Positions 1-64,000 of a stretch of DNA of 64,000 nucleotides are shown in pieces. A program made the position numbers and the translations under genes. Numbering within the stretch: position 1 is the stretch's first letter; each line of letters begins with the position of its first letter. The stretch is from a virus. Under the pieces are notes generated by a model. The model worked only from the letters and a program-made list of their open reading frames with translations, did not search any database and had not been told where the DNA came from. Location of the stretch: positions 62,001-126,000 of the IMG/VR virus record IMGVR_UViG_3300035181_000357; one strand, 5' to 3'.

Positions 1-342
1 CCACTGGCCGAATCCACCATTCTGAACCTGATAATGAAGCTTGGCGAGTGCAAACAACATCTTATGGGTATCGGAAGGAAGCTGCTTAAGCATCTCCTGC
101 ATACTTTTATCACCCATCTGTTGCCAGTTCTTGTGAATCTCGCTGAGGGCCTTCTGAAGATAATCTTCATAGAACCCTGCGAACTTCGCATGAGGATTTA
201 CAGCCTTAGACGATACAGGCTTCTCACGACCTTCTAGACCACGGTCTACAGAACCATCACTGGTTTCCTTTGCTTTCAGATGCTCGAAAGCTTCCGATGC
301 AACAACGGTCTTAAATATATCTGCGGATAGTTTGTGACGCAT
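1..342 (-). CDS. DUF4375/DMP19-like protein (C-terminus cut by window edge)
   Basis: The minus-strand frame opens with ATG at 342 (reads MRHKLSADIFKTVVASEAFE) and stays open to position 1, giving 114 residues of an incomplete protein. Near the cut end it contains HYQVQNGGFGQW. An 'NGGF-x-Q-aromatic' signature after a helical region is typical of the DUF4375 (DMP19) family, whose members have no settled biochemical role. The upstream AAGGA can serve as ribosome binding site. It is the last gene of the minus-strand run in this window. The family call rests on one motif. Confidence 0.55.
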   Translation of the reverse strand, partial: MRHKLSADIFKTVVASEAFEHLKAKETSDGSVDRGLEGREKPVSSKAVNPHAKFAGFYEDYLQKALSEIHKNWQQMGDKSMQEMLKQLPSDTHKMLFALAKLHYQVQNGGFGQW

Positions 343-370
343 ATTATCAGTCCTTGAAGAAGTAAGAGAT

Positions 371-568
371 TTAGTCTAGGATTAGATCGTTTGGATCCCA
401 AGACTGTTTGTCATCAGAAGATAACACTTCATCTAATACACCTAGAAACTCTTCGTGATCCTTGAAAGCAACATCACTGTGACCTTTGTCAGTAGCAGCA
501 GTCTTTCCCTGTGCACTAGCATAGAGTCTGTTTAGAATAGTTGCATCTGGTTCTTGAATTTTAGCCAT
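371..568 (-). CDS. small acidic protein, unknown function
   Basis: Encodes 65 residues, acidic toward the C-terminus, with no cysteine, signal peptide or membrane segment. A GGAG Shine-Dalgarno site sits a few bases before the ATG. It lies between the capsid-side genes and the DUF4375-like gene in the same orientation, so it is probably co-transcribed. I do not recognise a family. Confidence 0.6.
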   Translation of the reverse strand: MAKIQEPDATILNRLYASAQGKTAATDKGHSDVAFKDHEEFLGVLDEVLSSDDKQSWDPNDLILD

Positions 569-634
569 GGTTATTTCTCCGAATAGTTATACCATCAATT
601 AAAGTTCTGGAAGTCTAAATTGTATTTATTATGA

Positions 635-1414
635 CTAATGCGACTTCACAGGAGTTGTTCGTTCTACGACCTTTTCTTCTACCTCTACGGGTTTCTTTAC
701 TACCTTCTTTTTCTTCTCTGGAACAGGTTTTTCTTCTACAGGCTCTTCCACTTCTTCCACTACTGGTATCTCTTCGATAGGCTCTTCTACAGGAGGGGGT
801 TGTTCTACTAATTTCTCTTTTACGACAGGCTTGTTAATCTCAACAATTTCGTCGTCATCATCCTCAATAGGTTTGATAGTCGGAACCGTGTCATCATAAC
901 GCTCTAACGTCTTCTCCACATTCTTATCCTTGAATTTCTCTAACAGCCTCTTTAGAAATGGATTTACTCTATCACTAACGATTTTGAGGTGTTTACAGAT
1001 TACGAACTGGAATCGTCTTGGATCAGTTGGAGCCTGATACTTATCTCGGGGAGTTCCTTCTAATGAGTCTCCTTGACCTAAGTTCCATTGTGCTCCCCAA
1101 TATAAGAAAGCTGGACAGCTACAACTGACTTTAACATCTAGATCTTTGATTGTAGATTTGTCAACAACCTGAGCCGTATCAAATCTGATTAATACAGTGT
1201 GGCCTCTGGGGTCAGAATCTTTCTCTTTGCATTTTACTTTGTATGTTAGTAGCATCTCATCAAGATCTACATTCTTAACAGACATATTACAGTTCTTAGC
1301 CTTAGCTACTGAGAAATCAGAAGTTAGTTGAACCAGATCTTTGATACTAAAAGCCACTTTATACCGGGATTGAGCTACCCAGTCACCGACTTTTGTTGTA
1401 ATCCAGACACTCAT
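635..1414 (-). CDS. SWIM-type zinc-finger-like protein with acidic Pro/Glu/Lys tail
   Basis: 259 residues in two parts. The first ~165 residues form a compact domain with the pattern C-x-C (VSCSCPAFLYWG, about 100-110) followed by C-x-H (VICKHLK, about 138-145). This CxC...CxH arrangement is that of SWIM zinc fingers, which bind DNA or protein. The last ~80 residues are low-complexity, with VEEP/IEEI-like runs ending in basic KKKK stretches, probably disordered. It sits downstream of the major capsid gene, so a head-associated role is possible. The function itself is unknown. Confidence 0.5.
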   Translation of the reverse strand: MSVWITTKVGDWVAQSRYKVAFSIKDLVQLTSDFSVAKAKNCNMSVKNVDLDEMLLTYKVKCKEKDSDPRGHTVLIRFDTAQVVDKSTIKDLDVKVSCSCPAFLYWGAQWNLGQGDSLEGTPRDKYQAPTDPRRFQFVICKHLKIVSDRVNPFLKRLLEKFKDKNVEKTLERYDDTVPTIKPIEDDDDEIVEINKPVVKEKLVEQPPPVEEPIEEIPVVEEVEEPVEEKPVPEKKKKVVKKPVEVEEKVVERTTPVKSH

Positions 1415-1473
1415 CTAACCCACCTATTAAATCGGCCTTCATATAGAAGGCCGAAATCCCAAAGCTATCTGAA

Positions 1474-1884
1474 TTACTTCTTCTTTGGGCGACCACCACG
1501 TTTTACGACGGCTTCAGTCTTAGCTTCTTCAGTGGTTTCTGTTTCAACTTCTTCAGTATTTTCGCCAACTTCTTCAACTTCTTCAGTGGTTTCATCTTCA
1601 ACCTCAACGACAGGAACGACGGAATCCACAGCAGGAACGACGACGGTCTCTACAACAACCTCAGGAGTCTTTACAGGCTCTTTAGATGCGGTCTTTAACC
1701 AGCCCTTCTCTTCCATTGAATCAACTGCGACATTTCTAATTTGGAATTGGGTTAGAAGATTATCTTCTCTATATACCACTAGGCTTTCTGTATCGGCATT
1801 GTAGACACAAGTATCTCCAACCTTTGACTGATAGCTGTGGTCCGTGAATGCTACAGAATATGCGAACGTATAAGATTTCATCAT
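1474..1884 (-). CDS. unknown protein with acidic tail ending in a GRP basic patch
   Basis: 136 residues. The first ~70 form a small beta-rich domain. Residues ~75-125 are an acidic Val/Glu/Thr run, and the end is RGGRPKKK, which resembles an AT-hook core (GRP flanked by Lys/Arg). The acidic tail resembles that of the next gene at 635-1414. GGAG precedes the start, and the first of two adjacent ATGs fits the spacing. It is the first gene after the capsid terminator. DNA binding through the tail is only a suggestion. Confidence 0.5.
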   Translation of the reverse strand: MMKSYTFAYSVAFTDHSYQSKVGDTCVYNADTESLVVYREDNLLTQFQIRNVAVDSMEEKGWLKTASKEPVKTPEVVVETVVVPAVDSVVPVVEVEDETTEEVEEVGENTEEVETETTEEAKTEAVVKRGGRPKKK

Positions 1885-1944
1885 GGTTACTCCATTTATA
1901 TAATATAATACTCTACACTTATATGTACGTAAGTCATTTAATAT

Positions 1945-1970
1945 AAAAGGCTCTCCGAAGAGAGCCTTTT
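1945..1970 (-). terminator. Intrinsic terminator after the major capsid gene
   Basis: A perfect 11-bp inverted repeat (AAAAGGCTCTC / GAGAGCCTTTT) has the loop TTCG when read on the minus strand, followed by a T-rich stretch. UUCG is the stable tetraloop orientation for minus-strand transcripts. It lies about 20 bp past the capsid stop codon. Confidence 0.85.
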
Positions 1971-1989
1971 AAGTTTGCTTAATCAGGGA

Positions 1990-2901
1990 TTAAGGACGAG
2001 TGATGACGCAACGGCTGACAGCTGAAGGGTTGAATACGAGGAATCCAAGGTTCTCGAATACAGCGAATCCAATCTGACGGAGGTCAGGACGATCAGCAGA
2101 CATAACGGTTAGAGGAATACGCTCAGGAATTACGCCGAGGAATTCTGCATCACCTAGGATGTATACTGTGCTTGCTGGTACTTTTCTGCTCTGTAGGATA
2201 GTGGCACCCCATACATAGCCCATAACACCAGTCTTTAGTAACTTACGCTCAGTCTCACGATCGACGGTTGCATCGGTCCACTTACGTAGATCGGTGTAAT
2301 CACGAGGATTCATGAATACGAAGGCGACACTAATGTCGTGGCGTTCTACAAGTCCATAAGCATCAGCTAACTTAGCTGGAGTAACGGCACCAGAGATGGC
2401 GACGTCAGGGTTGTAGATAGGATCAGTTTCCGTAGCACCTGCAGCAAGGGCAGCGGCAGCGATGGCATTGAAGAGACCGAAGACATAGTTATCTTCCTCG
2501 GCACCAACCTCAGCCTTAGCTAAGTTTAGTGAACGCTCTACGATGTCAAATCTACGCTCCTTGATCTGCGTGATAGGAATCATTGGGTTGCTGGTGATAT
2601 CGAAAGTAGGAACTGTTACTCTCTTAGGCTTGGTGACATTCATGATGTCTCCGCCTTCTTCACCGACTACGAAGGCCTGCACGAAGGAGCGACCAGTTTC
2701 GTCGAATTCCTTGTCGTAGATTGGTAGAGCACCTTCAGGAAGGGTCTCGACCATTAGAGCCTTACGAGCGATGCTCATGTAGTCTCTACGTCTACGGAGT
2801 GAAGGTCCTAGGGCTGCTGCTAGCTTCTGACGTCCACCAGGGGACTTAAGAAGAAGACCTAGCTGAGCCATCTGCTGTTGAGTGCGTGATAGTGTTCTCA
2901 T
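1990..2901 (-). CDS. Major capsid protein (HK97-fold type)
   Basis: 303 residues. The evidence is the overall pattern of HK97-fold phage capsids: a helical N-terminal segment, a long central region with an Ala-rich helix (about 150-160), and a beta-rich C-terminus whose AVFENLGFLVFNPSAV pattern before a final Ile/Thr strand is typical of major head proteins. Context supports this: it follows prohead protease, scaffold-like and decoration-like genes in transcription order, has GAGAGG before its ATG, and is closed by its own strong terminator. Preferred-codon use is visible compared with the small genes nearby, as expected of a very abundant protein. Confidence 0.75.
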   Translation of the reverse strand: MRTLSRTQQQMAQLGLLLKSPGGRQKLAAALGPSLRRRRDYMSIARKALMVETLPEGALPIYDKEFDETGRSFVQAFVVGEEGGDIMNVTKPKRVTVPTFDITSNPMIPITQIKERRFDIVERSLNLAKAEVGAEEDNYVFGLFNAIAAAALAAGATETDPIYNPDVAISGAVTPAKLADAYGLVERHDISVAFVFMNPRDYTDLRKWTDATVDRETERKLLKTGVMGYVWGATILQSRKVPASTVYILGDAEFLGVIPERIPLTVMSADRPDLRQIGFAVFENLGFLVFNPSAVSRCVITRP

Positions 2902-2913
2902 CTTGACCTCTCC

Positions 2914-3423
2914 TTAGAATAGCATAGCGACACCAAGCCAAGGCTCAGTACCGGTAGGAATGTGAGTGCAGATACCTGCGTTAAGAGCACCTACAGCCTT
3001 GTCGGTGGTCCAAGTGCCAGGAGCAGCAGTTGTTCCATCGCCAGCGTAAAGTAGAGCACCTACGGTATAAGCAACGGTTGGGGTAGTTTCATAAACGAGG
3101 TTGTTGGTACCCTCATTAGAAACCTTTATTTTAGCAAAAGCACGTACGACTGGGGTCTTCTTGGATCCAGAGGGTCCGATTGACTCAGCATAGTTACCAG
3201 CACCATTGATCAGAACACCGTAAGGGGTCTGGTTGGCACCGTTGCATGGTACTACTACAACACCACGACCAGCGGTCATTGAGGTGTAGAGAGCCATGAT
3301 CTTACCACCGTAGTAGCCAGCGGCCTTGAGGACGCCTTGATCTACAGCAGGATCACCAGTTAAGAGGACGTCTGGGGAGACAGTACCATCATTCTGGCCA
3401 TAGTATTCGAATTCCATTGACAT
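2914..3423 (-). CDS. Capsid decoration/head structural protein (probable)
   Basis: 169 residues, Gly/Thr/Ala-rich and predicted all-beta, with no cysteine pairs or signal. Small beta proteins rich in glycine and encoded immediately before the major capsid gene are commonly decoration or capsid-stabilising proteins. An AAAGGAG site precedes the first ATG at suitable spacing; a second ATG two codons later fits less well. It ends 12 bp before the capsid gene, so the two are co-transcribed. The assignment comes mainly from context. Confidence 0.55.
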   Translation of the reverse strand: MSMEFEYYGQNDGTVSPDVLLTGDPAVDQGVLKAAGYYGGKIMALYTSMTAGRGVVVVPCNGANQTPYGVLINGAGNYAESIGPSGSKKTPVVRAFAKIKVSNEGTNNLVYETTPTVAYTVGALLYAGDGTTAAPGTWTTDKAVGALNAGICTHIPTGTEPWLGVAMLF

Positions 3424-3581
3424 GGAAAACTCCTTTTATATTTTGATGGGTCCGAACAGCCGAGATGGCGAGTTCTACATAGACTCATCGATTCATAATT
3501 AGAACATGAAGTAATTTTTATATTATTTTTACGTAAACGCATTGTTACTAGTTCTACGAAAATGATAAAGCCTGTATAGTA

Positions 3582-3605
3582 AAAAGGGGACCGAAGTCCC
3601 CTTTT
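3582..3605 (-). terminator. Intrinsic terminator after the scaffold-like gene
   Basis: Perfect 10-bp inverted repeat (AAAAGGGGAC / GTCCCCTTTT) with a TTCG loop on the minus strand and a T tract in the stem base. It separates the scaffold-like gene from the decoration/capsid pair, which therefore probably has its own promoter in the 158 bp between 3424 and 3581. Confidence 0.85.
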
Positions 3606-3625
3606 CATGGTAAAAACATTATCGA

Positions 3626-4876
3626 TTATTCATCACCAAACAGTGCTTTAGCGATCGATTCAGCTTCAGAAGCGATCTTAGCCTTAGGAGCTACATCGCC
3701 TAGCGACTTAACAGGCTTTCCGCCCTTAGCACGTACTACAGTCTTAGGCTGAAGGCTAGCGGCCTTGGCAGTCTTAGGTGCCTCGAACTCAGGCTGTGTG
3801 TCGCGTTCCTGAACCATTACCTTCTCATCAAGGCCATTCAATAACTCGTGTAGGATACTGTCCTCGTGGTCGGTATCGAAATCACGATCTTCAGCAAAGT
3901 CAGCTTCAAATTCTTTAGCAGCCTCGCCTGGTTTGATGACATCAGATGCGCGACGCATTAGGCCACCGATTTGGTCTTCCTCGTTATCTTCAGCACTGGC
4001 AAAGAAAGTGGCAGCATCAGAAACAGAAGCTATTTCAGCATCAGCATCGGTATCAAGAGAAGCTTCCATGGTTTCTACAGAAGATGGACCAAAGAATCCA
4101 TGCTCATCCTGCTCAGCTTCGTCGGCTTCTAGGTTGGGGATTAATTCAGAATCGTCGTCCCAATCCACATCGATATTGAACTGCTCGTCGTGAACATCTT
4201 CCTCATGAGCGAGATTCATTCTCTTCTCACCAGCGACTTCATCATTAAAGGCAGCATTGATGTTTAGTTCAGCTTCCTGAGTATTCATGATTTCTCTTTC
4301 GAGCTCAGAAATAGCAGTTTCGGCCTGGTCAATCTTGTTGTGGAGTTCAACCTTGCTCTCAGCAGGAATTACAGGCTCAGAGGAGGGCATATCAGCTGGT
4401 GCAGGGGGTAGATCAGATCCACCGTCCATATCTTTTACTGGAACTTCGTCAACTGGAGCATCCTCAGCAGGAGCATCTTCGGCTGGAACGTCGTCAGCCT
4501 TCTTCTTCTTTGCCTTGGCGACCTTGGATGGATCCTCAGTCTTTAGCTCTTTAGCCACCTCTTTGTCTAACTTGGAGAGTAAAGACTCATCTTCCATTAG
4601 ATCGTTTAGAGAAATCTTATGGACATCCTCTAACTTCTCAGCCAACTTAGTATAGTTAGCGCTGATAGCCGTTTGTTTGAGGGCAGCGGTCAAGATCCTA
4701 GTCCCGGCTGTCATCAATGAGCTAGCCAACTTCTCCTGAGCTTCAGCTGGAGCACCAGGTAGCATAGTCTTGGCGATGGTCCAGGCTGCAGCTACCTTCT
4801 GTTGGGCAGATTTTCTGGCTTTTCCAGACTTCTTTTCCTGCAAACGGGCTGCAATTCTATTTCTTAGGTTTGACAT
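3626..4876 (-). CDS. Scaffold/prohead-core-like acidic protein
   Basis: 416 residues. The N-terminal ~120 are basic and helical; the middle (about 120-190) is Ala/Pro/Asp/Lys low complexity with repeated PAEDAP units; the rest is strongly acidic and helical with likely coiled coil around 180-215; a basic patch lies near 365-405. Position between the prohead protease and the capsid gene, charge and expected disorder fit a head scaffold or prohead core protein that is cleaved during maturation. No sequence signature proves this. Confidence 0.5.
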   Translation of the reverse strand: MSNLRNRIAARLQEKKSGKARKSAQQKVAAAWTIAKTMLPGAPAEAQEKLASSLMTAGTRILTAALKQTAISANYTKLAEKLEDVHKISLNDLMEDESLLSKLDKEVAKELKTEDPSKVAKAKKKKADDVPAEDAPAEDAPVDEVPVKDMDGGSDLPPAPADMPSSEPVIPAESKVELHNKIDQAETAISELEREIMNTQEAELNINAAFNDEVAGEKRMNLAHEEDVHDEQFNIDVDWDDDSELIPNLEADEAEQDEHGFFGPSSVETMEASLDTDADAEIASVSDAATFFASAEDNEEDQIGGLMRRASDVIKPGEAAKEFEADFAEDRDFDTDHEDSILHELLNGLDEKVMVQERDTQPEFEAPKTAKAASLQPKTVVRAKGGKPVKSLGDVAPKAKIASEAESIAKALFGDE

Positions 4877-4949
4877 ATCTTTGTTCCTTTCAGAGTCCCT
4901 GTGGATTTTGAACCTTATTACTAATGAATGGTTAAGTCAGAATTTATAT

Positions 4950-5858
4950 TTATTTGAACATAGAGTTCAAAGCAGCGACATCTTTATTAGTCACCATATT
5001 ATCGTTAGAAAGTCTATTATTTATTTCTTTACCAGATGCAGCTTTAGCGATCTTATCGCTTAAGTCCTTAGCAGACTTAGGATTTACAGATGGACCGGAC
5101 CATTCATTTGCGATAATGCCTCTGTTAACAGCTCCAGGGAATGCTGGAGTTTCGACCCAGGAGGCTTCAATGAATGTTACACCACCATTTGGTAGTGATT
5201 TGTGTCCACATAGTTCAGCTACGCGTCTAGCGATACCATCGTCATCTGGTAGAAATTGACCCTTATGCCTAGATAGGTGATAACAATTTGTATCACCTTC
5301 TTTAACTTGATGTCCACAATATGAACAGATTACGACATCTGTAACACAACCCATAGACATGTATCTCACGTCACCAGTTCTGATCTCAGATACTAGGTCT
5401 TCATGCTCTAAAGCAGTAGCAACCAGCAGATCACAGAAATAAACCCAGGTTTCTGGACCAGCAATCTGAATCTTTCTCAGGATAGAATCAACAATAGTTC
5501 CTTTTGATTCTTTTGTATTCTGATAATGCTCTAAGAAATTAAATGAGCCTACGAACGATCTGTGACTTAATCTCAGTACTTCATTCTCCCAGGCATCATC
5601 ATTGTTATTTACAAGGTGAGATGTTTCAGGTTTGATGTACCAATCGTATGGGTCGGATTCTGTCATTACAGAAGCCATAATAGTGCAGTGTGATAAAAGA
5701 TACTTCTTCTCGTTAGGGAGACCAGCAGTCTTCATCATCGATGTTCTTATTCTATCACCATGTAGATTCTGCCAATCTCTCAGAGAGAAGATAGGATCAG
5801 CTACTTTTGCTGCAGATGACTTTTTAATTTTACCCTTGTATAGATCCATGATATCCAT
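4950..5858 (-). CDS. Prohead (head maturation) protease, putative
   Basis: 302 residues. Two blocks resemble the herpesvirus-assemblin-like prohead proteases of large phages: SFNFLEHYQ (candidate catalytic His111) and RYMSMGC (candidate Ser168), followed by a Cys/His cluster (C178-x2-C181, C192, H194), then a beta segment ending TFIEASWVETPAFPGA, matching the 'E-x-S-x-V-x-x-P-A' end of these proteases. The role would be cleavage of scaffold and capsid N-termini inside the prohead. Its position upstream of scaffold-like and capsid genes supports this. Its ATG overlaps the preceding gene's stop by one base. Confidence 0.65.
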   Translation of the reverse strand: MDIMDLYKGKIKKSSAAKVADPIFSLRDWQNLHGDRIRTSMMKTAGLPNEKKYLLSHCTIMASVMTESDPYDWYIKPETSHLVNNNDDAWENEVLRLSHRSFVGSFNFLEHYQNTKESKGTIVDSILRKIQIAGPETWVYFCDLLVATALEHEDLVSEIRTGDVRYMSMGCVTDVVICSYCGHQVKEGDTNCYHLSRHKGQFLPDDDGIARRVAELCGHKSLPNGGVTFIEASWVETPAFPGAVNRGIIANEWSGPSVNPKSAKDLSDKIAKAASGKEINNRLSNDNMVTNKDVAALNSMFK

Positions 5859-6718
5859 TATTTCCTTCCCATGAACATAGGTAATCTCTTAGAAGATTCC
5901 TTCTTAGTATCTGGGTCATATCTAATTTCATCTTTAATATCCTGATCCATATGGGTCTTCAGATCTTCCCTAGGAGGAAGTAGATCAGGACGTTTGTGTT
6001 GTTGAATCTCAGCAGATTTTAATTTTCTAGCGAAAGCATCAATGTCGGGAGCGTATTCATATTTAACACGAACTTCTCCACCAACCATCACCCAAAATGG
6101 GCCATCTTTCTTGTATTCGATGTCATAGTCATAATCACTGTCTTTAATTCTCTTTCTGAAATTAATTCTGGAACCCCCACCAATGGCTCGTGCATAACCA
6201 TTCTTTATGGCGACTGCACATAGCTCTTTTAGAGTGCCTTCAAACTTCTTAGGCATAGTAGCGAAAGCAGCTGTAGTAGGAGGATCTGGCATTACATGAT
6301 TCTCTTCTAATCCTCTTGAGAAGAATGGACTATCATTCCTATCGAAGTCCTTACGAGGTTCGTAAGTAGGTTTTCCGAGTTCTTCATTTACTGCATCGAG
6401 AGCTCTCTTCTGTTTAAGATGAGTGGCGAGGGCCATCTTGGCTCTCTTATTCTTCCAGAAACTGGAATAAGCACTTGTTTTAGGTTTAGATGCTTCTGCA
6501 TCTTTAACCCTCATCAGAGTTGCTTCATCATGTAGTTTCTTCATAATATTATAAATCTTATTCTCAAAGTCAACAAACATCTTTGTTAACTTGGGATCAT
6601 CAGCTGGAATCTCTGACATGACTTCTTTTCGGAGTCCCTCGATGAATGGCTGAAGGTGTTGTAGGGACAGGTCCCTAGCTTTATCCATGAAATTCTTCTT
6701 GGCTAGTTTGCTTCTCAT
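5858..6718 (-). CDS. unknown protein, head module
   Basis: 286 residues, highly charged. The first ~110 are helical; a central region near 165-205 has a Gly-rich turn (AIGGGSR) and strands; the tail is Pro/Lys/Asp-rich. No cysteines, signal or membrane segments. The stop overlaps the protease start by one base (TAATG), suggesting translational coupling. Position suggests a head or portal-associated protein. I do not recognise a family. Confidence 0.45.
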   Translation of the reverse strand: MRSKLAKKNFMDKARDLSLQHLQPFIEGLRKEVMSEIPADDPKLTKMFVDFENKIYNIMKKLHDEATLMRVKDAEASKPKTSAYSSFWKNKRAKMALATHLKQKRALDAVNEELGKPTYEPRKDFDRNDSPFFSRGLEENHVMPDPPTTAAFATMPKKFEGTLKELCAVAIKNGYARAIGGGSRINFRKRIKDSDYDYDIEYKKDGPFWVMVGGEVRVKYEYAPDIDAFARKLKSAEIQQHKRPDLLPPREDLKTHMDQDIKDEIRYDPDTKKESSKRLPMFMGRK

Positions 6719-6769
6719 AAATACCTATGTCATTACCTTAAGTGAATAGAAGTTAACACATGGATAGAA

Positions 6770-7156
6770 TTATACAGCGACATTCTTCTTTCTTCTAGAT
6801 TTAGCTCTAGCAGCAATCTTGGAGAAATCCTCAGGATGTGCTAGCGCATCCATTGCATCCATCTCAACAGTAGGATTATACATTGTATAACTACCACCAT
6901 GTCCAATAGCTAAATGGCACTCATTTTTACTCATATATAAAGTAATTAGATTTCTAACATCTAGCTCGAGTGCAGGAGCTATATTAAATGGAACCATATG
7001 ATGTACTTGCAGAAGAGTTGTAGATCCACAAACTGAACAACTAGAATGAGTCTTTAAGAATTTCTTTCTGACTCCATCCCATTTTGGTGATCTAGATATT
7101 TTCTTTATAGTTTCGCGAACTAGTGATTGTACTACGTTTAAGATGTGGGTTATCAT
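6770..7156 (-). CDS. HNH endonuclease, free-standing
   Basis: 128 residues with the full pattern: C40-x2-C43 zinc pair, HH at 52-53 (VHHMVPF), then NECH (C80, H81) and IGHGG (H86). This is the HNH beta-beta-alpha metal fold of homing or free-standing phage endonucleases that nick or cut DNA. It stands alone between the tail-tube terminator and the head genes, consistent with a mobile gene that has landed in the structural cluster. All expected ligands are present, so it may be active. Confidence 0.85.
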   Translation of the reverse strand: MITHILNVVQSLVRETIKKISRSPKWDGVRKKFLKTHSSCSVCGSTTLLQVHHMVPFNIAPALELDVRNLITLYMSKNECHLAIGHGGSYTMYNPTVEMDAMDALAHPEDFSKIAARAKSRRKKNVAV

Positions 7157-7196
7157 TTGGTTATTCTATCCTCATTATATGTTTAAAAGTAATAAA

Positions 7197-7216
7197 ATAG
7201 CCTCCGAAGAGGCTAT
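7197..7216 (-). terminator. Intrinsic terminator after the tail tube gene
   Basis: 8-bp perfect stem (ATAGCCTC / GAGGCTAT) with a TTCG loop on the minus strand, followed by TTTTATT. It lies about 20 bp downstream of the tube-like gene and ahead of the HNH gene. Confidence 0.85.
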
Positions 7217-7235
7217 CTTTGAGGAGCTTGATTTA

Positions 7236-7910
7236 TTATACTTCGTTTGAGTATCTAATTGAACGACCAGTGACATCACTCTTGTTCAATCCAGAATCGA
7301 TGAATTCACCATAGACTGAACCAGCGATGTCGAATACATCAGATACGATAATTGTGCAATTCTCAGTTACTGCAGCCTGTTCGACCTGATACCCAGTAGA
7401 ATAATCGGTCATCCAGCAACCTTCATAAACAGTTACGATAGCATACAATCCAGGATTTCCTAGGTTGTTTAATCCACCCTCATTGTTAGTGACAATGGCA
7501 GGAGTTGCCTGATCTCTGTTGGTTGATTCAGATGCTAATTCAGAGAATACGATCTCAGTCTTGATATCAAATGGCCACTTGTGGTGCTTCAGAGAACGGA
7601 CGAGCCCACTAACACCAGCTTTGTAACCAAACTGCTGCATCAAGTTCTGAAGATACAGAGCAGTTCTATCAACAGTTAATGACATTGGATTCGTGACACC
7701 TGGAACTAGTTCAGCAACCTGATCACCGAAGCCTAGACCTCTAATGGTCTCAACGTTCCTGGATTCAGAAAGCTGGAAGCTACTGGTTACACCAATACGA
7801 GAGAATTTACCAACCCCAGCAGCATGACTGTACATTTTAAATCTTGTACTGACTACAGTCCTTGTCTGGGCACTGGCTCCTTGTCTATATAGATAGTTAT
7901 TTCCGGACAT
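7236..7910 (-). CDS. Tail tube protein (probable)
   Basis: 224 residues, predicted beta-rich. The segment from about 45 to 95 (SRNVETIRGLGFGDQ, then a strand and a helix with LYLQNLMQQFGY) has the layout of myovirus tube proteins, where a beta sandwich is followed by a helix. Context is strong: it follows the sheath in the same orientation with two genes between, and has its own terminator, as abundant tube genes often do. A GAGGAG site precedes the ATG. Confidence 0.6.
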   Translation of the reverse strand: MSGNNYLYRQGASAQTRTVVSTRFKMYSHAAGVGKFSRIGVTSSFQLSESRNVETIRGLGFGDQVAELVPGVTNPMSLTVDRTALYLQNLMQQFGYKAGVSGLVRSLKHHKWPFDIKTEIVFSELASESTNRDQATPAIVTNNEGGLNNLGNPGLYAIVTVYEGCWMTDYSTGYQVEQAAVTENCTIIVSDVFDIAGSVYGEFIDSGLNKSDVTGRSIRYSNEV

Positions 7911-7968
7911 ATTTGTTACTCCTCACTAATAGCATTTACAAAATCATTGTTATAAAATGGATAGTTCA

Positions 7969-9999
7969 TTATTTCAACAACTGAGTTATTGGGGAACTCA
8001 GAACGAGTAGTGCTTCTACACCCAAGCAATTACTGATTGCTAACTGGGCTACCTGTGGGCTATAATTTGCAGCTAACAACGCAGCTTGTAGGTCTCCAAC
8101 GGTTCCTTCTTCCATCTTATCGACAGCAGAGAGGATGAATTCTTCAGCATTCTCTACGGTATCACCGTGAGATTCTGCAGTTGGGGCATCAGTCACAGCT
8201 TTGATCTCAACCGTTGAAGCATACTTGCTAGCTTCAAGCATTAGCTTGGTTGAATCTAAAGATGCATAGACAGCGTCATGCTCAGCATAGAAGGACTCAG
8301 TTCCTTGACCAGTAGTATCTACATTAGCAGCAGTATTACTGTCGGCAACATCAGCGTGATCATGAGTTCCATCACAGTCTTCACAGTCACCAGAGCATGC
8401 ATGCTTTGAACCAAACTTGCTTGACTCAAATTCATTGATCTTAATGAGGGCATCAACTAACAGATCTTTCACAGAGGATAGTTCTGGATAATTGGTGTAA
8501 TCTTCAGGAAGAGCAGTTGCCAGGCCATCGATTTCTTCTGGGGCCATAACTTCGACAACATGTTCAAACCCACCGTCTTCCATAGCAGCGTTAAATCTGC
8601 TAAAACTTCCTTTAATCCCCATACTCTTTAACACATCTTTATCAGCTTGATCGAATTGGAGATTGTCTTGTACAGCAGGTTCTGATACTCCGTTCTCATC
8701 GTACCCGCCTGCTGAGAAATAATTTTGAACTCCCCGTACTGCCATATCTCTGACATGAGTTCTTTCATCAGAGCCTTCTTCGAAATTGGATTCGGGAAAT
8801 AGCTCATCGATATACTTGTCTACAATAGCTTTTAATAACCTAGGATTCCAATTCCTTACTTCACTTAGTTTATGATCAATGAAGATAAAGTGTACGATAT
8901 CATGAGCATAGTCGTTGAGATCATCCATAGCAGCTTCTTTAGTAGCGACAACTTCTACTTCTTTAACACTACTCTCTCTGATCTTAGAGACATTCTCAGA
9001 TATCTGCTTAGTTCCAGTCTGAGCTAGCTTTAAAGCCTTATGTAGAACCTCATCCATCTGGAAATAGAGATCTTTTATTCCTTGCATCTCTTGTTGAGTT
9101 CCGAGTTTCTTCATAACGTCGCGAACTCTACCTAGGATCAAGGAACTAATGACATCTTCAATTTCCTTAGAGAAGGCCACTACTTGAGGAGCAGCAACTC
9201 TCATACTCTTACGCTTAGCTTTTTTCTTACCTTGGATTCCCATACCCCTTAACATCTCTTTATCAGAATCGTTAAAGACTACTTTTTCTTGTTCTTTAAC
9301 CCAATCAGGTTGCATATTGGGTAGATACGCAATGAAGTATCCTTCTGCTGGTTCCATACCGTAGTAGGCTCCAGCATCAGACTTTAATACAACCGTCCCA
9401 GATCCCGGATCAGTGAATACCTTTTCGACTAATTCACCGTCATTGATTAGATCAGGAGTTAATTCTATTAAGGGATCACCAACATTGAACTCTTCAGTAT
9501 CCAGATCAGCGGTCTTCTTACCTAGACCACGATTAGACATCTCGAGTTCACATGCTTTGATTTCTTCATACGCAGAATTATCACCCTTTTCAATCGCTTC
9601 TTCGGCAGCAGCATAACATTCAAATAACTCATCATCGGACAAGAGTGACATATCGTCTGACCCATATTTCTGAAGATCTTCCTCACCTTGATCAAAGGCA
9701 GAAGATGGATCATCCTGTGAATCCAGACCCAGGGAACTCTGTTTGAAGATCTTTTCGATACCTTGAGTCAGGGCATTGTCATTCAACATACCCTTTAACC
9801 ACTGTTCAACTTGCCCAGTCACGAGACTCCCTTTAGAACTACCACCAGCAGGAGTTTTAGCCAGCTCTTGTTGTAGTTTAGGGGCACCACCAGCAGATAG
9901 AGCATTTTCTAATTTGCTCTTATTCTGTCTCAGGTATGTTATAAGGTTCTTAATGGTTTCATCAGCGAAACCAGCTTCTTTGACACCGTTGATATCCAT
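7969..9999 (-). CDS. large unknown tail-module protein with a repeated DK-x2-L-x2-MGI motif
   Basis: 676 residues, acidic and mostly helical, with low-complexity linkers. A 16-residue motif occurs twice, at about 242-257 (FNDSDKEMLRGMGIQG) and 449-464 (FDQADKDVLKSMGIKG), suggesting a duplicated binding element. Near 535-550 is a Cys/His/Asp patch (HACSGDCEDCDGTHDH) that could hold a metal. It lies between tube-like and sheath genes, so a virion or assembly role is likely. GAGGAT precedes the start. I do not recognise a family. Confidence 0.5.
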   Translation of the reverse strand: MDINGVKEAGFADETIKNLITYLRQNKSKLENALSAGGAPKLQQELAKTPAGGSSKGSLVTGQVEQWLKGMLNDNALTQGIEKIFKQSSLGLDSQDDPSSAFDQGEEDLQKYGSDDMSLLSDDELFECYAAAEEAIEKGDNSAYEEIKACELEMSNRGLGKKTADLDTEEFNVGDPLIELTPDLINDGELVEKVFTDPGSGTVVLKSDAGAYYGMEPAEGYFIAYLPNMQPDWVKEQEKVVFNDSDKEMLRGMGIQGKKKAKRKSMRVAAPQVVAFSKEIEDVISSLILGRVRDVMKKLGTQQEMQGIKDLYFQMDEVLHKALKLAQTGTKQISENVSKIRESSVKEVEVVATKEAAMDDLNDYAHDIVHFIFIDHKLSEVRNWNPRLLKAIVDKYIDELFPESNFEEGSDERTHVRDMAVRGVQNYFSAGGYDENGVSEPAVQDNLQFDQADKDVLKSMGIKGSFSRFNAAMEDGGFEHVVEVMAPEEIDGLATALPEDYTNYPELSSVKDLLVDALIKINEFESSKFGSKHACSGDCEDCDGTHDHADVADSNTAANVDTTGQGTESFYAEHDAVYASLDSTKLMLEASKYASTVEIKAVTDAPTAESHGDTVENAEEFILSAVDKMEEGTVGDLQAALLAANYSPQVAQLAISNCLGVEALLVLSSPITQLLK

Positions 10000-10011
10000 C
10001 TAAATATCCTC

Positions 10012-10440
10012 TTATATAGTTCTATCAGATAACGATGTAAGAGAAGCAGGAGTTAGTGCTCTCAACGTTACCATCGCAGCCTGAATTCTATTGCCTATCT
10101 GTGTAGTGTAGTAGGTAGCAGCATGAACAGGATCTGCTGTGACCACATCTAGTGGTCCTAATTGTGCGGCAGTTTGGCCAGGAGCGGCCTGTGGGATAGC
10201 TTGGAAGAATCTTATTGCTTTAGAGCTCATTTCAGTAGTAAGTTTTACATAATAATCACTTGCAGTGGTATTGAAAGTGAAACCACTATCTATGAAAGTT
10301 CCCCCCAAGTTGATGAGGGGATCTCCGTAAGCAGCGATTCTTCGTTGATCATCAGCATCTGTGATATCACCAACAAATTTAGCATTCAGTTGAACACTTA
10401 CGATACTATTTTGATGAGATACTACTGGATGAACTAGCAT
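10012..10440 (-). CDS. unknown structural-module protein
   Basis: 142 residues, mixed alpha/beta, with an Ala/Thr-rich C-terminal half and no cysteines. AAGGAG lies before the ATG, and the gene begins 11 bp after the sheath stop, so it is co-transcribed with the sheath. It could be a tail completion or sheath-associated protein; only position supports that. Confidence 0.45.
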   Translation of the reverse strand: MLVHPVVSHQNSIVSVQLNAKFVGDITDADDQRRIAAYGDPLINLGGTFIDSGFTFNTTASDYYVKLTTEMSSKAIRFFQAIPQAAPGQTAAQLGPLDVVTADPVHAATYYTTQIGNRIQAAMVTLRALTPASLTSLSDRTI

Positions 10441-10450
10441 GATCTACTCC

Positions 10451-13400
10451 TTAAGCCTTTGTGGTAACTTTGAGGGTTACGTTGATGTACAGTAGAGAGA
10501 AGACAGGCTTGAAGGCTACTGTGACATCTAGGACAGTAGGATCAGACTCGTTACGAGTAACTTGTAGACCCTTATAGGCTTCAATAATTTCTTGTTGAAC
10601 GAAGTTCTTCATGACAGAGTTCATCACGATCGTAACATCATTAACAAGAGCTCCGAGGTTCTTTCTTCCGATGAATTGATTGAGTTCCTTGCGGATCTTC
10701 TGTCTTACTTCATCAGAGATTGAGGTATTGGTTGGTTCCTGCGTGATAGGATTGCTCATATCAGTGGTTAGGTAGTGGCGAACAGTGAAGGCACCATTAT
10801 CCTCTATCAATACAGAGACTCCATCAGTTGCGATCTGATCCATGGTTGGATCGTCATATCTCTGGAGGAGACGCTCGAATCCGACCATCTTCTTACGAGT
10901 AAGAGTGGTAGCAGAATCGATTGCTGGATTGCCCTTCATACCTGCCATTGCAGCAGCTAGGAACTCACCACCAACAGCGTACTCAGAAGACTTACCATCA
11001 ACTTCTAGGCTGATGATTGCACCTGCTGGATATACAGCGACGACACGCTCTGACTTGATACTTTGAGCTCTTGATCTTGCATCTACTGGAGAAGTTCCAG
11101 TGCTGAAGCCTACAAAGCCCATAGCCTCTCCCTTATTACGAGGAGCAGCTTGTGTATTGAGGTGCTTGGCTAAGAATTGTTGAACACTCTTCTCAGTGTT
11201 TAAAGGCACAATAACAGAAGCCTTTGTGGTTCCACCAGTGATTGGACGAGCTAGAGAAGCAATACCATCGATGAAAGTCTGGTTAGATGCAATTGCTGAA
11301 CCAACTTGCTTCTTGAGCTGCATGCATCCGAGAGTGGTTGTACCATTCAGGACAGCAAGGCGAGCAGCGAGGGATAGCTTGTTTTCTACAGTAGGATTAC
11401 CATAAGCAGCATATACATCAGACAGGTTCGTGAAGATCTTTAACTCATAATCCTTATCGGTCTTTGCAGTCTTGAAGGATACATAGTAGAACTCACCAAC
11501 AGTTGGTTCTGCACCAGCCTTATTATAGGTGTTGATGAAGAGGTAATCATTTGCAGCCATTCCAAAGGTGGTCGATACCTTGGTACGGATACCAGGGATT
11601 GCAACAACTGGAACAGTAGAAGTGACATAGTGGACGCTCTTGCTTACGACGAATACTAGAGTGTCACCAGGAGCATAACGATAAGAGATTGGAGCGGTTA
11701 GACCATAGTCAGCAATGTTTGAGGCATTTGGATCCACGATCGTGACAGAGAATCCAGTGACAGAGTCGTTGTAAGTCTGACCGAGGTACCCGATACCAGC
11801 AGATCCACCAGTTACTAGGTTGGAAGATACAGTGTACTTGCTGCTGAATGCAGTATTTACATCAGGAGTACCACCAGCGAAGTTCAACTTAGCAGAAGTA
11901 GTAGCATTAGTAGAACCAGTACCAGTTAGTGTAGCAGTGATTAGTCCACCAGCAGTGGTTACTAGAGCACCAGCACCTAATGCAGCGTTTGCAGTGAAGA
12001 GGGCTACGATCTGGGTAAGGGTTCTTACAGTACCAGCACCATCAGTGATCTCTACAGAGACATCGTTACCAACGATAGTTAATGCAGCTGCATCTAATGT
12101 ATTTCCAGTGTTCTTGAACTGGATGGATACTGGAGTTACAGCAGAATCAAACTTATTGAATGTTCTGAAAGTGATACCAGTCTGAGCAGTAGTGTTAGTT
12201 GCCTGAGTTCCAGGAGTCTGAAGATAGCTCTCTCCAGTTGTAGCGAAGGTTAAGGTTACGACCTCTTCCTCGGCACCAGCAACAATCTTGGCATCAGAGA
12301 AAGTATTAGGCCACAGAATACCACCAGAGGAGGTGAAGACTGGGTCAGCTACAGTGTGAGTAGATTGATTGACAGTTGGGATCTGAAGATCGTTCTTATC
12401 CCAGATAGAGTAAGAACCCTGTCCGGTTACGCCAGGAACTTGTACCTTGACCTTGAACTTGTTATCAGCAAGACGAGACTTGAAGTATGTTACATAGACA
12501 CTTCCAGTTGCAGGAGGATTGAAGAGAGTTACTCTCTTATTTGCTCCATCAACTGAAGAGATGGTTACAGGAACTAGAGCAGCAGTTGGAGTAGCTCTGG
12601 TGTAGGCTTTTACATAAGCAGGATTATCGGTTACTCTTGATAGACCAGATCCAGTAGTAGGAGCATCCTTAAGAGTAAATACGTTGTTGATTCCATTCAC
12701 TGAACCAGTTGCTAACTCAAGGTAGACCTTATCATCCACGAGAGTGGCGATGATGTGAGAAGCATCGAAGGCGGTGAATCCACTAGATTGTAGACCAGCA
12801 GAAGCTGATACGGAAGCTCCCCACTGAATTTTATCACCCTCTAGGACATAGTCGATAGTGTTGATGAAGTCATCTCTATCAGGGGAGAATCCACACTTTA
12901 AGATCTCAGTAATATTTTCAGCAGGTAGGAAGTCGAAAGTATCCTGATAGGTGTTGGTGAAATAGGTAGTTAGTAAGGTCGAACCAAAAGCTACATCCCC
13001 ATTTAGAGTTATTAAACCATTTAAACCATCTACTGACGTAACACCAACGGCAGAACCGTTAACAGTTACTTTGACGTGAGCAGGGAGGTTGGTTACAACA
13101 CCACCGTTTGAACCATCTACGATAGGTAGGTTCTTGACCTTGAAGACCTTGCTAGTGCTCTGGCCTTCTCCACCAACGAATGGTGCAGAAGTAGCAGCGA
13201 CAGCAGCAGAACCACCACTAAGAGTGGCAGTTACCTGGATCAAACCACCAGAGGCAGTGATGATTCCAGTGTTGATTAAGGTAGCGAGTTCAGCGATAGT
13301 TCTATGAACAGGAACGGCAACGGTTCCCTTGACTAATTCGATTGAGATAACATCTGTACCCTGCCCACTGATGGCTAGAGTGTCAGATTTAGGAGCACCG

Positions 13401-13969
13401 AGGGTCTCAGTGAAAGCTACGGTAACATTATTCCCTGCGAAGCCTGGCTTCTCTAACTTGAGAGACAGGTTACCAGCCTGGGCTACTAGGGTTGCAAACT
13501 TAGGAATCTGGACGCTGAGATCTTCATCAGTTACTAAGTCATCACTTCTTTTGAAGAAGTAACTAGTTCTTAGATCAGAACCAGGGAGGAGAATAACATC
13601 GATTAGGAATTTTCCTGTGGCGCCATCTAAGGTCGAGACACTAATAGGATTCCCATCAACGGTTACAGAGATATCAGTTGGTGTGTTTGTAGTAGTTCCA
13701 CGACCATCCCCATTAACAATTGGGAAGTAGGCAACCTGGAATTCTCGCTTAACACCATCGACTTGGTCACTTAGATTTTCTAAGACCTTTCTGTCGTCTG
13801 ATGAAGAACTAGAACCTCTGTGGAGTTCCGCATTATTAGAGGTTTTAAATTCTTCTCCTTCTCCGAGAAGGACAGTGATACGAGCATCTCCGAAGAGTGA
13901 AGTACCAGCATCTTCGGTAGTAAGAGTAGTGTAGACACCGGGTTGGGCGTATTGATCAAAAAGAGCCAT
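10451..13969 (-). CDS. Tail sheath protein, extended with repeat domains
   Basis: The C-terminal ~330 residues carry the conserved contractile-sheath fold: a nucleotide-like region with YPAGAI, a segment ending RKMVGFERLL, then DVTIVMNSVMKNF, and the final strand pair ending in YINVTLKVTT, which hooks neighbouring subunits. Length is 1172 residues from the ATG at 13969 (preceded by GGAGA); an in-frame ATG at 13981 has poorer spacing. T4 gp18 has 659 residues, so this is far larger. The extra length is mostly two kinds of beta repeat: three copies of one (about 76-141, 275-341, 430-496) and two copies of another (about 179-268 and 634-702). They probably decorate the outside of the tail. Confidence 0.85.
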   Translation of the reverse strand: MALFDQYAQPGVYTTLTTEDAGTSLFGDARITVLLGEGEEFKTSNNAELHRGSSSSSDDRKVLENLSDQVDGVKREFQVAYFPIVNGDGRGTTTNTPTDISVTVDGNPISVSTLDGATGKFLIDVILLPGSDLRTSYFFKRSDDLVTDEDLSVQIPKFATLVAQAGNLSLKLEKPGFAGNNVTVAFTETLGAPKSDTLAISGQGTDVISIELVKGTVAVPVHRTIAELATLINTGIITASGGLIQVTATLSGGSAAVAATSAPFVGGEGQSTSKVFKVKNLPIVDGSNGGVVTNLPAHVKVTVNGSAVGVTSVDGLNGLITLNGDVAFGSTLLTTYFTNTYQDTFDFLPAENITEILKCGFSPDRDDFINTIDYVLEGDKIQWGASVSASAGLQSSGFTAFDASHIIATLVDDKVYLELATGSVNGINNVFTLKDAPTTGSGLSRVTDNPAYVKAYTRATPTAALVPVTISSVDGANKRVTLFNPPATGSVYVTYFKSRLADNKFKVKVQVPGVTGQGSYSIWDKNDLQIPTVNQSTHTVADPVFTSSGGILWPNTFSDAKIVAGAEEEVVTLTFATTGESYLQTPGTQATNTTAQTGITFRTFNKFDSAVTPVSIQFKNTGNTLDAAALTIVGNDVSVEITDGAGTVRTLTQIVALFTANAALGAGALVTTAGGLITATLTGTGSTNATTSAKLNFAGGTPDVNTAFSSKYTVSSNLVTGGSAGIGYLGQTYNDSVTGFSVTIVDPNASNIADYGLTAPISYRYAPGDTLVFVVSKSVHYVTSTVPVVAIPGIRTKVSTTFGMAANDYLFINTYNKAGAEPTVGEFYYVSFKTAKTDKDYELKIFTNLSDVYAAYGNPTVENKLSLAARLAVLNGTTTLGCMQLKKQVGSAIASNQTFIDGIASLARPITGGTTKASVIVPLNTEKSVQQFLAKHLNTQAAPRNKGEAMGFVGFSTGTSPVDARSRAQSIKSERVVAVYPAGAIISLEVDGKSSEYAVGGEFLAAAMAGMKGNPAIDSATTLTRKKMVGFERLLQRYDDPTMDQIATDGVSVLIEDNGAFTVRHYLTTDMSNPITQEPTNTSISDEVRQKIRKELNQFIGRKNLGALVNDVTIVMNSVMKNFVQQEIIEAYKGLQVTRNESDPTVLDVTVAFKPVFSLLYINVTLKVTTKA
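12482..13744 (-). repeat. Three diverged ~66-residue beta repeats within the sheath gene
   Basis: Copies lie at 13547-13744, 12947-13147 and 12482-12682. Each follows F-x-[VL]-x4-P, then a TNxP or DNPA turn, a strand containing VTV or KAY, 'SxxDGxxG/NK' and a final TxYF. The level is protein similarity, not DNA identity, so they are old duplications. Confidence 0.75.
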
Positions 13970-14066
13970 GCTTTTCTCCATTTTCAGTTATACAACTAAG
14001 GTATATGAAATTCTAATCCTTCACTATAGATAAGGCGAAGTCATTATCTATCTGTTGTTGACCAAA

Positions 14067-14492
14067 TCAATCAACTGAAGATAACCAAGATCTAGACGCT
14101 TCTTTCCCTGGTTTAATTTTCTGGCCATCCTCTAAAGATTTAGAAACCTCGACTCTAGTTTCTAAATTTTCTTTTGTTACAGGTGCAAATTCTCCACGAG
14201 AAAGTTCAGATAACCCAACACTTCCAGTTTCCTTCCTGACTACATCTCTAGATGCTTGTCTATTATGGATATCCTGCCATCTGGCATCAGCATCTTTTCC
14301 TATGACATTATCGATTGGAGAATTATCCATTGAAGATCGGGACAATGAAACGCTGGTTGGGATAGATAACCTGTTTGCTCTAGTCTCTCCACATCTGGGG
14401 CAATTTAGAACCTCTGCAGATTTCTCTAAGCTGGGGTATATTTTCTCTATAAGAACGTTGCATTCCTTACAGGAATATTCAAAGATTGGCAT
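14067..14492 (-). CDS. FmdB-type zinc-ribbon protein
   Basis: 141 residues starting MPIFEYSCKEC, with C8/C11 and C31/C34 (CPRCG) forming a zinc ribbon. The MPIxEYxCxxC start is characteristic of the FmdB family, small putative regulators also found in phage structural clusters. The remaining ~100 residues are polar and probably disordered. The start is set by the AAGGTGA site one base-pair turn upstream. What it regulates or binds is unknown. Confidence 0.7.
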   Translation of the reverse strand: MPIFEYSCKECNVLIEKIYPSLEKSAEVLNCPRCGETRANRLSIPTSVSLSRSSMDNSPIDNVIGKDADARWQDIHNRQASRDVVRKETGSVGLSELSRGEFAPVTKENLETRVEVSKSLEDGQKIKPGKEASRSWLSSVD

Positions 14493-14493
14493 A

Positions 14494-14511
14494 TGTCACC
14501 TTAATTAATAA
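14494..14511 (-). promoter_or_regulatory. Translation-start leader shared with the gene at 48960
   Basis: The 18 bases TTATTAATTAAGGTGACA sit exactly one base before the ATG of the FmdB-like gene, and the identical 18 bases sit one base before the ATG at 48960 on the other strand. AAGGTGA is the ribosome binding site. Identity extends well beyond it, so either the leader is selected or it has been copied. Confidence 0.6.
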
Positions 14512-16055
14512 TATGATGTTAAGAATCTCGAACTACCATATGTAGTCCCAATAGGGTTGATACTAACCCTTTTATTGGGATATGAGTAATCAAAAGAGAC
14601 ATTTTCGATATCTATCGTGTCCAGTCTGGTGACAAGAGGCTTCTTGACTTCCCAGTCGGCTGCAGCAGAGATTGAGAGAGTTACAGTCTGGGTGGATAAA
14701 ATACCAGAACCATCCTTTTCTTCAGAATTCGTAGATCTAGAAGCTTCATATATTGTAAGACCACAGGTCTCCATCCTCTCTCGTCCAGAGACGAGGAGGT
14801 ACTCTTTTATCAGACCTGCTATCTCACTAGAAGTTCTCATATCATTAGTTCGAATATCAATGTCAAACCTAATATTCTCTTTTGAACCATAAATCTCATA
14901 AGTCTCGTTGACATATGGATATACAATCATAGCAGATTGATCACCTACTACAGTTTTGTCACCGATCACAACCATGATACCTGGTAGAAAATTAACATTG
15001 AGAGCATTCTTAGTTGCTTTTATCTCAAACTGGCCTAGATCTACTCTACACTCCCAGGACATATTATCTCCTGGTTGGAGTAGAGGATTTAAATACCATC
15101 TACCATCCAAGCCTGTTACTAGATCTGAATATGTGTAAGTTTTCCCACTGGCTACTGCTTTAAACTGTTCAGTCTGGATCGTTTGACCAGGAACCAGTTC
15201 AAAATTTATAGAATTCTCGGATGCTATATAACCAGCAGCATTAGGATCTCGCTTGAAAGTTCCCACCATTCTTAACTTTTGATTAGCTGGAGTCCAATTT
15301 GACAAAACAATATCACTTCCAGATATTCGATAATCTAGATCTCGCCTTAGGATATAATCGTCTTGATCAACAACTTCGAACTGAATATAACTTGTATCTG
15401 GTAGTTTTAGTACTTGAACGCCTGATACCGTAGCTTCTGTGATCGTTGGTTCTTCGTGAAGTTCTACCCAATAATCTATTAAAGGAATTAAATTTGAATC
15501 ATTACTTATCTTGTATAACGAAACGATGTCTTTATATACATTTATATAAATTCTATCATTTGCCACACAATACTCTCCAGCATTCATATTTCGAACACCG
15601 ACATCTGTGGATGGGATAGCTGCATTTAGTTTTATGAATGTACCAACTGCATTAGTTACTTTTCCGTAGACCCATTTCATCTTTTCACATGTGATGACGA
15701 CAGAGCGATTGGCCTCATCCACTGAATCTAGATTAAAGTAGTAGATGCCAGATTCTGGATCTTTAAGAGTTTTGTCAATCTCCTGGATATGTTCTATGAA
15801 TAGACCATCTTTATCTTCTAGCTTTGCAGCTACCACCCTACCTTGTTGTGTCGCCATATAATGATCTGAGGACAGGCGATTACCATCTGAGGTTGGGTTC
15901 TTTATGATTATTTCCAAGTCGTTGTAACGCATCATAGTAGCGAAATATGAGCCTATTTCTCCACCTAGCTCCCTAAATCTTGGGTGCTTTGCTACTACGC
16001 TCCTCAATTCCCTGATTAAGAAGGAATCGAGGTTGATATCGGTAAGCTCAACCAC
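14505..16055 (-). CDS. large virion structural protein, unknown (neck/tail type by context)
   Basis: 516 residues, predicted mainly beta with an alpha/beta C-terminal domain (from about 395: a strand, RTNDMRTSSEIAG helix, and a strand run). It overlaps neither neighbour in frame but its stop lies upstream of the FmdB-like gene's start by a negative gap, so the two share a transcript. Position directly before the sheath suggests a tail terminator, neck or tail-fibre attachment protein. No family is recognised. Confidence 0.45.
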   Translation of the reverse strand: MVELTDINLDSFLIRELRSVVAKHPRFRELGGEIGSYFATMMRYNDLEIIIKNPTSDGNRLSSDHYMATQQGRVVAAKLEDKDGLFIEHIQEIDKTLKDPESGIYYFNLDSVDEANRSVVITCEKMKWVYGKVTNAVGTFIKLNAAIPSTDVGVRNMNAGEYCVANDRIYINVYKDIVSLYKISNDSNLIPLIDYWVELHEEPTITEATVSGVQVLKLPDTSYIQFEVVDQDDYILRRDLDYRISGSDIVLSNWTPANQKLRMVGTFKRDPNAAGYIASENSINFELVPGQTIQTEQFKAVASGKTYTYSDLVTGLDGRWYLNPLLQPGDNMSWECRVDLGQFEIKATKNALNVNFLPGIMVVIGDKTVVGDQSAMIVYPYVNETYEIYGSKENIRFDIDIRTNDMRTSSEIAGLIKEYLLVSGRERMETCGLTIYEASRSTNSEEKDGSGILSTQTVTLSISAAADWEVKKPLVTRLDTIDIENVSFDYSYPNKRVSINPIGTTYGSSRFLTSYY

Positions 16056-16067
16056 TTGGTTACTCCT

Positions 16068-16418
16068 TTACTCCGTTGGAGCAAGCGCAGGAACAACCTG
16101 AATGACTGGGTAAACCCACATGTCGATGGTCTCTCTGATCCTCTGCTGAGGAATAGTGGCCTCTTCTCTGGGATACCATACGTTTCTAATTCGGCACAAT
16201 CCTGCACCCTCAGCAGGTAATGATTCTACTTGCCAGCTACTACCATCTTTAGCCTGGAATATTGCACCAGGTACGAAATATGTATAAAAAGCGTGATCAC
16301 CACCAACTGGAGACATAGAATCTGGGGAATTTGCGTCAGGCTTTGAAGGGCCTAGAGTTAACTCTACTGGCTCTAAACCAGCGACAGATACAAGCGATGC
16401 TAATAGATTCTTTTTCAT
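16068..16418 (-). CDS. small unknown structural-module protein
   Basis: 116 residues. The N-terminus (MKKNLLASLVSVAGLEP) is mildly hydrophobic but too weak to call a signal peptide. The centre has aromatic and Gly-rich strands (YFVPGAIFQAKDGSSW). GAGGACAT precedes the start. It sits in a compact tail-gene run. Function unknown. Confidence 0.45.
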   Translation of the reverse strand: MKKNLLASLVSVAGLEPVELTLGPSKPDANSPDSMSPVGGDHAFYTYFVPGAIFQAKDGSSWQVESLPAEGAGLCRIRNVWYPREEATIPQQRIRETIDMWVYPVIQVVPALAPTE

Positions 16419-16448
16419 TTAGATGTCCTCATAATATAAGGTAGAAGT

Positions 16449-16721
16449 TTACACACTTGGGAGAACAACCGGAGTTTCTGTAGCCTCGATATCGAAGTCC
16501 TCGACGAAATTGAGTAATGTCTCTCTGATTTGACCATCTAGGATCAGAGGTTGAAGCTGCCCATACCTGTCAACAGGGGTGGAGTACATGTAACAATGGA
16601 GTGTTGTCCCTGTGTCAACGATATGAGAGATAGATGACATATTGATATAAACATTATTGCCATTCTTATCTTTACCTAAGTCAACCAGGTGGGGCATCAT
16701 CCCGATAAACGCATTAGCCAT
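16449..16721 (-). CDS. small unknown protein
   Basis: 90 residues, beta-rich with an acidic C-terminus. AGGAGA precedes the ATG, which begins two bases after the stop of the long gene upstream, so it is probably co-translated. No family recognised. Confidence 0.45.
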   Translation of the reverse strand: MANAFIGMMPHLVDLGKDKNGNNVYINMSSISHIVDTGTTLHCYMYSTPVDRYGQLQPLILDGQIRETLLNFVEDFDIEATETPVVLPSV

Positions 16722-16722
16722 T

Positions 16723-18927
16723 CTATCTCCTAGATTTTATCAATTTCGATTTTCTATTAAATTTCTGTTCATCTTTATTTATATGATTCTTAATCAGGGC
16801 CATGAAATCGCTAAATATCTCAGGATCTTGATATCTGTAGGACAGATAGCTGTTAAAGGCAGCTGAGTTATTAGATAGCTCTATATACTTAGATTTTTCT
16901 ATCAATTCTAGAATATCTTCATCTGTGTACCCAACATTTCTCAATTCAGATACGGCCTCACGAGCATAGGCATGCATCTCTTCCGGAAGTTCGAAGTAGT
17001 AACCCTCATTACGGGCCTCTAAGTATTCTTCATCCAAAAGAGTCTTACCTTCATCATGATCCTTCTGATGTTGAAGTTCATGAGATAGGTATTCCTCCAC
17101 CCCATCCTGGAACTGATTCCATCCTTCGAAAGTAGACAGTTTCCCTCTCTTAGTTGGATCTATATATAATATGACCCACCTGTTCTTTACCTGAATCTTT
17201 GCACTATCTAAGAATCCTTTATTTGGACCAGTATGTGCTTTCCTGACCTCTAACTTGGATATACCAACAACAGGCTTCATCCCTTGTAAAATTGCGTTAA
17301 GATCCTTCATAAACTCTATATTGGATTTCTTAGATGCTCTTACGATCTGATTCTTGACCTTGGCAAGGAAGATATGAATATCTTCTGCGAAAGAGGCTAT
17401 CTTTACCTTTGTGATACCTTTATCTCCACCAGCACTAAATTCAGCATCTTTTATCTTGAGATCCTTATCCTTAAACAAGTCTGGGAATTTCTTTATATAT
17501 TTATCAGCTAACCCTGGTTTTAGATATGCAATAGTTAGATGTGGACTATACTTTGGAAATTTGCTGACATTATCTGGATAAAGTTCTTTCAGTGTCTTTT
17601 CTGTATCTACTAGTTCCTTAGATTTCTCTATCTTTATAATCAGGACGTCCCTGCCATCATTTTCAAACTTATTCAGACCCTCTAAAGTTACTGTCTTTAA
17701 CCCAGATTCTTTAACTGCTTTTTCGAGGCGTCCATCATCTTCCTTTTCAAGAATGCCATACAAGAGAGTGATATGAGTCTGGTCTTCCACACCCTCTTCA
17801 TCCAAATCTTCTTTATCTATATTAGCTTTAATGAAATCTTGAATAGACTTAGTTATATCATCGTCTAATGTCAACTGTGTATTGGAATACTTATACTCTA
17901 CACCTTTCTTTGCTGTCTTAACACTTTTACCTGTCACTTCTCGAGCTCCATACTTTTCTTTAAAAGTCTTCAATTCATCTCGATCTATCGTAACAGCTAT
18001 CTCAGTCTCACCCATATCTCGTAACACAGCCCAACGATGACGACCATCTCCAAACATGATATTCTTACTAGGAGTCAATCCAAGATTAGGAGGATCAATA
18101 GGAGTTTCAGGGTAATCTACCAGCCACTGTTTAAATTTCTGATATCTAGTACCGATAGCAGCACCAGATCCATTCTCTCCTACATAGAAATTCTCATCTT
18201 TTGAATAAGAGGCTTCCACTTTCTTGACATCTACTATAACCCGGATCTCATCTCTGCGGGGGATTCTTGGTTGATATGTTTGAGAACTCATCTTAGTAAG
18301 GGCTTCAGATACCAGCTTCAGGAACTGTTTTTGTACTTTAGGAGATGCTTCATTAATGTAGTGATTCATCCCGTTATCAATTTTTGCAATCTCAGATCTA
18401 TTCAACATACTGTTGATATCTCTACCATCTCCCATAGCTTTATCACGAAGGATCTTTGCAACTTCATAAGCATGGGCAGCTATTTCCTGAGTGTCTTTAT
18501 AATAATCAGCTTCTGATCCTTTATCCTTTGGTGTTCTTGCGACAGTTTCTAGATCCAACCATGAGTATTTATATCTATCCACTAGGGGTTTATTAGCCAG
18601 CGCTACATTAGCCATCTGTCCAATATGTACAATCTCGTGATATATAGTCTTTCTAAGGTTTTCACCCTCTAACTCATCTTTTATCTCTATGATATATCTA
18701 AAGACTCTTTCTTTACCACCAGTTGCAAAAGCACGGGCAACACCTGCGTAGTCTATCCCTTTTATGAATTCTACTTTTGATCCTTTATCAACAACGTAGT
18801 CTTGCTCTGCCATCATTTCTTTCAGATTCTTATCTATAGAGTCTCTAATCATCTTTGGGTTTGAATAGTCACTAATAGTATTTATGACTCTGTTAGTAAA
18901 TTTATTAGTCCTGTCTGCTAGTCTCAT
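16723..18927 (-). CDS. Multidomain protein: two HExxH metallopeptidase-like domains, ParB-like motif and 2H phosphoesterase
   Basis: 734 residues with four recognisable parts. (1) Residues ~40-200: HEIVH (97-101), followed by QEIAAHAYE (about 147-155) whose Glu could be the third zinc ligand. (2) ~285-320: FGDGRHRWAVL, like the DGxHR core of ParB/sulfiredoxin-like domains. (3) ~345-515: a 2H phosphoesterase, with HITL (His385) and HLTI (His463) separated by ~78 residues, as in LigT/cyclic-phosphodiesterase and Acb1-like enzymes that open phosphodiester bonds of small nucleotides or RNA ends. (4) ~540-700: HELQH (616-620) with EEMHAYARE (~649-657). Both peptidase parts share the same layout, suggesting duplication. 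TAGGTGA precedes the ATG. It lies in the tail module, so it may be virion-packaged. An anti-CBASS role is possible but unproven. Confidence 0.7.
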   Translation of the reverse strand: MRLADRTNKFTNRVINTISDYSNPKMIRDSIDKNLKEMMAEQDYVVDKGSKVEFIKGIDYAGVARAFATGGKERVFRYIIEIKDELEGENLRKTIYHEIVHIGQMANVALANKPLVDRYKYSWLDLETVARTPKDKGSEADYYKDTQEIAAHAYEVAKILRDKAMGDGRDINSMLNRSEIAKIDNGMNHYINEASPKVQKQFLKLVSEALTKMSSQTYQPRIPRRDEIRVIVDVKKVEASYSKDENFYVGENGSGAAIGTRYQKFKQWLVDYPETPIDPPNLGLTPSKNIMFGDGRHRWAVLRDMGETEIAVTIDRDELKTFKEKYGAREVTGKSVKTAKKGVEYKYSNTQLTLDDDITKSIQDFIKANIDKEDLDEEGVEDQTHITLLYGILEKEDDGRLEKAVKESGLKTVTLEGLNKFENDGRDVLIIKIEKSKELVDTEKTLKELYPDNVSKFPKYSPHLTIAYLKPGLADKYIKKFPDLFKDKDLKIKDAEFSAGGDKGITKVKIASFAEDIHIFLAKVKNQIVRASKKSNIEFMKDLNAILQGMKPVVGISKLEVRKAHTGPNKGFLDSAKIQVKNRWVILYIDPTKRGKLSTFEGWNQFQDGVEEYLSHELQHQKDHDEGKTLLDEEYLEARNEGYYFELPEEMHAYAREAVSELRNVGYTDEDILELIEKSKYIELSNNSAAFNSYLSYRYQDPEIFSDFMALIKNHINKDEQKFNRKSKLIKSRR

Positions 18928-18979
18928 TTATTCACCTAAATTAGATTTCAAAAATCTATTTATCACCAGACATCTAGTT

Positions 18980-19303
18980 TCATCCAATCAGCTTATTTAT
19001 GTCTACCATGAAATTTTTATTGTTCTTTAAAGTGGTTAATTCATCTCGCAGATCATGAATTTCTTTAGATTTCTTATCATTATCATGTATAGCTGCTTCA
19101 TATATAGCCACGATCTCTTTGTAATTATGATCTAACAGTTCCAGGGCAAACATCAGATCGTCTTTCTTCTTTCCCTGCTTATCTAATTCAACAGATATAT
19201 AATCTAGCAGACAATATATACAAGCCTCATGTCCTTTATAAAACATCTGCTCGTCTAGGACACGCCTCGTACATGTCTTACATATAGCTACCTTGGAGTA
19301 CAT
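18980..19303 (-). CDS. small zinc-binding protein with helical tail
   Basis: 107 residues. Two CxxC pairs (C8/C11 and C28/C31) form a likely zinc ribbon or B-box-like knuckle in the first 35 residues; residues ~35-95 are predicted coiled coil. The ATG lies four bases past the end of the preceding gene. Function unknown. Confidence 0.5.
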   Translation of the reverse strand: MYSKVAICKTCTRRVLDEQMFYKGHEACIYCLLDYISVELDKQGKKKDDLMFALELLDHNYKEIVAIYEAAIHDNDKKSKEIHDLRDELTTLKNNKNFMVDINKLIG

Positions 19304-19306
19304 ATA

Positions 19307-20011
19307 TTAACTTAATGCCAGGTACTTCGATACAGTGAGGAGTTTTTGAGTCATCCATAATTTGAAGAATTCACCGAACGAATTAACTTGGTATGTAGTA
19401 GTTACAGGTTGATTCCATACTTCAGTGGCAATGTCCTGTTTATCTGCAGGGGATATTGGGTATGTGGTTGGTAACTGTGTATTCTGTATAGTATCCAACT
19501 TCGCACCAGCTGTACCAACAGTTCCGAATTGAGCCAGAATTGCATTCCAGACGGCCTGAGCATTCTGTTCTGCAGTAGGAGCTGAAGAGGCTACAGGCAT
19601 AACGATAGATTCTGCCTTTACGGGGACGATTCGGGTAACAGAGATATTCCAATCGGCTACTGTAGGTACTAACGGGTCTTGATTATCATCCGTTAGAATA
19701 ATCCCAGTTATAGTTAATTTATGGTTACCTTCAAAGGGGCGAATTCTCCAACCATTCGTTAAGAAATAATAAGGAGTAATGACGTTTGTTGCATCAATAG
19801 GATCCCCACCGATAACTTTTAAGGCTTGGGGAAACTTCATATTATCTATTTGTTCAACCCAGCGTTTCCAGGCTGAATAGATATCTCTTTGAACATCTAT
19901 AACAGTCTCTCCATAGTTAATCAAGATGAGTTTGTTAGTCCCATCAAAAGTAACCTTAATGGGGTCTAACCACGCATCCCAAAATCCGTAGTTGACCGAT
20001 GATAGACTCAT
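19307..20011 (-). CDS. virion/tail-fibre-region protein, unknown
   Basis: 234 residues. The N-terminal ~85 contain a strand, then YSAWKRWVEQ and VIGGDPI, a pattern I associate with a common but uncharacterised protein of phage tail-fibre regions. The C-terminal third is Ala/Thr/Pro-rich, then a hydrophobic helix. It begins four bases after the preceding stop, so is co-transcribed with the large lectin-like protein. Probably a tail or baseplate attachment protein. Confidence 0.45.
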   Translation of the reverse strand: MSLSSVNYGFWDAWLDPIKVTFDGTNKLILINYGETVIDVQRDIYSAWKRWVEQIDNMKFPQALKVIGGDPIDATNVITPYYFLTNGWRIRPFEGNHKLTITGIILTDDNQDPLVPTVADWNISVTRIVPVKAESIVMPVASSAPTAEQNAQAVWNAILAQFGTVGTAGAKLDTIQNTQLPTTYPISPADKQDIATEVWNQPVTTTYQVNSFGEFFKLWMTQKLLTVSKYLALS

Positions 20012-20015
20012 TAGC

Positions 20016-21605
20016 TTATCTCAATTCTTTCCAACTTAGAGAGCCACTATTTACAACTGGGCTACCATCTATTTTACTAGCCACTATAATCCAGGGGTAA
20101 GAGGGAGTTCCGTCAGCATTAGTAATAATTCCTTCGTCATTGTTATTAAAGAAATTACGAAGGTTAAAGGAATGAGCACCAGCGTCAGCAAAATGAGAAA
20201 AATACAGCCATGAATCTGCGTCTGGTATGGCAGCAGTAGCAGCAGTGTCTATCTCCATAGCGGTATTATTGGCAATAGTAGAAGCCCAAGTATCCCCCAC
20301 TAGAGTAGTAGGCCAATAAAAATCCAACCTAACAGTCCCACCAGAGACATAGCAATTATATTCTTCTGGGTAGGAGTTCACTGGATTACGCCTCCCTCCA
20401 TACAAAGTCTTAGCTCTAATTGAAATTAGAGGCATGTTGTCACCAGTTATGACTTTTGAAGGATGTAAAGCCGAATTTCTGTAGTAGGTGTAGTCAATTA
20501 GACCATCACATTTAACTACTAAACAAGTTAAACGAAGTTGAGTGATAGTTCCAGTAGCAGCAGTATTGAAGTTTTCTGCACGAACTGGTAACGAACCTGA
20601 CTTCATATAGGGGTAGGTATTTTTTCCAGAATTTTGGAATTCGTGGATCACAACACGAGAACCATCGGGACCAATGATACCCAAACGAACTTTACCAGCC
20701 CCTAGCCACTGTAAGTCAATAAAGTAGACTATGGCTTTGTTCCAGGTGATGTTAACACCCGAGAGTCCGGTGCCATCAAGTTTATCAACATTCCAATCTG
20801 CTTGAGGCACTCTTTGAGTGGTGCCTAGGGTTGAGCTTCGCAGACACACATAGACCATTGTGTCTTTCATTTCAAAATAGATACCATCGTTTTCATCAAA
20901 GAAGCCTATGCGTCTGGTGTTACCTACAACTCCAGTATCACTTAAAGCAGCCGACATAATAATAGTGGTTCCATTTCCAGGCCAATAGTAATGACATTTA
21001 TTAGAGGTTCTAATTACAGAATCCCCACTGGCGGCAGAGCATGTCATGTCTACCGTGGAGGTTACCGGATTATATTCTTCAGTGGCTGATCCTGTAATCA
21101 CAGTAGAAAATAGATCAAAACCACCATCTGAGGAGAATTCGTATACTCCAATAGTGCTTGGGTCAGAAACTTTTTGACCACCAAAGGCATCGAATAAGGG
21201 AGAACCCTCGGAGAACCTAACGCTGGCAGCACCTTTGACATCCACATGCTGACCGTAAAGGGGGTTATTATCTCCCATGATTTGAGTTCTGGATACATAT
21301 AAAGGTGTCCCGGTGCCAATAACTGTAGCAGTTCCAGGAGGAGTAATACCAACGAAAGTAAGAGTTTCAACATTAACTACAGCCTCTGGTGCTTCATGAT
21401 AAATTTTAACATATACGGCCCCAGATACAGCATCAACTGGGACGACCTTTACTACTTCTCCCAACAGACCTGAAACACTGCCAGTTACAACATCACCTAA
21501 CTGAATATCTCCTGTTAAGTTATTATAGTCGATGTCTAAATAGCAACCAGCAGCGAGCATCTTGCCAGTGCCATCAGGTGGTATTCTAATATGAGATTGT
21601 GACAT
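20016..21605 (-). CDS. large beta-rich structural protein, lectin-like
   Basis: 529 residues, almost wholly predicted beta, with alternating Gly/Thr/Ser turns. The central ~150-370 has the look of a concanavalin-like jelly roll (for example TRRIGFFDENDGIYFEM, later VYFIDLQWLGAG). Such domains sit on phage tails and heads and may bind carbohydrate. AGGATAAGGA precedes the ATG. It lies between a tail-region gene and the decoration-type array. The family is not certain. Confidence 0.5.
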   Translation of the reverse strand: MSQSHIRIPPDGTGKMLAAGCYLDIDYNNLTGDIQLGDVVTGSVSGLLGEVVKVVPVDAVSGAVYVKIYHEAPEAVVNVETLTFVGITPPGTATVIGTGTPLYVSRTQIMGDNNPLYGQHVDVKGAASVRFSEGSPLFDAFGGQKVSDPSTIGVYEFSSDGGFDLFSTVITGSATEEYNPVTSTVDMTCSAASGDSVIRTSNKCHYYWPGNGTTIIMSAALSDTGVVGNTRRIGFFDENDGIYFEMKDTMVYVCLRSSTLGTTQRVPQADWNVDKLDGTGLSGVNITWNKAIVYFIDLQWLGAGKVRLGIIGPDGSRVVIHEFQNSGKNTYPYMKSGSLPVRAENFNTAATGTITQLRLTCLVVKCDGLIDYTYYRNSALHPSKVITGDNMPLISIRAKTLYGGRRNPVNSYPEEYNCYVSGGTVRLDFYWPTTLVGDTWASTIANNTAMEIDTAATAAIPDADSWLYFSHFADAGAHSFNLRNFFNNNDEGIITNADGTPSYPWIIVASKIDGSPVVNSGSLSWKELR

Positions 21606-21616
21606 TCCTTATCCTC

Positions 21617-21943
21617 TTAAATTTCTTGTTTAGTAAATGCTGTTGGTTCGTGAATAAATATCCCCTTGGCCTGGGCCTGGGGGTCATAATATCCATCCCA
21701 CTGTTCTCGTAGGATAGGTCTAACTATATCCACACTACTAATATCCCAGTCAAAAGTCATATGTTCAAGGTTGTAGAAATTTGGAACACTTGGTTGGATT
21801 AATTCCCATAGAGACTTGGCCAAGACCTCATCATCATCGTTCTCAAACGCAAATCCACCACGAAGTCTGAGTAGGAGACCACGTACTTTATTTCTGTTTA
21901 ATTGCCCAGTTGCAAGGGCTTGCATCGCGAGGTCATTACTCAC
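21617..21943 (-). CDS. small unknown protein
   Basis: 108 residues. The N-terminal half is basic and helical; residues ~55-85 are aromatic-rich (NFYNLEHMTFDWD). GGAG lies before the start. It is the first gene downstream of the repeat-protein terminator, so it starts or continues a separate transcript. No family recognised. Confidence 0.45.
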   Translation of the reverse strand: MSNDLAMQALATGQLNRNKVRGLLLRLRGGFAFENDDDEVLAKSLWELIQPSVPNFYNLEHMTFDWDISSVDIVRPILREQWDGYYDPQAQAKGIFIHEPTAFTKQEI

Positions 21944-21990
21944 TTTAATTCTCCTACACTCACTAAAGATCTTAGAAGTCTATAAATAAA

Positions 21991-22014
21991 AGGGTGGGGA
22001 CGATACCCCACCCT
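21991..22014 (-). terminator. Intrinsic terminator after the repeat-rich structural gene
   Basis: 9-bp perfect stem (AGGGTGGGG / CCCCACCCT) with a 6-base loop, followed on the minus strand by TTTTATTTA. It lies ~20 bp past the stop of the 822-residue protein. Confidence 0.85.
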
Positions 22015-22033
22015 CTATGATACTCGTTATTCT

Positions 22034-24502
22034 TTAGATAATCTTATAAGTACGTTCTAGAGCGGACACGAGTGAGAAGTTAATACCCTTTGCTCTTGTA
22101 ATCGTACCAGTGGAAATAACATACTGTGCAGTGGTAGTACCAATTGCCACAATAGTGACAGCTGCGGTTGTACCAGGAGTACGTCCACCCTGAACATTAC
22201 CATCGTAGTCGAAAGTGAATGACACAGAAGAACCACTAGGTGACTGAGGTACAGAACCTGTGATATCTGCGGTAGAACCATCTTTGACGATGATAGCAAG
22301 AGGAGTTCCAAAGTCTTGACCACCAGTTGTGGTAGTGAAGAACATGGTGTACTTAGCAGAAGTATCGGTAGACAAGTTGGAGTTGAAGTTGATAGTACCT
22401 GCTGCTACATATGGGTATGAGCGAGATCCACCAGATGCATCCTTGAACACAGTGTTATTGATATCATTGGAGTTCAAGTTATCGATGTGGAGATTGTTGG
22501 TCAAGCCGTTAGGAGCGGTGTATGACATGAGCAAGTCGGTAATGTCACCACGAGAGGTTCCAACACCCCAATCAATATCTCCAGTCTGACGAAGCTGGTG
22601 CTGAATGAATTGGTAGCAGTCAGCGGCTAAAGCACCGTTACCAGTGAGCTTCCAGTTGAAGGAGTATACCACACTGTTAATGGTTCTCTTGAAACCAGCG
22701 TTAGCCGTAAAGGAGGTTCCTGCAATAGCTGTCGGGCCTTCGTTTACGATTGTGTCAGTAGCGATGAAGGTGAGAGTTGTAGTCCCAACAGTAGCAACAG
22801 TGAACGAACCGTTGTTTGAGGCCGTTCCGGTAATAGTAAATACATCACCAATTGCAACGCCATCACCAGAGAACGAACCGGACTGACGAGTTAAGGTCTT
22901 GCTTGCTCCGGTGAATTGGTAAGTGGTTCCAAAAGAGGAGAGGGTTCTAGCAGTCTTCATATACTGAAGATACATTCCAGGCTTAACTACAGAGAATGAC
23001 ACAGAAGATTGAGTAGTGAATTGAAGATCAGTGGTATTTAGTGTTAAGACAGTTGCAGATGTCACAGAATTAACAGTATACACGCCAGTGAATGCACCAG
23101 ATGTAATAAGTACCAGATCGTTAGGAGCAACACCAGCAGTAGTGAAGTTAGAAGAAGCAGAAGTTAGAGTACCTGCAACACCAGTTGTATTGGCCAGAGC
23201 ACCATCAGCTGCAGTTCTTGTAGTTCCAGTTAGGAAATAATATGGAGTGGTTACAGTGAATGTAACGCCAGATGCAGTACCGAAAGTGGTGAATTCAAAG
23301 TTACTAGCTAAAGTTATCTGAGTAGCAGAATCCACGGTGAGGATGGTGTAGGTTCCTACAGTACCACCAGCGGTGATCTGAAGACTATCCCCAGGAGCAC
23401 AACCAGCAGCAACGAATGCACCAGTAGCAGAAGTGAACTGAGCAGTACCATTGACCTGAACACCATCTGTCTTCTGAGTTACAATAGTCCTAACACCACG
23501 GAAGGTACTGGTACCCAAAATCTGACCATCTGTAGCAGTAATAGCGGTATCCGTTGCGTGGGCAAGAGGGAATCGATATGCCTGATAGGTCATCGTGCTG
23601 ACACCGATGTCCCCAATGGTTGACTGTGCGTACGATCTGCCTTTCTTACGAGCGAAGAGCTTTAAGTAGGTTCTGTAATCTGTTGGATTGTTGTAGGTTT
23701 GAATTGGTTCATTCACAACACCCTTGAAGGTCAAGTTAGCAGGAGTTGTGGTAGCAGAAGTCTGCTGGAAATAAACCTGAGTATCCGTATCAAGATAACC
23801 CAAGGTGATAATACCAGACCATTCCTTATTCGTAGTACCGTTTAGAATCTTTTCAGACCAACCAGCGGTACGAATCTTACGTCTTGTGTAGTTATCTTTA
23901 TATGCCCAAGCATCGTGGGATGCACCACCACCTATTTCGAACTGCTCAGGAGTGATAGGTTCATATGGGAATACGTGGCGGATAGTGTTGTCAGAATATC
24001 CAGTAACACCATTCATGGTATCAGCTAGCCACTGACCCTTTGAATAAGAATACAGACACTGCTCGGTCAAGCCATCACGGATAACACCAGTTGCAAGACC
24101 TGACCCAGACTGGTCAGCTGTGTTCGAACCATCCTTGTGTACTTCGTATACTACGACAGCTGTTTCTCCCACGAAGCCAGTGAAGTCAATCCAAGTAGCA
24201 TCTGAATTTGTCTTAAGGGTCAGAACGGTAGCAGCGACAGTCTTAACTACATAGTGTCCAGCATCGTTACCAGACTTGATGACTAAGATGTCACCGACAG
24301 CCACAGGAGTCGTAGTGAACGCCCCAGTGGTATCTGTAAATGTAATACCTGCCGCAGTCGTGGCGTTGCCAGCTGCTGTCGCCTTGTTGGCACCTGGAGA
24401 AGCCACGAGAGCTCCGACAGGATAGGTAGATACCTTCTCTTGTTTAAGGTTGTATACTACTTGATTTCTGTCAAGTAGGGAAATATCGGTAATTACAGCC
24501 AT
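22034..24502 (-). CDS. Large structural protein with four beta repeats
   Basis: 822 residues, Thr/Ala/Gly/Ser-rich and predicted beta. Four ~68-residue repeats occur at about 51-120, 350-418, 440-507 and 533-600, each with 'G-D-x2-x-I-x4-G-x-Y-x-V-x2-V-x2-T-x-L-T-L'. The ~120-330 region between the first and the rest is a different, more aromatic domain. It has its own terminator, and a typical phage-fibre composition. It is likely a virion surface or fibre protein, but no specific family is recognised. Confidence 0.6.
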   Translation of the reverse strand: MAVITDISLLDRNQVVYNLKQEKVSTYPVGALVASPGANKATAAGNATTAAGITFTDTTGAFTTTPVAVGDILVIKSGNDAGHYVVKTVAATVLTLKTNSDATWIDFTGFVGETAVVVYEVHKDGSNTADQSGSGLATGVIRDGLTEQCLYSYSKGQWLADTMNGVTGYSDNTIRHVFPYEPITPEQFEIGGGASHDAWAYKDNYTRRKIRTAGWSEKILNGTTNKEWSGIITLGYLDTDTQVYFQQTSATTTPANLTFKGVVNEPIQTYNNPTDYRTYLKLFARKKGRSYAQSTIGDIGVSTMTYQAYRFPLAHATDTAITATDGQILGTSTFRGVRTIVTQKTDGVQVNGTAQFTSATGAFVAAGCAPGDSLQITAGGTVGTYTILTVDSATQITLASNFEFTTFGTASGVTFTVTTPYYFLTGTTRTAADGALANTTGVAGTLTSASSNFTTAGVAPNDLVLITSGAFTGVYTVNSVTSATVLTLNTTDLQFTTQSSVSFSVVKPGMYLQYMKTARTLSSFGTTYQFTGASKTLTRQSGSFSGDGVAIGDVFTITGTASNNGSFTVATVGTTTLTFIATDTIVNEGPTAIAGTSFTANAGFKRTINSVVYSFNWKLTGNGALAADCYQFIQHQLRQTGDIDWGVGTSRGDITDLLMSYTAPNGLTNNLHIDNLNSNDINNTVFKDASGGSRSYPYVAAGTINFNSNLSTDTSAKYTMFFTTTTGGQDFGTPLAIIVKDGSTADITGSVPQSPSGSSVSFTFDYDGNVQGGRTPGTTAAVTIVAIGTTTAQYVISTGTITRAKGINFSLVSALERTYKII
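22703..24352 (-). repeat. Four diverged ~68-residue repeats in the structural gene
   Basis: Copies at residues ~51-120, 350-418, 440-507 and 533-600 of the 822-residue protein. They share a GD-x2-I, G-x-Y-T-V, T-x-L-T-L framework with variable loops. Copies 2-4 are in tandem; copy 1 is separated by a different domain. Confidence 0.75.
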
Positions 24503-24541
24503 GGATTATCCCTCGTTCAGTAAGTTAATAAAAGTCTGTTT

Positions 24542-26281
24542 TTAAATTGCTTTATAGACTCGGTCTGTATTGAATGCAACGGGGAACGATTGTGTAGCAT
24601 TATATAGTTTCAGCCCAGATAAGTAAACGACACCCCAAGATTGATGAATGATATTTATACTGACATTCTTATCCGTCCCGGGATAATCGAAGCTATATAC
24701 CCACGACGTTCCTGTATTAGTGTCCTCAGACAAGATGACATTTGCATTATCATTATCTAACAGAGCGAGGTGGCACCCAGTAGGTAATCCAGTCAATGTG
24801 ATAGATGGTGTGAAAGTATTTTCAACGCTAAATCTTATGTTGAAATCTAGTCCAGACCATCCACTAACACCTACACTATTTACCGTAGCACCTGCAGCGG
24901 TCTCAGCACCAGAGCACAACGCTATACCCTCTCCTTCTCGGAGTACAAGCGGAGCATACTGGCCTTTAATAATAGATAAGTTGTGAGACAACTGAGAAGC
25001 TAGTGTTCCTGGTGTACTATACCCCCAGAAAGCAGTATCTTGTCTCTTAAATGCAGAAGCCTCAGGGAACATAGCCATATACATAGGACCGATAAAGTCC
25101 TTGGTATTTAAGTATGATAGACCAGGAGGAATAGTCGTTGCACCAGGTGATGAGGCTGCAATATAGCTGACAGGAACTCCCTGAGGTAATATTGGGGTAT
25201 TTGTGAATACACTACATACCGCATTAGTTAATGTTGCAGAAGTTGAGTCGTTTGCAAACACCTGAGCAGTTATATTTCTATTTGTGTCATTATACGTAGA
25301 AGCATCCACTGATGCAATAGGTACAACCTGGAGATAAGCAGTATCATATGTTCCGACCTCTGAAACATCAACATTCTCTATATGGATTACCTGCCCAGAT
25401 CCTGTTGGATTATTGATAGCAAACACAGCATTTCTCTCACCAGTGAGATATGTGTAGAATTCCATCTTATACGTTCTATTTGGTGTCCCTTCTACGATCA
25501 GATCTACTGACACGAACATTGGGAAAGAATCATGGATAAAGTCTACGAATACAGCTACCTGTTCGTTAGCTCTAACGACTATGGACTGACATGCTGTATG
25601 GACAGAAGAATCAAATATTGAACCTGTTGCTGAGTCCTTACCTCTTAGATATCCATAATTTACTGCTGGATATGACTGTGACGTACTAGTCAGCAGCGTC
25701 TTTGTGACACTAGATACAGCGAAACATTTAATAGTAGATAGTACTCCAGTAGATGCACCCGAAGTGGGTAGAGGCTTTGTCAAAGTAAATGTAGTAGCTG
25801 CATTAGAAGCTATCTCCCAGATTCCTACATTTCCTGTTATACCTCTAAAATATCTTTGAGCATCTCTATGTTCATTGGTTGTCCATGCTGGCGTCTGAGC
25901 TGCTACTGTGTATGGACCTGCGGATGCCGCTGTTGCAGTATAAGACAGAATAGCTCCGACGTCAACAAACACGGGTGTGAAACTAGAATCAGTTGATAGG
26001 ATAACTGTTGCTGGCCATGTTGCTTGGGAATCACAGGGTACAGGAGTCAATACCTGACCACCACCAAGGCCCGTAACAGGACCGATCCTGAAACGAGTAG
26101 GTGGTTTGAGATTGGTGTTTGCAGTCTGTGTATAACCAAATCTGGTATTATTCTGTACCTCTATGGAATGAATATTTATCTTCTTTCCACTACCTGTTTT
26201 ATTTGCGATAGCTAGAATAGCGTTCCCACTACTGGCCCAGCCAGCAGCTTTAGTACAGAGATGATAGTATTGTTTAGCCAT
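24542..26281 (-). CDS. large structural protein related at its N-terminus to the downstream array
   Basis: 579 residues. The first part has a segment like the small proteins that follow it in transcription order (a strand with IHSIEVQNNT, where they have VYRIWxxNN), and the C-terminal half is a different beta-rich domain with a lectin-like composition. It is separated by three bases from the preceding gene's stop and has no clear own Shine-Dalgarno site, so translation is probably coupled. Likely a surface protein of the same group as the array. Confidence 0.55.
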   Translation of the reverse strand: MAKQYYHLCTKAAGWASSGNAILAIANKTGSGKKINIHSIEVQNNTRFGYTQTANTNLKPPTRFRIGPVTGLGGGQVLTPVPCDSQATWPATVILSTDSSFTPVFVDVGAILSYTATAASAGPYTVAAQTPAWTTNEHRDAQRYFRGITGNVGIWEIASNAATTFTLTKPLPTSGASTGVLSTIKCFAVSSVTKTLLTSTSQSYPAVNYGYLRGKDSATGSIFDSSVHTACQSIVVRANEQVAVFVDFIHDSFPMFVSVDLIVEGTPNRTYKMEFYTYLTGERNAVFAINNPTGSGQVIHIENVDVSEVGTYDTAYLQVVPIASVDASTYNDTNRNITAQVFANDSTSATLTNAVCSVFTNTPILPQGVPVSYIAASSPGATTIPPGLSYLNTKDFIGPMYMAMFPEASAFKRQDTAFWGYSTPGTLASQLSHNLSIIKGQYAPLVLREGEGIALCSGAETAAGATVNSVGVSGWSGLDFNIRFSVENTFTPSITLTGLPTGCHLALLDNDNANVILSEDTNTGTSWVYSFDYPGTDKNVSINIIHQSWGVVYLSGLKLYNATQSFPVAFNTDRVYKAI

Positions 26282-26284
26282 AGA

Positions 26285-26821
26285 TTACGCCAGACTTGAC
26301 CAGAATTCACAGTAGACATCTACAGTACCGACACCAGATGATACACCAGCAGCAGTAACAGCCAGACCTTCATTTGTATTCAAGACAATTGGTTCAATGT
26401 TTGTATCTCCATATCCAGAGTCCCATAGGATACTAAATTGGGGCATAGCCAGGAGGTTCTCAACCTTAGAAGCCGAGTTGATCATCTCATCTCCAGACCA
26501 TATAATCTGTCTGAATGTATCTACGAGAGTCACAGATGTTGAAGTAGCAGTAGCACAAGTGACACTTAAAGCATTAGTAAGGGCTAGTGTATCATGTTGA
26601 ATAGGGACAATGGCAGTACCAGAAGCCTGGTCAGTTGTGAATCTTCCAAGGGATACTGTCTGGAATACTCCAGTTACAACTGCCACACCCGTATTCTGTA
26701 ACCACACTCTGGTCACATTCAATTTCATAGTGGCATGTGTATTGTATATTTTAAATAACGTTTTAGCTGCAGCTGATGTTGGCATTGCAACAGCAGAGGC
26801 AACAGCAGTAAATGTTCTCAT
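26285..26821 (-). CDS. array member 5: small virion-like protein
   Basis: 178 residues. It has the array signatures VTRVWLQNT (about 35-45) and ILWDSGYGDTNIEPIVL (about 131-148), and ends in a strand (VDVYCEFW). AAGGAG precedes the ATG. It is the last of five consecutive paralogs, next to the 579-residue relative. Probably a capsid- or tail-surface protein by composition and neighbourhood; no experimental family is recognised. Confidence 0.6.
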   Translation of the reverse strand: MRTFTAVASAVAMPTSAAAKTLFKIYNTHATMKLNVTRVWLQNTGVAVVTGVFQTVSLGRFTTDQASGTAIVPIQHDTLALTNALSVTCATATSTSVTLVDTFRQIIWSGDEMINSASKVENLLAMPQFSILWDSGYGDTNIEPIVLNTNEGLAVTAAGVSSGVGTVDVYCEFWSSLA

Positions 26822-26830
26822 TCTATCTCC

Positions 26831-27385
26831 TTAGGTTGCGGTAATGGTGCATTCAACGACAATATCAACGGTACTGGCACCAAAAACTCCAGCATTTAGA
26901 GAATAGATTCGTATACCTTCTCCAGCCGTTCTGAGGACGATAGGTTCTATTGTAGTGTCACCATATCCTGAGTCCCATATGTAGTTCAAAGCAGGTAAAG
27001 TCTGCAATTCATCAACAGTCAGGGATGCAGATGTTGGTTCATCGTTTGATCTAGTCCAAGTCTTCAGCACACCTAAGGAATTAACACCTGTTAACGTAAT
27101 AGCGACATTCCCGTTTAGACATGTGATACCAGATGGAACTGCAGCAGATGCCGTATTATGTTTGATAGCTGCTGTCGTAGTACCACCTGCTGGAGCTGAT
27201 CCTCCTATACGTTCTAGAACGTAGGTTCCAAAGCCACCTGTAACAGAAGCCGTACTGGAACTAGTCATCCAAATTCTATATATACGAACGACGTTAGCCG
27301 ATGCAAGATTATTCAGAGTGAACATAGTTTTGTTGATTGCTTGGACACAAGCTGGAGCTCGATAACAATAAGTTGCGTTAGCCAT
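26831..27385 (-). CDS. array member 4: small virion-like protein
   Basis: 184 residues with the signatures RIYRIWMTSS, WTRSNDEPTSAS and YIWDSGYGDTTIEPIVLRT. The 'WDSGYGDTxIEPIVL' block is almost identical to member 5, the closest pair in the array. It starts two bases after the stop of member 3, suggesting coupling. Function unknown; likely the same as its paralogs. Confidence 0.6.
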   Translation of the reverse strand: MANATYCYRAPACVQAINKTMFTLNNLASANVVRIYRIWMTSSSTASVTGGFGTYVLERIGGSAPAGGTTTAAIKHNTASAAVPSGITCLNGNVAITLTGVNSLGVLKTWTRSNDEPTSASLTVDELQTLPALNYIWDSGYGDTTIEPIVLRTAGEGIRIYSLNAGVFGASTVDIVVECTITAT

Positions 27386-27387
27386 AT

Positions 27388-27963
27388 TTACACCATCTCA
27401 AATTCTATAAAGAAGTCAGCAGATCCAACAGGAGCTGTTAAAACAGGTGATGCTACTTGGGTCCAGGCAGAATCACATATTATCCCCATACCATAGCCTT
27501 CTCTTAATATATAGGGTTCTACAGTAGTGTTTGTATAAGACCAGGAGTTATTTATGCACATATTTAGGGCAGGGACCGTCTCCCATTCATCTATACCAGA
27601 AGATCCTAAAGTTGCGTTACCTTCTGAGGCGATCGGTTCATCAGAAGACCATAAAAATTGTTTAAATAGACGATCTTTTGTATAGTTAAGACCCTGGCTA
27701 CATACTAAGGCAGCAGGGGTATTTGGGCTAATAGAATCGTGCTTCAATGCAGGAACTGCCAAGCCTCCAGATCCTGTTGAGAATCTCCAGATACTCATTC
27801 TATTTAAGAGATTCAAAGACTGAGCTACCGTCTGATTATTCAGGATCCAAGCTCTGTACACTTTTATAGTAACACCAGACCCAACACCATTATAGAGACC
27901 GAGCATACATTTGTCTTGTACGAAGGCGACACCATTGGCAGCAATAGTATAGTAGTTAGCCAT
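27388..27963 (-). CDS. array member 3: small virion-like protein
   Basis: 191 residues with KVYRAWILNN, LWSSDEPIAS and VEPYILREGYGMG in the same order as its paralogs, but the WDSGYGD block is altered (CINNSWSYTNTTVEPYIL). Its ATG overlaps member 2's stop by one base (TAATG). It is the most diverged at the WDSGYGD block, which hints at different partner binding. Confidence 0.6.
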   Translation of the reverse strand: MANYYTIAANGVAFVQDKCMLGLYNGVGSGVTIKVYRAWILNNQTVAQSLNLLNRMSIWRFSTGSGGLAVPALKHDSISPNTPAALVCSQGLNYTKDRLFKQFLWSSDEPIASEGNATLGSSGIDEWETVPALNMCINNSWSYTNTTVEPYILREGYGMGIICDSAWTQVASPVLTAPVGSADFFIEFEMV

Positions 27964-28508
27964 TAAGTCACCGTGAATTCACAGAAGATATCGACCATAC
28001 CAGCATTAGCAGGGGCAGTGGCTGTTAAACCAACATTCTGAACTATCATACAAACAGTTTGTCTCAACACCAAGGGTTCAACATTCATGTCATTATATGA
28101 GGTATCCCAAAGAACGTTCCAAGCTCCTGGGAGTTGAAGAACAGCGGGTAATGCTGTCTGGACAGCTGGTTGGTTGTTTGTCCATACTCGTCTTCTGAGA
28201 ATAACAGCTGTACCTGAAGTAATCGTTTCTTTAGAAGCACAGATTATACCGGAAGGGAAAGCTGCATTAGTCGAGTCCATACTGACTGGAGTCCACAGCA
28301 TGCTGTTAGATACGTATGTTGGGGCCACGTTACGAGTTAATGTCAGGATATTCTGAGAAGCTGTTGTTGGTGTTACTTCATTATTCTGAATCCAGATACG
28401 GTAAATACTTACAATAGATGTAGCGTTATTATTGTATATTGAAAACAAGCTCTCGTTAGCAAGAGCCAGAGGAACTCCAGTTGCTTGTACCTGCCAAGTA
28501 GCTGCCAT
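27963..28508 (-). CDS. array member 2: small virion-like protein
   Basis: 181 residues from the ATG at 28508, which overlaps the preceding paralog's stop by one base; a GTG 15 bases earlier is in frame but less likely. It has SIYRIWIQNN, RVWTNNQPA and LWDTSYNDMNVEPLVLRQ, aligning with the array signatures, and a final VDIFCEF strand. Confidence 0.6.
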   Translation of the reverse strand: MAATWQVQATGVPLALANESLFSIYNNNATSIVSIYRIWIQNNEVTPTTASQNILTLTRNVAPTYVSNSMLWTPVSMDSTNAAFPSGIICASKETITSGTAVILRRRVWTNNQPAVQTALPAVLQLPGAWNVLWDTSYNDMNVEPLVLRQTVCMIVQNVGLTATAPANAGMVDIFCEFTVT

Positions 28509-29044
28509 TAGATTATTGTACACTCCAGAAATAGATCAGCTTGTCCAATAGAACCACCTGTGTTGATAACTCCTAGACCCTCACCTGGACGGAGTACAAT
28601 AGGTTCGGTATTTGGATCGGCATAACCTAGGGAAAAGATCTGTCCGAATGGTAGGAATATTTCAAATTCATCCAAGGTCGCAGCTGTAGTACCAGAGGCG
28701 TTGGATGGTTCATCTGTTGACCAGATAACCCTCTTATACAAGGAGGTTGCTGTGAAGCTCATATTCGTACCACTGATGACACCAGAGGCTGCAATACCAG
28801 TACGAGCGGTTGAAGCTGAATCATGTGCTACAGGTGTAATAGTAGTACCACCAGAAGCAGCAGTCAACTTTCTAATCTCAAGATTCGTGAGTACCCCAGT
28901 AACAGTTACCAATTGATTATTTAGGCACCAGATTCTATATACTCGGATAACCAACCCAGAAGCTGCTTCATTGAATATGCCTACCATACACTTGTTGGCT
29001 GCAAATGCGATATTCTGAGCTGGAATTGTGTACGTTGCTGCCAT
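28508..29044 (-). CDS. array member 1: small virion-like protein
   Basis: 178 residues, first of the array in transcription order. Signatures: RVYRIWCLNN, VIWSTDEPSNAS, IFSLGYADPNTEPIVLRPGEGLG and ADLFLECTI. The order strand - YRIW-NN - WS-x-DEP - GY-D-EPIVLR-GEG - strand is conserved in all five. Its stop overlaps the next gene by one base. Likely a decoration or fibre protein. Confidence 0.6.
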   Translation of the reverse strand: MAATYTIPAQNIAFAANKCMVGIFNEAASGLVIRVYRIWCLNNQLVTVTGVLTNLEIRKLTAASGGTTITPVAHDSASTARTGIAASGVISGTNMSFTATSLYKRVIWSTDEPSNASGTTAATLDEFEIFLPFGQIFSLGYADPNTEPIVLRPGEGLGVINTGGSIGQADLFLECTII

Positions 29045-29074
29045 TAAAAGCCTCTAATGAAATGTCTAAAAGTC

Positions 29075-29416
29075 TTAAAAATAAGTTAGATTTAGGTGGT
29101 TGTCCCAGGTTTTATCGAAGATTCCATTCCCAGCAGCCCACTCTATGATTGCGTCGCCATCAGTTGCCATCGTTATTCTCTTGATACGCCAGCTAGCGAC
29201 ATTTGAAGCAGTTCCTGCAAGAGCCTCACCAATATAGATCAGAGTGTCTCCAACCATATCTACTCTCTTTGAGAAGGATTGTGGAGGAGCTCCACCACCA
29301 AAGTCAACGATGGGTAAGCCTGAAGCTGGATCTACCACTGAGATGGCTAAGAAAGCCTCTTCTCCAGCCTGAATCGTCTTTATAGGCCTTCCATGTGCAT
29401 CAACTAATGTAGCCAT
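29075..29416 (-). CDS. small unknown structural-module protein
   Basis: 113 residues from the ATG at 29416, chosen because GAGGAAAG lies just before it; an in-frame start 18 bases earlier lacks a site. Beta-rich with a Gly-Gly-Gly turn (DFGGGAPPQSF) and an aromatic end. It leads the paralog array. No family recognised. Confidence 0.5.
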   Translation of the reverse strand: MATLVDAHGRPIKTIQAGEEAFLAISVVDPASGLPIVDFGGGAPPQSFSKRVDMVGDTLIYIGEALAGTASNVASWRIKRITMATDGDAIIEWAAGNGIFDKTWDNHLNLTYF

Positions 29417-29460
29417 TACTTTCCTCAGTAACAAGGAAGAAAGTCTGAATGTCTAATAAA

Positions 29461-29484
29461 ATGGTCCGGATTTCTCCGGACCAT
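29461..29484 (-). terminator. Intrinsic terminator after the small basic gene
   Basis: 10-bp perfect stem (ATGGTCCGGA / TCCGGACCAT) with a 4-base loop, then TTTTATT on the minus strand. It is the end signal for the 74-residue gene and separates it from the array's leading gene. Confidence 0.85.
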
Positions 29485-29506
29485 CTCCAGGTGTCTCCTG
29501 AACTTA

Positions 29507-29731
29507 TTAGCCTACGATCTCGTTGAAGAGGGTGTAGGTCTTGGTGCGAGCAGTGGTCTCAGCATAGCGAGTACCATCAAGCTTGCGGACGGTGCCCTTG
29601 CGAGCAGCTTCCATAGCAGCTACGACTACGTTGTAGCGAGCCTCAGGATTACGACGCTGGCGGCTGGGAATTGCAGAGACAGCCTTGGTAACGAAAGTTC
29701 TTAGATCGACGCTCTTACGCTTTGTGGACAT
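29507..29731 (-). CDS. small basic protein, unknown, with distinct base composition
   Basis: 74 residues, start ATG at 29731 preceded by TAGGAGGA, one of the strongest ribosome sites here. A longer in-frame extension upstream runs antisense to the reading direction of real coding sequence in the next gene and lacks a site, so I reject it. Arg/Lys-rich (SRQRR, KGTVRKLDGTR). The region is visibly richer in G+C and uses common codons, and it has its own terminator, which together suggest high expression. Nucleic-acid binding is plausible from charge only. Confidence 0.6.
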   Translation of the reverse strand: MSTKRKSVDLRTFVTKAVSAIPSRQRRNPEARYNVVVAAMEAARKGTVRKLDGTRYAETTARTKTYTLFNEIVG

Positions 29732-29805
29732 GAGTCCTCCTATAGGTTTGGTCCTCTTGGATGTCGGACCAGTTGTTGATACTCTTGGTTCCTTTAATAT
29801 ATAAA

Positions 29806-29827
29806 TATGCCCTGCAAACAGGGCATA
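29806..29827 (-). terminator. Intrinsic terminator after the 145-residue gene
   Basis: 9-bp perfect stem (TATGCCCTG / CAGGGCATA) with a 4-base loop, then T/A-rich sequence on the minus strand. It lies about 20 bp after the stop codon. Confidence 0.8.
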
Positions 29828-29846
29828 CTTTTCTTGGTTAGCCGAA

Positions 29847-30284
29847 TTACTCAGCGACCAACCTGTAGGTCTTACCATCGAGTTCCACGGCTTCGCCAGC
29901 GAGTAGCTTGCGGCTGGTGACCGAGTTGATGGGGTTCTTTGAACGAGGCCCACGATCAGGCTTCTGGATCTCGATGCCGAGCTCGGTGCCAACCACAGCA
30001 TTGAGCTTCTCGATTGCACCGAGATACTTGTTGGTGTTCACGTAGCCCTGAATCTCTTCAAGATTGACCAGACGGCGAACGTGGAAGAAGTTGTTGAAGC
30101 CGAACTTGATGCATAGCTCGTCGAGGTCTTCACGAGAGGCATCGGGACCAATCGAAGCCAGAAGAGTGGTCTTGATTGCCTTCAAACGCTTCTTGATCTC
30201 GGTCATCTCAGGCTCGACCTTGAGCTTTACGACCTTCTCGGCCTTGATCTTTACAGCCTTCTCAGGCTTTACTTCAGTCGTCAT
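29847..30284 (-). CDS. unknown basic/helical protein with distinct base composition
   Basis: 145 residues. The first ~25 repeat Lys/Val/Glu units; the middle (about 35-110) is helical with NNFFHVRRLVNLEEIQGY; the end is a small strand pair (GKTYRLVAE). Like the gene downstream it is G+C-rich compared with the window, has GAGGAG before the ATG, and has its own terminator. It therefore looks strongly expressed. Function unknown. Confidence 0.55.
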   Translation of the reverse strand: MTTEVKPEKAVKIKAEKVVKLKVEPEMTEIKKRLKAIKTTLLASIGPDASREDLDELCIKFGFNNFFHVRRLVNLEEIQGYVNTNKYLGAIEKLNAVVGTELGIEIQKPDRGPRSKNPINSVTSRKLLAGEAVELDGKTYRLVAE

Positions 30285-30345
30285 GTTTTCTCCTCAAGAA
30301 AGCCCGACGTGGGCACCTGCATTTATTGAACTATCTTACCAAGGA

Positions 30346-30696
30346 TTACTTGGCTCGAACAATTCTACTTACGATTCCTCGATCCTTCAACATGCGGACG
30401 CATGTCTCAGCAGCGGATAGATCACCAGTGAAGAAATGGTTATCCACCAGTGCCATTCCATTCTCTCGACCATCGATCAGATCCTTAGATCTCTTAAGGC
30501 CGAGAGTCTCACCAGGGTAAAACCCTGTATATACCTCACGGAGATCCTTGATGGCCTGAAGCTTGTTAGGGCCATCGAAAGGATCGATGACCACAGACAC
30601 TCTTGGGTTTTCTTGGCCGACTGGCTCACCAGGACCATCGATCTTCCCAGTGGACATGGTTAGAGTCCATCCAAAGATTTCGAGGTTAAATTTCAT
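30346..30696 (-). CDS. Ribosomal L7/L12 C-terminal-domain-like protein
   Basis: 116 residues. From about residue 43 onward, KLQAIKDLREVY, LGLKRSKDLIDG and AAETCVRMLKDRGIVSRIV follow the L7/L12 CTD pattern, in which helix 'KIxVIKxVRExTxLGLKEAKDLV' is followed by a helix and a strand ending in G-[AI]-x-V-x-[LI]. The usual first helix is replaced by a phage-specific N-terminus. In hosts this domain recruits translation GTPases. Many phages carry such domains, with an unknown role. Overlaps the preceding gene by 11 bp. Confidence 0.55.
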   Translation of the reverse strand: MKFNLEIFGWTLTMSTGKIDGPGEPVGQENPRVSVVIDPFDGPNKLQAIKDLREVYTGFYPGETLGLKRSKDLIDGRENGMALVDNHFFTGDLSAAETCVRMLKDRGIVSRIVRAK

Positions 30697-30883
30697 TGAA
30701 AAACTCCTTATCTTCAGAGGTCTGGATCAAGGCATTAATCCCAACCTTCAAACGTTCTGAAACAGTCCCAGTCCATACTCCTGGAGTAGTTGGGAACATT
30801 GAGGCGAGTCTGTTGGCGATCTCATAACACTTAATGAAATCAGCTCGAACTTCATTCAGTTCCTGAATTGTCGGTTCTGACAT
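30686..30883 (-). CDS. small unknown protein
   Basis: 65 residues, helical, with FIKCYEIANRLASMFP as the most hydrophobic stretch. It overlaps the start of the L7/L12-like gene by 11 bp in a different frame and has GGAGGTAGC before the ATG. No family recognised. Confidence 0.5.
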   Translation of the reverse strand: MSEPTIQELNEVRADFIKCYEIANRLASMFPTTPGVWTGTVSERLKVGINALIQTSEDKEFFNEI

Positions 30884-30901
30884 GCTACCTCCATCAACCT
30901 G

Positions 30902-31138
30902 TTACCTGTCTTTTTCTGAATCAGACAACAGAGCGAAGCCTATACCATTCTTTCTCAGGGTATCCAGGGCGAGATCATTGACCATTCGCACGTTGAATCC
31001 CCTGGAATTGGCTACAGAAGCCATTTCAGCACCTTCAGGCATCTTAATCTTTGCAGGATAAGAGCCATAGGGGAACTTGTTGGACTCCGAAAACAGCTCC
31101 AGAAACAGTCTATAGTCCTGGATTGCGATGGTTTTCAT
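30902..31138 (-). CDS. small unknown protein
   Basis: 78 residues, mixed helical with a polar, charged end (SDSEKDR). AGGCTC-type ribosome site is weak, GGAGG-like bases lie at usable spacing. In the run of early-type small genes. No family recognised. Confidence 0.4.
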   Translation of the reverse strand: MKTIAIQDYRLFLELFSESNKFPYGSYPAKIKMPEGAEMASVANSRGFNVRMVNDLALDTLRKNGIGFALLSDSEKDR

Positions 31139-31188
31139 AGAGCCTCCAGACTAGATTACTTGGTTATCGACCCAGTGAGTAACTTTTT

Positions 31189-31938
31189 TTAAGACCAGAT
31201 AACACCTAACTTAATGAGTGTCTGGTATTGATCACAAGATCCTGATTTCCATAGACTTAATGCTTTTACCGTCTTAAGAACTACTGAGTTATTGAATTTA
31301 CATGACTTAAGCCATTTGAACTTAGAACTGCTACATCCAGTGGACTTAGCTTTTTGCCATTCATCTGTCTGGCTATAGATAAACCAGGTCATCTCTTGAT
31401 ATAGATACTCGAGCCTGCGCGTTACATTATCCCCGGTATGGATCCAGGTAAAAGGGTGTTCCCATAGATTGGTTTTCTTATAATAAATTTTGGTGTCAGA
31501 CAATGTCCACATAGTGTCATACAAGAGAGTCTCAAGGTCATCACGGTCTCTATATGCCACGAAATCACCAAGTGAATCCATTGTCTTCTTGTCGAGTTCC
31601 TGATGAAGTGAACTAGCAGCCTTACGAAGAATACAATTTAATGCGGCAGACCTCTTGGTCACAGGTTTGTTAGACCAGATTGTTATTCTACTTACTGTAT
31701 CTTCAGATACATCTAGGAGATCCCGATCCAGAACTAGTATTGTATTGTCTTTGATCTTGAATATATCTTCATCCACTAACTTGGTATCACAGGTTTCTAT
31801 AGTCTGAGGACCATGATGAACTTCCAATTCTTTCTTTAGAAATTCTACCTGTAACTCATTTGATCCAACTACCAAATTTCTAGACTTTGGATGTTTCCTA
31901 TCTAGAATCAGTGGTATCTGTGGGTAATCTCTTATCAT
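31189..31938 (-). CDS. unknown protein, replication-gene neighbourhood
   Basis: 249 residues. The middle has a strand-rich segment followed by NTILVLDRDLLDVSEDT and a helical half with many aromatics. The start overlaps the stop of the HAD gene by 4 bp (ATGA), so they are translationally coupled. The layout faintly recalls clamp-loader delta-like proteins (strand with D-R-D, then helices), but I see no Walker or SRC motif, so I do not assign it. Confidence 0.4.
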   Translation of the reverse strand: MIRDYPQIPLILDRKHPKSRNLVVGSNELQVEFLKKELEVHHGPQTIETCDTKLVDEDIFKIKDNTILVLDRDLLDVSEDTVSRITIWSNKPVTKRSAALNCILRKAASSLHQELDKKTMDSLGDFVAYRDRDDLETLLYDTMWTLSDTKIYYKKTNLWEHPFTWIHTGDNVTRRLEYLYQEMTWFIYSQTDEWQKAKSTGCSSSKFKWLKSCKFNNSVVLKTVKALSLWKSGSCDQYQTLIKLGVIWS

Positions 31939-32837
31939 TCACTTCTCTTGGTCCAGGAATGCACAAAGGATGGCACCTTCTTTAGATACTGTTCTCTAGT
32001 ATCCTGTACTTCCTTTTCCTTGATTCGCAGAATCTCATTCGAGATCATTTTAGCTCGTTCTAACAACCAGATTCCTGTAGTATGATCGAGATTGTAATTA
32101 GCAACCCCAATCCCACTGAGACGACCATCCTGTCTAATGGTTTCGAGTTGATCTAACTGGGCTGGCTCAAGAGGATTGAAGACTCCCCAGGTATCACCAC
32201 CCTTACCTTTGACCAGATTGAAGGCCGGAATGTCTGAAGCACCATCCCCAACATACACCATATGCTTATAACTAATCCTTCGATCTGTCGTACCAACTGG
32301 TGGGAAATAATCAAAGCCCAGGACATTACAACCTCTAGCTAACCAATCGATGATGTTACACTTATGAACTGCTGAAACAGTATTCTGAATGTTCCAGATC
32401 GGATAGGATCTGTCAAACTCACAAGAGTATACACCACTACAGAAATCATAGATAGGAGTTCCTTTTATGACTTCCTTCAAACCAGAACTTACGATATATA
32501 CTTCTATGTACTTGATTTCTCGCAACTTCTTAAATAACTCTACCACACCAGGATACAAGGGGACTTGTAGCCCAATGTCTTCGAGATCCAGATCCTTAAA
32601 TCCAGGAAGATCTAGGAGAGAGTACATATAGGCGAGTTCAAAATTAGGTGTAGTATTAAGTTTGGACGCTGTCTCCAGGGCTCGTCCATTTGTTTCTGTC
32701 CAGAACTTCTTCTCATCCACATTCAAGGCCTTAAAGATAGGTGCCTGCATATAAAGAGGAGACAGAGTCTTATCAAAATCGAAAATAAATGCACCAACCT
32801 GGTTACCTCCCCAGATCGGCTTCTGTTCTAACGTCAT
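31935..32837 (-). CDS. HAD-superfamily phosphatase
   Basis: 300 residues. Motif I is DFDKTL (Asp20, Asp22), motif II is IVSSG near 116, a downstream Lys is available, and motif IV is VGDGASDIPAF near 211. This order defines haloacid-dehalogenase phosphatases, closest in layout to phosphoserine-phosphatase/5'-nucleotidase-like members. The substrate is unknown; a role in nucleotide or sugar-phosphate handling for DNA metabolism would fit the neighbourhood. It abuts the gene upstream by one base (TAAATG). Confidence 0.8.
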   Translation of the reverse strand: MTLEQKPIWGGNQVGAFIFDFDKTLSPLYMQAPIFKALNVDEKKFWTETNGRALETASKLNTTPNFELAYMYSLLDLPGFKDLDLEDIGLQVPLYPGVVELFKKLREIKYIEVYIVSSGLKEVIKGTPIYDFCSGVYSCEFDRSYPIWNIQNTVSAVHKCNIIDWLARGCNVLGFDYFPPVGTTDRRISYKHMVYVGDGASDIPAFNLVKGKGGDTWGVFNPLEPAQLDQLETIRQDGRLSGIGVANYNLDHTTGIWLLERAKMISNEILRIKEKEVQDTREQYLKKVPSFVHSWTKRSE

Positions 32838-33779
32838 TTAGTGCCTCCCTATCCAATATATAACAAGTATAATTGGGACGAATACGACCAGCCAATGTAT
32901 GAGTCCTGCTCCATCCCCCTTTAACTGATTCTCTAGCTCTTTCTTTCGTTCTTTCCTTGCTTTTTCCTCAAAGAAAATCTTATCCGAATTCCCTTTAGAG
33001 GGATACGACCCATGATACCTAGTTTTCCAGGCTCTTTCGAGATCTTCTACTAACCTGTCTCTGATTTCTTTGCCTGTTTGTACCGAATTGATGAGAATTA
33101 GGTGGGGAGTGCACATATCAGTTACGAGTCTATCTAGCAACTCATAGTTTCCGATGTTTTGATCATATAATTTCGAAGATTTCGACTCTCGTTCGATTAT
33201 ACAGCCAGCAAGCCAGCCTAAGCTAGTCCCCAACTGTATGACTAACTGTTCTAACAGATATGAACCAGATTCAAAGAAACCGAACATTCTTTTAACGAGA
33301 TACTGATAGAACTCATAATCTTCCATCTTAGAAAGATTACCTTCTGGAGTATCTATGTACCTAAAATTACGAGCAGCAGACAAGAGAGATACGAACATCT
33401 TATAGGTTGATTCATCATCTTTTGGTGCTGCTTCTAACGCTTGGTCGAGGCGTTTGAATCTATCGAACTCCTCAAACATCTGGGATGTTGGTGATCGATC
33501 CCTGCCTATCTGTCTCCAGCCTTGCTTGAGGTGGAGTAGGAGATCCCAATACGCCACTTCCGGTGAACTATGAAAGGTCTTAAGTAGAGGACAGAGATTG
33601 ATCCATGCCTCTTCATAATCATTCTTTTTATCGTAGAATTCTACCCAAAAGAAATTGTTACCGAGATGTGTTCCTACCATATTATGGTAGAATCTAGAAT
33701 CACAGCTCGTACATCTCAGAAATCCTGAGTATACTTTTAGATCTGAACTACCACAAGAAGAACAAACGAGTTTTTCCAT
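32838..33779 (-). CDS. zinc-ribbon protein with C-terminal membrane anchor
   Basis: 313 residues from the ATG at 33779 (AAAGGTG just upstream); a TTG 21 bases earlier is the alternative. The N-terminus is a zinc ribbon (C6/C9 and C23/C26, CSSCG...CTSC). The middle is helical without other motifs. The last ~21 residues form one hydrophobic segment (IHWLVVFVPIILVIYWIG) ending in Arg-His, which suggests tail anchoring in the inner membrane with the bulk in the cytoplasm. Function unknown. Confidence 0.55.
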   Translation of the reverse strand: MEKLVCSSCGSSDLKVYSGFLRCTSCDSRFYHNMVGTHLGNNFFWVEFYDKKNDYEEAWINLCPLLKTFHSSPEVAYWDLLLHLKQGWRQIGRDRSPTSQMFEEFDRFKRLDQALEAAPKDDESTYKMFVSLLSAARNFRYIDTPEGNLSKMEDYEFYQYLVKRMFGFFESGSYLLEQLVIQLGTSLGWLAGCIIERESKSSKLYDQNIGNYELLDRLVTDMCTPHLILINSVQTGKEIRDRLVEDLERAWKTRYHGSYPSKGNSDKIFFEEKARKERKKELENQLKGDGAGLIHWLVVFVPIILVIYWIGRH

Positions 33780-33807
33780 GACTACACCTTTCGTAGTCAA
33801 TTACCCT

Positions 33808-34503
33808 TTATTCTTCAGATTTAGGTAAGTTCTCTGCAGCGTTTTGAATCTGACTGTGTTCCATAATGTTAATCACTGCATCTACAGCAGCTAGATGATT
33901 AATAGTTCCTAGACCAACCTGGGTGATCTGAACACTATCGTTACCAGCTTTTTCTACTAACTCATTGGCTAACAAGGCCCGGATAAGAATAGTTATTGCT
34001 ATTGTTACTATCTTTTTCTTTTCATCTGCTGGGAACAACAAGACATTACCTGCTTCATCCCGCTTATCTATTGACAGAAAATGATCAACGGCAGCATATA
34101 ATGACTCCTCTTTAGGATCAGCAATCTCTGTCAAAGCGAGATAGGTTAGTGCACTGGCCGAATCACCATCGATCCCAGGAAGAATCCGTACGATCGCTCC
34201 TGTGGTAGTAGCACCTAGAATGTGTGCAACCTTGAAAGATGATCCAATATCATACATATCCTGGAGTGTTGGATCATTGAGGTGTTGTAGGATCGTAGGA
34301 GCTAGTGCTTTCTCTTTAAGAATAGCACAGACTCTTAGCCTAACAGCCTCTAGGGATTCTTTAGAAGGATTACCATCTAGACCCAGTATCATAGGACCAG
34401 AACTGATTCTACGAATCTCGTCACCAATATTCTTGATGCTATCTTTGAAGATATTGATAATCGTAGTTACTTTTTCTTTGGGTAGAGTTAGAGTAGGTTC
34501 CAT
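33808..34503 (-). CDS. unknown soluble protein
   Basis: 231 residues, predominantly helical, with a hydrophobic stretch near 170-190 (VTIAITILIRALLAN) that is too charged around it to call a membrane segment with confidence. The C-terminus is acidic. GGAGAATAC precedes the ATG. No family recognised. Confidence 0.4.
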   Translation of the reverse strand: MEPTLTLPKEKVTTIINIFKDSIKNIGDEIRRISSGPMILGLDGNPSKESLEAVRLRVCAILKEKALAPTILQHLNDPTLQDMYDIGSSFKVAHILGATTTGAIVRILPGIDGDSASALTYLALTEIADPKEESLYAAVDHFLSIDKRDEAGNVLLFPADEKKKIVTIAITILIRALLANELVEKAGNDSVQITQVGLGTINHLAAVDAVINIMEHSQIQNAAENLPKSEE

Positions 34504-34525
34504 GTATTCTCCAAGTCAATGATAC

Positions 34526-34834
34526 TTAAATCGCTTGGAGATTCTTCAATCTAGCTCGTACGAAATTGATAACCCTGCCTGGAGTATCAAAGACATCATA
34601 TACAGATCCAACCCTGGAAAAGAAATAATCGTCAGAATATATAGATACTATCCAAGATTGGTTACCAATCAACCCATCTATCCTGAGATTTGGAATTCCT
34701 CGTTTAGATGTAGACCATGAGATAATGAATTCGTCTCCAACATGTTCAGATATCATGTCTAGAGTACGAATTATCATCGCTTCAGAAGGTCCTTTAGACC
34801 TTCCTAGGTGATTAGCTAACCTTCCCCTTAACAT
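34526..34834 (-). CDS. unknown small protein
   Basis: 102 residues, mixed alpha/beta with a basic C-terminus (FVRARLKN). It overlaps the gene upstream by 17 bp or more in another frame. No motif recognised. Confidence 0.4.
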   Translation of the reverse strand: MLRGRLANHLGRSKGPSEAMIIRTLDMISEHVGDEFIISWSTSKRGIPNLRIDGLIGNQSWIVSIYSDDYFFSRVGSVYDVFDTPGRVINFVRARLKNLQAI

Positions 34835-35342
34835 TATCTCTTATCTCACTAAGCTCTTCAGTATGACTTAACATTAGTAAATTGTCATCAGGACAGATAG
34901 TTCTTTTCTTCATAGAACATGACATCTCAATGGTCTTCGGTAGTCCGATGTGGGCAAATACACATACAGATTTATACATGTCGAAAATGTCATCAGATGA
35001 TAAGAATTTGTGATTATAATTTAATATTAATCTCGCATCCACTTTTCTGGTTTGAAATCCATATTCTGTGTCTTTACTAGATACCAAGATTGCAGTACAT
35101 AGATAGGCTCCAGGAAATTCTTTAGCCATCTCAAACACGAATTCTGTAAGATTATATTCTTTAGAGAGTGGGTCACGAAGGAGTTGAGTGTAGGCTTCTA
35201 CATAATCTGTGTCAACGACAGTGGCATATTGAACTCTCTGCTCTTTCCACTTGTGGTGTACGAACGAGGTTTTCCGATAACTCGGACCAACTCTCGCGAG
35301 AGAATCGATTACATTTAATGTTTTAAGATTATGACTGCTCAT
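34812..35342 (-). CDS. unknown protein, replication-gene neighbourhood
   Basis: 176 residues from the ATG at 35342; an in-frame GTG at 35360 is possible. Alpha/beta with several Cys and His (CSMKKRTIC near the end) but no clear metal site. It overlaps the next gene. No family recognised. Confidence 0.4.
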   Translation of the reverse strand: MSSHNLKTLNVIDSLARVGPSYRKTSFVHHKWKEQRVQYATVVDTDYVEAYTQLLRDPLSKEYNLTEFVFEMAKEFPGAYLCTAILVSSKDTEYGFQTRKVDARLILNYNHKFLSSDDIFDMYKSVCVFAHIGLPKTIEMSCSMKKRTICPDDNLLMLSHTEELSEIRDNVKGKVS

Positions 35343-35451
35343 ATTTAACTCAAATCTCACTTATAGATTATAAAAACTCAAAGATCCTCATAGGTAAGAA
35401 GAGTCTAGAAGCTTGGAAAGTTCGTAAAAGCAGAAAAGAAGAGACTAAGTA

Positions 35452-36933
35452 CTAAAGATCCTCTATGATGTCATCCACGATTCTATCATCTTTTGAATGT
35501 CTTCTTAAGTTAGATACATACCCAACAGCACAATTGATGGCGTTCTTATGGGGTTTAATTACATCTGATCGTCGAGACTTGGCCGTACCCATAACAATCT
35601 GCCCATCAGCCATCAAATCATCGTCTAGGAATACATACAACATAGTATCTACAGACTTGTCGAACTCGGAGTACATGTACACACCTGACATGTCCCAACG
35701 ACCTTCATTCTTAGCTGCCTCATCATATCCATCTCTATTTCCCTGAACAGGAGTGAGGACCAGGATCCCCTCTCCACCACGGAAGTTGAGGGCAAACCGC
35801 TTGGCATCCTTGATATTAGCTTCATGCTTTTCTTTGTCACTACCCCAACCACTTGTGTCACAGATAGTCAGGTAGTCGAGAAGGAAGATATCGATCGGGG
35901 TTATTCTATCGGTTACTTCTGCGATAGTCTTGATAGCCTCGAAAGTCATACCTTCTGTTGGTTGCCTGATTATGATCTTGCCTGGAAGATTTTCGAGATC
36001 TGGAAGGACTTCATTGAATAAGAAATCTTCTTCGGCCTTGGTCATCAGACCATCTTCAAAAGACTTTGTTGTGATACTGAATTGTTGTCCCCACTTAGGA
36101 TGGTGGGAGTGGATTATAGCATAGTAATATAATTCTTCTTCAAATTTCTGTTCAAGAGAAACGTGAAGAGTGTTGAATCCCATCAACGCTGCATTGTATA
36201 CCCAGGATCTACAGAAGCTCGTCTTTCTTTGTCCAGCAAACCCTAGGACACCGACCAATTGACCTTTCTTAAAGCTGATCATCTCGTCGATTGTATCAAT
36301 CCCACATTTGATCTTCTTTTTATTTGAGTCTTGTCTTTTCACAGATTCGTAGTAGTCTTTTAGGAACTGTGTTGACTCTTGTACAGATCCATGGGTCTTC
36401 GTATCAGAAGTTACAACACCACCAGCATCGAGTTTCTGGATAAAATACCGGATAGCATCATCCGGTCCCTTGAGATTTTCTGTTACTTTACCACGCCGGA
36501 CTTCAACCCCTACAGAATTGATAACCTTAACATTTGTGACCAATTCATCGAGTCTATATCTCTTGGCTTCTTCAGCTTTTCTATTTAGAAGAGCACCGAG
36601 ATCTTCTTGGGCATGTTGTCTCAAGCCATCTTTGAGACCCTTGTATTCATTTAGAGCATCTTCAACTTCTGGTGCTGGATTTGAATCCAACCAGTCTTCA
36701 ATGATGTCTAGAGATGGTGCTTCTTGATTGGTAATCCAATGATCATGAATAATCCCAAGAAGGGTTGGTTCCACTCCGAGCAATACATTCTTAAGAATGC
36801 TGATCTCAGATGTGAGCCACATACAAGCATTTCTAGCTTTGTTGGCTTCATCAATACCACTCTGTCTTAAGAAGCTGTGAAATAAGCTCCAGAATGTTGT
36901 AGTGATCTGATAGTTACGATCTTTACTTGCCAT
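35452..36933 (-). CDS. DnaB-type replicative helicase (RecA-like ATPase)
   Basis: 493 residues. Residues ~205-470 form the RecA-like core: GIDTIDEMISFKKGQLVGV, then GFAGQRKTS (Walker A, 231-239), HVSLEQK, a Walker-B strand DIFLLDYL, and a later arginine-rich stretch. The N-terminal ~200 are helical as in DnaB-family loader-binding domains. It would unwind DNA at the phage fork using ATP. The Walker A has GQRKT where GxGKT is usual, so the P-loop's second Gly is replaced. It is transcribed just after the DinG-like helicase. Confidence 0.75.
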   Translation of the reverse strand: MASKDRNYQITTTFWSLFHSFLRQSGIDEANKARNACMWLTSEISILKNVLLGVEPTLLGIIHDHWITNQEAPSLDIIEDWLDSNPAPEVEDALNEYKGLKDGLRQHAQEDLGALLNRKAEEAKRYRLDELVTNVKVINSVGVEVRRGKVTENLKGPDDAIRYFIQKLDAGGVVTSDTKTHGSVQESTQFLKDYYESVKRQDSNKKKIKCGIDTIDEMISFKKGQLVGVLGFAGQRKTSFCRSWVYNAALMGFNTLHVSLEQKFEEELYYYAIIHSHHPKWGQQFSITTKSFEDGLMTKAEEDFLFNEVLPDLENLPGKIIIRQPTEGMTFEAIKTIAEVTDRITPIDIFLLDYLTICDTSGWGSDKEKHEANIKDAKRFALNFRGGEGILVLTPVQGNRDGYDEAAKNEGRWDMSGVYMYSEFDKSVDTMLYVFLDDDLMADGQIVMGTAKSRRSDVIKPHKNAINCAVGYVSNLRRHSKDDRIVDDIIEDL

Positions 36934-37052
36934 TTAATTCTTCCCTCTTAACTATGATACATGATCGAGTCTTCATCGAATTATAGAACACCTAGAACAG
37001 CAGAACACAATGCTAAAATATCTATTGGACTACAGGGGCAGGTTATCGAAAA

Positions 37053-38657
37053 TTAAGGATGATATACTATTGAATCCATCCACCACTTCGGAAGAATAGA
37101 GTTCGCTTTAGCTAAAAAGAAAGAGAAATCACTATCTAATACATATGTAATGGCATAATCATCACCAGACCTTATCGAACGACCAGTAGCCTGAACCATT
37201 GTTAAAGCTGTCTGCCAAGTATACCAACTCGGGTCTCTAGCCATCCTGGCCTTTATAAATTTGTCGCCCAGGTATGGAAATGGTAATTTGATGATCACTT
37301 GAAACCGACTTAAGTCGTCTTTAAGATCTAATCCCTCTGTCATAGAAGGACTCAACAAAATTGTTGGATCTTCTGAATTTGTGTGATGTATAATCGTCTC
37401 AGTTCTGTCAAAAGAGGAGTGTACTAACAGCCTTGACCCATGTTTTGTGTTCATGAAGTGTTCTTGCACAATCTTCTGAATCTTATAACTCTGGCAATGG
37501 ATAATACCCTTCTCACCTTCATGTTTGGTTAGGATTTTCTCCAGCATCTTGAGCATCTTTGGTATTGTGTGCTCTTGATGTGCCATAGACATCTTACCTG
37601 TGGGATAAAAATGGATCAGCCTGTTCTCTACAGGGAAATCTGATTCAAGCCTGAGGAATCCTGCTTGAGACATATCAATACCTAGATTTCTTGCGAACGT
37701 TTTCTTATCCAGAATGGTTGCAGACATCATTAGAATTCTCTTACCACTATTGAACAAAAGTTCTTCACTGAACATAGCAGCAGTTAGTGGCTTAACAAAA
37801 AGGGATCCAGTCTTCTCGTCTGAGTATACAAACCAATCTTCAGGATTAGTCTCTTTGATCCTTCGAACTTTGCATAGATATTTATCTAGAGCATCGTGCT
37901 TTCTAGATATGGCAATCGCTGCATCTCTGTCATCATGTGATGCCATAGACATCTCTGCTTCTAATCTCTCTTCTTCTATCTTTCCAGCAGGTAAGAATTT
38001 AGACTCCAACCAATCAAATGCTTCCTTGATCTGGCCTTCCTGAAAGAATGGAAGATCTAGATCTAATCCTTCCGCACGAGATCTAGAGATTTCTATATCA
38101 GCAAACCCAAGGATCTCCTTCTCTGCATTGTGGGCCTCGTCTACAATAACAGATTGCCTCTTTCGAAGAGATTTCACATATCTATTATCATTCAAGAAAT
38201 AACTGAAATTTGTAACACCGATTTGACTAGACATGAAGATATTCTTAGCTCTTTTATATGGACAAGCGTACCCACAAGGTTCTCCATATACAGCTTTATT
38301 TAATTTTCCACCACTACTACAGTCGGTCTCCCACTCATCACACCAATAGTTCCCTGCACCCTTGACCTCTACGAGACCTTTCTGTTCAAAGTCACGGAGA
38401 TACTGAGCCTGGAGAGTCTTCTGTGTCGTCAGGATATACCCACCTGGTTGGGTTCCAGGGTCTGTCATTGCGCGACACCAACTGGCCATAGCCCAGGCTA
38501 TACCTGATTTACCGACACCTGTTGGCAACTCTAACAAGATGAATTTCTTATTGAGTTGTTCCGCTTTCATAATAGCTTCTAATGCTCTCTTCTGAGGAGC
38601 ACGGATAGTCTCAAATGGAAAATGGTCTTCGATTTGAAGACTCTGATTATATTCCAT
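37053..38657 (-). CDS. DinG/XPD-like iron-sulfur helicase
   Basis: 534 residues. LPTGVGKS (Walker A, 44-51), four cysteines C106/C113/C128/C132 spaced as in the iron-sulfur domain of the DinG/XPD family, VDEAHN (172-177) as motif II, SATILD, and QATGRSIRS as motif VI. This superfamily 2 helicase unwinds structured DNA 5' to 3' and helps replication, repair or transcription collisions. All key motifs are present. It overlaps the neighbouring gene by 11 bp. Confidence 0.85.
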   Translation of the reverse strand: MEYNQSLQIEDHFPFETIRAPQKRALEAIMKAEQLNKKFILLELPTGVGKSGIAWAMASWCRAMTDPGTQPGGYILTTQKTLQAQYLRDFEQKGLVEVKGAGNYWCDEWETDCSSGGKLNKAVYGEPCGYACPYKRAKNIFMSSQIGVTNFSYFLNDNRYVKSLRKRQSVIVDEAHNAEKEILGFADIEISRSRAEGLDLDLPFFQEGQIKEAFDWLESKFLPAGKIEEERLEAEMSMASHDDRDAAIAISRKHDALDKYLCKVRRIKETNPEDWFVYSDEKTGSLFVKPLTAAMFSEELLFNSGKRILMMSATILDKKTFARNLGIDMSQAGFLRLESDFPVENRLIHFYPTGKMSMAHQEHTIPKMLKMLEKILTKHEGEKGIIHCQSYKIQKIVQEHFMNTKHGSRLLVHSSFDRTETIIHHTNSEDPTILLSPSMTEGLDLKDDLSRFQVIIKLPFPYLGDKFIKARMARDPSWYTWQTALTMVQATGRSIRSGDDYAITYVLDSDFSFFLAKANSILPKWWMDSIVYHP

Positions 38658-39858
38658 CTATCACCTGTTGGAGTCTGGACAGTACCAGATTGTTAAACTG
38701 TTCTCCACCAGAATACTTATGTAATAATCCTCGCTGCCACATTACGAGCTGTTTATAGAGATCAGGATTATCTTCTACAGCCTGGATCTTCAGATGAAGT
38801 TCTGCAGCGGTTTCAACTCTAGTAAAATGATTCTTGGGAATATAATGACCATCTGAGTCCATGTTATGATCTGTGAAGAATACTACATCGTTTCTCCAGA
38901 AGTGGAATAGCTTAGGAGTAGCCCAGCCTGGATGAATTGGAAGAGCGAAGCCATACTTACCTTCAGACAGAGTTCTTTGGTAGAGCTCAGCTCCTTTAAT
39001 AGGACCTAGATATCTTGGATCGTTTTCTTTCTTCTTCCACTCACCATATATCTTCAACTGATCTGGCCCCCAAGGAAGAGGGTCGATTAGTTTAGTGAAT
39101 TGTTTGCTTCTCCAGCTAGTCAGCTCATGTTGAGTGATCGTGAAGAAATCTGCTTTATCCTTTATGGGACCGTCTTTGGGAGGAAGAGCATACTCGTACG
39201 TTCCTAGGAATTCCATATAACCAAACTCGGTCTTAAACTCTAACATCTTTTCCGATTTGTCATGAGCATACCCAGATTTTAGAGAAAGAGTATCCCCATC
39301 CTTGAAGCCTAATGCAATATCTGGTGTCTTAGTAAAGTCCCTACACATAAGAGGGTTTCTAGGATCCATGTAAGTCCAAACCCAAGGCTTGTGTTGGTGA
39401 TATTCGAGAGTGTCTGCATTGGGAGTCCAATATCTCCAGAATCTTGGTAATGCCTTCCCTCTGATATCCTCAGGTTGTTTTAGGATTGGATTTGGAGTGT
39501 CTGTACATGGCCCACCGATGATGAAGATTGCATCAGCAGCTTCTGCGATAGCATGGACTCTCTTTCTCTTCTCATCATCCCAACCTGTGAACACACCATT
39601 CTCATCCAAGTTGATGTACTCTTCATAAGAGTAACGAAGATTACCTGACCATTCTGTCTCCATCTGTTCTTTGGATATTCTAGCTTTTGAAATATAATCA
39701 AATTGGATATCAGGGTTCTTATCACGGAGAGCTCTAAGCATATTTATATTGGGATTCTCCATCCCCTTATCTCTGTCGGGGTCGGCAAATTGTAACACTT
39801 TTCCGATACGCATTATAGCTACTTTATTCAATTTGGCCACTGGTGACACCCTCATCAT
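38647..39858 (-). CDS. glycosyltransferase-like protein (GT-B type, tentative)
   Basis: 403 residues. A Rossmann-like N-terminus (VLQFADPDRDKG) and a C-terminal half with GPIKGAELYQ, GKYGFALPIHPGWATPK and a following acidic loop resemble GT-B glycosyltransferases that read the donor in the second domain. Phages use such enzymes to modify DNA bases or surface sugars. Two start sites are possible; 39858 has weak support, an ATG 45 bases downstream has none. I see no certain nucleotide-sugar motif. Confidence 0.4.
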   Translation of the reverse strand: MMRVSPVAKLNKVAIMRIGKVLQFADPDRDKGMENPNINMLRALRDKNPDIQFDYISKARISKEQMETEWSGNLRYSYEEYINLDENGVFTGWDDEKRKRVHAIAEAADAIFIIGGPCTDTPNPILKQPEDIRGKALPRFWRYWTPNADTLEYHQHKPWVWTYMDPRNPLMCRDFTKTPDIALGFKDGDTLSLKSGYAHDKSEKMLEFKTEFGYMEFLGTYEYALPPKDGPIKDKADFFTITQHELTSWRSKQFTKLIDPLPWGPDQLKIYGEWKKKENDPRYLGPIKGAELYQRTLSEGKYGFALPIHPGWATPKLFHFWRNDVVFFTDHNMDSDGHYIPKNHFTRVETAAELHLKIQAVEDNPDLYKQLVMWQRGLLHKYSGGEQFNNLVLSRLQQVIDGI

Positions 39859-40000
39859 GGATTGGAGAATCCTAACTCCTATTTCCCATCATAGAGGTAA
39901 TACTTTGATAGAGATAGGGATCTATAGAATACGTCTGGTTATAGATAATAGGATTTATATTGGGAGTACAGGAAATAAGCGAGGTTTTAAAGGAGATTGA
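39857..40000 (+). pseudogene. GIY-YIG endonuclease remnant (N-terminal fragment)
   Basis: On the plus strand, against all neighbours, 39908-40000 reads GIYRIRLVIDNRIYIGST then NKRGFKGD and a stop. GIY...YIG with 'ST-x-N-x-K-R-x-F' is the opening of the GIY-YIG nuclease domain. The rest of the domain (Arg, Glu and DNA-binding parts) is missing. It sits in the gap between the glycosyltransferase-like start and the next gene, so it looks like a decayed homing gene. Confidence 0.7.
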
Positions 40001-40045
40001 AAAATCAGCTGCTAAAGAAACATGGAGATTGAAGAGAGAATATAA

Positions 40046-40318
40046 TTATACGATCTGGAATACTCTACCAGAAGGGAATTCTACCCTCTTCCGTATTCCT
40101 TGAACCCACCAAGCCTTGTATCCAGAAGAATCCGATATAGCTGGACCATCTTCCCTATGGAATACTCCATTTAGATACCAGGCTTCTGATCCATCACTAC
40201 ATTTTAAAGCAGGACCGTCTTCTTTATGTAGCTTTCCTTCGTCATAGAATTCTTCCCTAGTAACAGGTAATCTGGTATTGGGATCTCGATAAGTGTTAAC
40301 CAATAGTAAACCAACCAT
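40046..40318 (-). CDS. HREDGPA-repeat protein
   Basis: 90 residues with two clear copies of the pattern Y-x-x-G-x-x-H-[KR]-E-D-G-P-A (YDEGKLHKEDGPAL and YLNGVFHREDGPAI) and a weaker third. This 'WYxNGxxHRxDGPA' repeat is found in phages and bacteria and forms a beta repeat, but the function is not known. GTTT-type weak ribosome site; it overlaps the gene upstream by 23 bp in a different frame. Confidence 0.7.
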   Translation of the reverse strand: MVGLLLVNTYRDPNTRLPVTREEFYDEGKLHKEDGPALKCSDGSEAWYLNGVFHREDGPAISDSSGYKAWWVQGIRKRVEFPSGRVFQIV

Positions 40319-40601
40319 TATCCCACCGGATAGCCTTGGTTCCTTCAGATGTCTCTACTTCTATATATCCACTAGAATAGGAATCGATTACAGACTTTTC
40401 ATTTTGTGGACCTGGGTCATACTCACCTTTGAGCATAACATCATTAACTTTTAGGATTGATATACCATCTATCAACCCCAGGAGTTTACTCCAATCAGAT
40501 TGGTTATCTTTTAACCACTGCTCGTGTTTCTTTACTCGTCTATCATCATCATACAAGCCAAGACCTTCTGTTACTTCAAAGTCTTCTTCCCTGATCTTCA
40601 C
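40296..40601 (-). CDS. small unknown protein
   Basis: 101 residues, starting with GTG at 40601 that overlaps the preceding stop by 4 bp (GTGA). Acidic, with a beta-rich end (RWDNGWFTIG). No family recognised. Confidence 0.45.
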   Translation of the reverse strand: MKIREEDFEVTEGLGLYDDDRRVKKHEQWLKDNQSDWSKLLGLIDGISILKVNDVMLKGEYDPGPQNEKSVIDSYSSGYIEVETSEGTKAIRWDNGWFTIG

Positions 40602-40816
40602 TTAGATTCCTTTTTAAGTAATTTTGAGATGAAAGCGAATTCATCATCCAACTTTCCTTCATCGGCCTGGAGATTCACTTTATTATTCTCAGGAGTAATA
40701 CCTAGTCCTGGTTCATCCGCAATATAATTTCTATTGGGATCGTCGTGTGTAGGTTCTTCCTGGTAACCATAGGCTTTCTTACCTCGGCCTCCAGAACCAC
40801 AATTTGCAGCAGCCAT
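40598..40816 (-). CDS. small unknown protein
   Basis: 72 residues, Asn/Gly-rich N-terminus (CGSGGRGKKAYGYQEEP), charged C-terminus, probably disordered. Its stop is coupled to the next gene's GTG start. No family recognised. Confidence 0.4.
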   Translation of the reverse strand: MAAANCGSGGRGKKAYGYQEEPTHDDPNRNYIADEPGLGITPENNKVNLQADEGKLDDEFAFISKLLKKESK

Positions 40817-40821
40817 ATTTA

Positions 40822-43534
<2,713 letters not shown>

Positions 43535-43588
43535 TTAGTCTCCTATGACACTTAATAGATACTCCTTTTTATCAGGTTCAGCTAATAA

Positions 43589-43610
43589 AATGCCCCATTT
43601 CTGGGGCATT
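43589..43610 (-). terminator. Intrinsic terminator after the ribonucleotide reductase gene
   Basis: 9-bp perfect stem (AATGCCCCA / TGGGGCATT) with a 4-base loop, followed by TTTTATT on the minus strand. It lies ~25 bp after the reductase stop and just before gyrB. Confidence 0.85.
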
Positions 43611-43633
43611 CTTTCAGTAAGAATCAGGTATAA

Positions 43634-45547
43634 TTACGAAAGCTCACATGTTCCTGAACTACAAGCAAGTTCCCTTGCTGGTTCGGTATGATCCTCAGCT
43701 TCATAGATGAACAACTTACTGAAGTCGATTACAGGCAGTTCAGATGCCAACTTTTCATACATAGCGTCGTTGATCTCTTCATATGGAGCCTGTTCATAAA
43801 CATGATCAGATGCTGGTAAGAAACTGATACCATTTACATTATCAAAGTTTCTGTAAACCCAAGCACCAACCTCTAACCACTCTTCATCCTTAACATAGAT
43901 GGTGATGGATGGATTATGTTCTGCCCAGAAGTTGTTGTAGATAGCATACAACTCCAGTTGATCAACAGCAGACTTCGAACCCTTGAATACAGCACCATCA
44001 GGGGATTTGATTGGGAAGCTGAATACGACAGTATTTGGACTCACCTTGTCCACCTCATGGGGGATTCCACTGTCAATCAAGAGTTGAGTCAGGGGATCTT
44101 TCTTATCACCACGAACTCGTCTGATATACTTTGGTGCCCAACGATCATGAATACCAGAAGCTGACCCAACTAGCTGTGAACTATTTCCCTCTGGCTTCAC
44201 ACAAGTGATCGCAGCAGCAGGATTGATTCCGAGTGCTTCAGCATACACCTTATTAATCTCAACGGCGTACTGTCTGGCTACTTCTAAGAAATCTGAGAGT
44301 TCTTTTGAAGGGGTTGACATGAACTTGTTGTCACAGATCCCATTGAGACTTACACCAAGGAGTCTCTCTTCCTCACACTTCTTCTTCCAGGACTTTCTTA
44401 GATACTTGAAATCAGTGAGGGTAGATTGAAGAGTACCGATGATGGTTGCAATTCTGATCTTCTTTAGGATGGATTCCTTGGTGTCTTCAGATCTTAGGAT
44501 TACAGAACTAAGGTTACAGAACTCACCACCACCATCACCAGAAGCTAGAAGAATTTCTCCACATGGATTCGTCCCGAATTCCTGGTCTGGGTCACGACGG
44601 CCATACTTCTTAGCTTTCTTGACTGCAGCTACTCTGTTGAAGATACCACGTTCTCCAGAACGAGACTCGATGAGGGAAGTGAATTCCTTCAAGAAGATAT
44701 CCATTGTTGGACGCTCAGTGTAAACAGCAGAGTTATTAGCAAACGATCTATTTGGCTTCTCTACGTACCATTGACCAGTCTTAGCACTTCTCATACGATC
44801 ATCAGATAGATTTGATAGAGAGATAAGAGCTGCTCTACGGACACCACCAGCAACAGTACAAGCCGATATATTACATACGAGATCGTGACACTCTAAGGAA
44901 TTTAACTTCCTACCAGCAGCTTTCTGGAACAGAGCAACACAGTAGTGGAATAACTTGTCGAGAGGCTCTGGACCAGATGCTCTTCCTCCGAAGGTCTTCA
45001 AGATAGAACCAGCAGGACGAACCTCAGTAGTATCCCAACTTGGGATTCTACCAGCGTATAGGAGAGAAATTAGTTCCTGGAAAGCAACACACCAACCAAG
45101 TCTGGAATCCTTAACCTTAATAACAATGTCAGTAGGGAAGAATTCTTCAGAGATTACAGGAAGTTTGTTGACATACTGTCGCTCACAACTAAATCCGACA
45201 CCAGTTCCGTGCATGTTGATATACATGATCTCACTGAACACACGAGGATCATCAATAGCTGTATACGAACAGTTGTAACCACCGATGTGAGCCTTTTCTA
45301 ATGCTTTACCTGCAGTCATCAGTGAACGCATACTTGGCATAACATTCATCGTTGTTATATTATTTCTAAGTTCTTCACGAATCTCTTCGCGAGAAAGGCC
45401 TTCTGCTTGCTCAGGAATCTTATCAGAAAAGAATTCAACGTACCTATCTACTGTTTCTTCCCAGGTCTCACGTCTCTTTTTCTTATCATTCCAACGAGCA
45501 TATCGGCTCTGATGAATATATGTTTGGTATTGTGACAAAGAATTCAT
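43634..45547 (-). CDS. nrdJ: Class II (adenosylcobalamin-dependent) ribonucleoside-triphosphate reductase
   Basis: 637 residues of the single-chain type. NPCGEI (327-332) carries the thiyl Cys329 with Asn327 and Glu331; the redox pair is probably Cys93 (GGYNCSY) and Cys344 (EFCNLSS); the tail ends with Cys629 and Cys634 (CSSGTCELS), spaced as the external reductant site of RTPR. It makes dNTPs without an iron or tyrosyl radical subunit. L. leichmannii RTPR has ~739 residues, so this is a compact form. No riboswitch for B12 is seen just upstream. A small hairpin touches its ribosome site. Confidence 0.9.
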   Translation of the reverse strand: MNSLSQYQTYIHQSRYARWNDKKKRRETWEETVDRYVEFFSDKIPEQAEGLSREEIREELRNNITTMNVMPSMRSLMTAGKALEKAHIGGYNCSYTAIDDPRVFSEIMYINMHGTGVGFSCERQYVNKLPVISEEFFPTDIVIKVKDSRLGWCVAFQELISLLYAGRIPSWDTTEVRPAGSILKTFGGRASGPEPLDKLFHYCVALFQKAAGRKLNSLECHDLVCNISACTVAGGVRRAALISLSNLSDDRMRSAKTGQWYVEKPNRSFANNSAVYTERPTMDIFLKEFTSLIESRSGERGIFNRVAAVKKAKKYGRRDPDQEFGTNPCGEILLASGDGGGEFCNLSSVILRSEDTKESILKKIRIATIIGTLQSTLTDFKYLRKSWKKKCEEERLLGVSLNGICDNKFMSTPSKELSDFLEVARQYAVEINKVYAEALGINPAAAITCVKPEGNSSQLVGSASGIHDRWAPKYIRRVRGDKKDPLTQLLIDSGIPHEVDKVSPNTVVFSFPIKSPDGAVFKGSKSAVDQLELYAIYNNFWAEHNPSITIYVKDEEWLEVGAWVYRNFDNVNGISFLPASDHVYEQAPYEEINDAMYEKLASELPVIDFSKLFIYEAEDHTEPARELACSSGTCELS

Positions 45548-45562
45548 GTGTATAGTTCTCCT

Positions 45563-45577
45563 ATCAGCTTTGCTGAT
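45563..45577 (-). promoter_or_regulatory. Hairpin next to the reductase ribosome site
   Basis: ATCAGC-ttt-GCTGAT forms a 6-bp hairpin directly upstream of AGGAG, which lies five bases before the ATG at 45547. It could shape translation initiation of the reductase mRNA. Confidence 0.45.
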
Positions 45578-45705
45578 TCTGTTAAATAGTATAAAGGGTT
45601 AATACCCCGATCACGCTTAGGTTAATGAGTAGTTGGAACTTTTCATTTAGATCCGTTATCGATGTTTTATGTTGACTAACTACAGTATTTATGTACATCA
45701 TAATA

Positions 45706-46617
45706 CTACTGCAGTTCTTCAGAAATATCATACGTTTCTGGGACAGAATCTTGAACCCTTATCTCTTCCAACTCTACTCTCTGGAGTAATGAAATACCAG
45801 AAGTATCTGAATTTGCACTTGAATCAAAAATTTGATCGATGATCCTTTTCTCTTCTCTTATAAAAGATGTCTCCATCAAAACCGGATCATCCTCTAAGAA
45901 GGATAGAGCTCTTAGACCACATCGCAGACTGTGATACTTCTTGTCATCACCACAACAGGTTTCTAACTCTTCCATGAAACCTTCTGCATCCTCTTTTGTC
46001 TTAGCTAGGAAAGTCATCCCAACCTTTCTACCATCCTCTATAATCTTATACTTTAACCACGACGTATCCATCGTAGTTATCCTTTGGGATTCCAGGATCT
46101 CAAACTGTTCCCTGATTCTTTCTCTTATAATATCTGAAGTGGAATGCATATACATCTCAGATGGGATAGGAGGATTCTTTGCCTGAACTTTCTTCAATTG
46201 GAGAATCAAAGAATATGTGTCTACCAGAGTTGGATCTTGATCTTTTGGTAAATTCTTTATCTCGAAAGAGAGTCTTGATTCCAACTCTTCCCTTGTCAAG
46301 AACAATAGAAGCATATCTCTTCGAAGTCTTGCATTAGGAAAGTCATACAAGTCATTAAATCTAGAGACTAGCTTATCTCTAACATCTTCTAGAGTTTTCT
46401 TTAGAAGACTACTATTTTTCAGTAGTAATTTTCGTCTATAGATTAGGTCATTTACTTTTGGAAATACGACATCTCGATAGTGAAGAGCTACACATTGAAG
46501 TGTTGTCTCTTTTATCTCTTTGCCTGAATCTAACCTAAATCTCAAACCAAACCTCTTCCTACTTAATACGGGATTAAGTATGACCTGTAGTACAAATTTA
46601 ATCGATTCAAACCTCAC
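45706..46617 (-). CDS. unknown charged protein
   Basis: 303 residues, starting with a GTG at 46617 because no ATG lies early in the frame. Strongly helical and charged, with runs such as KKTLEDVRDKLVSR and REELESRLSF, and no conserved motif I know. It is separated from the reductase by 158 bp and preceded by the structured RNA region at its 5' side. Function unknown. Confidence 0.4.
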   Translation of the reverse strand: MRFESIKFVLQVILNPVLSRKRFGLRFRLDSGKEIKETTLQCVALHYRDVVFPKVNDLIYRRKLLLKNSSLLKKTLEDVRDKLVSRFNDLYDFPNARLRRDMLLLFLTREELESRLSFEIKNLPKDQDPTLVDTYSLILQLKKVQAKNPPIPSEMYMHSTSDIIRERIREQFEILESQRITTMDTSWLKYKIIEDGRKVGMTFLAKTKEDAEGFMEELETCCGDDKKYHSLRCGLRALSFLEDDPVLMETSFIREEKRIIDQIFDSSANSDTSGISLLQRVELEEIRVQDSVPETYDISEELQ

Positions 46618-46626
46618 AATTTTAAA

Positions 46627-46767
46627 CTCTGAAGACCAGAGATTGCCTAGTATGCACCCAAGAGATAAGTCTCGGGGTTATTGATCAAACCCAGCTGGCT
46701 CACATACGTGGCCACTGTAAAGCCGCAGCAGCTTGGGAAAGAATCAACGATACAGACTTGTTGATTC
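46627..46767. ncRNA. Structured RNA candidate in a 291-bp gap
   Basis: Between the genes at 46617 and 46909 there is no gene, but five stems can be drawn: CTCTG/CAGAG (46627-46641), CCCAAG/CTTGGG (46657-46662 with 46732-46737) enclosing GGGTT/AACCC (46675-46692) and AGCTGGCT with AGCC/AGCT (46693-46700 with 46721-46733), and GAATCAAC/GTTGATTC (46741-46767). Read either way, it could be an omega-RNA-like partner of the TnpB-like gene, a leader, or an independent RNA. The strand is not fixed. It contains GCCACTGTAA (46711-46720), which resembles a cobalamin-riboswitch core. Confidence 0.45.
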
Positions 46768-46857
46768 CAACCACCTCCTTAGATACCACTCTTGGATATC
46801 CTCAGTTTGTTTAACTGAAACTTTGAATAAAGGAGACTCAATAACCAAATGGATCGT

Positions 46858-46877
46858 TTATTATGATTATTGTTATT
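46858..46877 (+). repeat. Left copy of a 20-bp perfect direct repeat
   Basis: The bases ttattatgattattgttatt occur here and at 48246-48265, on the same strand, flanking the TnpB-like gene. Confidence 0.8.
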
Positions 46878-46908
46878 TTCTTTCGACGTTGCGTTTGGGA
46901 CAAAGTCC

Positions 46909-48063
46909 TCAGCAGAACCAAGGATGAGTAGAGGGAGGCACCTTAGGTGCTTCTAATTCTGCATATCCTAGTTCCATACACGAAGAAGCTAGAACCTGAC
47001 TTCTAAGCCTGTTCTTTCCTCTTCGTTTTGAGATGATACCAGTATCCTGGATAATCTTAAACGCGATAGCACCTTCCGCCTGTCGCGATCTCCCAATCCT
47101 TTTGATGATCATATCGATATCGTCAAGATTGTTCTTAGTGTCTTTCTTATGTTTACTAAGGAAGACGAATCTACAATTCTTAGAAATCTCTTTAAAAAGA
47201 GAATTAAGATACTTGTAGTGGTTCTTTCGAACCCTATCTGCTTTGACACTGATCTCTAATTCCTTACCGGTATCGAGGCTCAGAACCTTTATACTTAGAT
47301 GATCGTTGTCAGCAGCAATACCAATATCTAAGGAACCAGAAGGTGTAGTATCAGTTGCTTCGACGGATTTCAAGACCATATAATAATATCTGTGATCTCG
47401 TCTTACAACCTTTATACTCTTAACATCTGCCTTTTTAATACTGGATGGTATGGTTACAGAAGTTTTTAATTTCTGTAACCTGGTTTCTAGTTCTTTTATC
47501 AGGTTCTTGGTCTTGGTCTCATATCTACTAAATGTGATATGGATAGGATCTTCATCCTCTTCATAATCCCAAGACATCTTACTCAATCTCGAGGTCTCTA
47601 ATTCAGTCTTCGATTTCAATTCCATGCTAATCTTACTAAGTTTATTCTGTAAGATTCGTCTCGTTTTCCCAGTGGCTACATCAGAACGTTCCTGGTTTCG
47701 CTTCATTTCATAGCGTCTCTTGTTTTCGATTCGCTTCAGATTCAGATATTCGGTTTCAAGTTTCGTGTTCAGAGTTTTTAGTCTTTTGTCTGTTTTCGGT
47801 CGCAGGTGTCGTTGGGTGAGTTTACGTTTACGTTGGTAGTCTTTCAGGCATATCTCGACGATCTCTCTATCCCGTACTAACATGGAGGCTACATCTATGC
47901 ATAGCGCATTGGGTTCAGAAGAAAAAGATTCGGGGGTTAGGTTCTGGATTCGGCCACCAGAAGCGTCTATACCCACTAGACAATTCCACACCATTCTGTA
48001 GATCAAGAACTGCTGACCATAGTCGCCAGTTCTAACAAATGATCTTCTTACAACAGATGACAT
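46909..48063 (-). CDS. TnpB/Cas12-type protein, possibly truncated
   Basis: 384 residues from ATG at 48063 (in-frame GTG at 48075). Residues ~210-240 (VKSIKVVRRDHRYYYMVL) resemble the TnpB wedge strand; SLDIGIAADN (~243-252) carries the RuvC-I Asp; helices follow; SQVLASSCMELGY then APKVPPSTHPWFC end the frame where TnpB proteins have the zinc-finger start. In the RuvC-II position (FVFLSKHK) the usual Glu is absent, and RuvC-III with the second Asp is lost after the TGA stop. So it could be a nuclease-dead TnpB-like RNA-guided repressor or a decayed nuclease. It is flanked by a direct repeat. Family call is moderate, as whole-protein comparison was not possible. Confidence 0.5.
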   Translation of the reverse strand: MSSVVRRSFVRTGDYGQQFLIYRMVWNCLVGIDASGGRIQNLTPESFSSEPNALCIDVASMLVRDREIVEICLKDYQRKRKLTQRHLRPKTDKRLKTLNTKLETEYLNLKRIENKRRYEMKRNQERSDVATGKTRRILQNKLSKISMELKSKTELETSRLSKMSWDYEEDEDPIHITFSRYETKTKNLIKELETRLQKLKTSVTIPSSIKKADVKSIKVVRRDHRYYYMVLKSVEATDTTPSGSLDIGIAADNDHLSIKVLSLDTGKELEISVKADRVRKNHYKYLNSLFKEISKNCRFVFLSKHKKDTKNNLDDIDMIIKRIGRSRQAEGAIAFKIIQDTGIISKRRGKNRLRSQVLASSCMELGYAELEAPKVPPSTHPWFC

Positions 48064-48245
48064 GAACAATCTCACAAGTTAGGAACTGATACACTCAAGG
48101 TCAAGTAAATTCTTAATTCTACAAGAAGTTATCGATATCCTGTATAGTAAGAACAACAAGGATGACCGTAACCTGTAACAACCTGTATTCTTAATAATTA
48201 TAATAGATAACTGATAATAAGTAACAATTATAACTTATAATGATG

Positions 48246-48265
48246 TTATTATGATTATTGTTATT
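48246..48265 (+). repeat. Right copy of the 20-bp perfect direct repeat
   Basis: Identical to 46858-46877. The span between the two copies is 1368 bp and holds only the TnpB-like gene and its immediate upstream DNA. Confidence 0.8.
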
Positions 48266-48319
48266 AGGAATTAAGGACATGTTGTACACCTGTATCTAAT
48301 TGTTGTTGTAGCTGACAGG

Positions 48320-48349
48320 TTGTGTTCTCAATTTTGGACAATTTATACT
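48320..48349 (+). promoter_or_regulatory. Weak sigma-70-like promoter for the right arm
   Basis: TTGTGT at 48320 and TATACT at 48344-48349, 18 bp apart; -10 matches five of six, -35 only about half. It points toward the membrane protein gene at 48459. Other phage-specific promoters cannot be excluded. Confidence 0.35.
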
Positions 48350-48434
48350 TTCTGAATCATGTTTTTAAAGTCTCTCTATTACCAGGTACTTAAGAACACT
48401 TCATACACAGGTATAAAATTAGGATTTAGAACTT

Positions 48435-48456
48435 GTCACCTTATTGAAGAGGTGAC
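48435..48456 (+). promoter_or_regulatory. Hairpin covering the ribosome site of the gene at 48459
   Basis: GTCACCT-tattgaag-AGGTGAC, a perfect 7-bp stem with an 8-base loop, in which the right arm contains the Shine-Dalgarno (AGGTGA) two bases before the ATG. If it forms, the site is hidden; this is a simple way to set expression. Confidence 0.55.
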
Positions 48457-48458
48457 CT

Positions 48459-48929
48459 ATGTGGTTTGTATCGATCCTAAATTTCATGAAGCCAAAGATG
48501 CCTGAGTTCATTAAGAAAGCTTTCTTTGAAGATGATGGTAAGACTGTTTCGAGTTCCCGACTTATGGGAGGTCTGACCTTCGCTGTCCTACACTTCTGTA
48601 ACGTGACCTTGGTCGGAGCTATTTCGTGGGGGATCTGGTCGGTGATCAAGATTCATCCTATTGACAATATGGCTCTCACTTCTTTACTAGGTTCCATAAA
48701 GTACCTAGCTCTGTTATACCTAATCTTGGCTGCAACTGCTCTAGCCTTGTATGGTATCAACATCTGGAAGTATGTGTCTGCCATCAAGAATGGTTTGAAT
48801 AATGACGTCGATGGTTTAGAGGAAGAAGTGACTAAGACTTCTACCCAGGTTGAATCTACAAAGACTGTGACAACTCCTACCAAAGCTCCTGAAGTTCAGG
48901 TAGAGAAACCAACAAAAGACGATTTGTAG
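48459..48929 (+). CDS. small membrane protein, holin-like or unknown
   Basis: 156 residues. Two hydrophobic segments (about 36-63, LMGGLTFAVLHFCNVTLVGA onward, and about 79-104, KYLALLYLILAATALALYG) sit between a charged N-terminus and an acidic, Thr/Pro-rich C-terminus. Size and two segments are compatible with a class II holin, but no lysis gene is next to it, so other inner-membrane roles are possible. It leads the right-arm genes; a hairpin covers its ribosome site. Confidence 0.45.
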   Translation: MWFVSILNFMKPKMPEFIKKAFFEDDGKTVSSSRLMGGLTFAVLHFCNVTLVGAISWGIWSVIKIHPIDNMALTSLLGSIKYLALLYLILAATALALYGINIWKYVSAIKNGLNNDVDGLEEEVTKTSTQVESTKTVTTPTKAPEVQVEKPTKDDL

Positions 48930-48940
48930 ACCTATCAACC

Positions 48941-48958
48941 TTATTAATTAAGGTGACA
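48941..48958 (+). promoter_or_regulatory. Second copy of the shared 18-base start leader
   Basis: TTATTAATTAAGGTGACA, one base before the ATG at 48960, matching 14494-14511 on the opposite strand exactly. Here ACCTTA (48938-48943) can also pair with TAAGGT (48949-48954). Confidence 0.6.
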
Positions 48959-48959
48959 G

Positions 48960-49424
48960 ATGGCTATTGCCAGAAAACGTGATGACAATCTTATCGAAAT
49001 CCTGATAGGGAAAGATCTATATGTTTTTAAATCTCTGTCTTGGTTGGATGAGATGGTTGTTAAAGAAGTTGATGGTATTTCCAGAGAACGTCAGTTGATG
49101 GCTAGAGCAACCATATCTGTCTCAAACAACCTGACCTTCACTTATGAAGAGAAACTGAAACTGATGAGAGCTATCCCACTCGCTATCTTTAAAAGAGTGT
49201 ATACTATCTATAAGGCTTTAGAGGCTGATGGTAGAAGACCATTTAAAACCATCCACTTATATATTGCACCAGAAGTCACTAAAGTCTTGGGAAAGATCAA
49301 GATGGAAGACGAGGATATGGAAGAGACTCTGAATGCTGTCTTTGGAGACGATGAGGCTGAGGTCCGAGAAACTGAGGAACTAATTCTTAAGAATTCTGGG
49401 TTGAAGGGAGCCACAAAAATCTAA
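48960..49424 (+). CDS. tail assembly-type protein, unknown
   Basis: 154 residues, helical with an acidic C-terminal half. Position (three genes before the tape measure) is where phages usually keep tail-assembly chaperones, but I see no slippery-site frameshift to join it with a longer form. Its stop overlaps the next start by one base (TAATG). Confidence 0.4.
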   Translation: MAIARKRDDNLIEILIGKDLYVFKSLSWLDEMVVKEVDGISRERQLMARATISVSNNLTFTYEEKLKLMRAIPLAIFKRVYTIYKALEADGRRPFKTIHLYIAPEVTKVLGKIKMEDEDMEETLNAVFGDDEAEVRETEELILKNSGLKGATKI

Positions 49425-50482
49425 TGGCTACTGCTGGTACTCAATTAATGGAGAAGATTAACAGTGGAGAGATTCAAACTGTTAAATCAGGTGTAACCAA
49501 GAAGATAAGACAAGATGTATCATCTGTCTTCGAAGAGATACTGGGAGTAGGAGCGAGAATTCGTCCTATCCTCTTAGATGGGTCTAGGATAGGGTGGATT
49601 CGTGGCCTTAGTGTTAACGAGAGAAAGTTGCTGGCCTCTTGGTTTAATGATCAGAATGAGTTAATAACTCAAGCTCTAGTATACTCTACATCGTTATCGA
49701 AAGAAGATATAGTTAATCTAAACTCATATGAATTTAGATCCTTGTTAAGACTAGCCAACATAATGAGCACAGCAGATGTCAGCCTGTACCCATACCTAGT
49801 TCCATATACTTCCACATCTAGTTCAGATGATTTGTGGCGAGCCTGTGGTTGTATAGTTCCTCAGTTCCTGAATAAAGATATAACTATGCCAGATAGTAAA
49901 ACTATACGAATACTGTGTAACTCTGATCATAGTAGATTCTGGGCAAGTCTATGCAGCAAAAGGGACCAAGCCTCTTCTGAATTATCCGGGAATTATGATG
50001 CAGCTATGGTAGCTGGTGCTATGGTGGGTAAGAGTGTTCAGAAGTATATAACTAATCTAAATAAGAGAGCCTTGTTGTTAGAGATAAATTCTGATAATCC
50101 ATGGAAGAACATCTCTACAATAGACCAGGCAGATTCCCTAGATCTGAATGATGGATGGGGCCACGCACATGAGGATTCGTCGGAAGCTGGCCTCTTAAGA
50201 GAAGGTGAAGGTATGGTTGGGTTTGATAAACACGAACAATTCATGGAAACATTCTACGATCAGTATATGAATAGGCAGCAAAAGAAGACTGAAATAACTA
50301 AAAGAACCGAACAAGGGTTAATAGATGAGGTATCATCTATTATGACTGAAAAAGAAGTACAAGCTAGAGAACGAGATGTAGATAAAGAAAGTTCTAGAAT
50401 AAGACAGATGGCAGTAGATGAAGCTTCTAGTGCCTCAGATCGTATGGAACAAAAAGATAACATGACTTTCATTGTAGACTAA
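49424..50482 (+). CDS. tail-assembly-neighbourhood protein, unknown
   Basis: 352 residues. The first ~180 are a folded mix with WRACGCIVPQ; the last ~130 are strongly charged helix with EIT-KRTEQ-type heptads, likely coiled coil. Sits between the small gene at 48960 and the tape measure. A chaperone or portal-adjacent role is possible; nothing definite in sequence. Confidence 0.4.
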   Translation: MATAGTQLMEKINSGEIQTVKSGVTKKIRQDVSSVFEEILGVGARIRPILLDGSRIGWIRGLSVNERKLLASWFNDQNELITQALVYSTSLSKEDIVNLNSYEFRSLLRLANIMSTADVSLYPYLVPYTSTSSSDDLWRACGCIVPQFLNKDITMPDSKTIRILCNSDHSRFWASLCSKRDQASSELSGNYDAAMVAGAMVGKSVQKYITNLNKRALLLEINSDNPWKNISTIDQADSLDLNDGWGHAHEDSSEAGLLREGEGMVGFDKHEQFMETFYDQYMNRQQKKTEITKRTEQGLIDEVSSIMTEKEVQARERDVDKESSRIRQMAVDEASSASDRMEQKDNMTFIVD

Positions 50483-50492
50483 AGGAAATTAA

Positions 50493-51065
50493 ATGGAAAC
50501 TACACCACTAAGAACGTTAGACGATATAATCAATGATCTTCAAGGTTTTGGTATAGCCGAATCTGAGGACATAATCTCCTTAAATGTAAATAACAGAACT
50601 GTACAACTTAGAATTAAGAATCTCCCAACAGAGGAAGAGATCAATTCTCTTCTAGCTGCAGAAGAGTTTAAAGGGCATATGTGGGTCCAGAGAATCCGAG
50701 CTGAGATCCTGTCCAGATCCATATCTTGGATGAATGGAGTGGTGGTCACAGGAACTGAATACGTAGCACACCCTCTCCGTGATAAGATATCTGTAAACAT
50801 AAGAGTGGCTTTACGAGATGTTCTCTTAACTTGGGGTGTTGAGACTATCTCAATTCTCTGGAAGATCCTGATGGTCCATAACCAAAAGATCGAAGATAAT
50901 CTTATCGAATCATTCCCTGATACAGTCATAATGACTAATTTCGAGCAGAGATTCTTCCAACAGACTATGAAGGAATTGGAAGAAGCCCATAGAGGCGTAC
51001 TGGATGCTGTAGTGTCAGACACCTTAGTAGACACTATCGATGATCTCAAGAAGGGTGATCAATAA
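50493..51065 (+). CDS. tail-assembly-neighbourhood protein, unknown
   Basis: 190 residues, helical, no motif. It ends about 20 bp before a perfect hairpin and 60 bp before the tape measure start. AAGGAAA precedes the ATG. Confidence 0.4.
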   Translation: METTPLRTLDDIINDLQGFGIAESEDIISLNVNNRTVQLRIKNLPTEEEINSLLAAEEFKGHMWVQRIRAEILSRSISWMNGVVVTGTEYVAHPLRDKISVNIRVALRDVLLTWGVETISILWKILMVHNQKIEDNLIESFPDTVIMTNFEQRFFQQTMKELEEAHRGVLDAVVSDTLVDTIDDLKKGDQ

Positions 51066-51083
51066 ATAACAGGAACGAGATTC

Positions 51084-51108
51084 TATGCCTCTGTAATGCA
51101 GAGGCATA
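51084..51108 (+). terminator. Hairpin before the tape measure
   Basis: 10-bp perfect stem (TATGCCTCTG / CAGAGGCATA) with a 5-base loop, then ttaatag, only weakly T-rich. It could be a partial terminator or an mRNA-stability hairpin. Confidence 0.5.
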
Positions 51109-51124
51109 TTAATAGAGGTTTAGA

Positions 51125-54370
<3,246 letters not shown>

Positions 54371-55987
54371 ATGGCCACAAAATCTGTAAAGACGAGCGAT
54401 CTAGATATTTATATAACAGAAGCCTGTAAGACAGGTGCTAAAGAAGTAACAGCTAAAGTCTTAAAAGCAACTCTGTCTGGTGAACAGAATTTATCTGGGA
54501 GTAATGTAGTATATAATCCTGCCTCCAACAGTTCTGGGGCCTGGGGCCTCGCCCAGATGAAGGATCAGGCACTATTATCCTGTGGTCCTAGAGTTCTAGG
54601 GTATGGTCCTAAAGAGAATCCACCAGAACAGACCTATATGGATGCTCTTCATAAAGCTGCAGCAGAACCAAAGACTGCTATAAAGTTAATGAAAGCATAT
54701 TTAGATGCTGAGATTCCTGGTATAAAAGGATCTTTAAAAGGTGTTAAGTATGATAGTAACGATATAGGAGCTATCGTAGCTGGATCATACAATCTCGGTG
54801 CCTCAGAGAATAAAAAGGCTATCCTAGCGTCTATAGCTAATGGTAGATTTAATAAAGATGCATATTACCAAAATTACTATAACACCCTAAATCCAGCTGA
54901 TAGAAGTCAATCGAATGTTAACAGAGTTAGAAAAGCTGGAGGAGATTTACCAACCAACGTCCCTTATACAGCTAAAGCTACTAATCTCATGGAGATAGAA
55001 AAGGGGAGAGCTGCAAATTATATAGCTAATGTAGATTTTCTATCAGATACTGTGTCTAATGGTGCATTATCAGAGATGCCTTCTTTAATAATCGAAGAGG
55101 GACTAGACAGTAAACCATGGTATGATGATAGAGAGTTGACAACAGGTAATAGAAACCTTAAACTAATATCAACACCAGCCTGGTTTGAGATAAATCTAAA
55201 ACAAGATATAAAAAGTAGTAATAGGTTAAAGTATAACAATGATGTAGTTAAGGTTAAGCTTAATGTAAGTTTATCAGAAGTACAGGTCTCTCTCGCTCAT
55301 GTTATAAACAATAGACACTCTAGAACTGGATTCCATGTAACATTATGGGGGCAGGAACCAGATACTATATCTGCTTCTGGATCAACGGGTGTCTTTATGA
55401 ATTTCTTTGGTCTCGCGAACTTGATGAGTGAGGAGGGAGTTATGAATAGGTCTGAATTAGAGGATGCTTTTTTATACGATTCAGACAATAACAAAAATCC
55501 AGCAAATAAAGCAAATAAAGGTGTGTACCAGAGAACAGTATCTCTAGAAAACCAACCTCTTAGGATAGCTGCTCAGGAGGCATTTATAGAGATGTTAAGC
55601 CTGTTTAAGAATAATGGAATCACAAGATTTCACCCTGAAATAGTGAATAGAATATATCCACAGAATAAGCAGGGAAATGGTGGTGTGGTTAGTGGGGAAG
55701 CCTCTAGAACATCTGCTAAAGAACCTATGAATCCCTGGTCAAAAGCAATAGGTATGTCTTTCACCCAAGCAACCAACAGATCCAATGATGTCATGACCAG
55801 GGGATACGTAGTATTTAAGTATAAGAACAAGACGTACCTTGGATACTTTAAAGATATAAATTTTGAAATGGATTCCAATAATCCGTTCCGTTGGAATTTC
55901 AATTTCACATTTCAGGTAGAGAGATCTCTGTCTACTACATTCTTTTTACCAAACCTCAGCAGCGGGTTTGATAGTAATTTTGGATAA
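54371..55987 (+). CDS. Tail-tip protein: transglycosylase plus baseplate domain
   Basis: 538 residues. The N-terminal ~150 match the lytic-transglycosylase layout: ATLSGEQN (Glu38 as acid), YNPASNSSGAWGLAQM (48-63, 'GA-GL-Q' turn) and AGSYNLG (137-143). The remaining ~390 include a domain with WGQEPDTISASGSTG that is similar to one in the next gene. It probably cuts peptidoglycan during infection while fixed to the baseplate. It starts directly after the tape measure stop. Confidence 0.7.
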   Translation: MATKSVKTSDLDIYITEACKTGAKEVTAKVLKATLSGEQNLSGSNVVYNPASNSSGAWGLAQMKDQALLSCGPRVLGYGPKENPPEQTYMDALHKAAAEPKTAIKLMKAYLDAEIPGIKGSLKGVKYDSNDIGAIVAGSYNLGASENKKAILASIANGRFNKDAYYQNYYNTLNPADRSQSNVNRVRKAGGDLPTNVPYTAKATNLMEIEKGRAANYIANVDFLSDTVSNGALSEMPSLIIEEGLDSKPWYDDRELTTGNRNLKLISTPAWFEINLKQDIKSSNRLKYNNDVVKVKLNVSLSEVQVSLAHVINNRHSRTGFHVTLWGQEPDTISASGSTGVFMNFFGLANLMSEEGVMNRSELEDAFLYDSDNNKNPANKANKGVYQRTVSLENQPLRIAAQEAFIEMLSLFKNNGITRFHPEIVNRIYPQNKQGNGGVVSGEASRTSAKEPMNPWSKAIGMSFTQATNRSNDVMTRGYVVFKYKNKTYLGYFKDINFEMDSNNPFRWNFNFTFQVERSLSTTFFLPNLSSGFDSNFG

Positions 55988-55990
55988 CTT

Positions 55991-57001
55991 ATGTTAAGCC
56001 ATGATCAAGATACCAGAAATATCATAAATTCTATGGATTCGTTGGAGAATATAAACATTCTACCAACTAGAGGAGAGAATAAAATTCTCCCACTAGCCAT
56101 AGATAAATCTGTATTTCCAACTACAATCTCAGGAGCAGCAGGAATACCTCCAGACTTTAATTTTAGAGATTCTTTAGATGAGTTAGACTTCGCCTCTTCT
56201 AAAGCAAGAATAACCCTTACAGATTATATAACCATAAAGGTTAATAATAGAAAAGCAGCAAACGGGGATCCTTTCGTCTTTAGATTTTTAATAAATCCTG
56301 AATCTCTAAATATAAACAGGTCATCAGTGGATGGGCAAACCATGACTCGAGCTGGGTGGCAATTTGGTGTCTGGGGAGAGGACTTCATAAAGATTAGTGG
56401 TAAAGGAACGACAGCTGGGCAATACTTTGCTAGAACCCTAACTGATGGATATGGGGAATACACCTTGTCTTATAGAAATCTCCTGGCGTTCATGACTCTG
56501 TTTGAGAACAATGGGTATTGGTTTGAGGGAGAAAGTCCTTTCGATAATGGTCCTCTTGCCTCTGATCTCCTGAGAAGGAGAATAAAGAAGCATTCTGATG
56601 TAGTGTTCTCAGTTGGAAATTTCATATGGAATGGGATGTTTCAAAGTTTAACTGTCTCAGATACTGCAGATACACCATATTTCAATACTTTCAGTTTCAA
56701 TTTTATAGCCTGGAAAGAGCGATATAGAGGTAGTAGTCCTTGGTTAGACAGTACAGAATCAAATCTATATCGGGGACACGCATACGAAGCAGGATATAAG
56801 AATAAGAGTATATCTGAGTCTGGTGGTAGTCAGCAAGGGAATGTATTAAACAATGCCGTAGATTCTACACCAAGTTCACTATCATCTAGTAGTAACCAAA
56901 CATCTTATGGATTATCTGGAACAGATCAAAAGATAACTCTGGGGCAACTTCAAACACCACCCCTTTTAGATATCACAAGACAACTTAATGGTGGGAAATG
57001 A
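55991..57001 (+). CDS. baseplate hub/tail protein, probable
   Basis: 336 residues. A domain with FRFLINPESL, then WGEDFIKISGKGTTAG and a Leu-rich helix repeats the arrangement of the C-terminal domain of the gene before it, suggesting duplication. Ser/Gly-rich linker near the end. Ends 4 bp inside the next gene (ATGA). Confidence 0.6.
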   Translation: MLSHDQDTRNIINSMDSLENINILPTRGENKILPLAIDKSVFPTTISGAAGIPPDFNFRDSLDELDFASSKARITLTDYITIKVNNRKAANGDPFVFRFLINPESLNINRSSVDGQTMTRAGWQFGVWGEDFIKISGKGTTAGQYFARTLTDGYGEYTLSYRNLLAFMTLFENNGYWFEGESPFDNGPLASDLLRRRIKKHSDVVFSVGNFIWNGMFQSLTVSDTADTPYFNTFSFNFIAWKERYRGSSPWLDSTESNLYRGHAYEAGYKNKSISESGGSQQGNVLNNAVDSTPSSLSSSSNQTSYGLSGTDQKITLGQLQTPPLLDITRQLNGGK

Positions 57002-59322
57002 CTAATATAAGAAATATATCACAAACCCATATGGAACGGGATATTGTTAAGACAGCTCCAGATATGGTTGTATATATAGATGATTATCCTTTTATAGAAA
57101 ATCCATATATAGGGGACTCTGGTACATCTGTAAACTTCAATGACTTCATAACTACAATCACAGGCCATTGTGATTGTGATTCCCTTATTCCAACAGCCAG
57201 TATTGTTCTATCAGTTCCTAATCATTTTAATTATCTGTTTCTAGCTCCTGGTGGAAACAAGATTCTGGCTACAATGTCAATAATCAAAATATTCTCGAAA
57301 GGATATTATTTTGATGATGATGGGAATACAGTGTATCACAGAGTATTCTATGGCTTAATAGATTCTGTTGGATATTCATACACTGGAACTACTCTACAAA
57401 TAACGATAGGATGTAAGGGTATAATGCGTTTGTTTGAACTTATTCAGACAAATGTGGCCCCAGGTGCAGCAAACTTCGCCGTATTAGCTGGTAAATCATA
57501 TTTAGTACCATTCAGAACTAAAGATTATGATAAATCTGCCTTAGCAATCATATATAAGAGTATATTTAGAGATCTAAATGCAGATGAGATTGCAGGAGCA
57601 CTTCCTGATGTTACTCTCCAGAGGAGTATATCAACAAACGCTTTGGATACTAGAATGACCAATAGTACACTCGTTTCTATGGTGAAGAATAGATACATCT
57701 TAAGATGGGCCCCTGTGATGTCTGAGATAAAAGCTGCCACCAGAATATTTGGTTGGGATTATGAGCTTGAGAAGAGGGATAAGAAGACAAAGGAATTATC
57801 TAATCTTCCAGATGCAAAAGAAATGGCTGAAGCATCTTTTATTCATCAAACCGATTCAGTGTCTAAATACCTACCAGATTATGCGATTGGAAATATCACG
57901 CTTCTACAATCTAAAATTGTAACAAAATTAGAGAGAATATCATCAATGTCTGGTGTGATTGGGTATGAAGCATATCAAGATCTAAATGGTAATATCATAT
58001 TTAAGCCACCTCTCTATAATCTAGATGTTACTAACACTACAGCAATAGATGAATCTAAGAATCCTTTCATTATAAATCTTGATGAGATCATAGATGAGAG
58101 TGAACAAGAAGATGAACAAGCTATCCGAGCCACGAGAGTAACTGTGAAGGGGCAACCTTGGGGTGCTCTCCTCCAAGAGAGTTATAATCAGAGTATATTA
58201 CCTGGTGTGTCGTCATACACCGATATGAATCTGTTTGCTAAATTTGGTATGAGAGAAGAACCAATCAAAGAGATATCCTGGCTAAAGGAAGACAACAGAG
58301 TCAACTATGCCTATGCCATCTCTGAAATGTTTAGAATGAATAGAGCATATAGAACCTACAGATTCTCTATTCCTATGAGACCTGAAATGAAGGTTGGGTT
58401 CCCTTGTTATATCAAACATCATGATATGTATGGGTACACAAGAAACATATCCTGGAGTTACACGGTTGGTGGAACAGCAACAATGAGCGTAACCTTGGAC
58501 TCTCTAAGAAGAAGAGTGTTGGTTCCAATAGAGGTTAAGAATTCTGATGGTACAACTGTAACTGAGTATAAGAGCATTCCAAATCTAGTATCTAAGTTCT
58601 CAAAGAAAGCTAAGAAGCCTAAAGAAAATGTATCCCCAACTGAAGCTGCGGTAGATGAGCGTGGGAAGGTCCTAGCTTATGGTACTGGTAAAGATTCTAA
58701 GAAAGTACCAGATTCTCAGGCAGAGATCGTGATAGATGATAGGAATCATAATGATTATGAGGATCTTATCGTAGTACAGACAAGAGTCCCAGATAGCGGA
58801 GAGTCCTGGCTTATTGGTGAGGATGAAGATAATTTCTTCGTACACGAGAGAAAATGTGATACTACATATCTCAAGGCTTTGAGTGACAAACAACCATTCA
58901 CTGATAATAATGGGTATGAATTATATGGGCCCTTCCCATGGGGACGTTGGGTTACACTAGAATCTGCAATAGGAATATTTACTCTATCGTTGACAGAGCA
59001 GAAGAATAACAATACTGAATCCTGGATCGTATCAGATGCTGTTAGTTTGAGTATGATACTTCTAGGTTCCTTCAATCCAGATATTGCAAATCTAAAAGGT
59101 GAAATAGCTAAGAAGACAGAAGAAGATATAAAGAAGTTATCAGGGTATAACGTAACTAAATTCACTATCAATGCTTCTAAATATGATTCGCAGGACAATA
59201 AAGATGGTCCTAAGTCACTAAATCCTGATGGTCCATCTTTCATCCCTAAAACCGAAAATAGAGATGTATATAAAGAACCATTGAATACCATTAAAAACAC
59301 ATTTATATGGCCTAAACTATGA
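56998..59322 (+). CDS. baseplate hub-type protein, large
   Basis: 774 residues. The N-terminal third is beta-rich with PTASIVLSVPNHF, then VFYGLIDSVGYSYTG and ITIGCKGIMRLFELI, arranged like hub proteins that build the base of the tail tube. The C-terminal part is acidic and Lys-rich. ATGA overlap with the upstream gene suggests coupled translation. The exact gp27-like identity is not proven. Confidence 0.55.
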   Translation: MTNIRNISQTHMERDIVKTAPDMVVYIDDYPFIENPYIGDSGTSVNFNDFITTITGHCDCDSLIPTASIVLSVPNHFNYLFLAPGGNKILATMSIIKIFSKGYYFDDDGNTVYHRVFYGLIDSVGYSYTGTTLQITIGCKGIMRLFELIQTNVAPGAANFAVLAGKSYLVPFRTKDYDKSALAIIYKSIFRDLNADEIAGALPDVTLQRSISTNALDTRMTNSTLVSMVKNRYILRWAPVMSEIKAATRIFGWDYELEKRDKKTKELSNLPDAKEMAEASFIHQTDSVSKYLPDYAIGNITLLQSKIVTKLERISSMSGVIGYEAYQDLNGNIIFKPPLYNLDVTNTTAIDESKNPFIINLDEIIDESEQEDEQAIRATRVTVKGQPWGALLQESYNQSILPGVSSYTDMNLFAKFGMREEPIKEISWLKEDNRVNYAYAISEMFRMNRAYRTYRFSIPMRPEMKVGFPCYIKHHDMYGYTRNISWSYTVGGTATMSVTLDSLRRRVLVPIEVKNSDGTTVTEYKSIPNLVSKFSKKAKKPKENVSPTEAAVDERGKVLAYGTGKDSKKVPDSQAEIVIDDRNHNDYEDLIVVQTRVPDSGESWLIGEDEDNFFVHERKCDTTYLKALSDKQPFTDNNGYELYGPFPWGRWVTLESAIGIFTLSLTEQKNNNTESWIVSDAVSLSMILLGSFNPDIANLKGEIAKKTEEDIKKLSGYNVTKFTINASKYDSQDNKDGPKSLNPDGPSFIPKTENRDVYKEPLNTIKNTFIWPKL

Positions 59323-61571
59323 AATTCATAAATCTATCACAACGATTATCCCCCTTAGAACACACTGTAGAAGATGTTCGTTATGGTATATTTATAGGTC
59401 AAGTCGAGTTCGTAGATTATGAAAAACAGATTCTAGCTGTGCGAGATATCACTACTGGAATCTTGTATGAGAGAGTAGAAGTTCAACCTGCTTCATCCAG
59501 TTCTACAGACCATACAGATACTACTATTCCTTTAGAGGGTTCTAAATGTATCTGTTGTAATATATCTGCTACCAATGGATTTATTAAGGTTGCTGTAATA
59601 CAGTGGCTCCTAACAGCTACAAAATTAGGGTTAAATGGAATCTCATATAGAGATTCTAACAATCCTAAGGGATATAATCTCAGAAGACGTTATATCTATA
59701 GAAAGGGATACCCAGGACAACATGTAGTCAGTTTATCTGGTGGATATGCCGAATTAGAAGACTTGGGCTGGGACAGACAAGGTGAAGACCTGTCTAGAGA
59801 CCATTTAGACACATTCAGAAGAGTCAGAACCCAGACAGCAGGAACGCATTTTCAGGTAGATGAATCCGGTCTACAGATAAGTGGAGAGATTCTAAGACCA
59901 GGTTCAGACATACCTACCAAAGTTCTACCAGATGGGACATTAATTCAGTCTCTACATCTTAAAACTGGGGACAGATTCGCTGATGGTTCAGCAATGAATA
60001 TCCCTGTGGTAGAGAGACTGGAGAGGACACAGGAGTATGGTCTAGGTTATCCAGTCCCACAGGAGGTTCTAGATTCAGCAGAGTTCTTAGGAGTCCTCGG
60101 GATCAATGAAGCACCATTCGCTAAGACATCTGTAGCTAACAACCTTGATGACCAGAGTTATGTGAATAACCAGGCAGTAGATGCTCCATATGACAACGAT
60201 GAGAAACCTCTCAGACCATTTGAAAAAGATGGCGTTTCGTATAGACGAAAAGGGTTCATTGTAGAATCTGTTAAAGGAACGTTAGTAGGATATAACGCTT
60301 TCGATAAATCTACATATGGCCAAATCCTAAAACCTACGTTATTCCCACACACCCAAGCTGGTAGATTCTCAACATCTCTTGAATCTGGGTATCTACCTGT
60401 CAACAAGTCAGCCGATGAAGTAGAGTCTGTCTTAGCATCTAGTGCATTTAGTCTAAGATTCCCATACGAGTACAATACAACCAGATTCGATATCACAAAA
60501 GAGGGTATGGTCCAATTCGAAATAGGATCCACACTTCCTAAAGAGAATATCCCAATTGATTCCTCTACATATGAACACCCTCACGGTGCAGGTCGTTCTA
60601 TGGAGGGGCACTTCCTAGGTTCGGTTAAACTCGTCGTAGGAAAGAACAGAGATGAAGAAGAGTCGCTCGACATCGCGACACTAGGACAAGTAGTACTCCG
60701 CCTAGGTTCTGATGACACTAGTCTCCCACAAACACGTAGAGATGTGCATACCCAGATTAGATCAAAGATGGATTCTATTCTAGGCCGTGACCTACAATTC
60801 TGGAAGAAGCCAAAGAACGACAAGACAGGAGATGCTGGAAGCCTGGAAAATAAATCTGCGTTTGAAAAAGTTAGTCTCCGTGGTGCATTTGATGGTGGTA
60901 CTATTCTTCGTCTAGGTGCTAGAGATCCTGGAGCATTAAGAAAGCATCTCCGAAATGGTTATACTGACGCTAAGGGTGTTACAGAGTCTCCAAACGACGA
61001 GAATAGAAAAGATTCTAGAACTGATGGTCGTGTAACCTATGGATCAGGAGATAGCCTTTATGCTTTCCATGATCTGACACAGGCAGGTAAATCTAAGTAT
61101 AGTAAATCTCCATACTTCTGGTCGGATTCTCCAATAACTAATATGGACCGTCATGGTCTGTCCTTGGATGTTCATGCTGTAAGAGATATCTTACTCCGTA
61201 TTGGGAAGAATCCAGACTCTGGTCAATCCCTTGCTATCGATCTTGGTGGTGGTATGGTAGCATACCTCGGTAAAGATAAGCAAAGTAGATCGATCACAGC
61301 ATCATTAGATGGTGGTGCTGAGATAACCATCAAAGCAAACACAGATGGCCATGCTCTTCAACTAGAGATAGATGGCAATGTAAATATCTATTGTAAAGGC
61401 CATTGGCATCAGGTAGTTACAGGTGACTATTATGTAGAATCCAACAACTCAACTGCTATAACTAATATAGAACACATCGTTAAAGCTACTAATATCAGAG
61501 AATCTGCTGGTGTACAACATGTCACAGAAGCGATAGATATAGTAAATAATCAGGGATTATATAAGAGTTAA
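59319..61571 (+). CDS. baseplate spike/beta-helix-type protein
   Basis: 750 residues. The N-terminus is a small beta barrel; the C-terminal ~70 show a strand ladder of the sort VNIYCKGHWHQVVTG and YYVESNNSTAI, with alternating polar and apolar residues, as in tail-spike needles. Long Gly/Asp-rich surfaces (DPGALRKHLRNG) precede it. ATGA overlap upstream. Likely a central spike or cell-puncturing part. Confidence 0.5.
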   Translation: MKFINLSQRLSPLEHTVEDVRYGIFIGQVEFVDYEKQILAVRDITTGILYERVEVQPASSSSTDHTDTTIPLEGSKCICCNISATNGFIKVAVIQWLLTATKLGLNGISYRDSNNPKGYNLRRRYIYRKGYPGQHVVSLSGGYAELEDLGWDRQGEDLSRDHLDTFRRVRTQTAGTHFQVDESGLQISGEILRPGSDIPTKVLPDGTLIQSLHLKTGDRFADGSAMNIPVVERLERTQEYGLGYPVPQEVLDSAEFLGVLGINEAPFAKTSVANNLDDQSYVNNQAVDAPYDNDEKPLRPFEKDGVSYRRKGFIVESVKGTLVGYNAFDKSTYGQILKPTLFPHTQAGRFSTSLESGYLPVNKSADEVESVLASSAFSLRFPYEYNTTRFDITKEGMVQFEIGSTLPKENIPIDSSTYEHPHGAGRSMEGHFLGSVKLVVGKNRDEEESLDIATLGQVVLRLGSDDTSLPQTRRDVHTQIRSKMDSILGRDLQFWKKPKNDKTGDAGSLENKSAFEKVSLRGAFDGGTILRLGARDPGALRKHLRNGYTDAKGVTESPNDENRKDSRTDGRVTYGSGDSLYAFHDLTQAGKSKYSKSPYFWSDSPITNMDRHGLSLDVHAVRDILLRIGKNPDSGQSLAIDLGGGMVAYLGKDKQSRSITASLDGGAEITIKANTDGHALQLEIDGNVNIYCKGHWHQVVTGDYYVESNNSTAITNIEHIVKATNIRESAGVQHVTEAIDIVNNQGLYKS

Positions 61572-61573
61572 AT

Positions 61574-64000
61574 ATGGCAGATCAAATATTCCCAGTGAAA
61601 GTCCAAAAAGCTATAACCAGACTTCAACCTCCTGGTAGACCAGATATAGAGGCTACATTCCATAACTCTATGGAACAGGGGAGATTCTTAGAACGTCCTC
61701 TTGGTGACGCTATGTCTCAGTTAAAAGAGAGACAAAAAGATCTCCAAGAGAAGATTGACCAATATATGAATATGAACAAACTAGCTAATGATGGACAGTT
61801 TCCGGATTCTATTCGACCAGCCAAGTATGTTAAAGATGCTGTAGATATAGTAAAAGAAATACAGAAGTATACTCAAGAAGTTCTAAATGTAGTAAAAGCG
61901 ATAAACGAGACAATAGGAATGTATGTTTCGTTAAAGAATAATCTACAGGGTTATTTTCAAGAACGAATAAATGCACTAGCTACTCTCCTAAATGAGATAT
62001 GTAACTTCAATCTCCCATCTCTCCCATCTATTCCTAATTTCTTCGGGAACTTCACATTTGATGGGTTCAAATTCCCTAAAGGGCAGTTCACTTTTAAACT
62101 ATCTTTCGATAAGAATTTTGCGTTTGGACAATGCCGTCTTCGTGGTGGAGATATAGACATCTTCAGAAATTATCCAAAGACGATGGATTGGAATGGTATC
62201 CCATGCACTATCCCAGTCTACAGACCACCCCTTAGTGGTTATATCTATGTCAACGGGACTCCACAAAATGTTGGAACCATAAAAGATACCCCATACTATA
62301 CAGATTTTGACCCAAATACAGATTTCTATTCTGGATCAGGGTTCCCTGATCCTACTAAGATTGTTAGTGACTACCATATGGCAGTCGATCTCTATATTGA
62401 GAGGTTGGCTTCTCTAACAGAAATAATTTTCCCGATCCAGAATGTAGTAGATTCAAACTATGACCCAAATCTAATGGCTGGGTGGTTGATCTTAATCTCT
62501 AAGAACAGAAGTTTAAGACAAGGGCAGTGGCTACCTAGATTTCAAGAGTGTTATGACCAGTTTGTAGCTCCGTCTATCGCATACATAGAAACCAATGGTA
62601 TCGTCTGGAATAACAAACTAAATGGCCCTGGTCCTCGTGCTGGAGACATAAATATTCCACTGATTCCAATCTTGAAGAGTGGGAATGCTACAAGAGTAGG
62701 ACAGATACTCTGGATGTTGACGTTCCTGGAAACAGGGCTGATTGGGTATAATAGAAACAAGAATTTTGATATTTATCAGCTACAGACTGGTACAGATTTA
62801 GACTCTATGGTCAAGAACTACCTAGATCCTATAACAGGGGAGTCCACAGATTATGTACAGTACACAAGCAGCATCTCTGAGACTCTCGTTATCGCTTTAG
62901 ATTCTGGAGGCAAAGCACAGTATCCAACATCTATAGCAGTACCAAGACCACTATACAATACACTAGTATCTGTCATAACTAAGCTATCTGTTAAAATAGA
63001 TCAGGTTCCAACCTTCATAAGTCAGAGGCCAAAGTACAGATATGTGTATAGTAATTTCGGTGAACAAATAATCCTAGACAAATACTCTCAATACTGGAGG
63101 GAATTGGCTGATAACTGGAACACTCTAATAAGTTCAAATGATTATAATTCTAAATTCTTATTATCATATGAACAAGCTATTGAAGAGACGATAGATCCGC
63201 TGGGTACCAGGGTACTAGCTGCTACTATAAATCTAGATTGTGATACAAGATCCCATACCTGGACTCCAGCAACATACAAGCTACCAATTTTCATACAAGA
63301 TCCCCTAGAATTATACCCACCAACCAATGTAGTACCCAACGATGCAGCCTGGATCGGGGATGAACTTATAGAGGATAAGTATCTGTTGAGAGCGGATATT
63401 CAAGGTCTAGATCTAAATACAAAAATGACTATGATGCAGCTTAATAGAGCGTATAGTGTTCTACGCTCAAATACACAACAGATGATACAAGCGATCGATG
63501 CAACCATATCTGGAGCGAGTACGAGTTCTGTATCTGGGTTTAGTTATTCCCTTGAAACTCAGATAAATGATATACCACAGATAGGTTCAGATCTAGAATT
63601 TACAGTGATGGATTTTGATCAGAGTAACTACTATACGAATGGTGTTTCTTTCAAAATCACTAATCCAGGTGCCTACTCCTTGTCTACAAGTGTTACATTC
63701 CCAAATACAGATGTGGGAGTTAGAACTGTAACTGTGATCAAGAATGGTACTCAAATTCTAGATACAAAGCAATCCACACCAGGATCTGGTCCTGTAACAA
63801 TAGATCTTAATTTCACAGCTGATCTGCTAACAAATGATCAAATAAAAGTCAGAGTAACACATAGTTGCTTGGTACCACAAGATATTTCTGTTGCCTCATT
63901 TATAGGAACTCTGATTGGATCTGTTGGGGCAGTATCTCCAGGTCCTGGAACGACTACTACAACAGCTACTCAATTCACCATAATCACAACATCTACAATA
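61574..64000 (+). CDS. large virion structural protein, cut by window end
   Basis: Open frame from the ATG at 61574 to the window edge, 809 codons with no stop, so the real length is longer. The first ~120 residues are coiled coil; a Pro-rich middle follows; later parts are beta-rich; the last residues are Thr-rich. It is likely a baseplate wedge or fibre protein by position; no family is recognised. Confidence 0.55.
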   Translation, partial: MADQIFPVKVQKAITRLQPPGRPDIEATFHNSMEQGRFLERPLGDAMSQLKERQKDLQEKIDQYMNMNKLANDGQFPDSIRPAKYVKDAVDIVKEIQKYTQEVLNVVKAINETIGMYVSLKNNLQGYFQERINALATLLNEICNFNLPSLPSIPNFFGNFTFDGFKFPKGQFTFKLSFDKNFAFGQCRLRGGDIDIFRNYPKTMDWNGIPCTIPVYRPPLSGYIYVNGTPQNVGTIKDTPYYTDFDPNTDFYSGSGFPDPTKIVSDYHMAVDLYIERLASLTEIIFPIQNVVDSNYDPNLMAGWLILISKNRSLRQGQWLPRFQECYDQFVAPSIAYIETNGIVWNNKLNGPGPRAGDINIPLIPILKSGNATRVGQILWMLTFLETGLIGYNRNKNFDIYQLQTGTDLDSMVKNYLDPITGESTDYVQYTSSISETLVIALDSGGKAQYPTSIAVPRPLYNTLVSVITKLSVKIDQVPTFISQRPKYRYVYSNFGEQIILDKYSQYWRELADNWNTLISSNDYNSKFLLSYEQAIEETIDPLGTRVLAATINLDCDTRSHTWTPATYKLPIFIQDPLELYPPTNVVPNDAAWIGDELIEDKYLLRADIQGLDLNTKMTMMQLNRAYSVLRSNTQQMIQAIDATISGASTSSVSGFSYSLETQINDIPQIGSDLEFTVMDFDQSNYYTNGVSFKITNPGAYSLSTSVTFPNTDVGVRTVTVIKNGTQILDTKQSTPGSGPVTIDLNFTADLLTNDQIKVRVTHSCLVPQDISVASFIGTLIGSVGAVSPGPGTTTTTATQFTIITTSTI

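Follow-up and report, generated by a model that had tools for sequence, protein, structure and literature searches.

A phage-type polyvalent protein with ParB-like, 2H phosphoesterase and two putative zincin-like domains in the structural gene block of a large soil-type virus of bacteria

Phage-type polyvalent proteins, which Iyer et al. described as a class in 2017, contain one to five zincin-like MPTases, often placed between other domains (PMC5512222). In the same work, the DdrB-ParB domain adjoins structural genes, and 2H domains are confined to phage-type polyvalent proteins, where they were already proposed to be RNases or enzymes of 2'-5' oligonucleotides that may counter host nucleotide signaling (PMC5512222). 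The ParB-MPTase prototype, DdrB of phage P1, has been identified by mass spectrometry as a component of P1 virions (PMC9024508). The related phage considered below, Tunturi_5, is a 309-kb myovirus of Acidobacteriota (PMC11924767).

We analyzed a stretch of 64,000 nucleotides (the window) from a phage record of 210 kb that is akin to the Tunturiibacter jumbo phage Tunturi_5; its source is a large soil-type virus of bacteria. One open reading frame (ORF) of the window encodes a 734-aa protein that is a phage-type polyvalent protein and fits every conclusively tested feature of the class. Functionally unrelated domains (2H, ParB-like and two zincin-like motif domains) are joined in one polypeptide, the gene lies among late virion genes, and the domains come from the polyvalent network and recombine between relatives (Tunturi_5 gp321 and the loci L002, L084, L093 and L098). 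The ORF, its domains and motifs, and the surrounding virion genes are as follows.

1990–2901, minus strand: major capsid protein (phrog_2522; 66% identical to Tunturi_5)
4950–5858, minus strand: head maturation protease (phrog_18299; 54% to Tunturi_5 gp331)
10451–13981, minus strand: tail sheath (phrog_2839, E = 1e-30; collinear with Tunturi_5 gp326)
14505–16055, minus strand: tail-terminator-like neighbor, 516 aa (34% identical to Tunturi_5 gp324, annotated as tail terminator)
16723–18927, minus strand: ORF of the polyvalent protein, 734 aa, ATG start, no internal stops (ORF list, domain scans, AF2)
16777–17385, minus strand: zincin-like domain B, C-terminal, residues 515–717 (L002 relative and AF2 topology)
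16963–16980, minus strand: EMHAYA, putative third-ligand Glu helix of domain B, residues 650–655 (EMHAFA in L002)
17068–17082, minus strand: HELQH, putative zinc-binding/catalytic motif of domain B, residues 616–620 (HETQH in L002)
17413–17895, minus strand: 2H phosphoesterase domain, residues 345–505 (PF13563, AF2, Foldseek)
17533–17541, minus strand: HLT, second HxT motif, residues 463–465 (H and T fully or almost fully conserved in alignments A3 and A5)
17767–17775, minus strand: HIT, first HxT motif, residues 385–387 (likewise in A3 and A5)
17908–18243, minus strand: ParB-like domain, residues 229–340 (homologues in L084, a Nodularia phage and L093)
18034–18051, minus strand: GDGRHR of the ParB-like domain, residues 293–298 (G-R-H-R invariant in alignment A6)
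18262–18927, minus strand: zincin-like domain A, N-terminal, residues 1–222 (HExxH and ExxAxA motifs)
18469–18486, minus strand: EIAAHA, putative third-ligand Glu helix of domain A, residues 148–153 (aligns with EMHAYA of domain B)
18625–18639, minus strand: HEIVH, putative zinc-binding/catalytic motif of domain A, residues 97–101 (sequence and chance estimate)
20016–21605, minus strand: upstream virion structural protein (phrog_1645, E = 2e-57)

The order from the N- to the C-terminus is thus zincin-like A, ParB-like, 2H, zincin-like B. All the motifs that an earlier note on this DNA had read in the protein (HExxH with ExxAxA twice, GDGRHR, and HIT/HLT) are present in the intact ORF, and its placement in a virion module also holds, since the capsid, protease, sheath, tail terminator and virion structural genes surround the ORF. 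The same note called the arrangement unusual; the zincin-ParB-2H-zincin order was indeed found nowhere else and is new among the loci seen, but the kit of domains is standard for phage-type polyvalent proteins, and both the class and the nucleotide-signaling idea have been known since 2017. A comparison of the full protein with genome contigs gave no relative, a PDB search with the single full-length sequence returned chance matches only, and PADLOC gave no match to the protein.

A scan of viral contigs with the tail-terminator neighbor gave no match, and kin were therefore sought in a phage collection, with this neighbor and the capsid protein as queries. The window proved collinear with Tunturi_5 through the capsid, protease, sheath and tail terminator genes to a small gene two places from the ORF. 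The equivalent slot of Tunturi_5 is occupied by a polyvalent protein, gp321 (PP885688.1; 1362 aa, L010:16502-20590), in which Pfam finds an SprT-like zincin (just under the cut-off), a 2H domain, a GNAT and two ART-PolyVal domains (E = 6e-48). The two proteins share the slot, the collinear neighbors, a zincin and the same kind of 2H domain, whereas gp321 has two ART-PolyVal domains and a GNAT in place of the ParB-like domain and the second zincin; the 2H domain alone aligns, with 28% identity over 97 residues. In GenBank, gp321 is labeled 'MutT/NUDIX hydrolase', yet Pfam gives no NUDIX match, and the label is likely a misannotation.

A closer relative, L002, has the same neighbors and is about 59% identical over 2H and zincin B; its contig begins inside 2H, so that the comparison covers 2H onward. 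Its protein carries an additional methyltransferase-like domain at the C-terminus, which, with the neighbors unchanged, indicates that domains are swapped in this gene. Collinear neighbors combined with changed domain content in gp321 and L002 show that the ORF is a variable cargo gene inside a conserved structural block.

Two other features of the window may be mentioned here. Five similar tandem proteins of 178–191 aa, with an EP-I/L-VLR-type segment near the C-terminus, are encoded at 26285–29044 (minus strand) and are probably duplicated virion decoration or fiber genes. At 46909–48075 (minus strand), a 388-aa ORF appears TnpB/Cas12-like by eye, with a beta-rich segment followed by SLDIGIAADND, which resembles RuvC-I; its C-terminal end shows no evident zinc finger or RuvC-III, and no convincing match to it was found in Pfam, PHROG or by tblastn in phages.

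A profile scan found relatives of the 2H domain in 80 loci. In 42 of them the domain lies within an ORF of at least 430 aa, the largest exceeding 3000 aa, and in the 24 of these long ORFs that were scanned its companions are portal families, MuF, ART-PolyVal, GNAT, KptA/PARP-like, DRAT, PBECR5, zeta toxin and helicase domains. These fusions to portal, MuF and ART, together with gp321 in the same slot, lead to the assignment as a phage-type polyvalent protein. In L023, L016 and L039, portal proteins are directly fused to 2H, with MuF or DRAT in the same polypeptide, and the architecture of L098 is ParB, 2H, SprT-like. The other loci mostly encode solo 2H proteins of about 175–240 aa, many of which start with a tag of the MK-aromatic-F-I/L-E type. 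In eight loci of large phages (L004, L029, L044, L045, L049, L054, L055 and L071), solo or short 2H proteins have an N-terminus of the MK-aromatic-xx-F-[I/L]-x-E type; in L004 a similar start is common to many neighboring genes and recalls the T4-type capsid targeting sequence. By eye, one ORF of that locus (L004:7929-9245) continues from 2H into a DEDD-type exonuclease-like segment (DTETTGLNG motif), and in LR756511 a solo 2H gene, identified by eye from translations, lies between the terminase and portal genes.

A similar set of domains in one polypeptide occurs in L084 (IMGVR_UViG_3300031236_000005; at least 2808 aa), which has a homologous ParB, a zincin and 2H; its order differs (ParB, GNAT, zincin, 2H, then many ART-like domains) and its zincin is SprT-like. 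P1 DdrB is comparable by its description in the literature, not by sequence, in that ParB and MPTase are combined in one head-packaged protein, although a 2H domain is not described there. The class as a whole is recognizable here from several unrelated enzymatic domains, interspersed MPTases, ParB with 2H, and the location at virion genes; the domain order, absent from the loci examined, sets our protein apart.

The 2H phosphoesterase proposed in the earlier note was recovered by fold prediction, the check that the note had asked for, with Pfam and AF2/Foldseek in agreement. PF13563 matched the full protein with E = 1e-9 and the cut-out domain with 6.5e-11, exceeding its cut-off, and the domain is the sole Pfam match above cut-off in the 734-aa protein. 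The LigT match on the domain was sub-threshold, as was that of Acb1 (PF23474, 19.9 bits, cut-off 27), and the PHROGs match for the region was phrog_755, 'RNA ligase'. In the AF2 model of the full protein, made from a 43-row alignment, the region has pLDDT mostly of 85–98. When it was compared with the PDB by Foldseek, the top 18 matches, with E <= 1e-3, were all 2H enzymes, and the matches included Usb1, plant CPDase, a Burkholderia phage PDE, the penguinpox cGAMP PDE and LigT; Acb1 7t27 came next (E = 3e-3) with the highest TM-score of the list, 0.67, normalized to its short length. Among predicted viral proteins, the best Foldseek matches were phage 2H proteins, with several Acb1 proteins at E <= 1e-3. 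The alignments, AF2 and Foldseek together place two H-x-T/S motifs in a 2H fold, the hallmark of the superfamily. The domain's likely reaction is hydrolysis of a phosphodiester, the target being either RNA or a nucleotide by which the host signals alarm.

It is quite possible, if short of probable, that the 2H domain is an enzyme of the LigT/ThpR/Usb1 kind, either an RNase or a processor of RNA ends, which would modify the ends of tRNAs or mRNAs early in infection. PF13563 is its best family match, Usb1 and CPDases lead the Foldseek matches, and Iyer et al. preferred to see the 2H domains of polyvalent proteins as RNases or as acting on 2'-5' oligonucleotides, in part because of portal and MuF fusions (PMC5512222). 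This reading has to reckon with the fact that the best solved relative by sequence profile is Acb1, and no RNA ligase neighbor was recognized in the examined part of the window.

We hold with somewhat more reserve the possibility that the domain is an Acb1-like anti-CBASS phosphodiesterase destroying cyclic di- or trinucleotide signals, which would make the protein mainly a particle-carried counter-immunity factor. By sequence profile, the best matches among solved structures are phage PDEs of the Acb1 type (9q2g, 1.1e-5; 7t26, 6.6e-4), ahead of the ThpR-type 2fyh (1.4e-3), and the TM-score of 7t27 points the same way. The 2H fold and both HxT motifs of the tetrad are present, as in Acb1, and in an alignment by eye F457, six residues before the second catalytic His, falls at the stacking position of Acb1 F107, although the lid residues E141 and W147 have no confident counterpart, the F107 equivalent alone being placed (Acb1 residues from PMC9117128). 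Also against this reading are the PF23474 score below its cut-off and the Foldseek E-values, by which Usb1, plant CPDase and LigT rank equal to or better than Acb1. Acb1 chains of known structure stand alone at about 140–165 aa, whereas here the 2H domain is part of a 734-aa protein. To our knowledge, Acb1 has not been described as a virion-borne enzyme. Since sequence profiles lean toward Acb1 and fold E-values toward Usb1 and CPDase, the choice of substrate is left near even. A more specific proposal, that a particle-delivered Acb1-type 2H domain is freed from the polyprotein by the two metallopeptidases and disarms cyclic-nucleotide defenses from time zero, before the phage expresses its own genes, seems improbable.

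The ParB-like domain is also in line with the earlier note, which had read a ParB-like motif there: GDGRHR is present, and its G-R-H-R is invariant among homologues. No Pfam match was obtained for this domain in the 734-aa protein; it is homologous to the ParB of L084 (E = 4e-15) and to Nodularia phage 2AV2_23 (E = 3e-8), and homologues were found in 32 IMG/VR loci, including L093, whose domain is 62% identical and whose architecture is ART-PolyVal, zincin-like, InPase, ParB, zincin-like. The Nodularia homologue, with a weak ParBc_2 match (E = 0.09), has its gene a short distance ahead of those annotated as prohead scaffold/peptidase and major capsid protein. The domain and its homologues have both the G-x-x-R core of the ParB superfamily and a phage late-gene context, and the domain likely acts on DNA or nucleotides.

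Overall, we consider it quite likely that the protein is a late-made, virion-associated polyvalent effector, with a probable place in the head or at the head-tail junction, from which it would enter the cell together with the DNA so that its modules act at the start of infection. Packaging and injection are suggested by the location of the gene and by analogy with P1 DdrB; against them, a capsid-targeting tag was not recognized at the N-terminus. According to this model, the protein would be made late, enter the particle at the head or head-tail junction and pass into the cell with the DNA. The zincin-like domains would then most likely cut their own polypeptide into units and/or cut host proteins, one perhaps cleaving its own chain and the other host proteins, while the ParB-like domain would act on DNA or nucleotides and the 2H domain on a nucleotide signal or an RNA end.

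The protein could instead be a structural or assembly part of the neck or tail that is not injected, its enzyme-like domains serving as maturation proteases and binding modules. The position of the ORF directly between virion genes, near the tail terminator, would suit such a role, and zincin-like peptidases have been proposed for virion maturation in jumbo phages (PMC7824862). However, the domain content varies among related phages while the neighbors stay collinear, unlike a conserved structural part, and the ART and GNAT domains of gp321 have no evident assembly role; this explanation is therefore unlikely.

A point against the effector reading is the zincin assignment, for which profile and fold searches gave no match. 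Both are putatively zincin-like, as judged from motifs, topology and weak A/B similarity: each has an HExxH followed by a Glu-ligand segment, with helices predicted for B by AF2, and neither has a Pfam zincin match. The fold prediction of each part that the earlier note called for, successful for 2H, gave a mixed result here. In the full model, the core of domain A has pLDDT below 50; a domain scan gave a weak LPD1 match, PHROGs gave weak matches to phrog_16532 (2e-5) and phrog_10499 (0.004), both of unknown function, and beyond these the domain alone had no relative in phages, viral contigs or gathered related sequences. Domain B has pLDDT mostly of 75–95 (59–67 around the loop from HExxH to the Glu helix) and the topology helix, three strands, HExxH helix, Glu helix. 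Folded alone, it gave a low-confidence model (pLDDT 62) with no significant fold match and no zincin match in the PDB, and the zincin reading is thus based on its motif and topology and on its conservation in L002. A tblastn search of phages with domain B gave no match and a profile scan matched the L002 contig alone, in which the domain is 56–57% identical and both His and the Glu of HExxH as well as the Glu helix are kept.

The internal duplication suggested earlier receives weak support. In BLASTP, A and B match with E = 7e-5 for a search space of two sequences, and a Smith-Waterman shuffle gives p = 0.0013, whereas hhalign returns a probability of 1.7%, which is uninformative given so few sequences. 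The alignment starts a little ahead of the Glu helix, runs for 80 residues into the helical tail, and does not include the HExxH helix. From these sequence comparisons, a common origin of A and B is likely but not proven.

That the two HExxH sites arose by coincidence, and that domain A, domain B or both are not metallopeptidases, as the absent Pfam zincin match and the separate model of domain B would allow, is improbable given the chance of two HExxH in one protein of such composition (p = 0.0002; p = 5e-5 for one HExxH followed by ExxAxA; 20,000 composition-preserving shuffles of the 734-aa protein), the His and Glu kept in L002, the fit of domain B in the full model to a minimal zincin core, and the similar HExxH...ExxA segments on both sides of ParB in L093.

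The locus adds a jumbo-phage example for the 2017 prediction that 2H enzymes, together with self-cutting peptidases, reach the cell as phage cargo, and because the cultured isolate Tunturi_5 carries an equivalent protein, this prediction is testable. If the 2H domain does cut defense signals, this would be a counter-defense acting before any phage gene expression.
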